Shown here piece after piece: positions 1-64,000 of a stretch of 64,000 bases of DNA. How positions within the stretch are numbered: the stretch's first letter is position 1; every line of letters starts with the position of its first letter. The notes under the pieces were generated by a model, which saw only the letters and a program-made list of their open reading frames with translations, made no database searches and was not told the origin of the DNA. Source of the DNA: Archivesica marissinica (taxonomy: Eukaryota; Mollusca; Bivalvia; Venerida; Vesicomyidae); assembly GCA_014843695.1 (NCBI GenBank), contig CM026402.1, positions 20,192,396 through 20,256,395 of the forward strand. The letters run 5' to 3'. Position numbers and translations under genes: made by a program.

Positions 1-3000
1 TACAATATACGTTATGGAGGCGCCTAACATGTACAACATACGTTATGGAGGCCCCTCACATGTACAACATACGTTATGGAGGCCCCTCACATGTACAATA
101 TACGTTATGGAGGCCCCTCACATGTACAACATACGTTATGGAGGACCTCACATGTACAACATACGTTATGGAGGCCCTCACATGTACAACATACGTTATG
201 GAGGCCCCTCACATGTACAACATACGTTATGGAGGCCCCTCACATGTACAACATACGTTATGGAGGCCCCTCACATGTACAACATACGTTATGGAGGCCC
301 CTCACATGTACAACATACGTTATGGAGGCCCCTCACATGTACAACATACGTTATGGAGGCCCCTCACATGTACAACATACGTTATGGAGGCCCCTCACAT
401 GTACAACATACGTTATGGAGGACCTCACATGTACAACATACGTTATGGAGGCCTCACATGTACAACATACGTTATGGAGGCCCCTCACATGTACAACATA
501 CGTTATGGAGGCCCCTCACATGTACAACATACGTTATGGAGGCCCCTCACATGTACAACATACGTTATGGAGGCCCCTCACATGTACAACATACGTTATG
601 GAGCCCCTCACATGTACAACATACGTTATGGAGGCCCCTCACATGTACAACATACGTTATGGAGGCCCCTCACATGTACAACATACGTTATGGAGGGCCT
701 AACATGTACAACATACGTTATGGAGGACCTCACATGTACAACATACGTTATGGAGGCCCCTCACATGTACAACATACGTTATGGAAGCCCCTCACATGTA
801 CAACAGACGTTATGGAGGCCCCTCACATGTACAACATACGTTATGGAGGCCCCTCACATGTACAACATACGTTATGGAGGCCCCTCACATGTACAACATA
901 CGTTATGGAGGCCCCTCACATGTACAACATACGTTATGGAGGCCCCTCACATGTACAACATACGTTATGGAGGCCCCTCACATGTACAACATACGTTATG
1001 GAGGACCTCACATGTACAACATACGTTATGGAGGCCCCTCACATGTACAACATACGTTATGGAGGCCCCTCACATGTACAACATACGTTATGGAGGACCT
1101 CACATGTACAACATACGTTATGGAGGCCCCTCACATGTACAACATACGTTATGGAGGCCCCTCACATGTACAACATACGTTATGGAGGCCCCTCACATGT
1201 ACAACATACGTTATGGGGGCCCTCACATGTACAACATACGTTATGGAGGCCCTCACATGTACAAACTATGAGGCCCCTCACATGTACAACATACGTTATG
1301 GAGCCCCTCACATGTACAACATACGTTATGGAGGCCCCTCACATGTACAACATACGTTATGGAGGACCTCACATGTACAACATACGTTATGGAGGCCCTC
1401 ACATGTACAACATACGTTATGGAGGCCCCTCACATGTACAACATACGTTATGGAGGCCCCTCACATGTACAACATACGTTATGGAGGACCTCACATGTAC
1501 AACATACGTTATGGAGGCCCCTCACATGTACAACATACGTTATGGAGGCCCCTCACATGTACAACAACGTTATGAACCCCTCACATGTACAACATACGTT
1601 ATGGAGGCCCCTCACATGTACAACATACGTTATGGAGGCCCCTCACATGTACAACATACGTTATGGAGGCCCCTCACATGTACAACATACGTTATGGAGG
1701 CCCCTCACATGTACAACATACGTTATGGAGGCCCCTCACATGTACAACATACGTTATGGAGGCCCCTCACATGTACAACATACGTTATGGAGGCCCCTCA
1801 CATGTACAACAGACGTTATGGAGGCCCCTCACATGTACAACATACGTTATGGAGGCCCCTCACATGTACAACATACGTTATGGAGGCCCCTCACATGTAC
1901 AATATACGTTAGGGAGGCCCCTCACATGTACAACATACGTTATGGAGGCCCCTCACATGTACACTATACGCTATGGAGGCCACTCACATGTACAATATAC
2001 GTTATGGAGGACCTCACATATACAACATACGTTATGGAGGGCCCTCACATGTACAACATACGTTATGGAGGACCTCACATGTACAACATACCTTATGGAG
2101 GCCCCTAACATGTACAACATACGTTATGGAGGCCCCTCACATGTACAACATACGTTATGGAGGACCCTCACATGTACAACATACGTTATGGAGGGCCCTC
2201 ACATGTACAACATACGTTATGGAGGCCTCTCACATGTACAATATACGTTATGGAGGCGCCTCACATGTACAACATACGCTATGGAGGCCCCTCACATGTA
2301 CAATATACGTTATGGAGGCCCCTCACATGTACAACATACGTTATGGAGGCCCCTCACATGTACAATATACGTTATGGAGGCCCCTCACATGTACAACATA
2401 CGCTATGGAGGCCCCTCAAATGTACAACATACGTTATGGAGGCCCTCACATGTACAACATACGTTATGGAGGACCCTCATATGTACAACATACGTTATGG
2501 AGGCCCTCACATGTACAACATACGTTATGGAGGACCCTCATATGTACAACATACGTTATGGAGGCCCCTCACATGTACAACATACGTTATGGAGGCCCCT
2601 CATATGTACAACATACGTTATGGAGGCCCCTCACATGTACAACAGCACCTCACCTGTACAACATACGTTATGGAGGCTCTCACATGTACAACATACGTTA
2701 TGGAGGCCCCTCACATGTACAACATACGTTATGGAGGACCTCACATGTACAACATACGTTATGGAGGCCCCTCACATGTACAACAAACGTTATGGAGGCC
2801 CCTCACATGTACAACAGACGTTATGGAGGCCCCTCACATGTACAACAAACGTTATGGAGGCCCCTCACGTGTACAACATACGTTATGGAGGCCCCTCACA
2901 TGTACAACATACGTTATGGAGGACCTAACATGTACAACATACGTTATGGAGGACCAAACATGTACAACAGCCCCTCACATGTACAACATAAGTTATGGAG

Positions 3001-6000
3001 GCACCTCACATGTACAACATACGTTATGGAGGCACCTCACATGTACAACAGACGTTATGGAGGCCCCTCACATGTACAACATACGTTACGGAGGCCCCTC
3101 ACATGCACAACATACGCTATGGAGGCCCCTCACATGTACAATATACGTTATGGAGGCCCCTCACATGTACAACATACGCTATGGAGGCCCCTCACATGTA
3201 CAACATACGTTATGGAGGCCCTTCACATGTACAACAGACGTTATGGAGGCCCCTCACATGTACAACATACGTTATGGAGGCCCCTCACATGTACAACATA
3301 CGTTATGGAGGCCCCTCACATGTACAACATACGTTATGGAGCCCCCTCACATGTACAACATACGTTATGGAGGGCCCTCACATGTACAACATACGTTATG
3401 GAGGCCCCTCACATGTATAATATACGTTATGGAGGCCCTCACATGTACAACATACGCTATGGAGGCCCCTCACATGTACAATATACGTTATGGAGGCCCC
3501 TCACATGTATAACATACGTTATGGAGGCCCCTCACATGTACAATATACGTTATGGAGGCCCCTCACATGTACAACATACGTTATGGGGGCCCCTCACATG
3601 TACAACATACGCTATGGAGGCCCCTCATATGTACAACATACGTTATGGAGGACCTCACATGTACAACATACGTTATGGAGGACCCTCATATGTACAACAT
3701 ACGTTATGGAGGCCCCTCACATGTACAACAGCCCCTCACCTGTACAACATACGTTATGGAGGCCCCTCACATGTACAACATACGTTATGGAGGCCCCTCA
3801 CATGTACAACATACGTTATGGAGGACCTCACATGTACAACATACGTTATGGAGGCCCCTCACATGTACAACAAACGTTATGGAGGCCCCTCACATGTACA
3901 ACATACGTTATGGAAGCCCCACACATGTACAACAGACGTTATGGAGGCCCTTCACATGTACAACAAACGTTATGGAGGCCCCTCACGTGTACAACATACG
4001 TTATGGAGGCCCCTCACATGTACAACATACGTTATGGAGGACCTAACATGTACAACATACGTTATGGAGGACCTAACATGTACAACAGCCCCTCACATGT
4101 ACAACCTACGTTATGGAGGCCCCTCACATGTACAACATACGTTATGGAGGCACCTCACATGTACAACAGACGTTATGGAGGCCCCTCACATGTACAACAT
4201 ACGTTATGGAGGCCCCTCACATGTACAACATACGCTATGGAGGCCCCTCACATGTACAATATACGTTATGGAGGCCCCTCACATGTACAACATACGTTAT
4301 GGAGGCCCCTCACATGTACAACATACGTTATGGAGGCCCCTCACATGTACAACAGACGTTATGGAGGCCCCTCACATGTACAACATACGTTATGGAGGCC
4401 CCTCACATGTACAACATACGTTATGGAGGCCCCTCACATGTACAACATACGTTATGGAGCCCCCTCACATGTACAACATACGTTATGGAGGACCTCACAT
4501 GTACAACAGCCCCTCACATGTACAACATACGTTATGGAGGCCTCTCACATGTACAACATACGTTATGGAGGCCCCTCACATGTACAACATACTTTATGGA
4601 GGCCCCTCACATGTACAACATACGTTATGGGGGCACCTCACATGAACAACATACGTTATGGAGGACATAACATGTACAACATACGTTATGGAGGCCCCTC
4701 ACATGTACAACATACGCTATGGAGGCCCCTCACATGTACAATATACGCTATGGAGGCGCCTAACATGTACAACATACGTTATGGAGGGCCCTCACATGTA
4801 CAACATACGTTATGGAGGCCCCTCACATGTACAATATACGTTATGGAGGCCCCTCACATGTACAACATACGTTATGGAGGACCTCACATGTACAACATAC
4901 GTTATGGAGGCCCTCACATGTACAACATACGTTATGGAGGCCCCTCACATGTACAATATACGTTACGGAGGCCCCTCACATGTACAACATACGTTATGGA
5001 GGGCCCTCACATGTACACCAAACGTTATGGAGGCCCCTCACATGTACAACAGACGTTATGGACGCCCCTCACATGTACAACATACGTTATGGAGGCCCCT
5101 CACATGTACAACATACGTTATGGAGGCCCCTCACATGTACAACATACGTTATGGAGGACCTAACATGTACAACATACGTTATGGAGGACCTAACATGTAC
5201 AACACCCTCACATGTACAACATACGTTATGGAGGCCCCTCACATGTATAACATACGTTATGGAGGCCCCTCACATGTACAACATACGTTATGGAAACCCC
5301 ACACATGTACAACATACGTTATGGAGGCCCCTCACATGTACAACAGACGTTATGGACGCCCCTCACATGTACAACATACGTTATGGAGGCCCCTCACATG
5401 TACAACATACGTTATGGAGGCCCCTCACATGTACAACATACGTTATGGAGGGCCTAACATGTACAACATACGTTATGGAGGACCTCACATGTACAACATA
5501 CGTTATGGAGGCCCCTCACATGTACAACATACGTTATGGAAGCCCCTCACATGTACAACAGACGTTATGGAGGCCCCTCACATGTACAACATACGTTATG
5601 GAGGCCCCTCACATGTACAACATACGTTATGGAGGCCCCTCACATGTACAACATACGTTATGGAGGCCCCTCACATGTACAACATACGCTATGGAGGCCC
5701 CTCACATGTACAATATACGTTATGGAGGCGCCTAACATGTACAACATACGTTATGGAGGGCCCTCACATGTACAACATACGTTATGGAGGCCCCTCACAT
5801 GTACAATATACGTTATGGAGGCCCCTCACATGTACAACATACGTTATGGAGGACCTCACATGTACAACATACGTTATGGAGGCCCCTCACATGTACAACA
5901 TACGTTATGGAGGCCCCTCACATGTACAACATACGTTATGGAGGCCCCTCAGATGTACAACATACGTTATGGAGGGCCCTCACATGTACAACATACGTTA

Positions 6001-8809
6001 TGGAGGCCCCTCACATGTACAATACACGTTATGGAGGCGCCTCACATGTACAACATACGCTATGGAGGCCCTCACATGTACAACATACGTTATGGAGGCC
6101 CCTCACATGTACAACATACGTTTTGGAGGACCTCACATGTACAACATACGTTATGGAGGACCCTCATATGTACAACATACGTTATGGAGGCCCCTCACAT
6201 GTACAACATACGTTATGGAGGCCCCTCACATGTACAACATACGTTATGGAGGACCTCACATGTACAACATACGTTATGGAGGCCCCTCACATGTACAACA
6301 AACGTTATGGAGGCCCCTCACATGTACAACAGACGTTATGCATACCCCTCACATGTACAATATACGTTATGGAGGCCCCTTACATGTACAACATACGTTA
6401 TGGGAGCCCCTCACATGTACAACAGACGTTATGGAGGCCCCTCACATGTACAACATACGTTATGGAGGACCCTCACATGTACAACATACGTTATGGAAGC
6501 CTCTCACATGTACAACAGACGTTATGGAGGCCCCTCACATGTACAACAAACGTTATGGAGGCCCCTCACATGTACAACAGACGTTATGGAAGCCCCTCAC
6601 ATGTACACCATACGTTATGGAGGCCCCTCACATGTACAACATACGTTATGGAGGCCCCTCACATGTACAACATACGTTATGGAGGACCTAACATGTACAA
6701 CATACGTTATGGAGGCCCCTCACATGTACAACAGCCCCTCACATGTACAACACACGTTATGGAGGCCCCTCACATGTATAACAAACGTTATGGAGGCCCC
6801 TCACATGTACACCATACGCTATGGAAGCCCCTCACATGTACAACAGACGTTATGGAGGCCCCTCACATGTACAACATACGTTATGGAGGCCCCTCACATG
6901 TACAACATACGATATGGAAGCCCCACACATGTACAACATACGTTATGGAGGCCCCTCACATGTACAACAGACGTTATGGAGGCCCCTCACATGTATAACA
7001 TACGTTATGGAGGCCCCTCACATGTACAACATACGTTATGGAGGCCCCTCACATGTACAACATACGTTATGGAGGACCTCAAATGTACAACATACGTTAT
7101 GGAGGACCCTCATATGTACAACATACGTTATGGAGGCCCCTCACATGTACAACAGCCCCTCACATGTACAACATACGTTATGGAGGCCCCTCACATGTAC
7201 AACATACGTTATGGAGGCCCCTCACATGTACAACATACGTTATGGAGGACCTCACATGTACAGCATACGTTATGGAGGCCCCTCACATGTACAACAAACG
7301 TTATGGAGGCCCCTCACATGTACAACAGACGTTATACATACCCCTCACATGTACAATATACGTTATGGAGGCCCCTCACATGTACAACATACGTTATGGG
7401 AGCCCCTCACATGTACAACATACGTTATGGAGGCCCCTCACATGTACAACATACGTTATGGAGGACCCTCACATGTACAACATACGTTATGGAAGCCCCT
7501 CACATGTACAACAGACGTTATGGAGGCCCCTCACATGTACACCAAACGTTATGGAGGCCCCTCACATGTACAACAGACGTTATGGAGCCCCTCACATGTA
7601 CAACATACGTTATGGAGGCCCCTCACATGCACAACATACGTTATGGAGGCCCCTCACATGTACAACATACGTTATGGAGGACCTAACATGTACAACATAC
7701 GTTATGGAGGCCCCTCACATGTACAAAGCCCCCACATGTACAACAAACGTTATGGAGGCCCCTCACATGTACAACATACGTTATGGAGGCCCCTCACATG
7801 TACAACAGACGTTATGGAGCCCCTCACATGTACAACATACGTTATGAGGCCCCTCACATGGACAACATACGTTATGGAGGCCCCTCACATGTACAACATA
7901 CGTTATGGAGGCCTAACATGTACAACATACGTTATGGAGGACCTCACATGTAACATACGTTATGGAGGCCCCTCACATGTACAACATACGTTATGGAAGC
8001 CCCTCACATGTACAACAGACGTTATGGAGGCCCCTCACATGTACAACATACGTTATGGAGGCCCCTCACATGTACAACATACGTTATGGAGGCCCCTCAC
8101 ATGTACAACATACGTTATGGAGGCACCTCACATATACAACAACGTTATGGAGGCCCCTCAATGTACAACAGCCCCTCACATGTACAACATACGTTATGGA
8201 GGCACCTCACATGTACAACATACGTTATGGAGGCCCTCACATGTACAACATACGTTATGGAGGCCCCTCACATGTACAACATACGTTATGGAGGCCCCTC
8301 ACATGTACAACATACGTTATGGAGGCCCCTCACATGTACAACATACGTTATGGAGGACCTCACATGTACAACATACGTTATGGAGGCCCCTCACATGTAC
8401 AACATACGTTATGGAGGCACCTCACATGTACAACATACGTTATGGAGGCCCCTCACATGTACAACATACGTTATGGAGGCCCCTCACATGTACAACATAC
8501 GTTATGGAGGCCCCTCACATGTACAATATACGTTATGGAGGCCCCTCACATGTACAACATACGTTATGGAGGCCCCTCACATGTACACTATACGTTATGG
8601 AGGCCCCTCACATGTACAACATACGTTATGGAGGACCTCACATATACAACATACGTTATGGAGGCCCCTCACATGTACAACATACGTTATGGAGGACCTC
8701 ACATGTACAACATACGTTATGGAGGCCCCTCACATGTACAACATACGTTATGGAGGCCCCTCACATGTACAACATACGTTATGGAGGACCCTCACATGTA
8801 CAACATACG
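1..8809. repeat. 31-bp satellite array
   Basis: About 280 head-to-tail copies of a 31-bp unit built around CATGTACAACATACGTTATG followed by GAGGCCCCTCA. Shorter 29-30 bp units (GAGGACCTCA, GAGGCCCTCA) are scattered throughout, and recurrent substitutions (ACAGACG, ATATACG, TACGCTATGG) mark local sub-families. The plus strand reads open in all three frames for up to about 1,000 codons because the unit has no stop codon and 31 is not a multiple of 3. One- and two-base unit length changes shift the frame constantly, so this is not a coding sequence. The array runs off the left edge and into the gap, so its true length is unknown. Confidence 0.97.
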
Positions 8810-9809
8810 NNNNNNNNNNNNNNNNNNNNNNNNNNNNNNNNNNNNNNNNNNNNNNNNNNNNNNNNNNNNNNNNNNNNNNNNNNNNNNNNNNNNNNNNNNN
8901 NNNNNNNNNNNNNNNNNNNNNNNNNNNNNNNNNNNNNNNNNNNNNNNNNNNNNNNNNNNNNNNNNNNNNNNNNNNNNNNNNNNNNNNNNNNNNNNNNNNN
9001 NNNNNNNNNNNNNNNNNNNNNNNNNNNNNNNNNNNNNNNNNNNNNNNNNNNNNNNNNNNNNNNNNNNNNNNNNNNNNNNNNNNNNNNNNNNNNNNNNNNN
9101 NNNNNNNNNNNNNNNNNNNNNNNNNNNNNNNNNNNNNNNNNNNNNNNNNNNNNNNNNNNNNNNNNNNNNNNNNNNNNNNNNNNNNNNNNNNNNNNNNNNN
9201 NNNNNNNNNNNNNNNNNNNNNNNNNNNNNNNNNNNNNNNNNNNNNNNNNNNNNNNNNNNNNNNNNNNNNNNNNNNNNNNNNNNNNNNNNNNNNNNNNNNN
9301 NNNNNNNNNNNNNNNNNNNNNNNNNNNNNNNNNNNNNNNNNNNNNNNNNNNNNNNNNNNNNNNNNNNNNNNNNNNNNNNNNNNNNNNNNNNNNNNNNNNN
9401 NNNNNNNNNNNNNNNNNNNNNNNNNNNNNNNNNNNNNNNNNNNNNNNNNNNNNNNNNNNNNNNNNNNNNNNNNNNNNNNNNNNNNNNNNNNNNNNNNNNN
9501 NNNNNNNNNNNNNNNNNNNNNNNNNNNNNNNNNNNNNNNNNNNNNNNNNNNNNNNNNNNNNNNNNNNNNNNNNNNNNNNNNNNNNNNNNNNNNNNNNNNN
9601 NNNNNNNNNNNNNNNNNNNNNNNNNNNNNNNNNNNNNNNNNNNNNNNNNNNNNNNNNNNNNNNNNNNNNNNNNNNNNNNNNNNNNNNNNNNNNNNNNNNN
9701 NNNNNNNNNNNNNNNNNNNNNNNNNNNNNNNNNNNNNNNNNNNNNNNNNNNNNNNNNNNNNNNNNNNNNNNNNNNNNNNNNNNNNNNNNNNNNNNNNNNN
9801 NNNNNNNNN
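8810..9809. other. assembly gap (1,000 N)
   Basis: Exactly 1,000 N, a conventional placeholder length. The left edge is mid-unit in the 31-bp satellite and the right edge is unique sequence, so the gap hides the end of the array and an unknown amount of DNA. Confidence 0.99.
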
Positions 9810-10216
9810 ACAGATCATGACAAGCCCTATGACTGTAAGAGCATTTGCAAACGAAAGTAAATATATTTATAGATATCAGTATTCATATTTCTACACAATA
9901 TGCATGCATAAACAAAATATTCTCACTGAAAACGTAGATTTAATGCGAAAAACCTGAATCCAAACATGATTCATCCATTACATGGCTTGTGGCAATGCAT
10001 AAGGGAAGTTCAGCCTATTTTGCAGATTCCCAATATGTTTTATTATACATTTGACCTCTATTAAGCAACCACCTGTGCTAAGCAGCCATTTTGTATGATT
10101 CCCTTGACTGGCTGCTTAAGACAGATTTGACTGTAAAATCAAATTGAAAGATTTAGATGTTATACTAGTCTGAATGAGGTGGAATAATATTTATAAATGA
10201 CAATATACTAATAAAA
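9810..10216. other. non-coding AT-rich sequence
   Basis: No gene, exon or repeat is recognisable. Short open frames here lack codon structure or homology that I can name. Confidence 0.6.
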
Positions 10217-10650
10217 AAAAAGAAAGTGTGCACTTGGTTAGAGGGAAAATTATATACTTATATTCACAGGTAAAACAGTGTTAACCCTTTCAACACCAAG
10301 TAACTCACATGGACTGGTCCATGATATTCATAAACCAATAAATGAATCAGAAAATCACATTTGTACAAGTTCATTTATCAAAATGGGTAATTATGTCTAA
10401 AAATAGTCATATCACTGGCAACAAGTGCAGATCCTGATGAGATGGCTCGTCACGAGCCGGCTCATCTGGATCTACACTTTTTGTAAGCCTATTTAGAGGT
10501 CTGTGGTGTTGAAAGGGTTAAATTTCAATTAAAAGTAAAACATTTTGTAGCCAATACATTTTTGCACATTTTGATACTAAATTTTCCTATTTATTGCTTC
10601 TATATATAAGTATAAAATTTTCCCTCTAACCAAGTGAACACTTTCTTTTT
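10217..10650. mobile_element. fold-back element with 43-bp inverted arms, MITE-1 nested inside
   Basis: Arms at about 10217-10263 and 10605-10650 are inverted copies of each other: GAAAGTGTGCACTTGGTTAG on the left, CTAACCAAGTGAACACTTTC on the right, continuing into AT-rich sequence with only a few mismatches. MITE-1 copy A (10281-10521) lies between them. This looks like an older non-autonomous TIR element into which MITE-1 inserted. No target duplication is evident at the outer ends, so the exact termini are uncertain. Confidence 0.55.
10281..10521. mobile_element. MITE-1 copy A, TTAA-flanked (piggyBac-like)
   Basis: A 233-bp element lies between two TTAA tetranucleotides (10281-10284 and 10518-10521). 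The termini are inverted: CCCTTTCAACACC on the left and GGTGTTGAAAGGG on the right. Inside is a palindromic centre, GCTCGTCACGAGCCGGCTCA, flanked by oppositely oriented AGTGCAGATCC/GGATCTACACT. TTAA target duplication with CCC...GGG ends is the signature of the piggyBac superfamily; assignment of this non-coding element to it is an inference. Related copies are at 11013, 11695, 14058 and 60668. Confidence 0.8.
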
Positions 10651-10768
10651 CGTGTGAGTATATATACCCACACACAATATTTTGTGTCCTCCCCACAGCT
10701 TAACACCTATTGAAGGATTTTTAAATAACTTTGGCACAATTGTATGTTCGTCACGTTGTGATGGTGTG

Positions 10769-11077
10769 CAACAGGGCACAACTTTCCCCCCTTGTTCATT
10801 CAATTAATACAATGTTTATGGAAGATCTCATTTCAACGAGGAATTATTACGAGTTTGATTAACCCTTTCAAAACTACAGACCCCTAAATAAGCTTACAAA
10901 GAGTGTAGATCCAGATGAGCCGGCAACAGGGCACAACTTCCCCCCTTGTTCATTCAATTAATACAATGTTTATGGAAGATCTCGTTTCAACGAGGAATTA
11001 TTACGAGTTTGATTAACCCTTTCAACACCACAGACCCCTAAATAAGCTTGCAAAGAGTGTAGATCCAGATGAGCCGG
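10769..11077. repeat. 154-bp tandem duplication including a MITE-1 end
   Basis: 10769-10923 and 10924-11077 are two near-identical copies, both starting CAACAGGGCACAACTT and ending GATCCAGATGAGCCGG. Each contains unique flank plus the left 60 bp of MITE-1 (TTAA at 10859 and 11013). The breakpoint lies in the MITE palindrome, so the duplication happened after the MITE inserted. The partial MITE at 10859-10923 is the by-product. Confidence 0.85.
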
Positions 11078-11255
11078 CTCATGACGAGCCATTTCATCAG
11101 GATCTGCACTTTTTGCCAGTAATATTGGTATTTTTAGAGAAAATTACCCATTTTGATAAATGAACTGGTCCAAATGTAATTTTCTTATTAATTTTATTGG
11201 TCTAATAATAGCATGCACCAGTCCATGTCAGTTACTTGGGTGTTGAATGGGTGCT
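11013..11255. mobile_element. MITE-1 copy C
   Basis: Same element as copy A in opposite orientation. It starts TTAACCCTTTCAACACC and ends GGGTGTTGAATGGG, but the right flanking TTAA has decayed. The central palindrome and the ATTACCCATTTTGATAAATG segment are conserved. Confidence 0.8.
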
Positions 11256-11694
11256 TATACTATCTTCAGTACAGCTACAACACCAGTAGAGAGTAGGCGC
11301 TTTAGATGGTAAATGCATGTTGTGTATTATGCATGTATGTGTGCCTCTTGTACTGTATGAAATCTTACTGCACAGCTCTCTAATGCAACAGGGTCAGTAT
11401 AGTGCCTCATCTACTGGCAGGATAGATATATGTAGCTATCAAGACCAGTTAATACGATTGGTTGATTCTGAGATTCGCTCTGGTTTCGACCAATGAAAAA
11501 GCTTTTTAAGACTCGAGTTTGAGGTTGGAGACAAGTTTTATGACTTCCAGGTTTGGCCAGTTTGGGTCAGCGTTGTTTATTGTAACATTTACAGATTGAC
11601 GTCAATAGAATGTTGCCGTAGAAACACAATGTATGACTAACCTGTATCTCTTGAAAGTTGTTCTTCTAAAAGATATTTACTGCATTTGTTTTGT

Positions 11695-11928
11695 TTAACC
11701 CATTCAAGCCTCTAATTAGGCTTGCAAAAAGTGTAGATCCAGATGAGCCAGTTCATGACAAGCCGTCTCATCATGATCTGCACTTTTTGCCAGTAATATT
11801 ACTATTTTTAGATAAAATTACCCATTTTGATAAATGAACTGGTCCAAATGTAATTTTCTTATTTAATTTATTTGTCTAAAAATAGCATGCACCAGTCCAT
11901 GTCAGTGACTTGGTGTTGAGTGGGTTAA
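11695..11928. mobile_element. MITE-1 copy D
   Basis: TTAA at both ends (11695-11698, 11925-11928). The left terminus is diverged (CCCATTCAAGCC); the right terminus is GGTGTTGAGTGGG. The internal GTGTAGATCCAGATGAGCC and CATGCACCAGTCCATGTCAG blocks match the other copies. Confidence 0.8.
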
Positions 11929-12028
11929 ACAGGAAAATGCTGAATATTCTATATATGTTTTCATTTTGGTGTTAGGATCATGTATAATGACTGTCTATGA
12001 TCGTCATGATCATACTGATGTATATTAA

Positions 12029-12284
12029 TCATCTTGTTGCTATGGTGATATAATGATCTAATTGCCAAGGTCATTCTGATTTGGTATTACTCTATCATCT
12101 TGTTGCTATGGTGATATAATGATCTAATTGCCAAGGTCATTCTGATTTGGTATTACTTTATCATCTTGTTGCTATAGTGATGTAATGATATGACTGTCAA
12201 GGTCATTCTAGTTTGGTAATCATTTATGATAGTGTTGCTGTGGTGATGTAATGACCAGGTCATGCTTGTATCTAATTTGGTTTA
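12029..12284. repeat. 66-bp minisatellite, about 4 units
   Basis: Units start ATCATCTTGTTGCTATGGTG at 12031, 12097 and 12163 (period 66), followed by a more diverged fourth unit. The first two are nearly identical. A degenerate fragment of the same repeat continues at about 12498, on the far side of the SINE at 12297-12484, so the SINE landed inside this array. Confidence 0.85.
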
Positions 12285-12296
12285 CATTTATCTTCT

Positions 12297-12484
12297 CCTG
12301 CTCAGGCCGTGTCTCATTTATATGAAAAAGTTGGCAGTTTCTTACGGAGGTTGGTGCACCCAAGTACTGGTTAACCGCTGGAGCCTGCCCAGGAAAGGTG
12401 TTGTTAGGTAAACTGCCCGTCGGCGATATAGCCCAAAATGGTGCTGATGCAGGCGTAAAACCCGAAATATAACATAACATAATA
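12297..12484 (+). mobile_element. SINE-C copy with 13-bp target-site duplication
   Basis: The insertion is bounded by a perfect direct repeat ACATTTATCTTCT (12284-12296 and 12485-12497). It ends in an (ATAAC)n-type tail, ATATAACATAACATAATA, which sets the orientation. Diagnostic internal sequence includes AACTGCCCGTCGGCGATATA and GGTTAACCGCTGGAGCCTGC. Related copies lie at 58220-58320 and 61327-61449 on the other strand. No clear pol III A/B boxes are visible in the head, so the promoter class is unknown. Confidence 0.85.
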
Positions 12485-12599
12485 ACATTTATCTTCTTGT
12501 TCCCATGGGTATGTTGCTAACGTAATAACATGCAAATTAAAGCCAAATGTCAAGGCCATACTTTTATATTGTTCAATTGTGGCCATAATGTACATGTGC

Positions 12600-13206
12600 T
12601 TCTATATTGAATTACTTTTGTAAATTGTAATATATGTTGTATAGCTACTATGTAGAGGTACTAGGTGGCATGTTTCTACATATGTTCTCTAAAACCTACT
12701 GCCTCTTTATAGTAAAACACGCAGGTCTACATTGGAAAGGTATACTGGCTGTGGTGCCTATTTAACTTCATGTATTAACCAATTCCCACCTAGCGGTGTC
12801 CCCGCTTATATGTTTGTTTTTGGTATAGGGTTAAAGGAGCCTGTTGCCAGATTATCATGAAACTTTTGGTTTTAGAAATACCTTTCAAGTCACTTACATT
12901 ATTGATCTTAAAAGGTTATATTACAACAAATAAATTTCCCATTAAATACTTTGTAAACACATACAGTGTTTTCATTTATTTCCAATCTTTCACTTCTTCT
13001 GATACCACATCAACTGTGTAGAGGTATGTCTACATCCCCGCAAGGGGTTCGACATTAAGAGGAAGATAGATAGTATTCAATATCACACTGAAAAATAGCA
13101 AAAATATTACAAAATGAGTGTCTAACCGTGACACCATTTACCTGTGAATGACGTCACTGTTGTGTGTTCACACACAGTATTCTTCCGCCAAATATAACAG
13201 TGTACC
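12600..13206. other. non-coding sequence, no recognised feature
   Basis: AT-rich sequence without a recognisable exon or repeat. A perfect TGACGTCA (CRE-type palindrome) occurs at 13149-13156 but has no supporting promoter context. Confidence 0.5.
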
Positions 13207-13218
13207 GCCTTCAGTTTG

Positions 13219-13510
13219 TGTGTGTTATACGTTTATTTATCATCGCTACTGGTTGCCCATATGAGCGACGCCTCCTGAAGAGATTAGTCATTTTAGATTT
13301 TTGGAGGATAGTGCAATGATACAGACAGACACTCATTCAACAGTATCTTCTGGTTATTTTACGTGCACGGTGTAAAGCACCGACACGAGACCTCGGTTTA
13401 AAGTCCCATCTGAAAGACTGTTAATTTTATTAGGATCAGATGGGGGATCGAACCTGCGATCCCTGGATTACCAGTCCAGCGTGTTAACACTGGACTACAG
13501 ATCCATATGT
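13219..13510 (-). mobile_element. SINE-A, tRNA-Thr-like head, full length with TSD
   Basis: Perfect 12-bp direct repeats GCCTTCAGTTTG flank the element (13207-13218, 13511-13522). Read on the minus strand it starts with a tRNA-like head: A box TAGTCCAGTGTTAACACG, anticodon arm with loop CTGGTAA (anticodon GGT, Thr-like), and B box GGTTCGATCCC. A roughly 190-bp body follows (GATGGGACTTTAAACCGAGG, CTTTACACCGTGCACGT, GAGGCGTCGCTCATATGGGC), with a tail GATAAATAAACGT running into CA-rich sequence. This is the commonest dispersed repeat in the window, with about nine copies. Confidence 0.9.
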
Positions 13511-14057
13511 GCCTTCAGTTTGCAACTGCCAGATGTTTTATCGCACCGTTTTCTACACAACAACTAGTCTGAAGTCTTCTCAAGTCGCATAATTTTTATC
13601 AAAAAGTGCAAAAATATAACCACTGGCTTGTCATGAAAAATGCATTTCTGACCAAACAGAAAAATGCACTATTAGTTATTAGGACTACATTCGAGTGAAC
13701 CTCTGTAATTGCGTATCTGCAGGATTGCCTTGAGATCCAAAATCGCACCGCTAACCACCTGAGCTGTTGCCGCTCACAAAATATTCCATACTGATTATCA
13801 CTAATAACTGCAGTTAAACATTACATGTATCTGCTATTTGAGTCAAGCTAATCTGTTAATAAACACTTCCATTTGTCTATGTCAATAGTTAACTAACTCA
13901 GCATGCTGGGTAAAATAAAGGCTATAAATAGTTCAAATAATTGTAGCAGACGACAATTTATTTATGTGTTTTTCTTATTTGTAGCTGAAAAATCGGGAAA
14001 TATGTCATGAAATTCCATGAGATAATTTACTATTATTCTCACTGTTAGCGTATCAAG

Positions 14058-14299
14058 TTAACCCATTCAACACCAAGTAACTGACATGGACTGATCCATG
14101 ATACTTTTAGATCAATAAATTAATAAGAAAATTACATTTGGATCAGTTCATTTATCAAAATGGGTAATTTTTTTTTTAAATATTAAATTTACTTGCAAAA
14201 AGTGCAGATCCTGATGAGACGGCTCGTCACGAGCCGGCTCATCTGGATCTACACTTTTTTGTAAGCCTATTTAGAGGTCTGTGGTGTTGAAAGGGTTAA
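14058..14299. mobile_element. MITE-1 copy E
   Basis: TTAA at 14058-14061 and 14296-14299. Termini are CCCATTCAACACC and GGTGTTGAAAGGG. The central GCTCGTCACGAGCCGGCTCA palindrome is intact, and a run of T at 14169-14178 distinguishes this copy. Confidence 0.85.
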
Positions 14300-14344
14300 A
14301 ATGTTTCTTTTTCTTTGGCCATCCTGCAATGAACTCCTTTCACT

Positions 14345-15012
14345 CTTGTTGACCTGTTTACATAATACATACCCATTTGTTTTTAAAATCTCACCTGTTT
14401 CTTATTGTTGACCTGTTCATACATGTCTAGTCCATGCTATGTATTATTGTCTATCTGTTAAATCTACTTATTGTTGACTTGTTCATACATGTCTAGTCCA
14501 TGCTATGTGTTATTGTCTATCTGTTAAATCTACTTATTGTTGACTTGTTCATACATGTCTAGTCCATGCTATGTATTATTGTCTATCTGTTAAATCTACT
14601 TATTGTTGACTTGTTCATACATGTCTAGTCCATGCTATGTGTTATTGTCTATCTGTTAAATCTACTTATTGTTGACTTGTTCATACATGTCTAGTCCATG
14701 CTATGTATTATTGTCTATCTGTTAAATCTACTTATTGTTGACTTGTTCATACATGTCTAGTCCATGCTATGTATTATTGTCTATCTGTTAAATCTACTTA
14801 TTGTTGACTTGTTCATACATGTCTAGTCCATGCTATGTATTATTGTCTATCTGTTAAATCTACTTATTGTTGACTTGTTCATACATGTCTAGTCCATGCT
14901 ATGTATTATTGTCTATCTGTTAAATTTACTTATTCTGTTGACCTGTTTACATAATACATACCCTTTTGTTTTAAAATCTCACCTGTTTCTTATTGTTGAC
15001 TTGTTCATACCA
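14345..15012. repeat. 66-bp array (8 units) inside a duplicated flank
   Basis: Eight units starting GTTCATACATGTCTAGTCCA at 14415, 14481, 14547, 14613, 14679, 14745, 14811 and 14877 (period exactly 66) differ mainly at one site (ATGTATTAT or ATGTGTTAT). The sequence before the array (GTTGACCTGTTTACATAATA onward, 14348-14414) is repeated almost exactly after it (14937-15010), so the array sits inside a larger duplication. It is unrelated in sequence to the other 66-bp array at 12029. Confidence 0.92.
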
Positions 15013-15198
15013 CTATAAGGCAATCGGTAAACATTATTGAACTAGCTCGCGGCTCGCCAACAGTCCATACCACTATAATCAGAATGAAACCATGACGAGG
15101 TTGGAACCTCGAATGCTTTAACCACAAGGAGATAGAAATGTTATCCATAATCCACCGACATTTCATGCTTCTCCACCTCTATGAGATAAAGTTTAAAC

Positions 15199-15375
15199 GT
15201 TATTTATTTTACAACAATTGTGAAGCAAGTTCTAACAACTTATATTAATCACTGCCGTTGGCGCGTATGAAAGCATATATGTGGTCATTCGTGTGGGAGG
15301 AAACCGGAGTACCCGGAGAAAACCCACTGATCTGGCGACCACCGTACCATCTCACATACTTCCCGGTCCGAGGAT
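15199..15375 (-). mobile_element. SINE 3' module with GGAAACCGGAGTACCC core
   Basis: Begins TTATTTATTTTACAACAATT, then GAAGCAAGTTCTAACAACTTATATTAATCACT, and carries the core GGGAGGAAACCGGAGTACCC, then GGAGAAAACCCAC. The same combination recurs at 63537-63676. The TTTTACAACGATTGCGAA...AACTTATATTAATCACT block is shared with otherwise different SINEs at 57880, 59313 and 61463, where it is the 3' end; orientation here is inferred from that. It lies immediately upstream of the PX exon, in the preceding intron. Confidence 0.65.
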
Positions 15376-15425
15376 CTAAGAGATACAAAGACTTGTTTAC
15401 AAATGTTTTTGCTTAATTATCGTAG

Positions 15426-15531
15426 GGTATTATTGGGACGGAGCCACGTGAAGGCCGTAGCTGAGAACAGGAGGATGGAAATAGAAAGGTTTCTACAAGA
15501 TCTGTTTACAGCTTCGGTGGAAATAATCCAT
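15426..15531 (+). CDS. internal exon, PX domain, class II PI3-kinase-like
   Basis: A 106-bp exon bounded by a pyrimidine-rich acceptor ending TTATCGTAG and a consensus donor CAT|GTAAGTAC. The first base completes a split codon; frame from 15427 gives 35 residues with no stop and ends in phase 0. The peptide carries GRSHVKAVAENRRMEIERFL, then QDLFTASVEIIH. This is the pattern of the C-terminal half of a PX (Phox homology) domain, a phosphoinositide-binding fold: basic GRSxxKxVAxxRR helix, amphipathic LxxLF, then the E-x-x-x break. Among PX proteins it looks most like class II PI3-kinases (PIK3C2), whose next residues would be S/C-D-L-V-Y-T-F-F-H. A sorting nexin is the main alternative. No other exon of the gene was found upstream (9.8-15.4 kb) or after the satellite; the following intron is invaded by the 26-bp satellite about 60 bp past the donor. 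No gene symbol is assigned because only one exon is seen. Confidence 0.6.
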
Positions 15532-18419
15532 GTAAGTACTTGCCATTACTGCGTTGTTAGGTTGTTATCAATTCATTGCTATATTCGTACACTGCTCACA
15601 CCCTCTGTGTTCTTGCACTGACCACACCCTCTGTGTTATTGCATTGCCCACACCCTCTGTGTTTTTGCATTGCTCACACCCTCTGTGTTCTTGCACTGCT
15701 CACACCCTCTGTGTTATTGCATTGCCCACACCCTCTGTGTTCTTGCACTGACCACACCCTCTGTGTTCTTGCACTTCCCACACCCTCTGTGTTCTTGCAC
15801 TGACCACACCCTCTGTGTTCTTGCACTGCTCACACCCTCTGTGTTATTGCATTGCCCACACCCTCTGTGTTCTTGCACTGACCACACCCTCTGTGTTCTT
15901 GCACTTCCCACACCCTCTGTGTTCTTGCACTTCCCACATCCTCTGTGTTCTTGCACTTCCCACACCCTCTGTGTTCTTGCACTTCCCACACACTCTGTGT
16001 TCTCACACTGCCCACACCCTCTGTGTTCTTGCACTTCCCACACCCTCTGTGTTCTTGCACTGCCCACACCCTCTGTGTTCTTGCACTGCCCACACCCTCT
16101 GTGTTCTTGCACTGCCCACACCATCTGTGTTCTTGCTCTGCCCACACCCTCTGTGTTCTCACACTGCCCACACCCTCTGTGTTCTTGCCCTGCCCACACC
16201 ATCTGTGTTCTTCCACAGCCCACACCCTCTGTGTTCTTGCACTGCCCACATCCTCTGTGTTCTTGCACTGCCCACACCCTCTGTGTTCTTGCACTGCCCA
16301 CACCCTCTGTGTTCTTGCTCTTCCCACACCCTCTGTATACTTGCACTGCCCACACCATCTGTGTTCTTGCACTTCCCACACCCTCTGTATTCTTGCACTG
16401 ACCACATCCTCTGTGTTCTTGCACTGCCCACACCCTCTGTGTTCTTGCACTTCCCACACCCTCTGTGTTCTTGCACTGCCCACACCCTCTGTGTTATTGC
16501 ACTGCCCACACCCTCTGTGTTCTTGCCCTGCCCACACCATATGTGTTCTTGCCCTGCCCACACCCTCTGTGTTCTTGCCCTGCCCACACCATCTGTGTTA
16601 TTCCACTACCCACACCCTCTGTGTTCTTGCACTTTCCACACCCTCTGTGTTCTCACACTGCCCACACCCTCTGTGTTCTTGCACTTCCCACACCCTCTGT
16701 GTTATTGCACTGCCCTCACCCTCTGTGTTATTGCACTGCCCTCACCCTCTGTGTTATTGCACTGCCCACACCCTCTGTGTTCTTGCACTTCCCACACCCT
16801 CTTGTGTTCTCACATTGCCCACACCCTCTGTGTTCTTGCACTGCCCCTGTGTTCTTGCACTTCCCACACCCTCTGTGTTATTGCACTGCCCTCACCCTCT
16901 GTGTTATTGCACTGCCCTCACCCTCTGTGTTCTCACACTGCCCACACCCTCTGTGTTCTCACACTGCCCACACCCTCTGTGTTCTTGCACTTCCCACACC
17001 CCCTGTGTTATTGCACTACCCACACCCTCTGTGTTCTTGCACTTTCCACACCCTCTTGTGTTCTCACATTGCCCACACCCTCTGTGTTCTTGCACTTGTG
17101 TTTTGTTCCCACCCCCTGTGTTCTTGCACTGCCCACACCCTCTGTGTTCTTGCACTTCCCACACCCTCTGTGTTCTCACACTGCCCACACCCTCTGTGTT
17201 CTTGCACTTCCCACACCCCCTGTGTTATTGCACTACCCACACGCTCTGTGTTCTTGCACTTCCCACACCCTCTTGTGTTCTTACATTGCCCACACCCTCT
17301 GTGTTCTTGCACTGCCCCTGTGTTCTTGCACTTCCCACACCCCCTGTGTTCTTGCACTGCCCACACCATCTGTGTTCTTGCTCTGCTCACACCCTCTGTG
17401 TTCTCACATTGCCCACACCCTCTGTGTTCTTGCACTTCCCGTGTTCTCACACTGCCCACACCCTCTGTGTTCTTGCACTTCCCACACCCTCTGTGTTATT
17501 GCACTGCCCTCACGCCTCTGTGTTCTTGCACTTCCCACACCCTCTGTGTTCTTGCACTGCCCACACCCTCTGTGTTCTTGCACTTCCCACACCCTCTGTG
17601 TTCTTGCACTTCCCACACCCTCTGTGTTTTGCACTGCCCCTGTGTTCTTGCACTCCCACACCCTCTGTGTTCTTGCACTGCCCACACCCTCTGTGTTATT
17701 GCACTTCCCTCACCCTCTGTGTTATTGCACTGCCCACACCCTCTGTGTTCTTGCACTGCCCACACCCTCTGTGTTCTTGCACTTCCCACACTCTCTTGTG
17801 TTCTCACATTGCCCACACCCTCTGTGTTCTTGCACTTCCCCTGTGTTCTTGCACTTCCCACACCCTCTGTGTTATTGCACTGCCCTCACCATCTGTGTTA
17901 TTGCACTGCCCTCACCCTCTGTGTTATTGCACTGCCCTCACCATATGTGTTATTGCACTGCCCTCACCCTCTGTGTTCTTGCACTGCCCACACCATATGT
18001 GTTCTTGCACTGCCCACACCCTCTGTGTTCTTGCACTTCCCACACCATCTGTGTTATTGCACTACCCACACCCTCTGTGTTCTTGCACTTCCCACACCCT
18101 CTTGTGTTCTCACACTGCCCACACCCTCTGTGTTATTGCACTTCCCTCCCTCTGTGTTATTGCACTGCCCTCACGCTCTGTGTTATTGCACTTCCCACAC
18201 TCTCTTGTGTTCTCACATTGCCCACACCATCTGTGTTCTTGCACTGCCCCTGTGTTCTTGCACTTCCAACACCCCCTGTGTTCTTGCACTGCCCACACCC
18301 TCTGTGTTCTTGCACTTCCCACACCCTCTGTGTTCTTGCACTGCCCACACCCTCTGTGTTCTTGCACTGCCCACACCCTCTGTGTTCTTGCACTGCCCAC
18401 ACCCTCTGTGTTCTTGCAC

Positions 18420-21400
18420 TGCCCACACCATCTGTGTTCTTGCTCTGCCCACACCCTCTGTGTTCTCACACTGCCCACACCCTCTGTGTTCTTGCCCTGC
18501 CCACACCATCTGTGTTCTTCCACAACCCACACCCTCTGTGTTCTTGCACTGCCCACACCCTCTGTGTTCTTGCACTGCCCACACCCTCTGTGTTCTTGCT
18601 CTTCCCACACCCTCTGTATACTTGCACTGCCCACACCATCTGTGTTCTTGCACTTCCCACACCCTCTGTATTCTTGCACTGACCACATCCTCTGTGTTCT
18701 TGCACTGCCCACACCCTCTGTGTTCTTGCACTTCCCACACCCTCTGTGTTCTTGCACTGCCCACACCCTCTGTGTTATTGCACTGCCCACACCCTCTGTG
18801 TTCTTGCCCTGCCCACACCATATGTGTTCTTGCCCTGCCCACACCCTCTGTGTTCTAGCCCTGCCCACACCATCTGTGTTATTCCACTACCCACACCCTC
18901 TGTGTTCTTGCACTTTCCACACCCTCTGTGTTCTCACACTGCCCACACCCTCTGTGTTCTTGCACTTCCCACACCCTCTGTGTTATTGCACTGCCCTCAC
19001 CCTCTGTGTTATTGCACTGCCCTCACCCTCTGTGTTATAGCACTGCCCACACCCTCTGTGTTCTTGCACTTCCCACACCCTCTTGTGTTCTCACATTGCC
19101 CACACCCTCTGTGTTCTTGCACTGCCCCTGTGTTCTTGCACTTCCCACACCCTCTGTGTTATTGCACTGCCCTCACCCTCTGTGTTATTGCACTGCCCTC
19201 ACCATCTGTGTTCTCACATTGCCCACACCCTCTGTGTTCTCACACTGCCCACACCCTCTGTGTTCTTGCACTTCCCACCCCCCCTGTGTTATTGCACTAC
19301 CCACACCCTCTGTGTTCTTGCACTTTCCACACCCTCTTGTGTTCTCACATTGCCCACACCCTCTGTGTTCTTGCCCTGCCCACACCCTCTGTGTTCTAGC
19401 CCTGCCCACACCATCTGTGTTATTCCACTACCCACACCCTCTGTGTTCTTGCACTTTCCACATCCTCTGTGTTCTCACACTGCCCACACCCTCTGTGTTC
19501 TTGCACTTCCCACACCCTCTGTGTTATTGCACTGCCCTCACCCTCTGTGTTATTGCACTGCCCTCACCCTCTGTGTTATTGCACTGCCCACACCCTCTGT
19601 GTTCTTGCACTTCCCACACCCTCTTGTGTTCTCACATTGCCCACACCCTCTGTGTTCTTGCACTTCCCACACCCTCTGTGTTATTGCACTGCCCTCACCC
19701 TCTGTGTTATTGCACTGCCCTCACCCTCTGTGTTCTCACATTGCCCACACCCTCTGTGTTCTCACACTGCCCACACCCTCTGTGTTCTTGCACTTCCCAC
19801 CCCCCCTGTGTTATTGCACTACCCACACCCTCTGTGTTCTTGCACTTTCCACACCCTCTTGTGTTCTCACATTGCCCACACCCTCTGTGTTCTTGCACTT
19901 CCCACACCACCTGTGTTATTGCACTACTCACACCCTCTGTGTTCTTGCACTTCCCACACCCTCTTGTGTTCTCACACTGCCCACACCCTCTGTGTTCTTG
20001 CACTTCCCACACCCTCTTGTGTTCTCACACTGCCCACACCCTCTGTGTTCTTGCACTTCCCACACCCCCAGTGTTATTGCACTACCCACACGCTCTGTGT
20101 TCTTGCACTTCCCACACCCTCTTGTGTTCTCACATTGCCCACACCCTCTGTGTTCTTGCACTGCCCCTGTGTTCTTGCACTCCCCACACCCCCTGTGTTC
20201 TTGCACTACCCACACCATCTGTGTTCTTGCTCTGCTCACACCCTCTGTGTTCTCACATTGCCCACACCCTCTGTGTTCTTGCACTTCCCACACCCTCTTG
20301 TGTTCTCACACTGCCCACACCCTCTGTGTTCTTGCACTTCCCACACCCCCTGTGTTATTGCACTACCCACACGCTCTGTGTTCTTGCACTTCCCACACCC
20401 TCTTGTGTTCTTACATTGCCCACACCCTCTGTGTTCTTGCACTGCCCCTGTGTTCTTGCACTTCCCACACCCCCTGTGTTCTTGCACTGCCCACACCCTC
20501 TGTGTTCTTGCACTTCCCACACCCTCTGTGTTCTCACACTGCCCACACCCTCTGTGTTCTTGCACTTCCCACACCCCCTGTGTTATTGCACTACCCACAC
20601 GCTCTGTGTTCTTGCACTTCCCACACCCTCTTGTGTTCTTACATTGCCCACACCCTCTGTGTTCTTGCACTGCCCCTGTGTTCTTGCACTTCCCACACCC
20701 CCTGTGTTCTTGCACTGCCCACACCATCTGTGTTCTTGCTCTGCTCACACCCTCTGTGTTCTCACATTGCCCACACCCTCTGTGTTCTTGCACTTCCCAC
20801 ACCCTCTGTGTTCTTGCACTTCCCACACCCTCTGTGTTCTTGCACTGGCCCTGTGTTCTTGCACTTCCCACACCCTCTGTGTTCTCACATTGCCCACACC
20901 CTCTGTGTTCTTGCACTTCCCACATCCTCTGTGTTCTTGCACTTCCCACACCCTCTGTGTTCTTGCACTGCCCAAACCCTCTGTGTTCTTGCACTGCCCA
21001 CACCCTCTGTGTTCTTGCATTGCCCACACCCTCTGTGTTATTGCACTGCCCGCACCCTCTGTGTTCTTGCATTGCCCACACCCTCTGTGTTCTTGCACTT
21101 CCCACACCCTCTGTGTTCTTGCACTTCCCACACCCTCTGTGTTCTCACACTGCCCACACCCTCTGTGTTCTTGCACTGCCCACACCCACTGTGTTCTCAC
21201 ACTGCCCACACCCTCTATGTTCTCACATTGCCCACACCCTCTGTGTTCTTGCACTTCCCACACCCTCTGTGTTCTTGCACTGCCCACACCCTCTGTGTTC
21301 TTGCACTGCCCACACCATCTGTGTGCTTGCACTGCCCACACCCTCTGTGTTCTTGCCCTGCCCACACCATATGTGTTCTTGCCCTGCCCACACCCTCTGT

Positions 21401-21930
21401 GTTCTTGCCCTGCCCACACCATATGTGTTCTTGCCCTGCCCACACCCTCTGTGTTCTTGCCCTTCCCACACCATCTGTGTTATTCCACTACCCACACCCT
21501 CTGTGTTCTTGCACTTCCCACACCCTCTGTGTTCTCACACTGCCCACACCCTCTGTGTTATTGCACTCCCCTCATCCTCTGTGTTATTGCACTGCCCTCA
21601 CCCTCTGTGTTATTGCACTGCCCACACTCTCTTGTGTTCTCACATTGCCCACACCCTCTGTGTTCTTGCACTGCCCCTGTGTTCTTGCACTTCCCACACC
21701 CTCTGTGTTATTGCACTGCCCTCACCCTCTGTGTTATTGCACTGCCCTCACCCTCTGTGTTCTCACACTGCCCACACCCTCTGTGTTCTCACACTGCCCA
21801 CACCCTCTGTGTTCTTGCACTTCCCACACCCCCTGTGTTATTGCACTACCCACACCCTCTATGTTCTTGCACTTCCCACACCCTCTTGTGTTCTCACACT
21901 GCCCACACCCTCTGTGTTCTTGCACTTCCC
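18420..21930. repeat. 3.5-kb block of 26-bp satellite, copy 1 of a higher-order duplication
   Basis: The order of unit variants here is reproduced almost base for base at 25019-28530. The offset is 6,599 bp at the left and falls to about 6,590 bp at the right because of small deletions in copy 2. Shared private variants include TTCTAGCCCTGCC (18853/25452), GTTATAGCACTG (19033/25632) and CACCACCTGTG (19906/26507). Confidence 0.85.
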
Positions 21931-24900
21931 ACCCCCTGTGTTATTGCACTACCCACACGCTCTGTGTTCTTGCACTTCCCACACCCTCTTGTGTTCTCAC
22001 ATTGCCCACACCATCTGTGTTCTTGCACTGCCCCTGTGTTCTTGCACTTCCAACACCCCCTGTGTTCTTGCATTACCCACACCCTCTGTATTCTTGCACT
22101 TCCCACACCCTCTGTGTTCTTGCACTTCCCACACCCTCTGTGTTCTTGCACTGGCCATGTGTTCTTGCACTTCCCACACCCTCTGTGTTCTCACACCGCC
22201 CACACCCTCTGTGTTCTTGCACTTCCCACATCCTCTGTGTTCTTGCACTTCCCACACCCTCTGTGTTCTTGCACTGCCCACACCCTCTGTGTTCTTGCAC
22301 TGCCCACACCCTCTGTGTTCTTGCATTGCCCACACCCTCTGTGTTATTGCACTGCCCACACCCTCTGTGTTCTTGCATTGCCCACACCCTCTGTGTTCTC
22401 ACACTTTCCACACCCTCTGTGTTCTTGCACTTCCCACACCCTCTGTGTTCTCACACTGCCCACACCCTCTGTGTTCTTGCACTTCCCACACCCTCTGTGT
22501 TCTTGCACTGCCCACACCCTCTGTGTTCTTGCACTGCCCACACCCTCTGTGTTCTTGCACTGCCCACACCATCTGTGTTCTTGCTCTGCCCACACCCTCT
22601 GTGTTCTCACACTGCCCACACCCTCTGTGTTCTTGCCCTGCCCACACCATCTGTGTTCTTCCACAGCCCACACCCTCTGTGTTCTTGCACTGCCCACATC
22701 CTCTGTGTTCTTGCACTGCCCACACCCTCTGTGTTCTTGCACTGCCCACACCCCCTGTGCTCTTGCTCTTCCCACACCCTCTGTATACTTGCACTGCCCA
22801 CACCATCTGTGTTCTTGCACTTCCCACACCCTCTGTATTCTTGCACTGACCACATCCTCTGTGTTCTTGCACTGCCCACACCCTCTGTGTTCTTGCACTT
22901 CCCACACCCTCTGTGTTCTTGCACTGCCCACACCCTCTGTATTATTGCACTGCCCACACCCTCTGTGTTCTTGCCCTGCCCACACCATATGTGTTCTTGC
23001 CCTGCCCACACCCTCTGTGTTCTTGCCCTGCCCACACCATCTGTGTTATTCCACTTTCCACACCCTCTGTGTTCTCACACTGCCCACACCCTCTGTGTTC
23101 TTGCACTTCCCACACCCTCTGTGTTATTGCACTGCCCTCACCCTCTGTGTTATTGCACTGCCCTCACCCTCTGTGTTATTGCACTGCCCACACCCTCTGT
23201 GTTCTTGCACTTCCCACACCCTCTGTGTTCTCACATTGCCCACACCCTCTGTGTTCTTGCACTGCCCCTGTGTTCTTGCACTGCCCACACCCTCTGTGTT
23301 CTTGCACTGCCCACACCCTCTGTGTTTTGCACTGCCCTCACCCTCTGTGTTCTCACACTGCCCACACCCTCTGTGTTCTTGCACTGCCCACACCCTCTGT
23401 GTTCTTGCACTTCCCACACCCCCTGTGTTATTGCACTACCCACACCCTCTGTGTTCTTGCACTTCCCACACCCTCTTGTGTTCTCACACTGCCCACACCC
23501 TCTGTGTTCTTGCACTTCCCACACCCTCTGTGTTCTTGCACTTCCCACACCCTCTTGTGTTCTCACATTGCCCACACCCTCTGTGTTCTTGCACTGCCCC
23601 TGTGTTCTTGCACTTCCCACACCCTCTGTGTTCTTGCACTGCCCACACCCTCTGTGTTCTTGCACTGCCCACACCCTCTGTGTTCTTGCACTGCCCACAC
23701 CCTCTGTGTTCTTGCACTGCCCACACCCTCTGTGTTCTCACACTGCCCACACCCTCTGTGTTCTCACATTGCCCACACCCTCTGTGTTCTTGCACTGCCC
23801 CTGTGTTCTTGCACTTCCCACACCCTCTGTGTTATTGCACTGCCCTCACCCTCTGTGTTATTGCACTGCCCTCACCCTCTGTGTTATTGCACTGCCCTCA
23901 CCCTCTGTGTTATTGCACTGCCCTCACCCTCTGTGTTCTCACACTGCCCACACCCTCTGTGTTCTCACACTGCCCACACCCTCTGTGTTCTTGCACTTCC
24001 CACACCCCCTGTGTTATTGCACTACCCACACCCTCTATGTTCTTGCACTTCCCACACCCTCTTGTGTTCTCACACTGCCCACACCCTCTGTGTTCTTGCA
24101 CTGCCCACACCCTCTGTGTTCTTGCACTTCCCACACTCTCTTGTGTTCTCACATTGCCCACACCCTCTGTGTTCTTGCACTGCCCCTGTGTTCTTGCACT
24201 TCCCACACCCTCTGTGTTATTGCACTGCCCTCACCCTCTGTGTTATTGCACTGCCCTCACCCTCTGTGTTATTGCACTGCCCTCACCCTCTGTGTTATTG
24301 CACTGCCCTCACCCTCTGTGTTCTCACACTGCCCACACCCTCTGTGTTCTCACACTGCCCACACCCTCTGTGTTCTTGCACTTCCCACACCCCCTGTGTT
24401 CTCACACTGCCCACACCCTCTGTGTTCTTGCACTTCCCACCCCCCCTGTGTTATTGCACTACCCACACGCTCTGTGTTCTTGCACTTCCCACACCCTCTT
24501 GTGTTCTCACATTGCCCACACCCTCTGTGTTCTTGCACTGCCCCTGTGTTCTTGCACTTCCAACACCCCCTGTGTTCTTGCATTACCCACACCCTCTGTA
24601 TTCTTGCACTTCCCACACCCTCTGTGTTCTTGCACTTCCCACACCCTCTGTGTTCTTGCACTGGCCATGTGTTCTTGCACTTCCCACACCCTCTGTGTTC
24701 TCACACCGCCCACACCCTCTGTGTTCTTGCACTTCCCACATCCTCTGTGTTCTTGCACTTCCCACACCCTCTGTGTTCTTGCACTGCCCACACCCTCTGT
24801 GTTCTTGCATTGCCCACACCCTCTGTGTTATTGCACTGCCCACACCCTCTGTGTTCTTGCATTGCCCACACCCTCTGTGTTCTCACACTTCCCACACCCT

Positions 24901-25018
24901 CTGTGTTCTTGCACTGCCCACACCCTCTGTGTTCTCACACTGCCCACACCCTCTGTGTTCTTGCACTTCCCACACCCTCTGTGTTCTTGCACTGCCCACA
25001 CCCTCTGTGTTCTTGCAC

Positions 25019-28000
25019 TGCCCACACCATCTGTGTTCTTGCTCTGCCCACACCCTCTGTGTTCTCACACTGCCCACACCCTCTGTGTTCTTGCCCTGCC
25101 CACACCATCTGTGTTCTTCCACAACCCACACCCTCTGTGTTCTTGCACTGCCCACACCCTCTGTGTTCTTGCACTGCCCACACCCTCTGTGTTCTTGCTC
25201 TTCCCACACCCTCTGTATACTTGCACTGCCCACACCATCTGTGTTCTTGCACTTCCCACACCCTCTGTATTCTTGCACTGACCACATCCTCTGTGTTCTT
25301 GCACTGCCCACACCCTCTGTGTTCTTGCACTTCCCACACCCTCTGTGTTCTTGCACTGCCCACACCCTCTGTGTTATTGCACTGCCCACACCCTCTGTGT
25401 TCTTGCCCTGCCCACACCATATGTGTTCTTGCCCTGCCCACACCCTCTGTGTTCTAGCCCTGCCCACACCATCTGTGTTATTCCACTACCCACACCCTCT
25501 GTGTTCTTGCACTTTCCACACCCTCTGTGTTCTCACACTGCCCACACCCTCTGTGTTCTTGCACTTCCCACACCCTCTGTGTTATTGCACTGCCCTCACC
25601 CTCTGTGTTATTGCACTGCCCTCACCCTCTGTGTTATAGCACTGCCCACACCCTCTGTGTTCTTGCACTTCCCACACCCTCTTGTGTTCTCACATTGCCC
25701 ACACCCTCTGTGTTCTTGCACTGCCCCTGTGTTCTTGCACTTCCCACACCCTCTGTGTTATTGCACTGCCCTCACCCTCTGTGTTATTGCACTGCCCTCA
25801 CCATCTGTGTTCTCACATTGCCCACACCCTCTGTGTTCTCACACTGCCCACACCCTCTGTGTTCTTGCACTTCCCACCCCCCCTGTGTTATTGCACTACC
25901 CACACCCTCTGTGTTCTTGCACTTTCCACACCCTCTTGTGTTCTCACATTGCCCACACCCTCTGTGTTCTTGCCCTGCCCACACCCTCTGTGTTCTAGCC
26001 CTGCCCACACCATCTGTGTTATTCCACTACCCACACCCTCTGTGTTCTTGCACTTTCCACATCCTCTGTGTTCTCACACTGCCCACACCCTCTGTGTTCT
26101 TGCACTTCCCACACCCTCTGTGTTATTGCACTGCCCTCACCCTCTGTGTTATTGCACTGCCCTCACCCTCTGTGTTATTGCACTGCCCACACCCTCTGTG
26201 TTCTTGCACTTCCCACACCCTCTTGTGTTCTCACATTGCCCACACCCTCTGTGTTCTTGCACTTCCCACACCCTCTGTGTTATTGCACTGCCCTCACCCT
26301 CTGTGTTATTGCACTGCCCTCACCCTCTGTGTTCTCACATTGCCCACACCCTCTGTGTTCTCACACTGCCCACACCCTCTGTGTTCTTGCACTTCCCACC
26401 CCCCCTGTGTTATTGCACTACCCACACCCTCTGTGTTCTTGCACTTTCCACACCCTCTTGTGTTCTCACATTGCCCACACCCTCTGTGTTCTTGCACTTC
26501 CCACACCACCTGTGTTATTGCACTACTCACACCCTCTGTGTTCTTGCACTTCCCACACCCTCTTGTGTTCTCACACTGCCCACACCCTCTGTGTTCTTGC
26601 ACTTCCCACACCCTCTTGTGTTCTCACACTGCACCCTCTGTGTTCTTGCACTTCCCACACCCCGTGTTATGCACTACCCACACGCTCTGTGTTCTTGCAC
26701 TTCCCACACCCTCTTGTGTTCTCACATTGCCCACACCCTCTGTGTTCTTGCACTGCCCCTGTGTTCTTGCACTCCCCACACCCCCTGTGTTCTTGCACTA
26801 CCCACACCATCTGTGTTCTTGCTCTGCTCACACCCTCTGTGTTCTCACATTGCCCACACCCTCTGTGTTCTTGCACTTCCCACACCCTCTTGTGTTCTCA
26901 CACTGCCCACACCCTCTGTGTTCTTGCACTTCCCACACCCCCTGTGTTATTGCACTACCCACACGCTCTGTGTTCTTGCACTTCCCACACCCTCTTGTGT
27001 TCTTACATTGCCCACACCCTCTGTGTTCTTGCACTGCCCCTGTGTTCTTGCACTTCCCACACCCCCTGTGTTCTTGCACTGCCCACACCCTCTGTGTTCT
27101 TGCACTTCCCACACCCTCTGTGTTCTCACACTGCCCACACCCTCTGTGTTCTTGCACTTCCCACACCCCCTGTGTTATTGCACTACCCACACGCTCTGTG
27201 TTCTTGCACTTCCCACACCCTCTTGTGTTCTTACATTGCCCACACCCTCTGTGTTCTTGCACTGCCCCTGTGTTCTTGCACTTCCCACACCCCCTGTGTT
27301 CTTGCACTGCCCACACCATCTGTGTTCTTGCTCTGCTCACACCCTCTGTGTTCTCACATTGCCCACACCCTCTGTGTTCTTGCACTTCCCACACCCTCTG
27401 TGTTCTTGCACTTCCCACACCCTCTGTGTTCTTGCACTGGCCCTGTGTTCTTGCACTTCCCACACCCTCTGTGTTCTCACATTGCCCACACCCTCTGTGT
27501 TCTTGCACTTCCCACATCCTCTGTGTTCTTGCACTTCCCACACCCTCTGTGTTCTTGCACTGCCCAAACCCTCTGTGTTCTTGCACTGCCCACACCCTCT
27601 GTGTTCTTGCATTGCCCACACCCTCTGTGTTATTGCACTGCCCGCACCCTCTGTGTTCTTGCATTGCCCACACCCTCTGTGTTCTTGCACTTCCCACACC
27701 CTCTGTGTTCTTGCACTTCCCACACCCTCTGTGTTCTCACACTGCCCACACCCTCTGTGTTCTTGCACTGCCCACACCCACTGTGTTCTCACACTGCCCA
27801 CACCCTCTATGTTCTCACATTGCCCACACCCTCTGTGTTCTTGCACTTCCCACACCCTCTGTGTTCTTGCACTGCCCACACCCTCTGTGTTCTTGCACTG
27901 CCCACACCATCTGTGTGCTTGCACTGCCCACACCCTCTGTGTTCTTGCCCTGCCCACACCATATGTGTTCTTGCCCTGCCCACACCCTCTGTGTTCTTGC

Positions 28001-28530
28001 CCTGCCCACACCATATGTGTTCTTGCCCTGCCCACACCCTCTGTGTTCTTGCCCTTCCCACACCATCTGTGTTATTCCACTACCCACACCCTCTGTGTTC
28101 TTGCACTTCCCACACCCTCTGTGTTCTCACACTGCCCACACCCTCTGTGTTATTGCACTCCCCTCACCCTCTGTGTTATTGCACTTCGCTCACCCTCTGT
28201 GTTATTGCACTGCCCACACTCTCTTGTGTTCTCACATTGCCCACACCCTCTGTGTTCTTGCACTGCCCCTGTGTTCTTGCACTTCACACCCTCTGTGTTA
28301 TTGCACTGCCTCACCCTCTGTGTTATTGCACTGCCCTCACCCTCTGTGTTCTCACACTGCCCACACCCTCTGTGTTCTCACACTGCCCACACCCTCTGTG
28401 TTCTTGCACTTCCCACACCCCCTGTGTTATTGCACTACCCACACCCTCTATGTTCTTGCACTTCCCAAACCCTCTTGTGTTCTCACACTGCCCACACCCT
28501 CTGTGATCTTGCACTTCCCACCCCCTGTGT
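25019..28530. repeat. 3.5-kb block of 26-bp satellite, copy 2
   Basis: Second copy of 18420-21930. It carries small indels and odd substitutions absent from copy 1, for example CACACTGCACCCTC near 26630, CACCCCGTGTTATGC near 26660, CACTTCACACCC near 28282 and GTGATCTTGC near 28503. They become denser towards the gap, which suggests either real decay or lower consensus quality. Confidence 0.8.
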
Positions 28531-28880
28531 TATTGCACTACCCACACCCTCTGTATACTTGCACTGCCCACACCATCTGTGTTCTTGCACTTCCCACACC
28601 CTCTGTATTCTTGCACTGACCACATCCTCTGTGTTCTTGCACTGCCCACACCCTCTGTGTTCTTGCACTTCCCACACCCTCTGTGTTCTTGCACTGCCCA
28701 CACCCTCTGTGTTCTTGCACTGCCCACATCCTCTGTGTTCTTGCACTGCCCACCACCTCTGTGTGTTCATGCTCTTCCCACACCCTCTGTATACTTGCAC
28801 TGCCCACACCATCTGTGTTCTTGCACTTCCCACACCCTCTGTATTCTTGCACTGACCACATCCTCTGTGTTCTTGCACTG

Positions 28881-29880
28881 NNNNNNNNNNNNNNNNNNNN
28901 NNNNNNNNNNNNNNNNNNNNNNNNNNNNNNNNNNNNNNNNNNNNNNNNNNNNNNNNNNNNNNNNNNNNNNNNNNNNNNNNNNNNNNNNNNNNNNNNNNNN
29001 NNNNNNNNNNNNNNNNNNNNNNNNNNNNNNNNNNNNNNNNNNNNNNNNNNNNNNNNNNNNNNNNNNNNNNNNNNNNNNNNNNNNNNNNNNNNNNNNNNNN
29101 NNNNNNNNNNNNNNNNNNNNNNNNNNNNNNNNNNNNNNNNNNNNNNNNNNNNNNNNNNNNNNNNNNNNNNNNNNNNNNNNNNNNNNNNNNNNNNNNNNNN
29201 NNNNNNNNNNNNNNNNNNNNNNNNNNNNNNNNNNNNNNNNNNNNNNNNNNNNNNNNNNNNNNNNNNNNNNNNNNNNNNNNNNNNNNNNNNNNNNNNNNNN
29301 NNNNNNNNNNNNNNNNNNNNNNNNNNNNNNNNNNNNNNNNNNNNNNNNNNNNNNNNNNNNNNNNNNNNNNNNNNNNNNNNNNNNNNNNNNNNNNNNNNNN
29401 NNNNNNNNNNNNNNNNNNNNNNNNNNNNNNNNNNNNNNNNNNNNNNNNNNNNNNNNNNNNNNNNNNNNNNNNNNNNNNNNNNNNNNNNNNNNNNNNNNNN
29501 NNNNNNNNNNNNNNNNNNNNNNNNNNNNNNNNNNNNNNNNNNNNNNNNNNNNNNNNNNNNNNNNNNNNNNNNNNNNNNNNNNNNNNNNNNNNNNNNNNNN
29601 NNNNNNNNNNNNNNNNNNNNNNNNNNNNNNNNNNNNNNNNNNNNNNNNNNNNNNNNNNNNNNNNNNNNNNNNNNNNNNNNNNNNNNNNNNNNNNNNNNNN
29701 NNNNNNNNNNNNNNNNNNNNNNNNNNNNNNNNNNNNNNNNNNNNNNNNNNNNNNNNNNNNNNNNNNNNNNNNNNNNNNNNNNNNNNNNNNNNNNNNNNNN
29801 NNNNNNNNNNNNNNNNNNNNNNNNNNNNNNNNNNNNNNNNNNNNNNNNNNNNNNNNNNNNNNNNNNNNNNNNNNNNNNNN
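28881..29880. other. assembly gap (1,000 N)
   Basis: Exactly 1,000 N between the 26-bp satellite and the 194-bp satellite. Both neighbours are truncated by it, so neither array has a true right or left end here. Confidence 0.99.
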
Positions 29881-30765
29881 CATATGAAGTGGTGAGATAT
29901 CTATCTCACCTGACCAGCATGAAAACATTATGTCAAGTCTAAATTTACTAATATTAGCTCGGTATTATGCATTTTCTGAGGTGACTTTCAATTCTCACGG
30001 CTTGGAGAAAAATGCTGAAGCTGTGAGAATTGAAAGTTCCAGTCAGGGACCTTTCTAAAGTGACCCACAGGCATCATATGAAGTGGTGAGATATCTATCT
30101 CACCTGACCAGCATGAAAACATTATGCCAAGTCTAAATTTACCAATATTAGCTCAGTATTATGCATTTTCTGAGGTGACTTTCAATTCTCACGGCTTGGG
30201 GGAAAATTCTGAAGCTGTGAGAATTGAAAGTTCCAGTCAGGGACCTTTCTAAAGTGACCCACAGGCATCATATGAAGTGGTGAGATATCTATCTCACCTG
30301 ACCAGCATGAAAACATTATGCCAAGTCTAAATTTACCAATATTAGCTCAGTATTATGCATTTTCTGAGGTGACTTTCAATTTCACGGTTGGGGAAATATC
30401 TGAAGCTGTGAGAATTGAAAGTTCCCGTCAGGGACCTATCTAAAGTGATGCACAGGCATCATATGAAGTGGTGAGATATCTATCTCACCTGACCAGCATG
30501 AAAACATTATGTCAAGTCTAAATTTACTAATAGTAGCTCGGTATTATGCATTTTCTGAGGTGATTTTCAATTCTCACGGCCTGGGGAAAAATGTTGAAGT
30601 TGTGAGAATTGAAAGTCCCGGTAAGGGACCTATCTAAAGTGACCCACATGCATCATATGAAGTGGTGAGATATCTATCTCCAATGGCCCACAGGAAAACA
30701 TTATGTATAGTCTAAATATATTAATATAAGCTTGGTATTATGCATTTTCTGGGAATTGGGGTGGG
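29881..30765. repeat. 194-bp satellite, 4.5 units, each with an inverted repeat
   Basis: Units start CATATGAAGTGGTGAGATAT at 29881, 30075, 30269, 30460 and 30654 (periods 194, 194, 191, 194); the last is truncated. Each unit contains ACTTTCAATTCTCACGGCT followed about 17 bp later by AGCTGTGAGAATTGAAAGT, a 19-bp inverted repeat that could form a hairpin. A diverged relative of the hairpin arm (GTTGTGAGAATTGAAAGTC) appears alone near 47852. Confidence 0.92.
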
Positions 30766-30783
30766 AATATTTGCCCAGAATAT

Positions 30784-30989
30784 TTGCCCATATGAGCGAC
30801 GCCTCCTGAAGAGATTAGACATTTTAGATTTTTGGAGGATAGTTCAATGATACAGACAGAGACCCATTCCAGCGTCTGCTCTGTTTCTTTTACGTGCACG
30901 GTGTAAAGCAACGACACAAGACCTCGGTTTATCATCACATCTGAGACTGTTAATTTTATTAGGGTCAGATGGGGGATTCAGAACCCGAG
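30784..30989 (-). mobile_element. SINE-A, truncated at both ends
   Basis: Body sequence from TTGCCCATATGAGCGACGCC to CAGATGGGGGATTCAGAACC matches the SINE-A body. The tRNA-like anticodon arm and A box are missing, the B box is broken by an inserted base (GGGGGATTCAGAACC) and the 3' tail is absent. It abuts the end of the 194-bp satellite. Confidence 0.85.
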
Positions 30990-31324
30990 AACTTATTATA
31001 AATGATATAAAACATGTAACCAGTGTATTGGGACCACAGGAGGTGTCACTGTTTGTTGCACATCCCTAAAAATAAGGTTTTATTGCTTTTCACACCTGTG
31101 GCAAACAGGATAAGGCTTAATTTGGTCCAAAATAGTCAGAACTTGTGGTGGCACACGGTCTCAAGGGTGTTCAGGTAGCAGACTTCAGACCGGACCAGCG
31201 GACCTTTCACCGCCCTGGATGCTACCGGTAGTTACCTGAGATCCAGTGATAGATATTACAATATCGAGCAAAGTGAAGAAATCCGATCTGGGTCACCTCG
31301 CCAGATTGGAAGTACAATGTCATA

Positions 31325-32215
31325 TTGAGGAAAACTACAGCAATCACCTCAAAATATAATTATACAGATGGATCAAAATGCCCCGATTCTGACAAAGTAG
31401 CTGCAGCTGTAGTCATGCCATCCCTACAATGTGAATATGTAGAAAGTTGCTGGATAGTAGATAATAATTCACCGAAAAATGTGATATTATCTGACTCACT
31501 TTCATCACTGGTCTCATTACAATCAAGGAATAGTAAGTCTAGACCAGATCTAATCAAAGACATAGGTAAATTACATAATGAGGGTTTGAACTTGGACCTT
31601 CAGGTTACCATATCATGGTGTGCAGCAGTGCACATATAGGTATCACTGGAAATGAGCTGGCTGACAGGGCAGCCAAGTCGGGCCTGGAGCATACAAATGT
31701 AGAAAATAATGTGAAGCTCGCACCCATGGAGATCTACTCATTTATCAGGGCTGAAACAATTACCCATTGGAGCCAAACTTTATATAATAGGCCTTTTAAA
31801 CAAACCTATAAGTTGAGCTCTGTGGGGCTCAGTTGACCGGTGCCTAATATTCCCATTCTATAAAAATAGATAAGTGCATTAGTAGACTGAGACTGGGGAC
31901 AAATCTGTTGCCTGGTAATGATGGACAACATATACTTAAATTGGATCCGGTTTGTCCCACATGTCGGGTGAAGTACACCACCGAACATTTTCCGCTAGAC
32001 TGTAGTGTGCACGGGACTCATCGAGCTGATCTGCGAGCTGCTGTTGCAATCTTGAGAATGTCCTCAACCCCAGAAAGGCTGCCCAAACATCAGTATACAA
32101 AGCTCTAGAGACCTACATCTTAGACGGTCAGATGTCCGACAAAATATAGAGGACCTGTGCAGTTATGGCTGGCTCAGACACAAGTTCCCATACTTTTGCA
32201 GCTTGTTAGTAGATC
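31325..32215 (+). pseudogene. LINE remnant: RNase H domain and C-terminal zinc knuckle
   Basis: Three open segments in shifted frames read like the C-terminus of a non-LTR retrotransposon polyprotein. 31325-31639 holds YTDGSK (first catalytic Asp of RNase H) and VILSDSLSSLVSL (second Asp region). After a small insertion near 31630, 31636-31836 continues HIGITGNELADRAAKSG, the conserved H...GNExAD motif with the last catalytic Asp. A third segment near 31890-32108 reads RLRLGTNLLPGND and then DPVCPTCRVKYTTEHFPLDC, the Cys-Cys-His-Cys knuckle found after RNase H in Jockey/I-like elements. Frameshifts and stops show it is dead. No reverse transcriptase or endonuclease is visible upstream, as expected for a 5'-truncated copy. 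The precise clade is not determined. Confidence 0.8.
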
Positions 32216-35200
32216 AATAAACCAGTTAGTAATGCAGAAACTAGCCTCACTAGAGTCCTTTCCGAAAAGCAATTTTATTGCCGGTTTCTCGTCATTTAAG
32301 TGGGAGATTTTTGACCCCAGGTGAAAGAGATTACTTAAATTTCATCTTAGGGCTCTTTTAGGGCTACAGTCATCACTATAACTTAAATCAATATAAATTT
32401 GGGAAAATCTACAACGACCTGGAAAAAATAAATTTTATATATAATTTATATATATATATCAATACCCCCGCTAATAGAACCCTTCTGACAGATCCCACGC
32501 TTATGCCTCTGTCCACGTTAATATATTATGAAAATACTACTTATCAGTTAATACAATAGTTTCAGTAATATAAGTAATTACTTATATGACCCCCCTATTT
32601 TTGTATTAATATCGCCTCTCCCCCCTGTGACCAAATATGTAGGAGACAAACATTTGTTCATCTCTTCATAAAATCTGCCCTAAACTAATAGATTTAATCA
32701 TATATATGGGAATAATATTGTCTGAGTCAGACCAGGTGAAATCCAGAGCCCCTGGTCTAATCCACCCAGAGTAGTAGGTAAGATAGCACGCAGAACAATT
32801 GATAAGTACAGCCAGGCTAGGTACCAAACCAATGATCAATTATATCGGGATGCCAGGGGCTGCGGTTTTCGACCTTCTCATTTGGGCTAGTCTGAGGCGA
32901 GGAATACTCTCTACCTATTGGGTGTTCTATGTACCTAATAGGATGGTACACTTAGTGTACCTGTCCCTGGTTATCCTGACCAGATCATGATAATAGAAAT
33001 TTGAATATCCCTTATCAAAACTGACCAAACATAGAGATTTCTTCAAAAACAAATATTTAGCACAATTTTGAACCCAGTATTTTCTCAAATTATCTGATTT
33101 ATCCAGATTATTTGTATATTTTCAGAAGCATTAACATGTTATTGACCCAAAATTATCAATTACGGTAGCCTGATTATAGTAGGATCATAATTGAGGCCTC
33201 TATGCTATGACATATGTGTAATGTCAAAACATAGTGTGTTTGTTCAGTTTTTGGTCAATTACACAAAAGATTGAAAGTATAAAGGGATAAAAAAAATCCC
33301 CATGTATACATAATAAAATATTATATACATAATTAAACAAACTAGAGTGAGGTTGGTAAAATTTCCAAGAAAATGCCCTTTGAGATTTTCTCCATATAAA
33401 GTGAGAAATCTGATTTGTTATACCACATGTGTCATGCATACATAACCTAGTTTTTATGATCATTTATCTAATATCCACAGAATGTTTATGCCTTTCTATA
33501 AACATCAATATGATATTGACTTCAAACAATTAAATACGGTTACATAACTATTATTACCACAGTTGAGGCCCTTATGCTGTGACATATATATGGGCAATGT
33601 TGTCCAATTCTGACTTTTTGTTTTGGGATTATATGTGCTCAGTCAAACTATCCTGTGAGTGCTTCTTGGGATAAATATCCTAAAATGTATAGAATATAAC
33701 ACTATACTTATTGCAAGCTGTTATAATTTCACCTTACCCCCTAGATCCGCACCTGAAATAACCCTTTCTGGTCTGTATTTTGATCCCCACGCTAACAAGG
33801 TCAACTCGGTACACATTCCTGAGGCAGAGGAATGATAATATGAACATATATCTCAAAATTCTTGCAAAAATGATACTTTATCCCTGGAATTATACTAGGG
33901 TGTTCGAGGAAATTTCAATTATCATTTCAGGTCACCTTTTTATGTAATTCTTCATTGTCCAAATCCATGCAAGAATCCAGTTTAATTTAGTAAAAGAAGC
34001 ATAGATAGGAACATTATGACAGCAAGCCGGCTATCAATTGGAATAGTCTTGTCGCGAAAAATGCATGCGTGCTGTCGGTCTATCTCCAAGTAAGCATGAA
34101 CAACGGAACCGGATTACTGCCATACAAGTTTTTTCATTCGACAAGGATCTACGGTTATTATTTGTTTGGCTATTCCCTGTGTGACTGTCTTTTTCATGTA
34201 TATACTTGAGTATATTTCAAACATTATTACAATTTTACTGGCTCTACTAAGGAGACCGTTGGAATTGCTACGGAAGTGTTTTTTAACGTACTGATCATAA
34301 ATGTTGTCACACAGGGGTATAGTTGTTATTTTATAACAATTAATGATCCCAGTACACGGGGAAATATAAAACATGGGAGCGGGAATATGAGGGAGGGAAC
34401 ACAAAATCACATCCTCAGTAACCTACTATGTTTCAAGTGAAAAGGTTTAGTTATATATTTATGTTTTTAGGGGTAACCCATATTAGTTTGATCTTTCTTA
34501 AAATGTTAAAAAAGATGTCCAAACGACATAGTGGGCCGAAGACACAAATGTAATATATAAACACAATTTGAATTATAATTTCCCATGTATATGGGAGATT
34601 TATTACCGGCTATATATCTGTATGACTGGTTATAATTATATGTACTCGGGGGATCAGTTATGAACTATCATAGTACAGATACATATTAAGAGAGTACACT
34701 TGCTCTTAATCTTCTTAGTACACATATTTTAAACTTCGTAGTCTTAACTAAAAGTATTTTAGTCCATAACTCTTTAGTCTCATTAATTTTAATGCATACT
34801 GTTGGATGCTGGATCTATGGATATGGGTGCAAGACTTTATTGTCTTGTGACATGTAGATCACAGTATAACGCGATATTGCACATGTAACAAAGTATTCTC
34901 GTCGTATTAGAAATGGTAAACATATTTTTATATATATAGATATGCAATCTTAGACATCTTAGAAGTATATGTGCACCGGGTATTGTATTCACCCGGTCTA
35001 CCCCTGACTGTCGCTGACACAAATTCCTGTGTGAGTGACAGTTGGCGATATGAAAACCAAACACACACTGAGATTACAGCATGAGATTACAGCAGCCTTC
35101 ATAGCCCACTTTAAAACATCTAGTTATAATAATTGCGATAGGCAAAACCATCACTTAGATGATGGGCATTTTAATTATCTTATAAAACTCGCCCAAATGC

Positions 35201-35330
35201 ATTTATGCGGTGGTGACTTTAAATAAACTTATTAGTCAGACATATTAATTAAATTTATTAAAGAAATATACATCAATTTCTGCTGAATAAGCATCCAACT
35301 AGCATTTTAACTTGATGATGTGTGTGTGTG
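32216..35330. other. non-coding AT-rich sequence with one diverged duplication
   Basis: No convincing gene. Segments near 33115-33235 and 33485-33600 are diverged direct copies (both include TTGAGGCC, TATGCT and GTGACATAT/ATGACATAT-type blocks), an old duplication at about 365-bp spacing. The rest has no recognised repeat. Confidence 0.5.
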
Positions 35331-35601
35331 CGTTTTACGTTTATTTATTGTCGCTACAAGTTGCCCATATGACCGACGCCACCTGAAGAGATTAGTCATT
35401 TTTGGATAGTGCAATGATACCGACAGAGACCCAATCCAGAATCTCCTCTGGTTCTTTTACATGCACGGTGTAAAGCACCGACACGAGACCTCGGTTTAAA
35501 GTCCCATCTGAAAGACTGTTAATTTTATTATGTCAGACGGGGGATCGAACCTGCGATCCCTGGATTGCCAGTCCAATAGTTAACCGCTGGACTACAGTCC
35601 A
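35331..35601 (-). mobile_element. SINE-A copy
   Basis: Runs from the tail CGTTTTACGTTTATTTATTG to the tRNA-like head (GGGGGATCGAACCTGCGATC, then GACTACAG). The anticodon arm is altered (TTGCCAGTCCAATAG), and a GT-rich stretch precedes the tail. Short deletions relative to the 13219 copy show it is an old insertion. Confidence 0.88.
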
Positions 35602-37218
35602 CCTGTCACCCTAAATCATAGGGTAGTCATTAATCCATGGCATCGAAAAGTGACCCTCTCTTTCATACATGTATAGTCTACACATAGAGGGGTCATTATT
35701 CTATGGCATCGAAAAGTGACCTGCCCTCACTTGTTCAGTGTATACATAGGGGGTGGCGGTCATTGTTATTATTTGTTGTATGCTTGTCTGTGTAAATATT
35801 ATGCATATACATTATGTGAACCTCCTAGTTATACAGCACCCACCATATCATCGTTAGAAATTGATAGAGACAAATTATCTGTGTACTTATATTTTCATAT
35901 TCAATATATTTATGTTATTCTGTACATCATTGATTCAAAATAAATGTTGCTAGGCCTTAAACAATGTTAATTAACATTTAATTATAATAAATTTAATATT
36001 TTCCCACTATATATTGCCATTCGCAAGGGGAGTAATTGTTCCGCAAGGGGGTCAATATTCCATGACCGACTAATAACCCGAGAGACATTATTTTGAGAGG
36101 GGTCAATATTCTATACACCAGGTTCAATACTCGGTCAGGCCACATATGTAGTGTCATCGAGGTAGGCATCTCACACACATTGCTTAGTACTGTTAACCGC
36201 TTAGGTCAGCTAAGACTGCCCAGTCAGGTCGGCTAAGCCTGCCTAGTCAGGTCGGCTAAGCGTGTCCAGGAAAACAAGCGTAGTTCCTCACAAGGGGTTT
36301 GACATTATTGGCAGATATTAAGTCAATAAGGTGTATTTAGCTTAATAAATAGTTAAACACAAGCTGCCTCGTTCTTATATTGTTGTTATATACTTTTTTC
36401 CGGTGTCTCGGTATTTCTATATATGTTGGAGAACAGTCTATTTCTACAAAAATTGTAAGTGGCATACTTTCCGTCCTCGTTCGATATTTCGGATAAATGT
36501 GAAAATATATATGATTTTTAACGTTTCTATTCATTAGATTATTGCTTGATCGAGCTATTATAGCTTGTTCTGGACTGTTCTCCAACCTGTTCTAGGGACC
36601 GTGTCATTTGATCATCTTTGTAAACAAAATTAAAATAGTGTGCATTATTCAGTTATTTGTACAAAACAAAACTGAAAATGACATAATGTGTGTTAATTGT
36701 CACATTAATTTGGGATAAAACTTTACCTGTACAAAGCTCATGTAGATTTGGGTTACATTGGGTTGAAAAATGTGCCAGTGTGTGGTTTCGGAGTTTCGAA
36801 ACATTTACAAATTACAGTCAAATTACAACTGATAACACAGTGACAACCGTTACAAACAAGTCACTAACATCATTACTGAATAATGGAATGTGATAACTGC
36901 TTCAATTAATAACAAGAAAAGCTATGACAACAATTGTTGCCATAGCAATACTCATCTGCTATAAATAACAATGTAGGGGTTAGAGAATGGATGTATATAT
37001 TAGCAAGACATCTCAACCCCCCATATTTAAAAATCGCCATCACATAAATGCATTTGGGCGACTAAGTTTTCTAAAACGTTTAAAATAAACATCATCTAAA
37101 GGTGATGAGCCTGACCCTCTCAATATCAAATCTTTCAGATGGGACTATAAACGAGAGACTCGCCTCGTTGCTATACAACAGGCATATAAAACAACCAACG
37201 TGTGGACACCATTTAGGT
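35602..37218. other. non-coding; short direct repeats
   Basis: Near 35636 and 35703 there are two copies of CATGGCATCGAAAAGTGACC-type sequence, and GGGGTCAATATTC occurs at about 36048 and 36099. At 36193-36265 a roughly 24-bp unit containing GTCAGGTCGGCTAAGC is repeated three times. A SINE-A body fragment (TCTTTCAGATGGGAC, AAACGAG) is at about 37131-37180. No gene recognised. Confidence 0.5.
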
Positions 37219-37498
37219 GGATCTGTAGTCCAGTGGTAACACGCTCGACTGGTAATCCATGGATCACAGGTTCGATCCCCCGTCTGACCATAATAAAATT
37301 AACAGTCTTTCAGATGGGACGTTAAACCGAGGTCTCGTGTCGGTGCTTTACACTGTGCACGTAAAAGAACCAGAGGAGACTCTGGAATGGGTCTATGTCT
37401 GTATCATTGCACTATCCTCCAAAATCTAAAATGACTAATCTCTTCAGGAGGCGTCGCTCATATGGGCAACCGGTAACGACGATAAATAAACGTAAAAC
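37219..37498 (+). mobile_element. SINE-A copy, plus strand, intact head
   Basis: Starts GGATCTGTAGTCCAGTGGTA, a tRNA-like 5' part with the A box, then the anticodon loop CTGGTAA and the B box GGTTCGATCCC. The body reads to AGGAGGCGTCGCTCATATGG and the tail CGATAAATAAACGTAAAAC with CACACAC. The acceptor arm does not pair as in a real tRNA, so this is a SINE and not a tRNA gene. Confidence 0.9.
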
Positions 37499-38278
37499 AC
37501 ACACTATTTATACTAAGAATAACTATGCATGGATTACTGTTATGCACAAGAAACGATAATATAGCAAACATGTCGACAGTGTTTTAGAAAAGGGTTGTTG
37601 CACTGACTACATGTATATAAACCAATTTAGCTAAAGAATGCCTTTAAATCTTAATGTATATTCAATATGCTAGGTCACTTGCATAAGTGGTGATGGGTGG
37701 TAGGGGAAACCTACATTTGTATATTCGACCTGTAAATAGGAGTGAAAGGTTAGACAAGAAAGTAGCAGTTAAAGGCCTGCAGTTTGACCCCGTCCAATTG
37801 TAAAGATTTATACTTTACTACCTGTTCCATTGATTAGTGGCTTGTAACGGTTAATATGCACGATCACTCTGTGAGCTGAGAATTAGTCAAAATGAGGCCC
37901 TGACAATTTAAGTAAACGTATATTATTGATTGTAAAGAAAATTGATAGTTATGAGTATTCAAACTACATAATCCAGATCAGCCCAGGGACATAGATTACA
38001 TGTTATGTAGGTGCCTCATCAGCCGTAGCGTAATCACTGAGACTGATAATTTGTATGCATGTATATAATATGTATGTATTTATATGAATAAACTATATGT
38101 GTTCGTTATATGGTAACCTTCATACTTCATTTAATTATATATCTACAGTATTATTCGCAAGTTTTCTGTTATATTTTAAATATTTCTCTGTGTCAGTGTG
38201 TGTTTACCGATATTGATGCTACATAATAATCACAGTGAATGCTATGAGTACATGTATAATATTATAATTATAATCTCT
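37499..38278. other. non-coding, no recognised feature
   Basis: AT-rich sequence between a SINE and the 164-codon ORF. No core promoter signal could be assigned with confidence. Confidence 0.45.
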
Positions 38279-38320
38279 TGAACATACGAGTATTACACAT
38301 ATTCTGCCGATTTCTACAAG

Positions 38321-38815
38321 ATGCCATTGAGTAAAATAACAATGTATGTAACTGATGAGCAGAGAAAAGAATTGCTGACTTTCTTGCAAAATAAGAACTG
38401 GAACGTAGAGATGGAAATAGAAGAAACAGCCACCGCCATGCCCGTTGCAGAGGCTGCTTACGTACCTCCCCCTATGCCTCAGCATGCTGAAGGTGTTGCT
38501 GAGTGTCCACTGTGCTTGTGTTCCCCTTGCATAATAAATGAACAGAACAAACAACTTTGGTGGCCTGCTAATAATCGTCCACCGCATAATCTAAATTCAC
38601 ATGAGAGAAAGCTTCTATACAGGAGGTTTTGGGCAATGCTATATAATTGTGGCGCATGGAAAGATGTCAGATATATAGAGAGAAAAGTAGCGGCTAGAAG
38701 AGGAGACTGTACTTGGCATAAGAGGGAACTGATGCCTGAATGTGTGGTACAGCAATGCAGGAACTGGCTGCCTAACCCGCGCAACCAGCCTTATTTGGGC
38801 CATAAGTGGAGTTGA
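38321..38815 (+). CDS. uncharacterised 164-aa protein with Cys-rich segment and PYLGHKW C-terminus
   Basis: An uninterrupted ORF from ATG (38321) to TGA, with an in-frame TGA upstream at 38279, so a complete single-exon protein is possible. TTTCTACAAG just before the ATG could also be a splice acceptor. N-terminus: MPLSKITMYVTDEQRKELLT, an acidic Ala/Pro-rich linker follows (residues about 25-60), then CPLCLCSPCI (four Cys, possible metal site) and LWWPANNRPPH (residues about 80-90). The C-terminal half has LLYRRFWAMLYNCGAWKDVR, then RELMPECVVQQCRNWLPNP and PYLGHKW. The order Cys cluster, YxxF, RxxxPxCVVxxxRxxxP resembles the P2X7 intracellular-type zinc-binding module found in multicopy invertebrate genes; this is pattern recall, not a search. 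It could be a host gene or an accessory ORF of a mobile element, since transposon remnants lie nearby. The composition is less AT-rich than the flanks, which supports coding. Confidence 0.6.
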   Translation: MPLSKITMYVTDEQRKELLTFLQNKNWNVEMEIEETATAMPVAEAAYVPPPMPQHAEGVAECPLCLCSPCIINEQNKQLWWPANNRPPHNLNSHERKLLYRRFWAMLYNCGAWKDVRYIERKVAARRGDCTWHKRELMPECVVQQCRNWLPNPRNQPYLGHKWS

Positions 38816-38967
38816 ATTGTTTATACCAGTTGTAAGTACTATAAAAATACAGAACTTCAATTTCAGCAATTTATAACCTCTGATATGTACGTGGGTCATA
38901 ATAGATATAAGTGGTGCTCATGTATTAGATGTATACCATGCAGGGCCTCGCATGTGGCAAATACGAT

Positions 38968-39055
38968 GTGCGTCGACCGTCAGATTTGTACCGCTATTCC
39001 TCGTGTGTTTAGTGCGTCGACCGTCAGATTTGTACCGCTATTCCTCGTGTGTTTA
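38968..39055. repeat. 44-bp tandem duplication
   Basis: GTGCGTCGACCGTCAGATTT and the following 24 bp occur twice in direct succession (38968-39011, 39012-39055), apparently identical. Confidence 0.9.
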
Positions 39056-39149
39056 AGGTCAAATATAGGTCAACCTGCAGGCCTTTAATGGAAATTAAAA
39101 ATTAGGAAGCAGTGGTTAGGTAAAATACATTAAGACATAAAAACATATA

Positions 39150-40112
39150 TACGGAGTCAAAAAAGAAACGATACCAAACTAAAAATGACGTAAAACGGAT
39201 AAAACCATAGAAAGGTTTAATATATTATTACGTATCAGTACCGGGTATCTTATTGCAACGTCAGTCAACCATAAACACAGGTAAATAAACACCCGATAAT
39301 CCTGGACCGCCGAATTTCCGACTTGCACGTGCTCCTCAACAAAGACAACTTCCTACACATGTACAAATCGGAAAACCGGTTTATTGTACTGGTATTGCAT
39401 TATCATCGAGGAAAAACACCTTACATACCCATTGTTACCTCTAACAAAATGCCTAGGCTAAACCGCAATCAGAGAATGCGTGCCATTGGCATGATTGACG
39501 GCGGTTTACGTCAGCGTGACGTCGCAAATCGACTCGGGGTTACGCGGATCACGATAACACGTCTACTTCGACGTTATCGAACACATGGATCGGTGGACGA
39601 CCGTCCAAGATCTGGTCGACCACGTGTGACGACGCGTGAACAGGACCGTCACATTCGGACGTCACATTTACGTGACCGGTTCCTACCTGCTACGCACACA
39701 GCTGCCGTTACTCCTGGGATGACCAACAATCGCATCAGTGCACAAACAGTCAGGAACCGGCTCGGTGAATGTGGCATTCGTGCCTATCGGCCATACGTTG
39801 GACCCATCCTGACACGGAGCGGATGGCAGAGAGCGGGTATATCACAGACGCGGTGAACGTTACGCCGACGCATGTGTACGTCAGGTCGATCTGTTCGGGG
39901 GCGGAAGCGTTATGGCGTGGGGCGGTATCACCTTCGGCAGTCGCACTGAACTGTTAGTGGTGGACGGGAACCTAAACGCTCAGCGGTACTGTGATGAGAT
40001 CCTTGCGCCAGTTGTTGTGCCGTTCTTTAACGCCAACAGAAACGTCACACTGTTCCAACAGGACAACGCCAGGTGTCATTTAGATTCAGGAGATTTTCCG
40101 AAGAATTTGTAA
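39150..40112 (+). pseudogene. Tc1/mariner-type transposase, internally deleted and 3'-truncated
   Basis: The transposase start is ATG 39449 (MPRLNRNQRMRAIGM). Residues about 5-60 form the paired-like helix-turn-helix (GMIDGGLRQRDVANRLGVTR), followed by an AT-hook-like DRPRSGRPRVTT and the second HTH region ending VRNRLGECGIRAYRPYVGP. The frame then shifts near 39820-39840, and the other frame reads RERVYHRRGERYADACV, GGGSVMAWGGI (a family hallmark) and LFQQDNARCH with the second catalytic Asp (to 40075). The stretch between GPILT and GRERVY, which normally carries the first catalytic Asp, is deleted, and everything after ARCH, including the third acidic residue, is replaced by unrelated sequence. 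The element is therefore inactive. ACGGAGTCAAAAAAGAAACG at about 39150 is a plausible 5' terminal inverted repeat; no matching 3' repeat was found. Confidence 0.88.
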
Positions 40113-42812
40113 TATTTTGAGATGGAAGAATTTGTACCATGATGACAAGTAAATACTAAATCATAAATGGTGACTATAGACCCTATGGTTGCTGAGGAGA
40201 AGACGCTTGAACATGTTCATTGTGACGACGTCAGACGAGCGGTAACCATATACATTGTATGTAGTTTCTTCAACACTTGCTAAAGTTTTTCAAGATTTAC
40301 GCATCTATAAACTACATGAGGGGATGCTATATTGTGATGTCCGCTTTAAACATCGTAAAAGGTTATTGACGGAAATAAACTAATGATCGAAAATGGATAA
40401 CGGCTATTTTGAACATTGTGCGTAATTTCCACTTGTTTTCCATAGAAACTACCGCCAATCTGTAGGAGTAAACAGGTCAAGTGGTTGGGAAATATTTCTC
40501 CATAATATAAATATGTAATTAATTGATGGCTGTTTGGGTCAGGCAGTCAGTGATTAAGTTTGGCTGAAATCTTGGGAAGAAGTCACTTATTCCTAACTTA
40601 TTCTCACACTATTCATACAGTTAGAAATTTGAAAATTTACAGAGAAGTATAACTTCAACTACTGTGTTCAAGAATGTATGTTTAAATGTTAAACCAAATT
40701 GACCTGCATAGCCTACAGTAAATAAATATGTTATTGCTCTCTATCGTGACATGTATTTCACTAATATTCCAACACATTCAAGACACTGTATTGAGTGTTT
40801 TCCATAACTCACAATAAATGGTACAATGATCATCTTATTATTTTGCTATGTCTCATCACAGACAACCACTATGACACATTTGACTGTTCACATACGGAAC
40901 GATACAGTACAACCGAACATCTGTGACCATCTGCAGCAAATATGTATTCCTGTAAAAGACAATATATAAATTCTTGTTATTGTATATACAGGCCCAATAG
41001 CTGTAGATTACTGTAATTGACATTGGCTTTCTGGCATTAGTGTCAAAATCACTGGAATTCAAAAATAAATACAGGAACAAAAATTTTGGTATTATAATTT
41101 TTAGTGGCTTTACTGCGAGTACTTATGTGTGCACTACAATAACGTGGGTTCTTGGAAACATGATCTGATCGGACAAATCTATAATGTGGACCAATCTCTG
41201 AGTTTGTTGAATGCTAGACTTCATGTGTATTTCCAGGATCCTATCTACATGTTCCTGGTACTTGCAAAAATAATCCACCATATTGGAAATCTTAAAATCA
41301 TCAAAAATTAGGGGAATTATAATAGAAATAGTAAATGAATTTAAAATGGTAGACATATTGAATGGCAATTGGCAGTTTCGTGGAATCAAGTATAAGTTTT
41401 GAGAAGCGATTAAGAAAAAACGGCAGACAATACTGGCAAAGAACATGGTATCAATTGTGAGAACAAATTGTCAATAAATCACAAAGTTGTGATAAACTTC
41501 AGCCAAACATGGAGATGACTATTTCGTAATTGCTACAATCAACATGACCTATCCCACATCATGGCCGTTACCTTTCAGGATGATCATTACCTTGTGGACC
41601 ATACCACATCAATGATCAGTCAATTGTAACCCCCCAACTCTCCTCCCCATCATATACAATTGTAAATGCTACGACATGTTCCAAAATGATAAAACATTTT
41701 CAACTCTCAAGATGAATATCAAGCATTTTTGATTGGCTGATTCTGGGTATCAACCTAACACTATGGTACAGAATTTGAAAATAGTTTTATAATCCTGGTT
41801 ATGCAGCAGTGCTTATTCGAAAGTGGTGACAACGGCAGGATCTTCAGGTTTATTGTTTGTCGCTCCATTTGTGAATTCGAATTATCTTCCTCGCATACTA
41901 ACTTTTGTGATTTTAAAAATCTCAGACATTGGCACAATTCAATTATGGCAGGCTTGTATATACAAGGACTGAAACTAAATGTTATGTCGATCCGTTGCAT
42001 ATTAATGACAATTTCTTCATATTATCATCAACATGTGTAATCTGAGTTTCACTACAAACTGTTTTGGCACCATAGGCACCAATTACAGGCCATGATATTG
42101 TGATATTAATAGTTTGACACTGGTCAGACAAATGATTAAAATGCATACACAATCTGATGTGTCTGACATGAGGAGTATTTCTCACTAGGGTTTTCACGGT
42201 TACACGTGTAAACGGAGCCGTGTCGTGTAATAGCAATACAAGTGTACTAATTGAGTAACCGTGTACACTATCTTAATTGATGACATCGTATAATGAAGCT
42301 TAGTGACGTAATAAAATCATAGCATCGACCGTTTCACTGAATTTTGTGAGACCTAGTACATGTCGGGGTTGGCCGTGAAATACTGGGGGGCGGGAAATAA
42401 TCATGGAGAATAAACAAAGTGTAAATGATGTCATGCTGTGTACAAAGGATCGTGTACACGTTTACAAAAATCTGTACAGGTGGCAGCCCTATTTTTCACA
42501 CATACATGTATCAACATTACCCGACATGCCTGAAACATATGCTCTGCACATCATCTCGAGCAACATACATGTCAAGTGATTATAGGATTCCTCCAGCGGT
42601 TCAAGAGATTTGAGAGGACACAAATTTGTGACGGGCAGACGGAGACCATTAAGTAATGCGTGTTAAATATACAGAGATGCTACTAACAAAGGGTATTAAA
42701 TAATGAAAAATAAAATTACAGAGAATGTAGAAGTGGAATTCGCAGTTACAATTGCAAGGCAATGCACTTAAATTTCACATAATTATTGTCTTATCTGCCT
42801 TGTGGCGATGGA
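40113..42812. other. non-coding AT-rich sequence
   Basis: 2.7 kb with only short open frames on both strands, none with recognisable domains, splice-site pairs or codon structure. No repeat family identified. Confidence 0.5.
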
Positions 42813-43052
42813 TTAACCCTTTCCTTCATAGAGATTTAGGTTAGTATACTATTATATCTCCATACAAACGACAGCCATTTAATTATAGTGCAGTGGATAA
42901 ATAGTCGCCATATCTATCCCAACTCCATAGATATTACTGGGAAAACATGAGATTCTGGCTTGCATTATGAACATTGGTTTGGCTACTACATTGTCAATGT
43001 ATGTCGTATTGGTAATGGCAGCAAGAGGTGCTTCTATGGGGGAAAGGGTTAA
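42813..43052. mobile_element. MITE-2, TTAA-flanked, distinct from MITE-1
   Basis: A 240-bp interval including TTAA at both ends (42813-42816, 43049-43052). The ends are inverted: CCCTTTCCTTCATAGAGA on the left, and CTTCTATGGGGGAAAGGG on the right, which reads CCCTTTCCCCCATAGAAG inverted. The interior is unrelated to MITE-1. TTAA duplication plus CCCTTT termini points to the piggyBac superfamily. Any ORF across the right half is incidental. Confidence 0.7.
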
Positions 43053-44326
43053 TATAAGTTGTAGGAACTTGTTTCGCAATCAAGTTAAACTAAATTTGTA
43101 TAAACTAAATGTGGATTGTTTTGGCAAATACTTACACCATGATGAAATCCAAGGAACTTAACATCCTAGGTTGGAATGACCTAAAAATAATAAAACATGT
43201 ACACCAGTGAGTTGTTTTAACAGGAGCAGGGTAATACATATGTCGACGAAAACCATGCCCAGTTAAAGTGCTGTCACCCTTTTTGAGTATTTACTCATTG
43301 AAAAATAAATTAATATTGTTTGTCTTGCTGAGAAATTGAATTTTCCATTTGGAAACTGATAGCATGTTGAGCAAAGAAAACACAGATAAAACAGAAGAAA
43401 CAACTTAAGATGTATATACTTTTTGGGAGTATTCAGGAATAGTAACACTGGGATATGAAATGTTTGGAGGTACTAATATATAAATGGTAGTTCAGGGATT
43501 CTATTCAGTAGGACGTCAGATTTCGCACTGATCAATAAAGTGGCCCTATATGCAACAATTGTAAAGAAATATGTTCCAATTATAGCGCCTATCCAGAGTC
43601 TTTATATATATAAGTGTTCTTCAAATAAATCACAATTTAAAAAAAAAACATGCATGTATATATGTATGTTATATAATAATTTCACAAAACGTTTACCGCA
43701 TCCAGCCAGATTTCACTCAAAAGACGCAGGTTTATTCATCAAAAAATATAATTTTCAACGAAGTGCTTCAGTAGTGTAGATTAATAATGACACAATACTA
43801 ATGAAAATCACTTGACTATTTCCTGAATACCCCCCTAAACTACAAACAAGAAAAACACATTAATAAATTGTTGACTGCTAAAATTATAAAATTATTGAGC
43901 TGAGTTAAATGCAGATATAATTATTACTAGTCTGCACAGTAATTTACCCTTTTTTGATAATGATGGGTTTCAGTCATCACATCTATACAGTCTGGTGGAC
44001 AGTTCCGGCTTGACAGGTTCCCAGCCGCTCCCTCGTCTAAGTCAACACAACCAAGGTGGAACCCATCCATTACAAATTGATAAATTGCGCTACATCATCA
44101 TCTTTGTATCATAATTGTGTTAGCGACAGAGGCAATGTAGCATGTTGTCTGGAACCGAGTCTACCACGCTGTGTTTCCACTTCCTAGACATTGTGATGTC
44201 AACCTAGTAGAATAAAAGGTGTGTTTTGCATATAAATCAACAGTTATGAAATGCTAAACTGTCTAATCTTATCAGTGATTATTATGACATTGCAATTACT
44301 TTAGTTGGTGTCGGTTCTTCAGACTG
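43053..44326. other. non-coding, no recognised feature
   Basis: AT-rich sequence with scattered short open frames and no supported gene or repeat. Confidence 0.45.
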
Positions 44327-44505
44327 CCCAGTTAATTGGTTAATCCAGTTGGAAGTGTGGAAGGCTTGCAAGACGGCAGCCATGTGTTCAAGCCCCCAGG
44401 ACACAGGTTTTCAGGGAGTTAAACATGTTTGCTACACTCCTTGTCGTTAGTCAAAGGCATATATTATGTGGATTTGCTAAATAAACATTGGTGTTGTTGT
44501 TGTAT
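44327..44505 (+). mobile_element. candidate SINE with tRNA-like A/B boxes and (GTT)n tail
   Basis: TAATCCAGTTGG (44341) fits a pol III A box. About 50 bp later TGTTCAAGCCCC fits a B box. The unit ends GGTGTTGTTGTTGT near 44504, a simple-repeat tail typical of SINEs. There is only one copy in the window and the cloverleaf is poor, so the family is tentative. Confidence 0.4.
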
Positions 44506-44759
44506 AATTAGAAGTCATTGCAGCTATAGCGTGTGAATGACATTTTCTGCTTAAAGCATAGGAAAGAAACGTTTGCCTTGCCAGGGGTATTTACAATGTA
44601 GCGGCATCGGTTATCTTTAGTGTTGTTGATGGTGTAAAGGACAATGAGTAGCTTTATTTTGCGAGTAATTCTCAGCACCTCATACTTGTCTGTACATTTA
44701 CAAAGAACAGGAGGGAGAAGTGTAGCGATTCGGCACAGTCTATACATCATACTGCACAT

Positions 44760-44830
44760 GCCCACTTAGGAGAGCCAACTTGCAAGCGGGTGGTCATGGG
44801 TTCAATCCCTGCACCATTTTACTTTTTTGT
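44760..44830 (+). mobile_element. tRNA-Ala-like SINE head fragment
   Basis: CTTGCAAGCGGGTGGTCATG is followed by GGTTCAATCCCTGC, which resembles the anticodon arm (loop CTTGCAA, anticodon TGC) and B box of a tRNA-Ala-like SINE head. A T-rich stretch and (GTAT)n follow. The 5' half is degenerate. Confidence 0.4.
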
Positions 44831-47800
44831 ATGTATGTATGTTCCATTAATATCAAACCCCTTGCACGGACCTAGCCATGTTTTCATGGTCAGGGTTAGC
44901 CGACAAATACTAAGCAATGTGTGTTAGGTGCCTTGCAACAGCCAACAATGACACTACATATGTGACCTGACCGATCATACAACCCGGGACAGTTCCATAC
45001 CAAATATATATATAAGATCTCTACATAAAATATATAATTGAGGTTTAGCATTTAGAATTTGAAAAATGCCTGGATTAGTGATACACAGGCACAAGACACA
45101 AAAAACATTGTTAATGTTACTTACTATATGACCATAGGGCAAAAAAAGTGTTTCTTGTGCCTGTGCCTGGATATTAAAAGGTCACATTTTTCAAGTCTAA
45201 ATATTACTACAAGGACGCCACCCATTTTTCTTCAACAATTCCATGGGAAATCCAGGACACAGGGTCGTCCGACTCCTTATAACGACGCTCACATGAAACG
45301 ACGCGGCTTATGGTTTGACCTCGTTTTCAATATTCACAATATCCGGTGACGTTATTTTCATCTGCAGTGGTTGTAAACATGATACGGGATTCCCCAGACT
45401 AAATGTGGAAAGTGAGAGATTACAAGATAATTTTTATATCAATGTTATTGCAATCAGTCTGTTTTAACAGCAAAATTCAAATGCAACTTTGTGCATTACA
45501 TTAAATAGCTATTAGTTTGCAATATGCTACTGCAAACATAACAATTTGTGGTCTGTCTGCTCAGCTAAGCTCTGCGTATCGGTAGGTCACGTGACAATTG
45601 ATTCACTGTTAGGAAAGGTTTATGCGTTATATACGTTATTGCTGTGATCCCTCTGCGATAGTAAAATAGATATCGAACTAATCAATATCTGTGCAGGCTC
45701 ACAAACGCAAGAATAAACAGTATGCAGAAACTTCTACCACTGTTTTTATGCATGTACGGACTACTGGGAGTGCTATAAGGACAACAGCAAGGCATCATTT
45801 CTAGTTAAATGTTATTATTTACAAATTGTTCATAGTTATAGTTTATATACGGCAAAACAGGGACACTTTTCCTGTTTATTAGCATAATTAAATAAAGGCA
45901 TGTTGTACACTCAGTTTTAATGTAATTTAGTGATGCATAATTAATTTTCAGGCTAGTTTGAGATGACGTATAATACATGTAATGCGCAGAGCAGATACAG
46001 GAGAGTGAATTAACTATATTTAGAATGACATTAGTCAACCAATGAAATGCGTCGTAATAGACGTTTCTCGGCTCAGAGGAATTCCCAATAGCAGTACGAG
46101 TCGATGTGATATTTTGACACTAAATAAGCGTAATAAGCATAATTTCTCGCGTTGAATATGTAGAAAAGGATCTATTTATACAGATAATACACTAGTTACA
46201 TGAGTTCATTCGTTTTTATGTTAAGTCATTGTTGGTTCTTTGCTTAGATGCGTCGGAACTCGGTATTCAAGGATACATAATTGTAAAGTTTTTAAAAGAT
46301 CCCAACATACCCAAACTCATTAAATGCATTAAACAATGCAAACACACATACATATAAATACACAAACACAATATAATAATAGTATATTAACATACTGATA
46401 CCGGAATGTAATGATGTATCACGGGAACACAATTTTAATATGTTTTAACAAAATACCCCACCCACCACAGTTCAATGCTATGATAAATAATACGCATTCA
46501 ATTGTTAATGCCGTTATGTACAGGACCTGGCGGAAACTAATATAGTCGCACGTGTTGCAATATTTATCAATATTTATATATAAATATTCAATATAATATT
46601 CAAGATAAATGGGTTTATCTCTGATAAATGACAAATATATATCGGGATCTGATTGACTGGTCGAGAAAAGGATTTTACGTACAAAGCAGTTCAATGTAAC
46701 TGAATCAAGTGAATGCTATGATTTCTGGAAAGTAGGTCAACATTGAAAAACAGGTTCTAATAATAATTACACCAAACAGACTACATCTATCTTCCAGTAT
46801 CATAAAGAAATAAAACGATATTACTTACTTGTTATTATTATTAGACATATAACGTTGCTAACATTATATCACAGGCTGCAAAACATGAAATCCTGGTCTA
46901 TTCTGTTCGCCGTAAAATGGTGCTATTTTTTATTAAATTGTACATGTATGTATACAATTACTGTGTAGTGATTTCTTTTGCCAACAACGCCCAACACCAA
47001 ACATATTTCACCAATAACAACTCACTAACATTTCACCCCATGGATTGATGTTCCTAAACTTAACGGACTATTATAAATAAACAAATATAACAAAAGTATA
47101 TGGAACTATTTTAAAATAGTTTAATATTGTTGGGTTCGTCTGTGAGGTCGGTCGATTCTATTACATGATGGGGGAGATGGGTTTTTATCTGCATTTACAG
47201 ACACTGATATTATACATAAATAGAGTTATATCATTTTAACAACATATTAATACTAGAAGAACGACTTAGTAAGTTAATAATATGACAAGAAATGAAATGT
47301 TTGACATGTATACAACATTGTTATATTTTATTACATCCCTAATTGCTGGGTAAATCCATTTTTACCCCAATTCCAATAATACAAACGAATAGTTATACAG
47401 AATTGTTATTCATATGAAAAGAATAAAACCAAACAGTAGATTTCTAATATAATTATTTACCTCATTTACGATTTAGCTAGATGTCAATAAAGTAGACTGT
47501 TCCATCAATTGACCGCGTGTACCGTACCCGGAGTAATCTATATAGAAATTGGAAAATCCCCTTCACAGACACACTTTTATAAATATCTATAGGTTCATAC
47601 ATGTCACATAAATACTGATAATTAGCACAACTATTGAAAATAAAGCGAATGTCTCTCATTCCTCACGGCCGCTAAGATGTACTATTATAGATCATTATGC
47701 GCATGCGCAACTGTCAGTTCTTACGGGGATGTCAATTCTGTTAAGACACCGGCATTAAATAACTACATTAAAGAACTGTAAGTCCATGGGAATTGAAAGC

Positions 47801-48173
47801 TCGCAAGTTGCGATTTACGGGGCTCACGCTACGGGTATAAAAATCGTAAGTTGTGAGAATTGAAAGTCAATAACAATATCTTTTAAACATTTTATTTCTT
47901 AATTATTTACTAAATAAATGATAGTAGATAAAGGATACACCGGCCCCTGACATAGTATTGTATGATATACATGCTGCTCAGGATGGTCACGTGATAGTTA
48001 TGCGACAATGTCATAATGCGCATTTTACAGGTCAATTCAAATATAGTGTTCCTCTTACAGCTTTTAAACATGTTTTCTTCAAAAATACTATTGTCCAAGA
48101 TATTTACTATTTATGCTAGTTCAGTTTCATTCAGTTGATTTCCTAACCAATCTGGCGTCTCTATTCACCAAGT
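44831..48173. other. non-coding AT-rich sequence
   Basis: 3.3 kb without a supported gene. Two local oddities: a perfect 12-bp palindrome TGCGCATGCGCA at 47698-47709 (matches the NRF1-type core), and at 47790-47870 the pieces GGGAATTGAAAGCTCGCAAG and GTTGTGAGAATTGAAAGTC, related to the hairpin arm of the 194-bp satellite. Confidence 0.45.
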
Positions 48174-48270
48174 GCACTGACAAATGCATATCAGGCTGTT
48201 AGAGACATGAGTTTGCCAGTAAAATCGGCAGCAAGACAGTATGGTGTGACACTCTCCACATTAAGTGACA
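48174..48270 (+). pseudogene. pipsqueak-type HTH fragment of a pogo-like transposase
   Basis: Frame from 48174 reads AYQAVRDMSLPVKSAARQYG, then VTLSTLSD. This matches the psq helix-turn-helix at the N-terminus of pogo/Tigger/Jerky-type DDE transposases and their domesticated relatives: A-x-x-A-V-x-D, K-x-A-A-x-x-Y/F-G-V, S-T-L. The first part and everything after the motif are missing or scrambled, so this is a fragment of about 32 residues with no surviving catalytic domain nearby. Confidence 0.7.
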
Positions 48271-48469
48271 TTTCTCTCCATGTTACAACTTACCTTATAT
48301 TGAAGAGTAATCATAATGTGTTGGGTGTTCAATTCCTCCGTTTCGAGTAACAATTATTACTATGCCCAATATTAATTAGCTTTTTGGAACTTAACTGTAA
48401 TCAACATTACTGTTACATGAATTTTCAAGGTCGGCCGAAAATAGGTAGTCTTTCGACGCCATGTTGACA

Positions 48470-48896
48470 GCTCTGGACAGTGTGTTTTCTGAAGGTTTGA
48501 CGTTACCAGAGCTATGGACAGTGTGTTTTCTGAAGGTTTGCCGGTACCAGAGCTATGGACAGTGTGCGTTCTGAAGGTTTGACGGTACCAGAGCTATGGG
48601 CAGTGTACTCTCTGAAGGTTTGCCGGTGCCAGAGCTCTGGGCAGTGTACTCTCTGAAGGTTTGCCGGTGCCAGAGCTATGGGCAGTGTACTCTCTGAAGG
48701 TTTGCCGGTGCCATAGCTATGGGCAGTGTACTCTCTGAAGGTTTGCCGGTGCCAGAGCTATGGGCAGTGTACTCTCTGAAGGTTTGCCGGTGCCAGAGCT
48801 ATGGGCAGTGTACTCTCTGAAGGTTTGCCGGTGCCAGAGCTCTGGGCAGTGTACTCTCTGAAGGTTTGCCGGTGCCAGAGCTATGGGCAGTGTACT
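48470..48896. repeat. 41-bp minisatellite, block 1 (about 10 units)
   Basis: Unit GAGCTATGGGCAGTGTACTC plus TCTGAAGGTTTGCCGGTGCCA (41 bp). The first three units are more diverged (GGACAGTGTGTTTTCTG), suggesting the array edge. Same family as 49420-51310, separated by about 520 bp of unrelated sequence with no recognised gene. Confidence 0.95.
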
Positions 48897-49419
48897 TGTC
48901 ACGGCTTGCTCAGTCGGTGAACGATTGTTCTGGCCACAGCCAGATTGTACGTGGCAAACTATTTGTTTTGGTTGTGGACGTGGGTCCTTTCGGATCAGCA
49001 GGGCACTGAAAACAGTACAATATCAAAGATATATATATTTATTCGTGGTTGCACCTAACTACACAAAATATGCACCCTGTAACCATAACATGGTGATGGC
49101 GAATGCAACGAAGCATTGCATTAGTCTATAACATTTTGTGTAGTAGAATACGGATCACGGGTTAGTTAGAGATTAATATAATGTATAACGGGACATGGGC
49201 AGAGTATAGGTCAGGTGGATAATTATGTATATGTGTTTGGTGTAACTGGACAATACTTTCGAAGTTTCTAGATTATTTCCCTTGACTATCAATACTTGCA
49301 TTAAAGGGTGGTTAAGTAAATGAAAAACCAACACGCCTGATAACTTTATTTTATTTATTATATACTAAAGTCTTGCACTCGTTTATTGTCACATAAACAC
49401 ATATAATCAACCCTACGAC

Positions 49420-51310
49420 ATACTCGCTGAAGGTTTGACGGTACAAGAGCTATGGGCAGTGTACTCTCTGAAGGTTTGCCGGTGCCAGAGCTATGGGCAG
49501 TGTACTCTCTGAAGGTTTGCCGGTGCCAGAGCTCTGGGCAGTGTACTCTCTGAAGGTTTGCCGGTGCCAGAGCTATGGGCAGTGTACTCTCTGAAAGTTT
49601 GACGGTACAAGAGCTATGGGCAGTGTACTCTCTGAAGGTTTGCCGGTGCCAGAGCTATGGGCAGTGTACTCTCTGAAGGTTTGCCGGTGCCAGAGCTATG
49701 GGCAGTGTACTCTATGAAGGTTTGCCGGTGCCAGAACTATGGGCAGTGTACTCTCTGAAGGTTTGCCGGTGCCAGAGCTATGGGCAGTGTACTCTCTGAA
49801 GGTTTGACGGTACAAGAGCTATGGGCAGTGTACTCTCTGAAGGTTTGACGGTACAAGAGCTATGGGCAGTGTACTCTCTGAAGGTTTGCCGGTGCCAGAG
49901 CTCTGGGCAGTGTACTCTCTGAACGTTTGCCGGTGCCAGAGCTCTGGGCAGTGTACTCTCTGAAGGTTTGACGGTACAAGAGCTATGGGCAGTGTACTCT
50001 CTGAAGGTTTGACGGTACAAGAGTTATGGGCAGTGTACTCTCTGAAGGTTTGACGGTACCAGAGCTATGGGCAGTGTACTCTCTGAAGGTTTGCCGGTGC
50101 CAGAGCTCTGGGCAGTGTACTCTCTGAAGGTTTGCCGGTGCCAGAGTTATGGGCAGTGTACTCTCTGAAGGTTTGCCGGTGCCAGAGCTATGGGCAGTGT
50201 ACTCTCTGAAGGTTTGACGGTACAAGAGCTATGGGCAGTGTACTCTCTGAAGGTTTGACGGTACAAGAGCTATGGGCAGTGTACTCTCTGAAGGTTTGCC
50301 GGTGCCAGAGCTCTGGGCAGTGTACTCTCTGAACGTTTGCCGGTGCCAGAGCTCTGGGCAGTGTACTCTCTGAAGGTTTGACGGTACAAGAGCTATGGGC
50401 AGTGTACTCTCTGAAGGTTTGACGGTACAAGAGTTATGGGCAGTGTACTCTCTGAAGGTTTGACGGTACCAGAGCTATGGGCAGTGTACTCTCTGAAGGT
50501 TTGCCGGTGCCAGAGCTCTGGGCAGTGTACTCTCTGAAGGTTTGCCGGTGCCAGAGTTATGGGCAGTGTACTCTCTGAAGGTTTGACGGTACAAGAGCTC
50601 TGGGCAGTGTACTCTCTGAAGGTTTGCCGGTGCCAGAGCTCTGGGCAGTGTACTCTCTGAAGGTTTGACGGTACAAGAACTATGGGCAGTGTACTCTCTG
50701 AAGGTTTGTCGGTGCCAGAGTTCTGGGCAGTGTACTCTCTGAAGGTTTGACGGTACAAGAGCTATGGGCAGTGTACTCTCTGAAGTTTGCGGTGCCAGAG
50801 CTCTGGGCAGTGTACTCTCTGAAGGTTTGGTTTGACGGTACAAGAGCTATGGGCAGTGTACTCTCTGAAGGTTTGCCGGTGCCAGAGCTCTGGGCAGTGT
50901 ACTCTCTGAAGGTTTGTCGGTGCCAGAGCTATGGGCAGTGTACTCTCTGAAGGTTTGACGGTACAAGAGCTATGGGCAGTGTACTCTCTGAAGGTTTGAC
51001 GGTACCAGAGCTATGGGCAGTGTACTCTCTGAAGGTTTGCCGGTGCCAAAGCTCTGGGCAGTGTACTCTCTGAAGGTTTGCCGGTGCCAGAGCTCTGGGC
51101 AGTGTATTCTCTGAAGGTTTGCCGGTGCCAGAGCTATGGGCAGTGTACTCTCTGAAGGTTTGACGGTACCAGAGCTATGGGCAGTGTACTCTCTGAAGGT
51201 TTGCCGGTGCCAGAGCTCTGGGCAGTGTACTCTCTGAATATTTGATTCACACACAATAGTTATATGAAGTGTGCCTTCTGAAGGTTTGCCGGTGTCAGAG
51301 TGCTTTCTGA
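49420..51310. repeat. 41-bp minisatellite, block 2 (about 45 units) with 410-bp higher-order period
   Basis: Same 41-bp unit as block 1, with two alternating classes: GACGGTACAAGAGCTATGG and GCCGGTGCCAGAGCTCTGG. The order of classes repeats with a 205-bp (5-unit) rhythm and nearly exactly with a 410-bp (10-unit) period between about 49778 and 50598. The right edge decays after 51237. Confidence 0.95.
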
Positions 51311-51460
51311 AATGAATATATTTCAAGTGCTACACTATATGAAGATATGTAAATAATGTGACCCTCTCGACGTCAATTATGACCATGGGACCACCGTATG
51401 AGCAGCCTAGTAGTTTGTTCAACAGCTAATGCTACATGCCAAATATCTAAGATCTGAGTC

Positions 51461-53133
51461 TTCGTGTGTGAGGTGTTCACTTCGTGTGTGAGGTGTTCAA
51501 TTCGTGTGTGAGGTGTTCACTTTATGTGTGAGGTGTTCACTTCGTGTGTGAGGTGTTCACTTCGTGTGCGAGGTGTTCAATTCGTGTGTGACGTGTTCAC
51601 TTTATGTGTGAGGTGTTCACTTTATGTGCGAGGTGTTCACTTCGTGTGTGAGGTGTTCAATTCGTGTGTGAGGTGTTCACTTTATGTGTGAGGTGTTCAC
51701 TTCATGTGTGAGGTGTTCACTTCGTGTGTTAGGTGTTCACTTCGTGTGTGAGGTGTTCAATTCGTGTGTGAGGTGTTCACTTTATGTGTGAGGTGTTCAC
51801 TTCATTTGTGAGGTGTTCACTTCGTGTGTGAGGTGTTCAATTCGTGTGTGAGGTGTTCACTTTATGTGTGAGGTGTTCACTTCGTGTGTGAGGTGTTCAA
51901 TTCGTGTGTGAGGTGTTCACTTTATGTGTGAGGTGTTCACTTCGTGTGTGAGGTGTTCAATTCGTGTGTGAGGTGTTCACTTTATGTACGAGGTGTTCAC
52001 TTTATGTGAGAGGTATTCACCTCATGTGTGACGTGTTCACTTCGTTTGTGGGGTGTTCACTTTATGTGTGAGGTGTTCACTTCATGTGTGAGGTGTTCAA
52101 TTCATGTGTGAGGTGTTCAATTCATGTGTGAGGTGTTCACTTTATGTGTGAGGTGTTCACTTCATGTGTGACGTGTTCACTTTATGTGCGAGGTGTTCAC
52201 TTTATGTGTGAGGTATTCACCTCATGTGTGACGTGTTCAATTCGTGTGTGAGGTGTTCACTTTATGTGTGAAGTGTTCACTTTATGTGTGAGGTGTTCAC
52301 TTTATATGTGATGTGTTCACTTTATGTGTGAGGTGTTCACTTTATGTGTGAGGTGTTCACTTCGTGTGTGAGGTGTTCAATTCGTTTGTGATGTGTTCAC
52401 TTTATGTGTGAGGTGTTCACTTCGTGTGTGAGGTGTTCAATTCGTTTGTGAGGTGTTCACTTTATGTGTGAGGTGTTCACTTCATGTGTGAGGTGTTCAA
52501 TTCGTGTGTGAGGTGTTCACTTTATGTGTGAGGTGTTCACTTCGTGTGTGAGGTGTTCAATTCGTGTGTGAGGTGTTCACTTTATGTATGAGGTGTTCAC
52601 TTCGTGTGTGAGGTGTTCAATTCGTGTGTGAGGTGTTCACTTTATGTGTGAGGTGTTCACTTCGTGTGTGAGGTGTTCACTTCGTGTGTGAGGTGTTCAC
52701 TTTATGTGTGAGGTATTCACCTCATGTGTGACGTGTTCAATTCGTGTGTGAGGTGTTCACTTTATGTGTGATGTGTTCACTTTATGTGTGAGGTGTTCAG
52801 TTCGTGTGTGAGGTGTTCATTTTGTGTGTGAGGTGTTCACTTTATGTGTGAGGTGTTCATTTCGTGTGTGAGGTGTTCACTTCATGTGTGAGGTGGTCAC
52901 TTTATGCGTGAGCTGTTCACGTTATGTGTGAGGTGTTCACTTCGTGTGTGAGGTGTTAATTTCGTGTATGAGGTGTTTACTTTATGTGTGAGGTGTTCAG
53001 TTCGTGTGTGAGGTGTTCATTTTGTGTGTGAGGTGTTCACTTTATGTGTGAGGTGTTCATTTCGTGTGTGAGGTGTTCACTTCCTGTGTGAGGTGGTCAC
53101 TTTATGTGTGAGGTATTCACTTTATGTGTGAGG
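51461..53133. repeat. 20-bp minisatellite in perfect register (about 84 units)
   Basis: Unit TTCGTGTGTGAGGTGTTCAC, with TTTATGTGTG and ...TTCAA variants. The 20-bp phase is kept without a single indel across about 1,670 bp, while substitutions are common. A 60-bp three-unit higher-order pattern is visible at 51841-51960 and 52501-52660. Confidence 0.97.
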
Positions 53134-53589
53134 AAAATTTCAACCGAGGTTATCTAGGGGTCCGGGGGCATGTTCCCCATTAATTGTTGGGATATAGAAG
53201 CATTTGCCTACGTTTTCTGATTTAATTTATTTAGATGTATAATTATGTACTGACCTTTCAGCTCTCTAACAGTCAACATTTTATACAGCAAAGGGATACT
53301 TTTTGCATTTTTGTTTTTGCTTTGGAAGCAGATGCCTCGGTGTGCCTCAGTGTGGCTACGGGCCTGAAAAGTGAAACAAAATAAATAAACTAAAACCATT
53401 CTTGATTTGACCAAATAGCATGCCTTTGAAACGTTCTAAATCTACAGGGCATATACTTCATACTCGTAGGTGTCGTAGTCGTAGCGTAGCGAACGAGAAC
53501 ATTGTTCCATCCAGTAATGGTTGGATAGGGGAGATAAATCTGTCAGCCTTACGAAATTCCATAGGTATGTAGTTAGCCAAGAGGAGTAG
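53134..53589. other. non-coding spacer between arrays
   Basis: About 450 bp of unique sequence between the 20-bp and 22-bp arrays; no gene or element recognised. Confidence 0.5.
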
Positions 53590-54112
53590 CCGGTATATAT
53601 AAGTGTGCACCTTGATGTATATAAGTATGCACCTTGATATATATAAGTATGCACCTTGATATATATAAGTATGCACATTGATATATATAAGTATGCACCT
53701 TGATATATATAAGTATGCACCTTGATATATATAAGTATGCACCTTGATATATATATAAGTATGCACCTTGATATATATATAAGTATGCACCTTGATATAT
53801 ATAAGTATGCACCTTGATATATATATAAGTATGCACCTTGATATATATATATAAGTATGCGCCTTGATATATATAAGTATGCGCCTTGATATATATAAGT
53901 ATGCGCCTTGATATATATAAGTATGCGCCTTGATATATATAAGTATGCGCCTTGATATATATATAAGTATGCACCTTGATATATATAAGTATGCGCCTTG
54001 ATATATATATAAGTATGCGCCTTGATATATATAAGTATGCGCCTTGATATATATAAGTATGCGCCTTGATATATATAAGTATGCGCCTTGATATATATAA
54101 AGTATGCACCTT
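53590..54112. repeat. 22-26 bp TA-rich minisatellite (about 23 units)
   Basis: Unit TTGATATATATAAGTATGCACC, 22 bp, lengthening to 24 or 26 bp by extra TA steps. The left half carries GCACC and the right half mostly GCGCC, so the array has two sequence domains. Confidence 0.95.
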
Positions 54113-54127
54113 CAGCTGGGGTTGATG

Positions 54128-54129
<2 letters not shown>

Positions 54130-54165
<36 letters not shown>

Positions 54166-54214
54166 GCTGTCTGTGGTCTGGTCTGGTCTGGTCTGGTCTG
54201 GTCTGGTCTGGTCT
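54130..54214. repeat. (GTCT)n then (GGTCT)n transition tracts
   Basis: About nine TCTG units (54130-54166), a short break, then eight GGTCT units (54174-54214) leading directly into the long GGTC tract. The series 4-bp, 5-bp, 4-bp of related motifs suggests stepwise slippage. Confidence 0.95.
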
Positions 54215-55810
54215 CGGTCGGTCGGTCGGTCGGTCGGTCGGTCGGTCGGTCGGTCGGTCGGTCGGTCGGTCGGTCGGTCGGTCGGTCGGTCGGTCGGTCG
54301 GTCGGTCGGTCGGTCGGTCGGTCGGTCGGTCGGTCGGTCGGTCGGTCGGTCGGTCGGTCGGTCGGTCGGTCGGTCGGTCGGTCGGTCGGTCGGTCGGTCG
54401 GTCGGTCGGTCGGTCGGTCGGTCGGTCGGTCGGTCGGTCGGTCGGTCGGTCGGTCGGTCGGTCGGTCGGTCGGTCGGTCGGTCGGTCGGTCGGTCGGTCG
54501 GTCGGTCGGTCGGTCGGTCGGTCGGTCGGTCGGTCGGTCGGTCGGTCGGTCGGTCGGTCGGGTCGGTCGGTCGGTCGGTCGGTCGGTCGGTCGGTCGGTC
54601 GGTCGGTCGGTCGGTCGGTCGGTCGGTCGGTCGGTCGGTCGGTCGGTCGGTCGGTCGGTCGGTCGGTCGGTCGGTCGGTCGGTCGGTCGGTCGGTCGGTC
54701 GGTCGGTCGGTCGGTCGGTCGGTCGGTCGGTCGGTCGGTCGGTCGGTCGGTCGGTCGGTCGGTCGGTCGGTCGGTCGGTCGGTCGGTCGGTCGGTCGGTC
54801 GGTCGGTCGGTCGGTCGGTCGGTCGGTCGGTCGGTCGGTCGGTCGGTCGGTCGGTCGGTCGGTCGGTCGGTCGGTCGGTCGGTCGGTCGGTCGGTCGGTC
54901 GGTCGGTCGGTCGGTCGGTCGGTCGGTCGGTCGGTCGGTCGGTCGGTCGGTCGGTCGGTCGGTCGGTCGGTCGGTCGGTCGGTCGGTCGGTCGGTCGGTC
55001 GGTCGGTCGGTCGGTCGGTCGGTCGGTCGGTCGGTCGGTCGGTCGGTCGGTCGGTCGGTCGGTCGGTCGGTCGGTCGGTCGGTCGGTCGGTCGGTCGGTC
55101 GGTCGGTCGGTCGGTCGGTCGGTCGGTCGGTCGGTCGGTCGGTCGGTCGGTCGGTCGGTCGGTCGGTCGGTCGGTCGGTCGGTCGGTCGGTCGGTCGGTC
55201 GGTCGGTCGGTCGGTCGGTCGGTCGGTCGGTCGGTCGGTCGGTCGGTCGGTCGGTCGGTCGGTCGGTCGGTCGGTCGGTCGGTCGGTCGGTCGGTCGGTC
55301 GGTCGGTCGGTCGGTCGGTCGGTCGGTCGGTCGGTCGGTCGGTCGGTCGGTCGGTCGGTCGGTCGGTCGGTCGGTCGGTCGGTCGGTCGGTCGGTCGGTC
55401 GGTCGGTCGGTCGGTCGGTCGGTCGGTCGGTCGGTCGGTCGGTCGGTCGGTCGGTCGGTCGGTCGGTCGGTCGGTCGGTCGGTCGGTCGGTCGGTCGGTC
55501 GGTCGGTCGGTCGGTCGGTCGGTCGGTCGGTCGGTCGGTCGGTCGGTCGGTCGGTCGGTCGGTCGGTCGGTCGGTCGGTCGGTCGGTCGGTCGTCGGTCG
55601 GTCGGTCGGTCGGTCGGTCGGTCGGTCGGTCGGTCGGTCGGTCGGTCGGTCGGTCGGTCGGTCGGTCGGTCGGTCGGTCGGTCGGTCGGTCGGTCGGTCG
55701 GTCGGTCGGTCGGTCGGTCGGTCGGTCGGTCGGTCGGTCGGTCGGTCGGTCGGTCGGTCGGTCGGTCGGTCGGTCGGTCGGTCGGTCGGTCGGTCGGTCG
55801 GTCGGTCGGT
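54215..55810. repeat. (GGTC)n microsatellite, about 400 units
   Basis: 1.6 kb of uninterrupted CGGT/GGTC with only two irregularities: one extra G near 54561 and one missing G near 55593. All frames of both strands are open (G-R-S-V on plus, P-T-D-R on minus), which explains the 570-810 codon ORFs; none is a gene. The tract is exceptionally long and pure for a tetranucleotide repeat. Confidence 0.99.
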
Positions 55811-55988
55811 GTATGCGGATAGATGTCCATGGTTTTGTTGGGAAAAGTCCGACATAAGCATAGAACCAACCCATTAGTTTGTTAGATGATTCGGATCATA
55901 TCTGGATCCAAACATTTTGACGAAATTCTTCATCAATGTGAGAGAGGGTAAGCATGACATTTAGTAATGTATCTGCTAGCGATGAACA

Positions 55989-56100
55989 GCGTGACGGACC
56001 CTCCATGGATACGGTGTCCGCCTTGTAACCAAATTGGTGTGCGTTCGAGCCACGTCAGAACCACGGTGGTTGTGTCTTTACCCTATGCCAACATCACACC
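55989..56100 (+). mobile_element. tRNA-like SINE head
   Basis: GTGTCCGCCTTGTAACC contains a 7-base loop CTTGTAA (anticodon TGT), followed by GCGTTCGAGCCACG, a B-box-like sequence at tRNA spacing. It is followed by CTTTACCCTATGCCAACATC. There is no A box of good quality and no target duplication. Confidence 0.4.
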
Positions 56101-56130
56101 ATATTAGCTAGCGTACTACTTTTGTTTTCT

Positions 56131-56408
56131 TACGTTTATTTATCGTCGCTACCGGTTGCCCATATGAGCGACGCCTCCTGAAGAGATTAGTCATTTTAGA
56201 TTTTTGGAGGATAGTGCATGATACAGACAGACACCCATTCTAGAGTCTCCTCTGGTTCTTTTACGTGCACGGTGTAAAGCACTGACACGAGACCTCGGTT
56301 TAAGATCCCATCTGAAAGACTGTTAATTGTATTAGTGTCAGACGGGGGATTGAACCTGCGATCCCTGGATTACCAGTCCAGCGTGTTACCACTGGACTAC
56401 ATATCCGT
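56131..56408 (-). mobile_element. SINE-A copy
   Basis: Complete from the tail TACGTTTATTTATCGTCGCT to the head (GATTACCAGTCCAGCGTG, then GGACTACATATCC). The B box carries one change (GGGGGATTGAACC). A 7-bp CGTACTA at both flanks is a possible short target duplication. Confidence 0.9.
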
Positions 56409-56509
56409 CTTTGAACGTACTATGTCGATTGGTTAGCGCTAATAAAAAAATGTATATGCTAAGGTGGTTATGGTGTACGCATGGGATATGGATACTCAAT
56501 TCGACCATA

Positions 56510-56660
56510 TACTAGAGGACATGAAAAACAATAACTATATAAATACATAGTTTTAAACATAAATAAAGATATGATATATATTTGATGGAAACCTTCGTAT
56601 TTCGTTTTCATGTAATACTAATCATATAATGTAGATGTGCGTTTTCTATGTCCTCTAGTA
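56510..56660. mobile_element. MITE-3, TIR TACTAGAGGACAT, source of the 36-bp array
   Basis: A 151-bp element with inverted ends TACTAGAGGACAT (56510) and ATGTCCTCTAGTA (ending 56660), flanked by TA. The interior is AT-rich (CAATAACTATATAAATACAT, CGTATTTCGTTTTCATG). The right 36 bp are the first unit of the tandem array that follows. A second, inverted copy is at 59550-60022. Confidence 0.75.
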
Positions 56661-57597
56661 TATAATGTAGATGTGTGTTTTCTATGTCCTCTAGTATATA
56701 ATCTAGATGTGCGTTTTCTATGTCGTCTAGTATATAATGTTGGTGTGTGTTTTCTATGTCCTCTAGTATATAATGTAGGTGTGCGTTTTCTATGTCCTCT
56801 AGTATATAATGTAGGTGTGCGTTTTCTATGTCCTCTAGTATATAATGTAGATATGCGTTTTCTATGTCCTCTAGTATATAATGTAGGTATGCGTTTTCTA
56901 TGTCCTCTAGTATATAATGTAGATATGCGTTTTCTATGTCCTCTAGTATATAATGTAGGTATGCGTTTTCTATGTCCTCTAGTATATAATGTAGGTGTGC
57001 GTTTTCTATGTCCTCTAGTATATAATGTAGATGTGCGTTTTCTATGTCCTCTAGTATATACTGTAGGTGTGCGTTTTCTATGTCCTCTAGTATATAATGT
57101 AGGTGTGCGTTTTCTATGTCCTCTAGTATATAATGTATGTGTGCGTTTTCTATGTCCTCTAGTATATAATGTATGTGTGCGTTTTCAATGTCCTCGAGTA
57201 TATAATGTAGGTGTGCGTTTTCTATGTCCTCTAGTATATAATGTATGTGTGCGTTTTCTATGTCCTCTAGTATATAATGTATGTGTGCGTTTTCAATGTC
57301 CTCTAGTATATAATTTAGGTGTGCGTTTTCTATGTCCTCTAGTATATAATGTATGTGTGCGTTTTCTATGTCCTCTAGTATATAATGTAGATATGCGGTT
57401 TCTATGTCATCTAGTATATAATGTAGATGTGCGGTTTCTATGTCATCTAGTATATAATGTAGATGTGCGGTTTCTATGTCATCTAGTATATAATGTAGAT
57501 GTGCGGTTTCTATGTCATCTAGTATATAATGTAGGTGTGCGTTTTCTATGTCATCTAGTGTATAATGTAGATGTGCGGTTTCTATGTCCTCTAGTAT
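56626..57597. repeat. 36-bp tandem array (27 units) grown from the MITE-3 end
   Basis: Unit TATAATGTAGGTGTGCGTTT plus TCTATGTCCTCTAGTA; 27 units with no indels. Because 36 is divisible by 3 one frame stays open for 320 codons as a 12-residue repeat (RFLCPLVYNVGV), but it lacks an ATG at the start, and nothing else suggests translation. Sub-families (GTATGTGTG; GCGGTTTC with CATCTAG at 57393-57560) cluster regionally. Confidence 0.95.
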
Positions 57598-57600
57598 AGA

Positions 57601-57879
57601 AGATTAGGCTACACGCATGAATCACCCTATACAATCCAATGTCTATTATTGTTATACATCTATTTCCATGACTCTGAACCTGGGAGATTTATCTACACGA
57701 GCAGTGTGTGACTGTATATCTCGGCTTTGTTACATCTCGACGTATTCTTGTCATATTAAATCATGTAAATGGTCCAGTCACAAAGACCAGAAAATGATCA
57801 ATCTTCAGAAATGGTTGTTTGATACTTTTATGTATCGCCCCCTGAATAATCCGAGCAACGCCCCTGGAAGTAAGTTTAG
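57601..57879. other. non-coding, no recognised feature
   Basis: A short open frame here runs into SINE sequence at 57880, so it is not treated as a gene. Confidence 0.45.
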
Positions 57880-58140
57880 ACTTTATATTCATTTTACAAC
57901 GATTGCGAAACAAGCTTTAACAACTTATATTAATCATTCGTCATAAGTAAATTGGTCATTTTATTGTTGGAGGATAGTGCAATATATACAGAAGACTTTC
58001 CAATTCTAGAACCAGTCCTGGTACGTTTACATATCCGGTGAAACCGAAACATGGGACCTCGGTTCTTAGTCCTATCTGACCGTCTGTATTCTTACGGGGG
58101 ATCGAACCCAACGTGCTAACCACTGGACCACTGATTCGTC
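57880..58140 (-). mobile_element. chimeric SINE: shared 3' module plus SINE-A-like head
   Basis: The left part (TTTTACAACGATTGCGAAAC, then ACTTATATTAATCATTCG) is the 3' module of SINE-B and the 15199 element. The right part (TTGGAGGATAGTGCAATA, then GGGACCTCGGTTCTTAGTCC and GGGGGATCGAACCCAACGTG) is a diverged SINE-A body and head. Either nested insertion followed by decay or template switching would produce this. Confidence 0.65.
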
Positions 58141-58219
58141 TTCAAAAATGGTCCAACGTCTGAATGTTTACCTACATAAGATTTTATATTATTACAGTTT
58201 AATTAACGTCGCTACCTAG

Positions 58220-58320
58220 GGCAGATTACCTAACAACATTTTCCTGGACAGGCTCCAGCGGTTAACCAGTACTTGGTGCACCAACTTAAGAACGTAAGAA
58301 ACTGCCAACTTTTTCATAAG
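58220..58320 (-). mobile_element. SINE-C copy, truncated
   Basis: GATTACCTAACAACATTTTC, CAGGCTCCAGCGGTTAACCA, GTACTTGGTGCACCAAC and AAGAAACTGCCAACTTTTTC match the reverse complement of 12297-12484. The 3' portion with the ATAAC tail is missing; CGTCGCTACC at its left resembles the SINE-A tail region. Confidence 0.75.
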
Positions 58321-58332
58321 ACATTAGAGAGT

Positions 58333-58339
58333 GTGTGTG

Positions 58340-58371
<32 letters not shown>

Positions 58372-58415
58372 TGCCTGCCTGCCTGCCTGCCTGCGTGCGT
58401 GCGTGCGTGCGTGCG
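58333..58415. repeat. (GT)n(GTGC)n(CTGC)n compound microsatellite at a SINE tail
   Basis: GTGTGT, then GTGCGTGC, GCCTGCCT and GTGCGTGC, ending exactly at the ACGTTTATTTATCGTCGCTA tail of the SINE-A copy at 58416. Other SINE-A copies also have CA/GT-rich tails here (13219, 35320, 37495), so this is probably an expanded SINE tail. Confidence 0.9.
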
Positions 58416-58677
58416 ACGTTTATTTATCGTCGCTACCGGTTGCCCATATGAGCGACACCTCCTGAAGATATTAGTCATTTTAGATTGTTGGAGGATAGTG
58501 CAGTGATACAGATATATACCCATTCCAGCGTCTCCTCTGTACGATGTAGAGCACCGACACGAGATCTCGGTTTAAAGTCCCATCTGAAAGACTGTTAATT
58601 TTATTAGGGTCAGACGGGGGATCGAACCTGCGATCCCTGGATTACCAGTCCAGAGTGTTACCACTGGACTACAGATC
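58416..58677 (-). mobile_element. SINE-A copy
   Basis: Tail, body and tRNA-like head all present (ACGTTTATTTATCGTCGCTA to ACCACTGGACTACAGATC). Small deletion in the body near 58530 (CTCCTCTGTACGATGTAGAG). Confidence 0.9.
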
Positions 58678-59182
58678 AGTATGTTGGCCATAAGAGACAC
58701 AACTCCGCCTGTCTTATATCGGCTGTATCTATTTTTAAAGGCCAAACACATTTGATTGGCTGGTTTCGTACTATTCTGATCAATACATGCTACAGCAAAA
58801 CCAGCGTGGTGTCAAAGCCGACGACAGCATCACTAACGTGAAAATCACAGTGATACAAGGGACTGATACAATAACTATAGAGATTGGATTTATTATTTTT
58901 ACTACATTGTATTAAAATACAGAAAAAAGGAGAATCTATTAATGCAAGTATTATTAATACAAATAAAAAATATTGAAAAATGACAAACCGGATGTTATTT
59001 CGATAGTAATATATAAGCTGTGTTTTGAATACCTATTGAATACCATTGAATAACCCTAACCTGTGAAATGAAACTATGGGAACCAGTGAAAAGGAAACTA
59101 TATGAGAACCAGTGAAAGGAAACTATGAATATAGTCGTGAATATGTGAATAGTTCTTCATTTAAGGACCACCTCAGTTGTAC
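58678..59182. other. non-coding; short GAACCAGTGAAAGGAAACTA repeats
   Basis: About 59060-59126 has three imperfect copies of GGGAACCAGTGAAAAGGAAA-type sequence with ACTATG. Otherwise nothing recognised. Confidence 0.45.
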
Positions 59183-59274
59183 AATGTGCCTTATAAGTAT
59201 ATTATTGCTAGTTGTTAATATTGTCATCATTGGATGCATGTCCCGCCATCACGATACTTGGGAACATATATCAG
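59183..59274 (+). CDS. possible first coding exon with signal peptide or signal anchor
   Basis: ATG at 59183 opens MCLISILLLVVNIVIIGCMS, a strongly hydrophobic stretch of about 17 residues, followed by polar RHHDTWEHIS and a consensus splice donor ATCAG|GTGAGT (donor at 59275). The arrangement, short N-terminus, hydrophobic helix, charged residues and donor, is typical of the first exon of a secreted or type II membrane protein. The frame stays open upstream to about 59112 without another ATG. No downstream exon is identified; the presumed intron is filled with SINEs. A chance hydrophobic AT-rich ORF is the main alternative. Confidence 0.3.
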
Positions 59275-59312
59275 GTGAGTTAATGTGCCATATGCATTGG
59301 TACATAAACAAT

Positions 59313-59531
59313 TATACAAATTTATTTTAGCTCGATTGCGAAACAAGTTATTTCAACTTATATAAATCGCTCTCGAGACCTCATTCCTGATGGAATCCAT
59401 CGCCACGAGGGAGCGAGAAGAGGCAACGTGGAATTTAAATGCCTTGCCTAAGGGCACAATCGTAACGGCTCCAGTGGGGCTCGAACTCCGGACCTGAAGC
59501 GAACGCGCATGCACTGCGCTATCACGACTTC
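59313..59531 (-). mobile_element. SINE-B full-length copy with TSD
   Basis: Direct repeats CATAAACAAT at 59303-59312 and 59532-59541 bound the element. On the minus strand the head has A box TAGCGCAGTGCATGCGCG and B box GAGTTCGAGCCCC. The body carries GTGCCCTTAGGCAAGGCATT and GGCGATGGATTCCATCAGGA, and the 3' end is ATATAAGTTGAAATAACTTG then TTTCGCAATCGAGCTAAAAT. A second copy is at 61463. Confidence 0.88.
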
Positions 59532-59549
59532 CATAAACAATATATGTAC

Positions 59550-60022
59550 TAGAGGACATAGAAAACGCACGCCTACATTATATGATTATTATTACATGAA
59601 AACGAAATACGAAGAATTCCATCAAAGATATATAACATCTTTATTACAAAACACAAACTGATTAACTAAAATTAACTAAAATATTCCAAAATGGTTTTTT
59701 TACGTTTATTTATCGTCGCTACCGGTTGCCCATATTAGCGACGCCTCAGGAAGATATTAGTTATTTTAGAGGATAGTGCATGATACAGACCTATTCCAGA
59801 ATGTCCTCTGGTTCTTTTACCTCGGAAAGACTGTTAATTGTATTAGGGTCAGACGGGGGATCGAACCTGCAATCCCTGGATTACCAGTCCAGCGTGTTAC
59901 CACTGGACTACATATCCGTCTGTAATTTCCAAAAAGTTTAAAACTATGTATTTATATAGTTATTGTTTTTCATGTAAAAACACACTTATCCGAAGTGTGC
60001 ATTTTCTTTGTCCTCTGGTAGA
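59550..60022. mobile_element. MITE-3 inverted copy, interrupted by SINE-A
   Basis: 59550-59660 is the reverse complement of the right half of the element at 56510 (TACTAGAGGACATAGAAAAC, then ATTACATGAAAACGAAATAC). 59935-59975 is the reverse complement of its left half (GTTTAAAACTATGTATTTAT, then GTTATTGTTTTTCATG). The far end has TTCTTTGTCCTCTGGTAGA. It carries only a single 36-bp end unit, not an array. SINE-A (59692-59926) splits it. Confidence 0.75.
59692..59926 (-). mobile_element. SINE-A copy nested in MITE-3, internally deleted
   Basis: Flanked by TTCCAAAA (59684-59691 and 59927-59934). The body jumps from GGTTCTTTTAC to CTCGGAAAGACTG, missing about 45 bp that contain GTGCACGGTGTAAAGCACCG in other copies. 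Head and tail are present. Confidence 0.85.
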
Positions 60023-60131
60023 TCTATAGCTATATAAATATCGTAAGTTACTGGGAAAGTATGTACTATTCTTTAAAACAAAAGTTACGGGTTATGAACT
60101 TATAAATATAAATCATGTTTGTGTTATTTAA

Positions 60132-60405
60132 AAACTGCCTGAGATCCAGTTGTTTGGGTTACACGATGGATTGCGAATCCAGTTTCGATCCCCCATCTGC
60201 CCCTAATAATGTTAACAGTATTTTCGACGAGACCATAAACCGAGATATCGTGTATCGGTTCTTCACGTCGGTGAATGTTAGAGATTCTCAGAACCAGAGA
60301 TGTTTCTGGAACTTGAATGTCTTCTGTAGCTGTATTATCTTCCAAAACAGAAAATGACTTCAAGAGGCGTAGCCCGGATTAACCAGGGGGCGACGATAAT
60401 TACAC
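60132..60405 (+). mobile_element. SINE-A, degenerate plus-strand copy
   Basis: A tRNA-like remnant GATCCAGTTGTTTGGGTTAC, then AGTTTCGATCCCCCATCTG and AATAATGTTAACAGT, follows the SINE-A order. The body still shows ACCATAAACCGAGATATCGT, TCTTCACG and TTCAAGAGGCGTAGC. It is the most diverged copy in the window, hence the oldest. Confidence 0.65.
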
Positions 60406-60667
60406 GTATCCACACACAAAACACTAAAAAAAACACCGCCATTTGTGCATGCATTGAAATATGGGAACGCTGTACTTCATAATTATTTTGATTACAATAC
60501 CGATGTTATAATGCAAAAATATTCCTGTGTTTGGGTATATGTATAGGATAGATCACGACTTGGCCTAGCCTGAGTTCCAGTAAATTAAATTGTGTTCTTG
60601 CCAATGTTTAGCCTACTAGTATAATTTATGATGGTAGATGGTTCACTGATATAATATTATATGTCAG

Positions 60668-60970
60668 TTAACCCATCCAACAACAAATAACTGACATGGA
60701 CTGGTGCATGATATTAACCCATCCAACACCAAGTAACTGACATGGACTGGTGCATGATATTAACCCATTCAACACCAAGTAACTGACATGGACTGGTGCG
60801 TGATATTTTTTAGACCAATAAATTAATAAGAACATTATATTTGGACAAGTTCATTTATCAAAATGGGTAATTTTGTCTAAAATCGTAATATTACTGGCAA
60901 AAAGTCCAGATCGTAACGAGTCGGCTCAACTGGATCTACACATTGTATAAGCTTATTTAGAGGTATGTGG
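60668..60970. mobile_element. MITE-1 copy F with three reiterated left ends
   Basis: Three 46-bp units, each TTAACCCATYCAACA...TGACATGGACTGGTGC.TGATA, start at 60668, 60714 and 60760. The third continues into the normal MITE-1 interior (TTTAGACCAATAAATTAATA, AAATGGGTAATTTTGTC, GGATCTACAC). The right terminus is lost (GAGGTATGTGGTTAGCC). Confidence 0.85.
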
Positions 60971-61326
60971 TTAGCCTGGCTTCCAATCTGTCGATTTTTC
61001 ACCTTTTAACTTCTGGCAAAATGACACGTTGATATTATCAGAAACTCAATACGGCCCAATTAATAATCTCGGTGTTAAAATATATGTATGTGACTGACCA
61101 GGCAAACTATATCGACGCCTGTTCCCAGGCTAGAATTGACCCGTCGTCTTAACGAACAATACACCGAGCTGAAGGAGGTGTGGTGTATATTTCGTTAAGA
61201 TGGGCCAATGAATTGATCTCTCTGACTTAAGACAACATACATATGTAGATCGCGTCTATACGATTTAGAAGCGAGAAATGTGGCTTTTTCATTGGACCAT
61301 GTGACTTAGTCGTTGTCTAAATTGGT

Positions 61327-61449
61327 TATGTTATGTTATAATTCGGGTTTTACGCCTGCATCAGCACCATTTTGGGCTATATCGCCGGCGGGCAGTTTAC
61401 CTAACAACACCTTTCCTGAGCAGGCTCCAGCGGTTAACCAGTACTTGTG
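61327..61449 (-). mobile_element. SINE-C, 5'-truncated, with 13-bp TSD
   Basis: TGTCTAAATTGGT flanks the element on both sides (61314-61326, 61450-61462). From the TATGTTATGTTATAATTCGG tail to GGTTAACCAGTACTTG it matches 12297-12484 in reverse. The 5' part (AAGTTGGCAGTTTCTTACGG in the full copy) is missing, as expected of target-primed 5' truncation. Confidence 0.88.
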
Positions 61450-61462
61450 TGTCTAAATTGGT

Positions 61463-61650
61463 ATATACAAATTTATTTTAGTTCGATTGCGAAAATTCTT
61501 ACAACTTATATTAATCACTCTCGAGACCTCATTCCTGATGGAATCCATCGCCACGAGGGAGAGAGAAGAGGCAACGCGGAATTTAAATGCCTTGCCTAAG
61601 GGTACAATCGCAACGGCTCCAGCGGGGCTCGAACTCCGGACCGTTCGCAC
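61463..61650 (-). mobile_element. SINE-B copy
   Basis: Near-identical to 59313-59531 from ATACAAATTTATTTTAG to GGGGCTCGAACTCCGGACC, including AAATGCCTTGCCTAAGGGTA. The tRNA-like 5' end beyond the B box is replaced by unrelated sequence. It starts directly after the target duplication of the adjacent SINE-C. Confidence 0.85.
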
Positions 61651-61882
61651 CTGTGTTTTGGTTGCATGTGAATTTCGTGTAAATGAAAGGGGATTCGTCT
61701 TGCATCATAGCGAATGGCCATATATCACACCGTACGATATACCAACACCACGTTAAGCGATGTAATCCAGTCCTGCAAGTTGTTCAGTGTAGCATATATA
61801 CGATACTAAATCTAACTGCACATTGCGTATGTGGCATTTCCAATACAACTCTTAAAGATTTTTTAGTTTTATCCGGATGTAC

Positions 61883-61927
<45 letters not shown>
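61883..61927. repeat. (AAT)n microsatellite
   Basis: About 15 AAT units followed by an A-rich AAAAATAAAAATAAAAAAT stretch. Confidence 0.95.
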
Positions 61928-61931
<4 letters not shown>

Positions 61932-62207
61932 TAAAAATAAAAAATATATAAAAAAATAATAAAGACTTATTTTACGAGAGAACTCATTAAACAAAAGTTA
62001 ATCTACCTTAAGGCCCTCAACATATATACATATATAAGTTAAAACTGCATATTGGAATTATATCGTACGTGTACGAACTTTCCAAAGACCTATTTTTACG
62101 TAGGCACACACTGTTCAAAGGCGTACGATCGATATGAAAGACCTATCAATTCAACTCGGATCCCACCGTAGAAGCCAACAAACGCTGTTTGTCGACTTAA
62201 ATAGCAC

Positions 62208-62735
62208 AATGTGTTGAATGGGTTAATATCATGCACCAGTCCATGTCAGTTACTTAGTGTTGAATGGGTTAATATCATACACCAGTCCAGGTCAGTTACA
62301 CGGTGTTGAATGGGTTCAAATCATACACCAGTCCATGTCAGTTACTTGGTGTTGAATGGGTTAACATCATGCACCAGTCCATGTAAGTTACTTGGTGTTG
62401 AATGGGTTAATATCATGCACCAGTCCATGTCAGTTACTTGGTGTTGAATGGGTTAATATCATGCACCAGTCCATGTCAATTACTTAGTGTTGAATGGGTT
62501 AATATCATGCACCAGTCCATGTCAGTTACTTAGTGTTGAATGGGTTAATATCATGCACCAGTCCATGTCAGTTACTTAGTGTTGAATGGGTTAATATCAT
62601 GCACCAGTCCATGTCAGTTACTTGGTGTTGAATGGGTTAATATCATGCACCAGTCCATGTCAGTTACTTGGTGTTGAATGGGTTAATATCATGCACCAGT
62701 CCATGTCAGTTACTTGGTGTTGCATGGGTTCATTC
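62208..62735. repeat. 46-bp array of MITE-1 ends (11 units)
   Basis: Units start TTAATATCATGCACCAGTCC and end TTGGTGTTGAATGGG; starts at 62223, 62269 and every 46 bp to 62683. This is the MITE-1 terminus (GGTGTTGAATGGG-TTAA) plus 29 bp of subterminal sequence, in the opposite orientation to the three units at 60668. Each unit boundary is a TTAA, apart from one mutated unit at about 62315. No complete MITE-1 is attached. Confidence 0.93.
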
Positions 62736-63059
62736 ACGACTGCAATGCTTGTCTATTATGAGTACACAAACAAGAGCAGAGTACGCTAAGACTAACGCAT
62801 ATGCTTATTGCAGAAACACACAGTGACACTTTTAGACGAGCATTTTCTTCCAGCAGTGAACTGTCGGTGGATTTAATCAACTCTACGTCTAGCTAGAACA
62901 TGCCACAAATTTCGAGTCGTCTTATCACACAAATTTAATTATCTCTTCTTTGATGTATTAGAAACTGAATTCACTTATTTAGTGAGTGCGATGGAACCAA
63001 TAGAAGATTAACTTGCTTGTTTAATAGTATTAGAAATTATTTCAGTTCACATAGTTTCT
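62736..63059. other. non-coding, no recognised feature
   Basis: Unique AT-rich sequence between two arrays, no gene seen. Confidence 0.45.
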
Positions 63060-63313
63060 GTTACTAATCTGATAATTAATGTTGTTTCGACTATATCCGT
63101 TTATGAAGGCATTACTAATCTGATAATTAATGTTGTTTCAACTATATCCGTTTATGAAGGCATTACTAATATGATAATTAATGTTGTTTCAACTATATCC
63201 GTTTATGAAGGCTTTACTAATCTGATAATTAATGTTGTTTCAACTATATCCGTTTATGAAGGCATTACTAATCTGATAATTAATGTTGTTTCAACTATAT
63301 CCGTTTATGAAGA
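63060..63313. repeat. 51-bp minisatellite, 5 units
   Basis: Unit ATTACTAATCTGATAATTAA plus TGTTGTTTCAACTATATCCG and TTTATGAAGGC; starts at 63060, 63111, 63162, 63213 and 63264. Only single-base differences separate the units. Although 51 is divisible by 3, the unit contains stops (TAA) in the plus frames. Confidence 0.93.
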
Positions 63314-63536
63314 CATGCATGTTACGGTGCTCGATGACTCAACAATATAAATCAACACTCATTCAAGTCCACCTACTCACAGCTTGAAACTGACAGGTAC
63401 GAAACCTTACGAGTAGAAGACAAGAAAATGTACATTCTGTAACACGGTAGAAGATGAGTCACATGTTAACCTTGAGTGTATTCTATATGATGATTTAAGA
63501 CAAATACTATTTTATAGAGCTCAGCTTTTTGTTTTA

Positions 63537-63676
63537 AGCTTTATTTATTTTACAACGATTGCGAAGCAAGTTTTAACAACTTATATTAATCACTCTCGTT
63601 GGCTCGGATGAAAGCGTATATGTAGTAATTCGTGTGTGTGGGAGGAAACCGGAGTACCCGGAGAAAACCCACCTGT
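63537..63676 (-). mobile_element. SINE 3' module with GGAAACCGGAGTACCC core
   Basis: TTATTTATTTTACAACGATT, then AACTTATATTAATCACTCTC and GGGAGGAAACCGGAGTACCC with GGAGAAAACCCACC. Same arrangement as 15199-15375. The tRNA-like head is not visible beyond 63680. Orientation is inferred from the shared 3' module. Confidence 0.7.
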
Positions 63677-64000
63677 CCGATCTAAGCTGTGTGCAACCTT
63701 GTTGTGTTAATATGTCTAGTCAAGAACACAAGAACAACTTAAGTTCATATTCACACATACACCCATTATTAGATTAGCTGCCAACACCTGTTTTAGTATT
63801 TTACAACGACTTACCTCTTATCTTTGTAAATAATGCCTCTTCAGTGTTTGAAAAATTCTATATTATGACTTAAACTCTTACAGTTTCTCGTCTATTGCAT
63901 TTAAACATATTTACAATATATATAGTGCAATGCACTATACTATGATATGCAATCATGATGATTATGTACATACTTGGACAAATAATGACAATGTCGTGAT
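63677..64000. other. non-coding to window end
   Basis: AT-rich sequence with no recognised feature. Confidence 0.45.

Follow-up and report, generated by a model that had tools for sequence, protein, structure and literature searches.

In the genome of Archivesica marissinica the left tip of MITE-1, a ~241-bp MITE flanked by TTAA, has been copied in tandem from a few to more than 100 times, giving thousands of repeats and an unusually clean example of a known route from mobile DNA to satellite DNA. The repeat unit is 46 bp long and consists of TTAA and the first 42 bp of the element (TTAACCCATTCAACACCAAGTAACTGACATGGACTGGTGCATGATA). For the most part the satellite is a run of these units forming the left end of a MITE-1 copy that is normal in other respects, and the passage from mobile element to satellite is caught in a single genome at several stages, with one, three, dozens and more than 100 units.

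Repeat arrays and MITE-1 copies in the window

The window, that is, the whole stretch of DNA analysed, comprises 64,000 nt of assembly GCA_014843695.1 (CM026402.1, 20,192,396-20,256,395); all coordinates below refer to it. The pattern TTAACCCNTYNAACACC, with up to three mismatches allowed, matched 26 times in the window as against a shuffle mean of 4.9. The arrays occupy the following positions:

60668..60805, + strand: three left-end 46-bp units, head to tail, the last of them being the left end proper of the element
60806..60971, + strand: MITE-1 body, positions ~47-227 of 241; the final 14 bp, which include most of the right terminal repeat, are gone
60972..62210, no strand: spacer between both arrays, ~1.24 kb, containing copies of other dispersed repeats
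62211..62226, - strand: partial unit of 16 bp, innermost in the right array; its + strand resembles the right terminal repeat missing at 60668
62227..62732, - strand: 11 complete 46-bp units, inverted relative to those on the left; the outer edge is a decayed TTAA, TTCA on the + strand

The right array holds 11.35 units in total (62211-62732, - strand), and its inner edge falls at unit position 16, not on TTAA. Single-unit copies, together with one local contrast case, were found elsewhere in the window:

10281..10521, + strand: single-unit MITE-1, type a (CATAAACC), both ends TTAA
10768..11078, + strand: 154-bp tandem duplication of flank and 67 bp of MITE-1 end, junction off TTAA (the contrast case)
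11013..11255, - strand: single-unit MITE-1, left end decayed
11695..11928, - strand: single-unit MITE-1, both ends TTAA
14058..14299, + strand: single-unit MITE-1, both ends TTAA

An earlier note on this DNA had proposed a satellite built from a MITE end, and this is borne out by the unit, which corresponds to bases 1-46 of the MITE found at these four single-unit positions. The inverted free units that it placed on the right are present as well, as 11 full units and the 16-bp partial one. Its further statement that three units precede a full element at 60668 holds for the three 46-bp units but not for the element, which stops at 60971 without its right terminal repeat and has the third unit as its own left end.

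Several other features of the window were recorded. A dispersed repeat is represented by partial copies of 80-92% identity at 61464-61642, 59313, 63543, 43049, 15202 and 57887. Two 66-bp arrays (12028-12254 and 14401-14947), dissimilar to each other by eye, each begin ~100 bp downstream of a MITE-1 copy. The MITE-1 cluster at 10281-11928 recurs in inverted orientation at L071 (C17:24287156), ~4 Mb away on the same contig and with identical flanks and spacing; this is either a segmental duplication or an assembly duplicate. The ORF at 38282-38815 matches Pfam P2_N (viral coat protein) weakly and below the cutoff, and a 99% identical protein lies on a 1,660-bp public contig. The ORF at 39275-39856 gave helix-turn-helix matches and a below-cutoff match to a Tc3-type transposase, and is Tc1/mariner-like. 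Single-strand folding of a two-unit stretch was unremarkable (z -0.03). Traces of further units in the outer flanks were sought in eight comparisons, two of which, made on 30 and 20 bases of the right flank, reached p 0.015 and 0.017 respectively; given the eight tries they were discounted.

Genome-wide abundance and sampling

The genome searched comprises 1.537 Gb in 2,808 contigs. The exact unit junction, GATATTAACCCATTCAACACC, occurs 7,472 times (3,424 forward, 4,048 reverse), a few of these being single-unit copies with a chance GATA flank (two of nine lone matches examined, L143 and L146), and its reversed control does not occur at all. Searched with the window array, the genome yielded 2,474 candidate places; the top 40 of them were scored, and 37 loci were fetched from among these. 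This sample is skewed towards arrays resembling that of the window, and the homogeneity of its members is therefore partly a result of selection. L071 was omitted as a duplicate of L072; matches shorter than ~150 bp were also left out, and so, in the reading of variants, was L052, which gave no readable unit.

Parsing gave 48 array stretches with 1,625 units; they form head-to-tail arrays at many loci and carry locus-specific variants, as a satellite does. The array at L045 has at least ~137 units and extends past the fetched stretch. Low unit numbers were seen in the window and at L149 (three each) and at L090 (six). A second sample was blind to unit number (n-blind), its members being picked for resemblance to a single unit with the body behind it; once the query itself was removed from the 40 scored places, 39 copies remained, of which 37 are single-unit (including L123, which is out of register) and two have at least six units. 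All type-a copies parsed are single-unit.

Three patterns gave no match in the viral collection, and two gave none in prokaryote genomes. A 17-base pattern matched the viral collection 25 times; these matches are taken as chance, since each lacks both a unit-like continuation and an inverted partner within 1.5 kb.

Edges and bodies of the arrays

The outer edge of an array fell on TTAA (within 3 bases) in 30 of the 38 visible cases when scored by script in the fetched loci and the window. Read by eye, the other eight comprised three intra-array breaks (L038, L040, L065), one TTAA edge with a chance extension (L057) and four edges off TTAA (L043, L054 twice, L066), which brings the count to 31 of 35. 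Three outer edges were reached in the genome-order sample, those of L150 and L157 lying on TTAA and that of L149 on a decayed TTAA. The boundaries of units and arrays are thus mostly TTAA, as had been claimed, because the unit begins at the first base of the transposon and an array within the transposon ends at the target site.

Inner edges passed straight into the MITE body in 30 of 40 visible cases (31 with L058, read by eye). The passage lay one or two bases beyond position 46 in 27 of these 30, and 21 of the 30 bodies extended to position 237 or further. Five inner edges did not reach the body (L054 twice, L067, L069 and the right array of the window); the remaining four were intra-array breaks or a gap. 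None of the 22 multi-unit elements with a complete or near-complete right end carried an array there, and their 10-base right flanks were all different. A foldback structure of the Tetris type, with repeats at both ends, was accordingly absent from these 22, the window locus itself being ambiguous.

At that locus the inner partial unit corresponds to the missing right terminal repeat, so both arrays may be parts of one rearranged, foldback-like element running from 60668 to 62732: three units, body, an inserted 1.24 kb, right terminal repeat and 11 inverted units. This alternative concerns the window locus only and is compatible with the history preferred below. The body lacks just its right terminal repeat, the partial unit matches that repeat exactly with a 2 bp overlap (a coincidence of ~5% by our own estimate), and the arrays lie in inverted orientation at a distance of 1.4 kb. 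The bare right ends of the 22 elements nevertheless speak against it, as do the body-less arrays at L067, L069 and L054, and we regard a single element as possible but doubtful. The reading that we favour is that the right array is a second copy minus its body, in which case the locus would consist of one three-unit copy truncated on the right and one array that has been separated from its element.

Class of the element

TTAA target duplications, as expected of piggyBac/TTAA elements, flank three of the four full window copies at both ends, and many fetched copies likewise. MITE-1 ends in CCCTTT and CCCATT and has terminal inverted repeats of 17-18 bp; a matching piggyBac-type transposase would have CCCWTTCAACACC ends. 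MITEs of the piggyBac/TTAA group are described as having 12-19 bp terminal inverted repeats that contain the end motif CC[C/T]T (PMC2872659). The CCCT of MITE-1 fits this motif, whereas CCCA does not fit it literally; a CCCATT end is also present in AmiPB4 (PMC2872659). According to the available part of PMC6004289, Kolobok elements (T2-MITE) have AG-type ends next to TTAA, whereas those of MITE-1 are CCC. MITE-1 is probably a non-autonomous piggyBac-like TTAA transposon.

Founding and spread of the arrays

The history that we consider probable on the whole begins with an ancestral copy in which a TT microhomology would have given rise to a head-to-tail duplication of the first 46 bp. The multi-unit elements would then have spread to many loci, and at each locus slippage and unequal exchange would have lengthened or shortened the array, so that private variants and new periods spread through it.

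A microhomology of this kind would account for the founding junction: the element reads GATA followed by TTTTTAGACC and the repeat GATA followed by TTAACCC, the common part being TT (2 bp). Two other origins were rejected. One is nested insertion, which would need a TTAA at positions 47-50; none of the five MITE copies in the window has one there. The other is a T-run model with a 49-bp founder, whose predicted junction is absent from those of the fetched loci.

Multi-unit ends were probably dispersed, most simply by transposition, which is plausible because the outermost unit still supplies an intact TTAA end. No empty site was found. Position 39 bears on this step. C39 is present in 25 of the 38 readable copies of the n-blind sample. 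Of 32 array loci read, 30 from one set together with L101 and L116, five (L035, L041, L065, L101, L116) combine C39 in the unit adjacent to the body with G39 in the one immediately before it; at L101 the fourth unit also has C39, and L149 departs from the pattern in that each of its three units has C39. A C39 unit next to the body with G39 upstream would not result from copying of the C39 unit in place, and the position therefore speaks for a common multi-unit ancestor or for an incoming array. Units with C26, a mark of type-a left ends, account for 571 junctions and build arrays with periods of 35, 46 and 47 bp at separate loci. A single founder does not obviously explain these arrays, which count against it and allow that there was more than one origin. 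Resolution of the body tree was poor: array state had to change 11 times in a first tree, against a mean of 16 after shuffling, and six times in a second, from which copies without a left unit were omitted; a single array clade was not rejected (AU p 0.104).

The arrays might instead have been carried into existing single-unit left ends by unit circles or gene conversion. Such exchange between loci would keep both edges exact and account for the scarcity of two to five units. In keeping with it, 41 of the 48 array consensuses are identical, the ratio of unit to body difference between loci is 0.45 +- 0.05 at 25 multi-unit loci and 0.93 +- 0.22 at 10 single-unit loci, and at 25 loci the units of an array have diverged less than the body they adjoin (paired p 7.5e-5). 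All of these figures, however, are depressed by a sample chosen for likeness to one array, and arrays found without such a choice (L090, L116) carry private consensus variants. We consider transfer between loci unlikely, and dispersal by multi-unit transposition is preferred.

Growth of the arrays

Variants are spread locally. At L116 every one of the six units read carries 17T and 19T; at L090 five of the six units read carry 15C, and at L068 37A is present in 21 of 27. The private junction TGCATCAGTACAATTAA, which marks a longer variant of the unit, was counted 12 times, all at L045. Units with TTAA-less junctions are repeated as well, with four such junctions at L040 and three in succession, 33 bp apart, at L141.

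Periods other than 46 bp were also found. The 47-bp class, in which GATAT is joined to TTAA, accounts for thousands of junctions; a search for periods of 47-77 bp gave 4,560 matches, and all 48 among the matches listed with letters have a period of 47 bp. A search for periods of 20-45 bp gave 928 matches, and by the listed coordinates different loci have periods of ~30, 31, 35, 39 and 42-45 bp, for example ~31 bp at C1:45205393, ~39 bp at C3:37917156 and ~45 bp at C4:1440623. The 35-bp array at L148 fits a 46-bp unit with an internal loss of 11 bp that retains the final A, or one with a flank base added.

Local variants, repeated TTAA-less units and varied periods together fit slippage and unequal exchange, and array growth looks like the ordinary outcome of these two processes. 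Counted against gradual slippage is the gap at two to five units in the n-blind sample, with three units present in the window and at L149. Sharing between neighbouring units of the window array was not beyond chance (shared variants p 0.10-0.14, distance p 0.10-0.25), and edge and middle units of 20 arrays did not differ significantly in divergence (p 0.14, 0.27). Tandem arrays, merged by hand into 20 with three short rows omitted, make up 32,411 of the 62,000 non-N bases of the window (52%), and the genome thus expands repeats readily. The 154-bp duplication, with its junction off TTAA, indicates that tandem duplication here does not require that sequence.

The earlier note had suggested repeated one-ended joining at TTAA as a growth process. 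This part of its account is not supported: private variants have spread, TTAA-less units are repeated at L040 and L141, and the five window copies have no TTAA at positions 47-50, the place required for a second joining. In a wider form of the idea, transposase would found or extend arrays when an end cut at TTAA is rejoined repeatedly inside the element or its sister. The left breakpoint is indeed the element's first base in most arrays, and periods of ~30, 31, 35, 39 and 42-47 bp, each with units starting in TTAA, occur by coordinates at separate loci, which could reflect independent inner breakpoints at a fixed TTAA. The period patterns themselves required TTAA, however, and are no test of joining there; L148, the sole TTAA-bearing short-period array read, fits a 46-bp unit with an 11-bp internal loss, and the TTAA-less units and local variants again point elsewhere. 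A transposase origin therefore appears distinctly unlikely. An extension of it, in which a complete, putatively transposase-binding end has been amplified thousands of times in arrays repeatedly founded by TTAA cleavage (several inner breakpoints, a fixed outer one) that might act as transposase decoys or brakes, is very unlikely.

Comparison with known MITE-derived satellites

Conversion of MITEs to satellites is already known from Xstir, miDNA4, Tetris and CMITE. What is unusual in the MITE-1 satellite is a unit that comprises the complete terminal inverted repeat and the target site, taken from one end only and present in very high number. In the open-access papers searched no report of a satellite with such a unit was found, which does not prove its absence. 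Since each unit is a transposon end plus a target site, it can be asked directly whether transposition or replication error sets the units of a satellite.

The nearest relatives by class are CMITE and CMITE-IN, coral piggyBac/TTAA MITEs that share with MITE-1 the TTAA target, the CCC ends and a short, non-coding body (PMC2872659). CMITEs are characterised by a conserved internal region of 75 bp. One CMITE-IN prototype has two 23-bp direct repeats with TTAA between them and at both ends, and the authors suppose replication slippage to be the driver of the CMITE tandem arrays (PMC2872659). These arrays repeat whole elements of ~100 bp, whereas those of MITE-1 repeat only the left 46 bp (PMC2872659).

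For the other systems the comparison follows the available portions of the sources. Xstir/Xmix of Xenopus T2-MITE resembles MITE-1 as a TTAA-target MITE, a piece of which has turned into a tandem repeat riding on the element, but its ends are of the Kolobok type (terminal AG) and the repeat is internal and not the terminal repeat (PMC6004289, PMC12628747). In miDNA4, also from Xenopus, a MITE likewise carries an array of variable length, the growth of which is ascribed to microhomology; it is, however, a Tc1/mariner MITE with an internal motif (PMC12628747). Tetris and TIR-220 are similar in that repeats within transposon ends seed longer satellite arrays, and differ in being Mutator-like according to their authors, with target duplications of 8-10 bp and repeats inside long terminal repeats (PMC4079207).

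The left end of piggyBat, which is piggyBac-type, has three transposase-binding sites at a period of 44 bp, as compared with the 46-bp unit of MITE-1 (PMC11707139). By the nearness of these two spacings the unit may be a putative transposase-binding site, and the MITE-1 arrays allow the effect of extra sites of this kind on the mobility of an element to be addressed. In contrast to MITE-1, piggyBat is an active transposon with three sites, and a satellite is not mentioned in the available portion of its description (PMC11707139).
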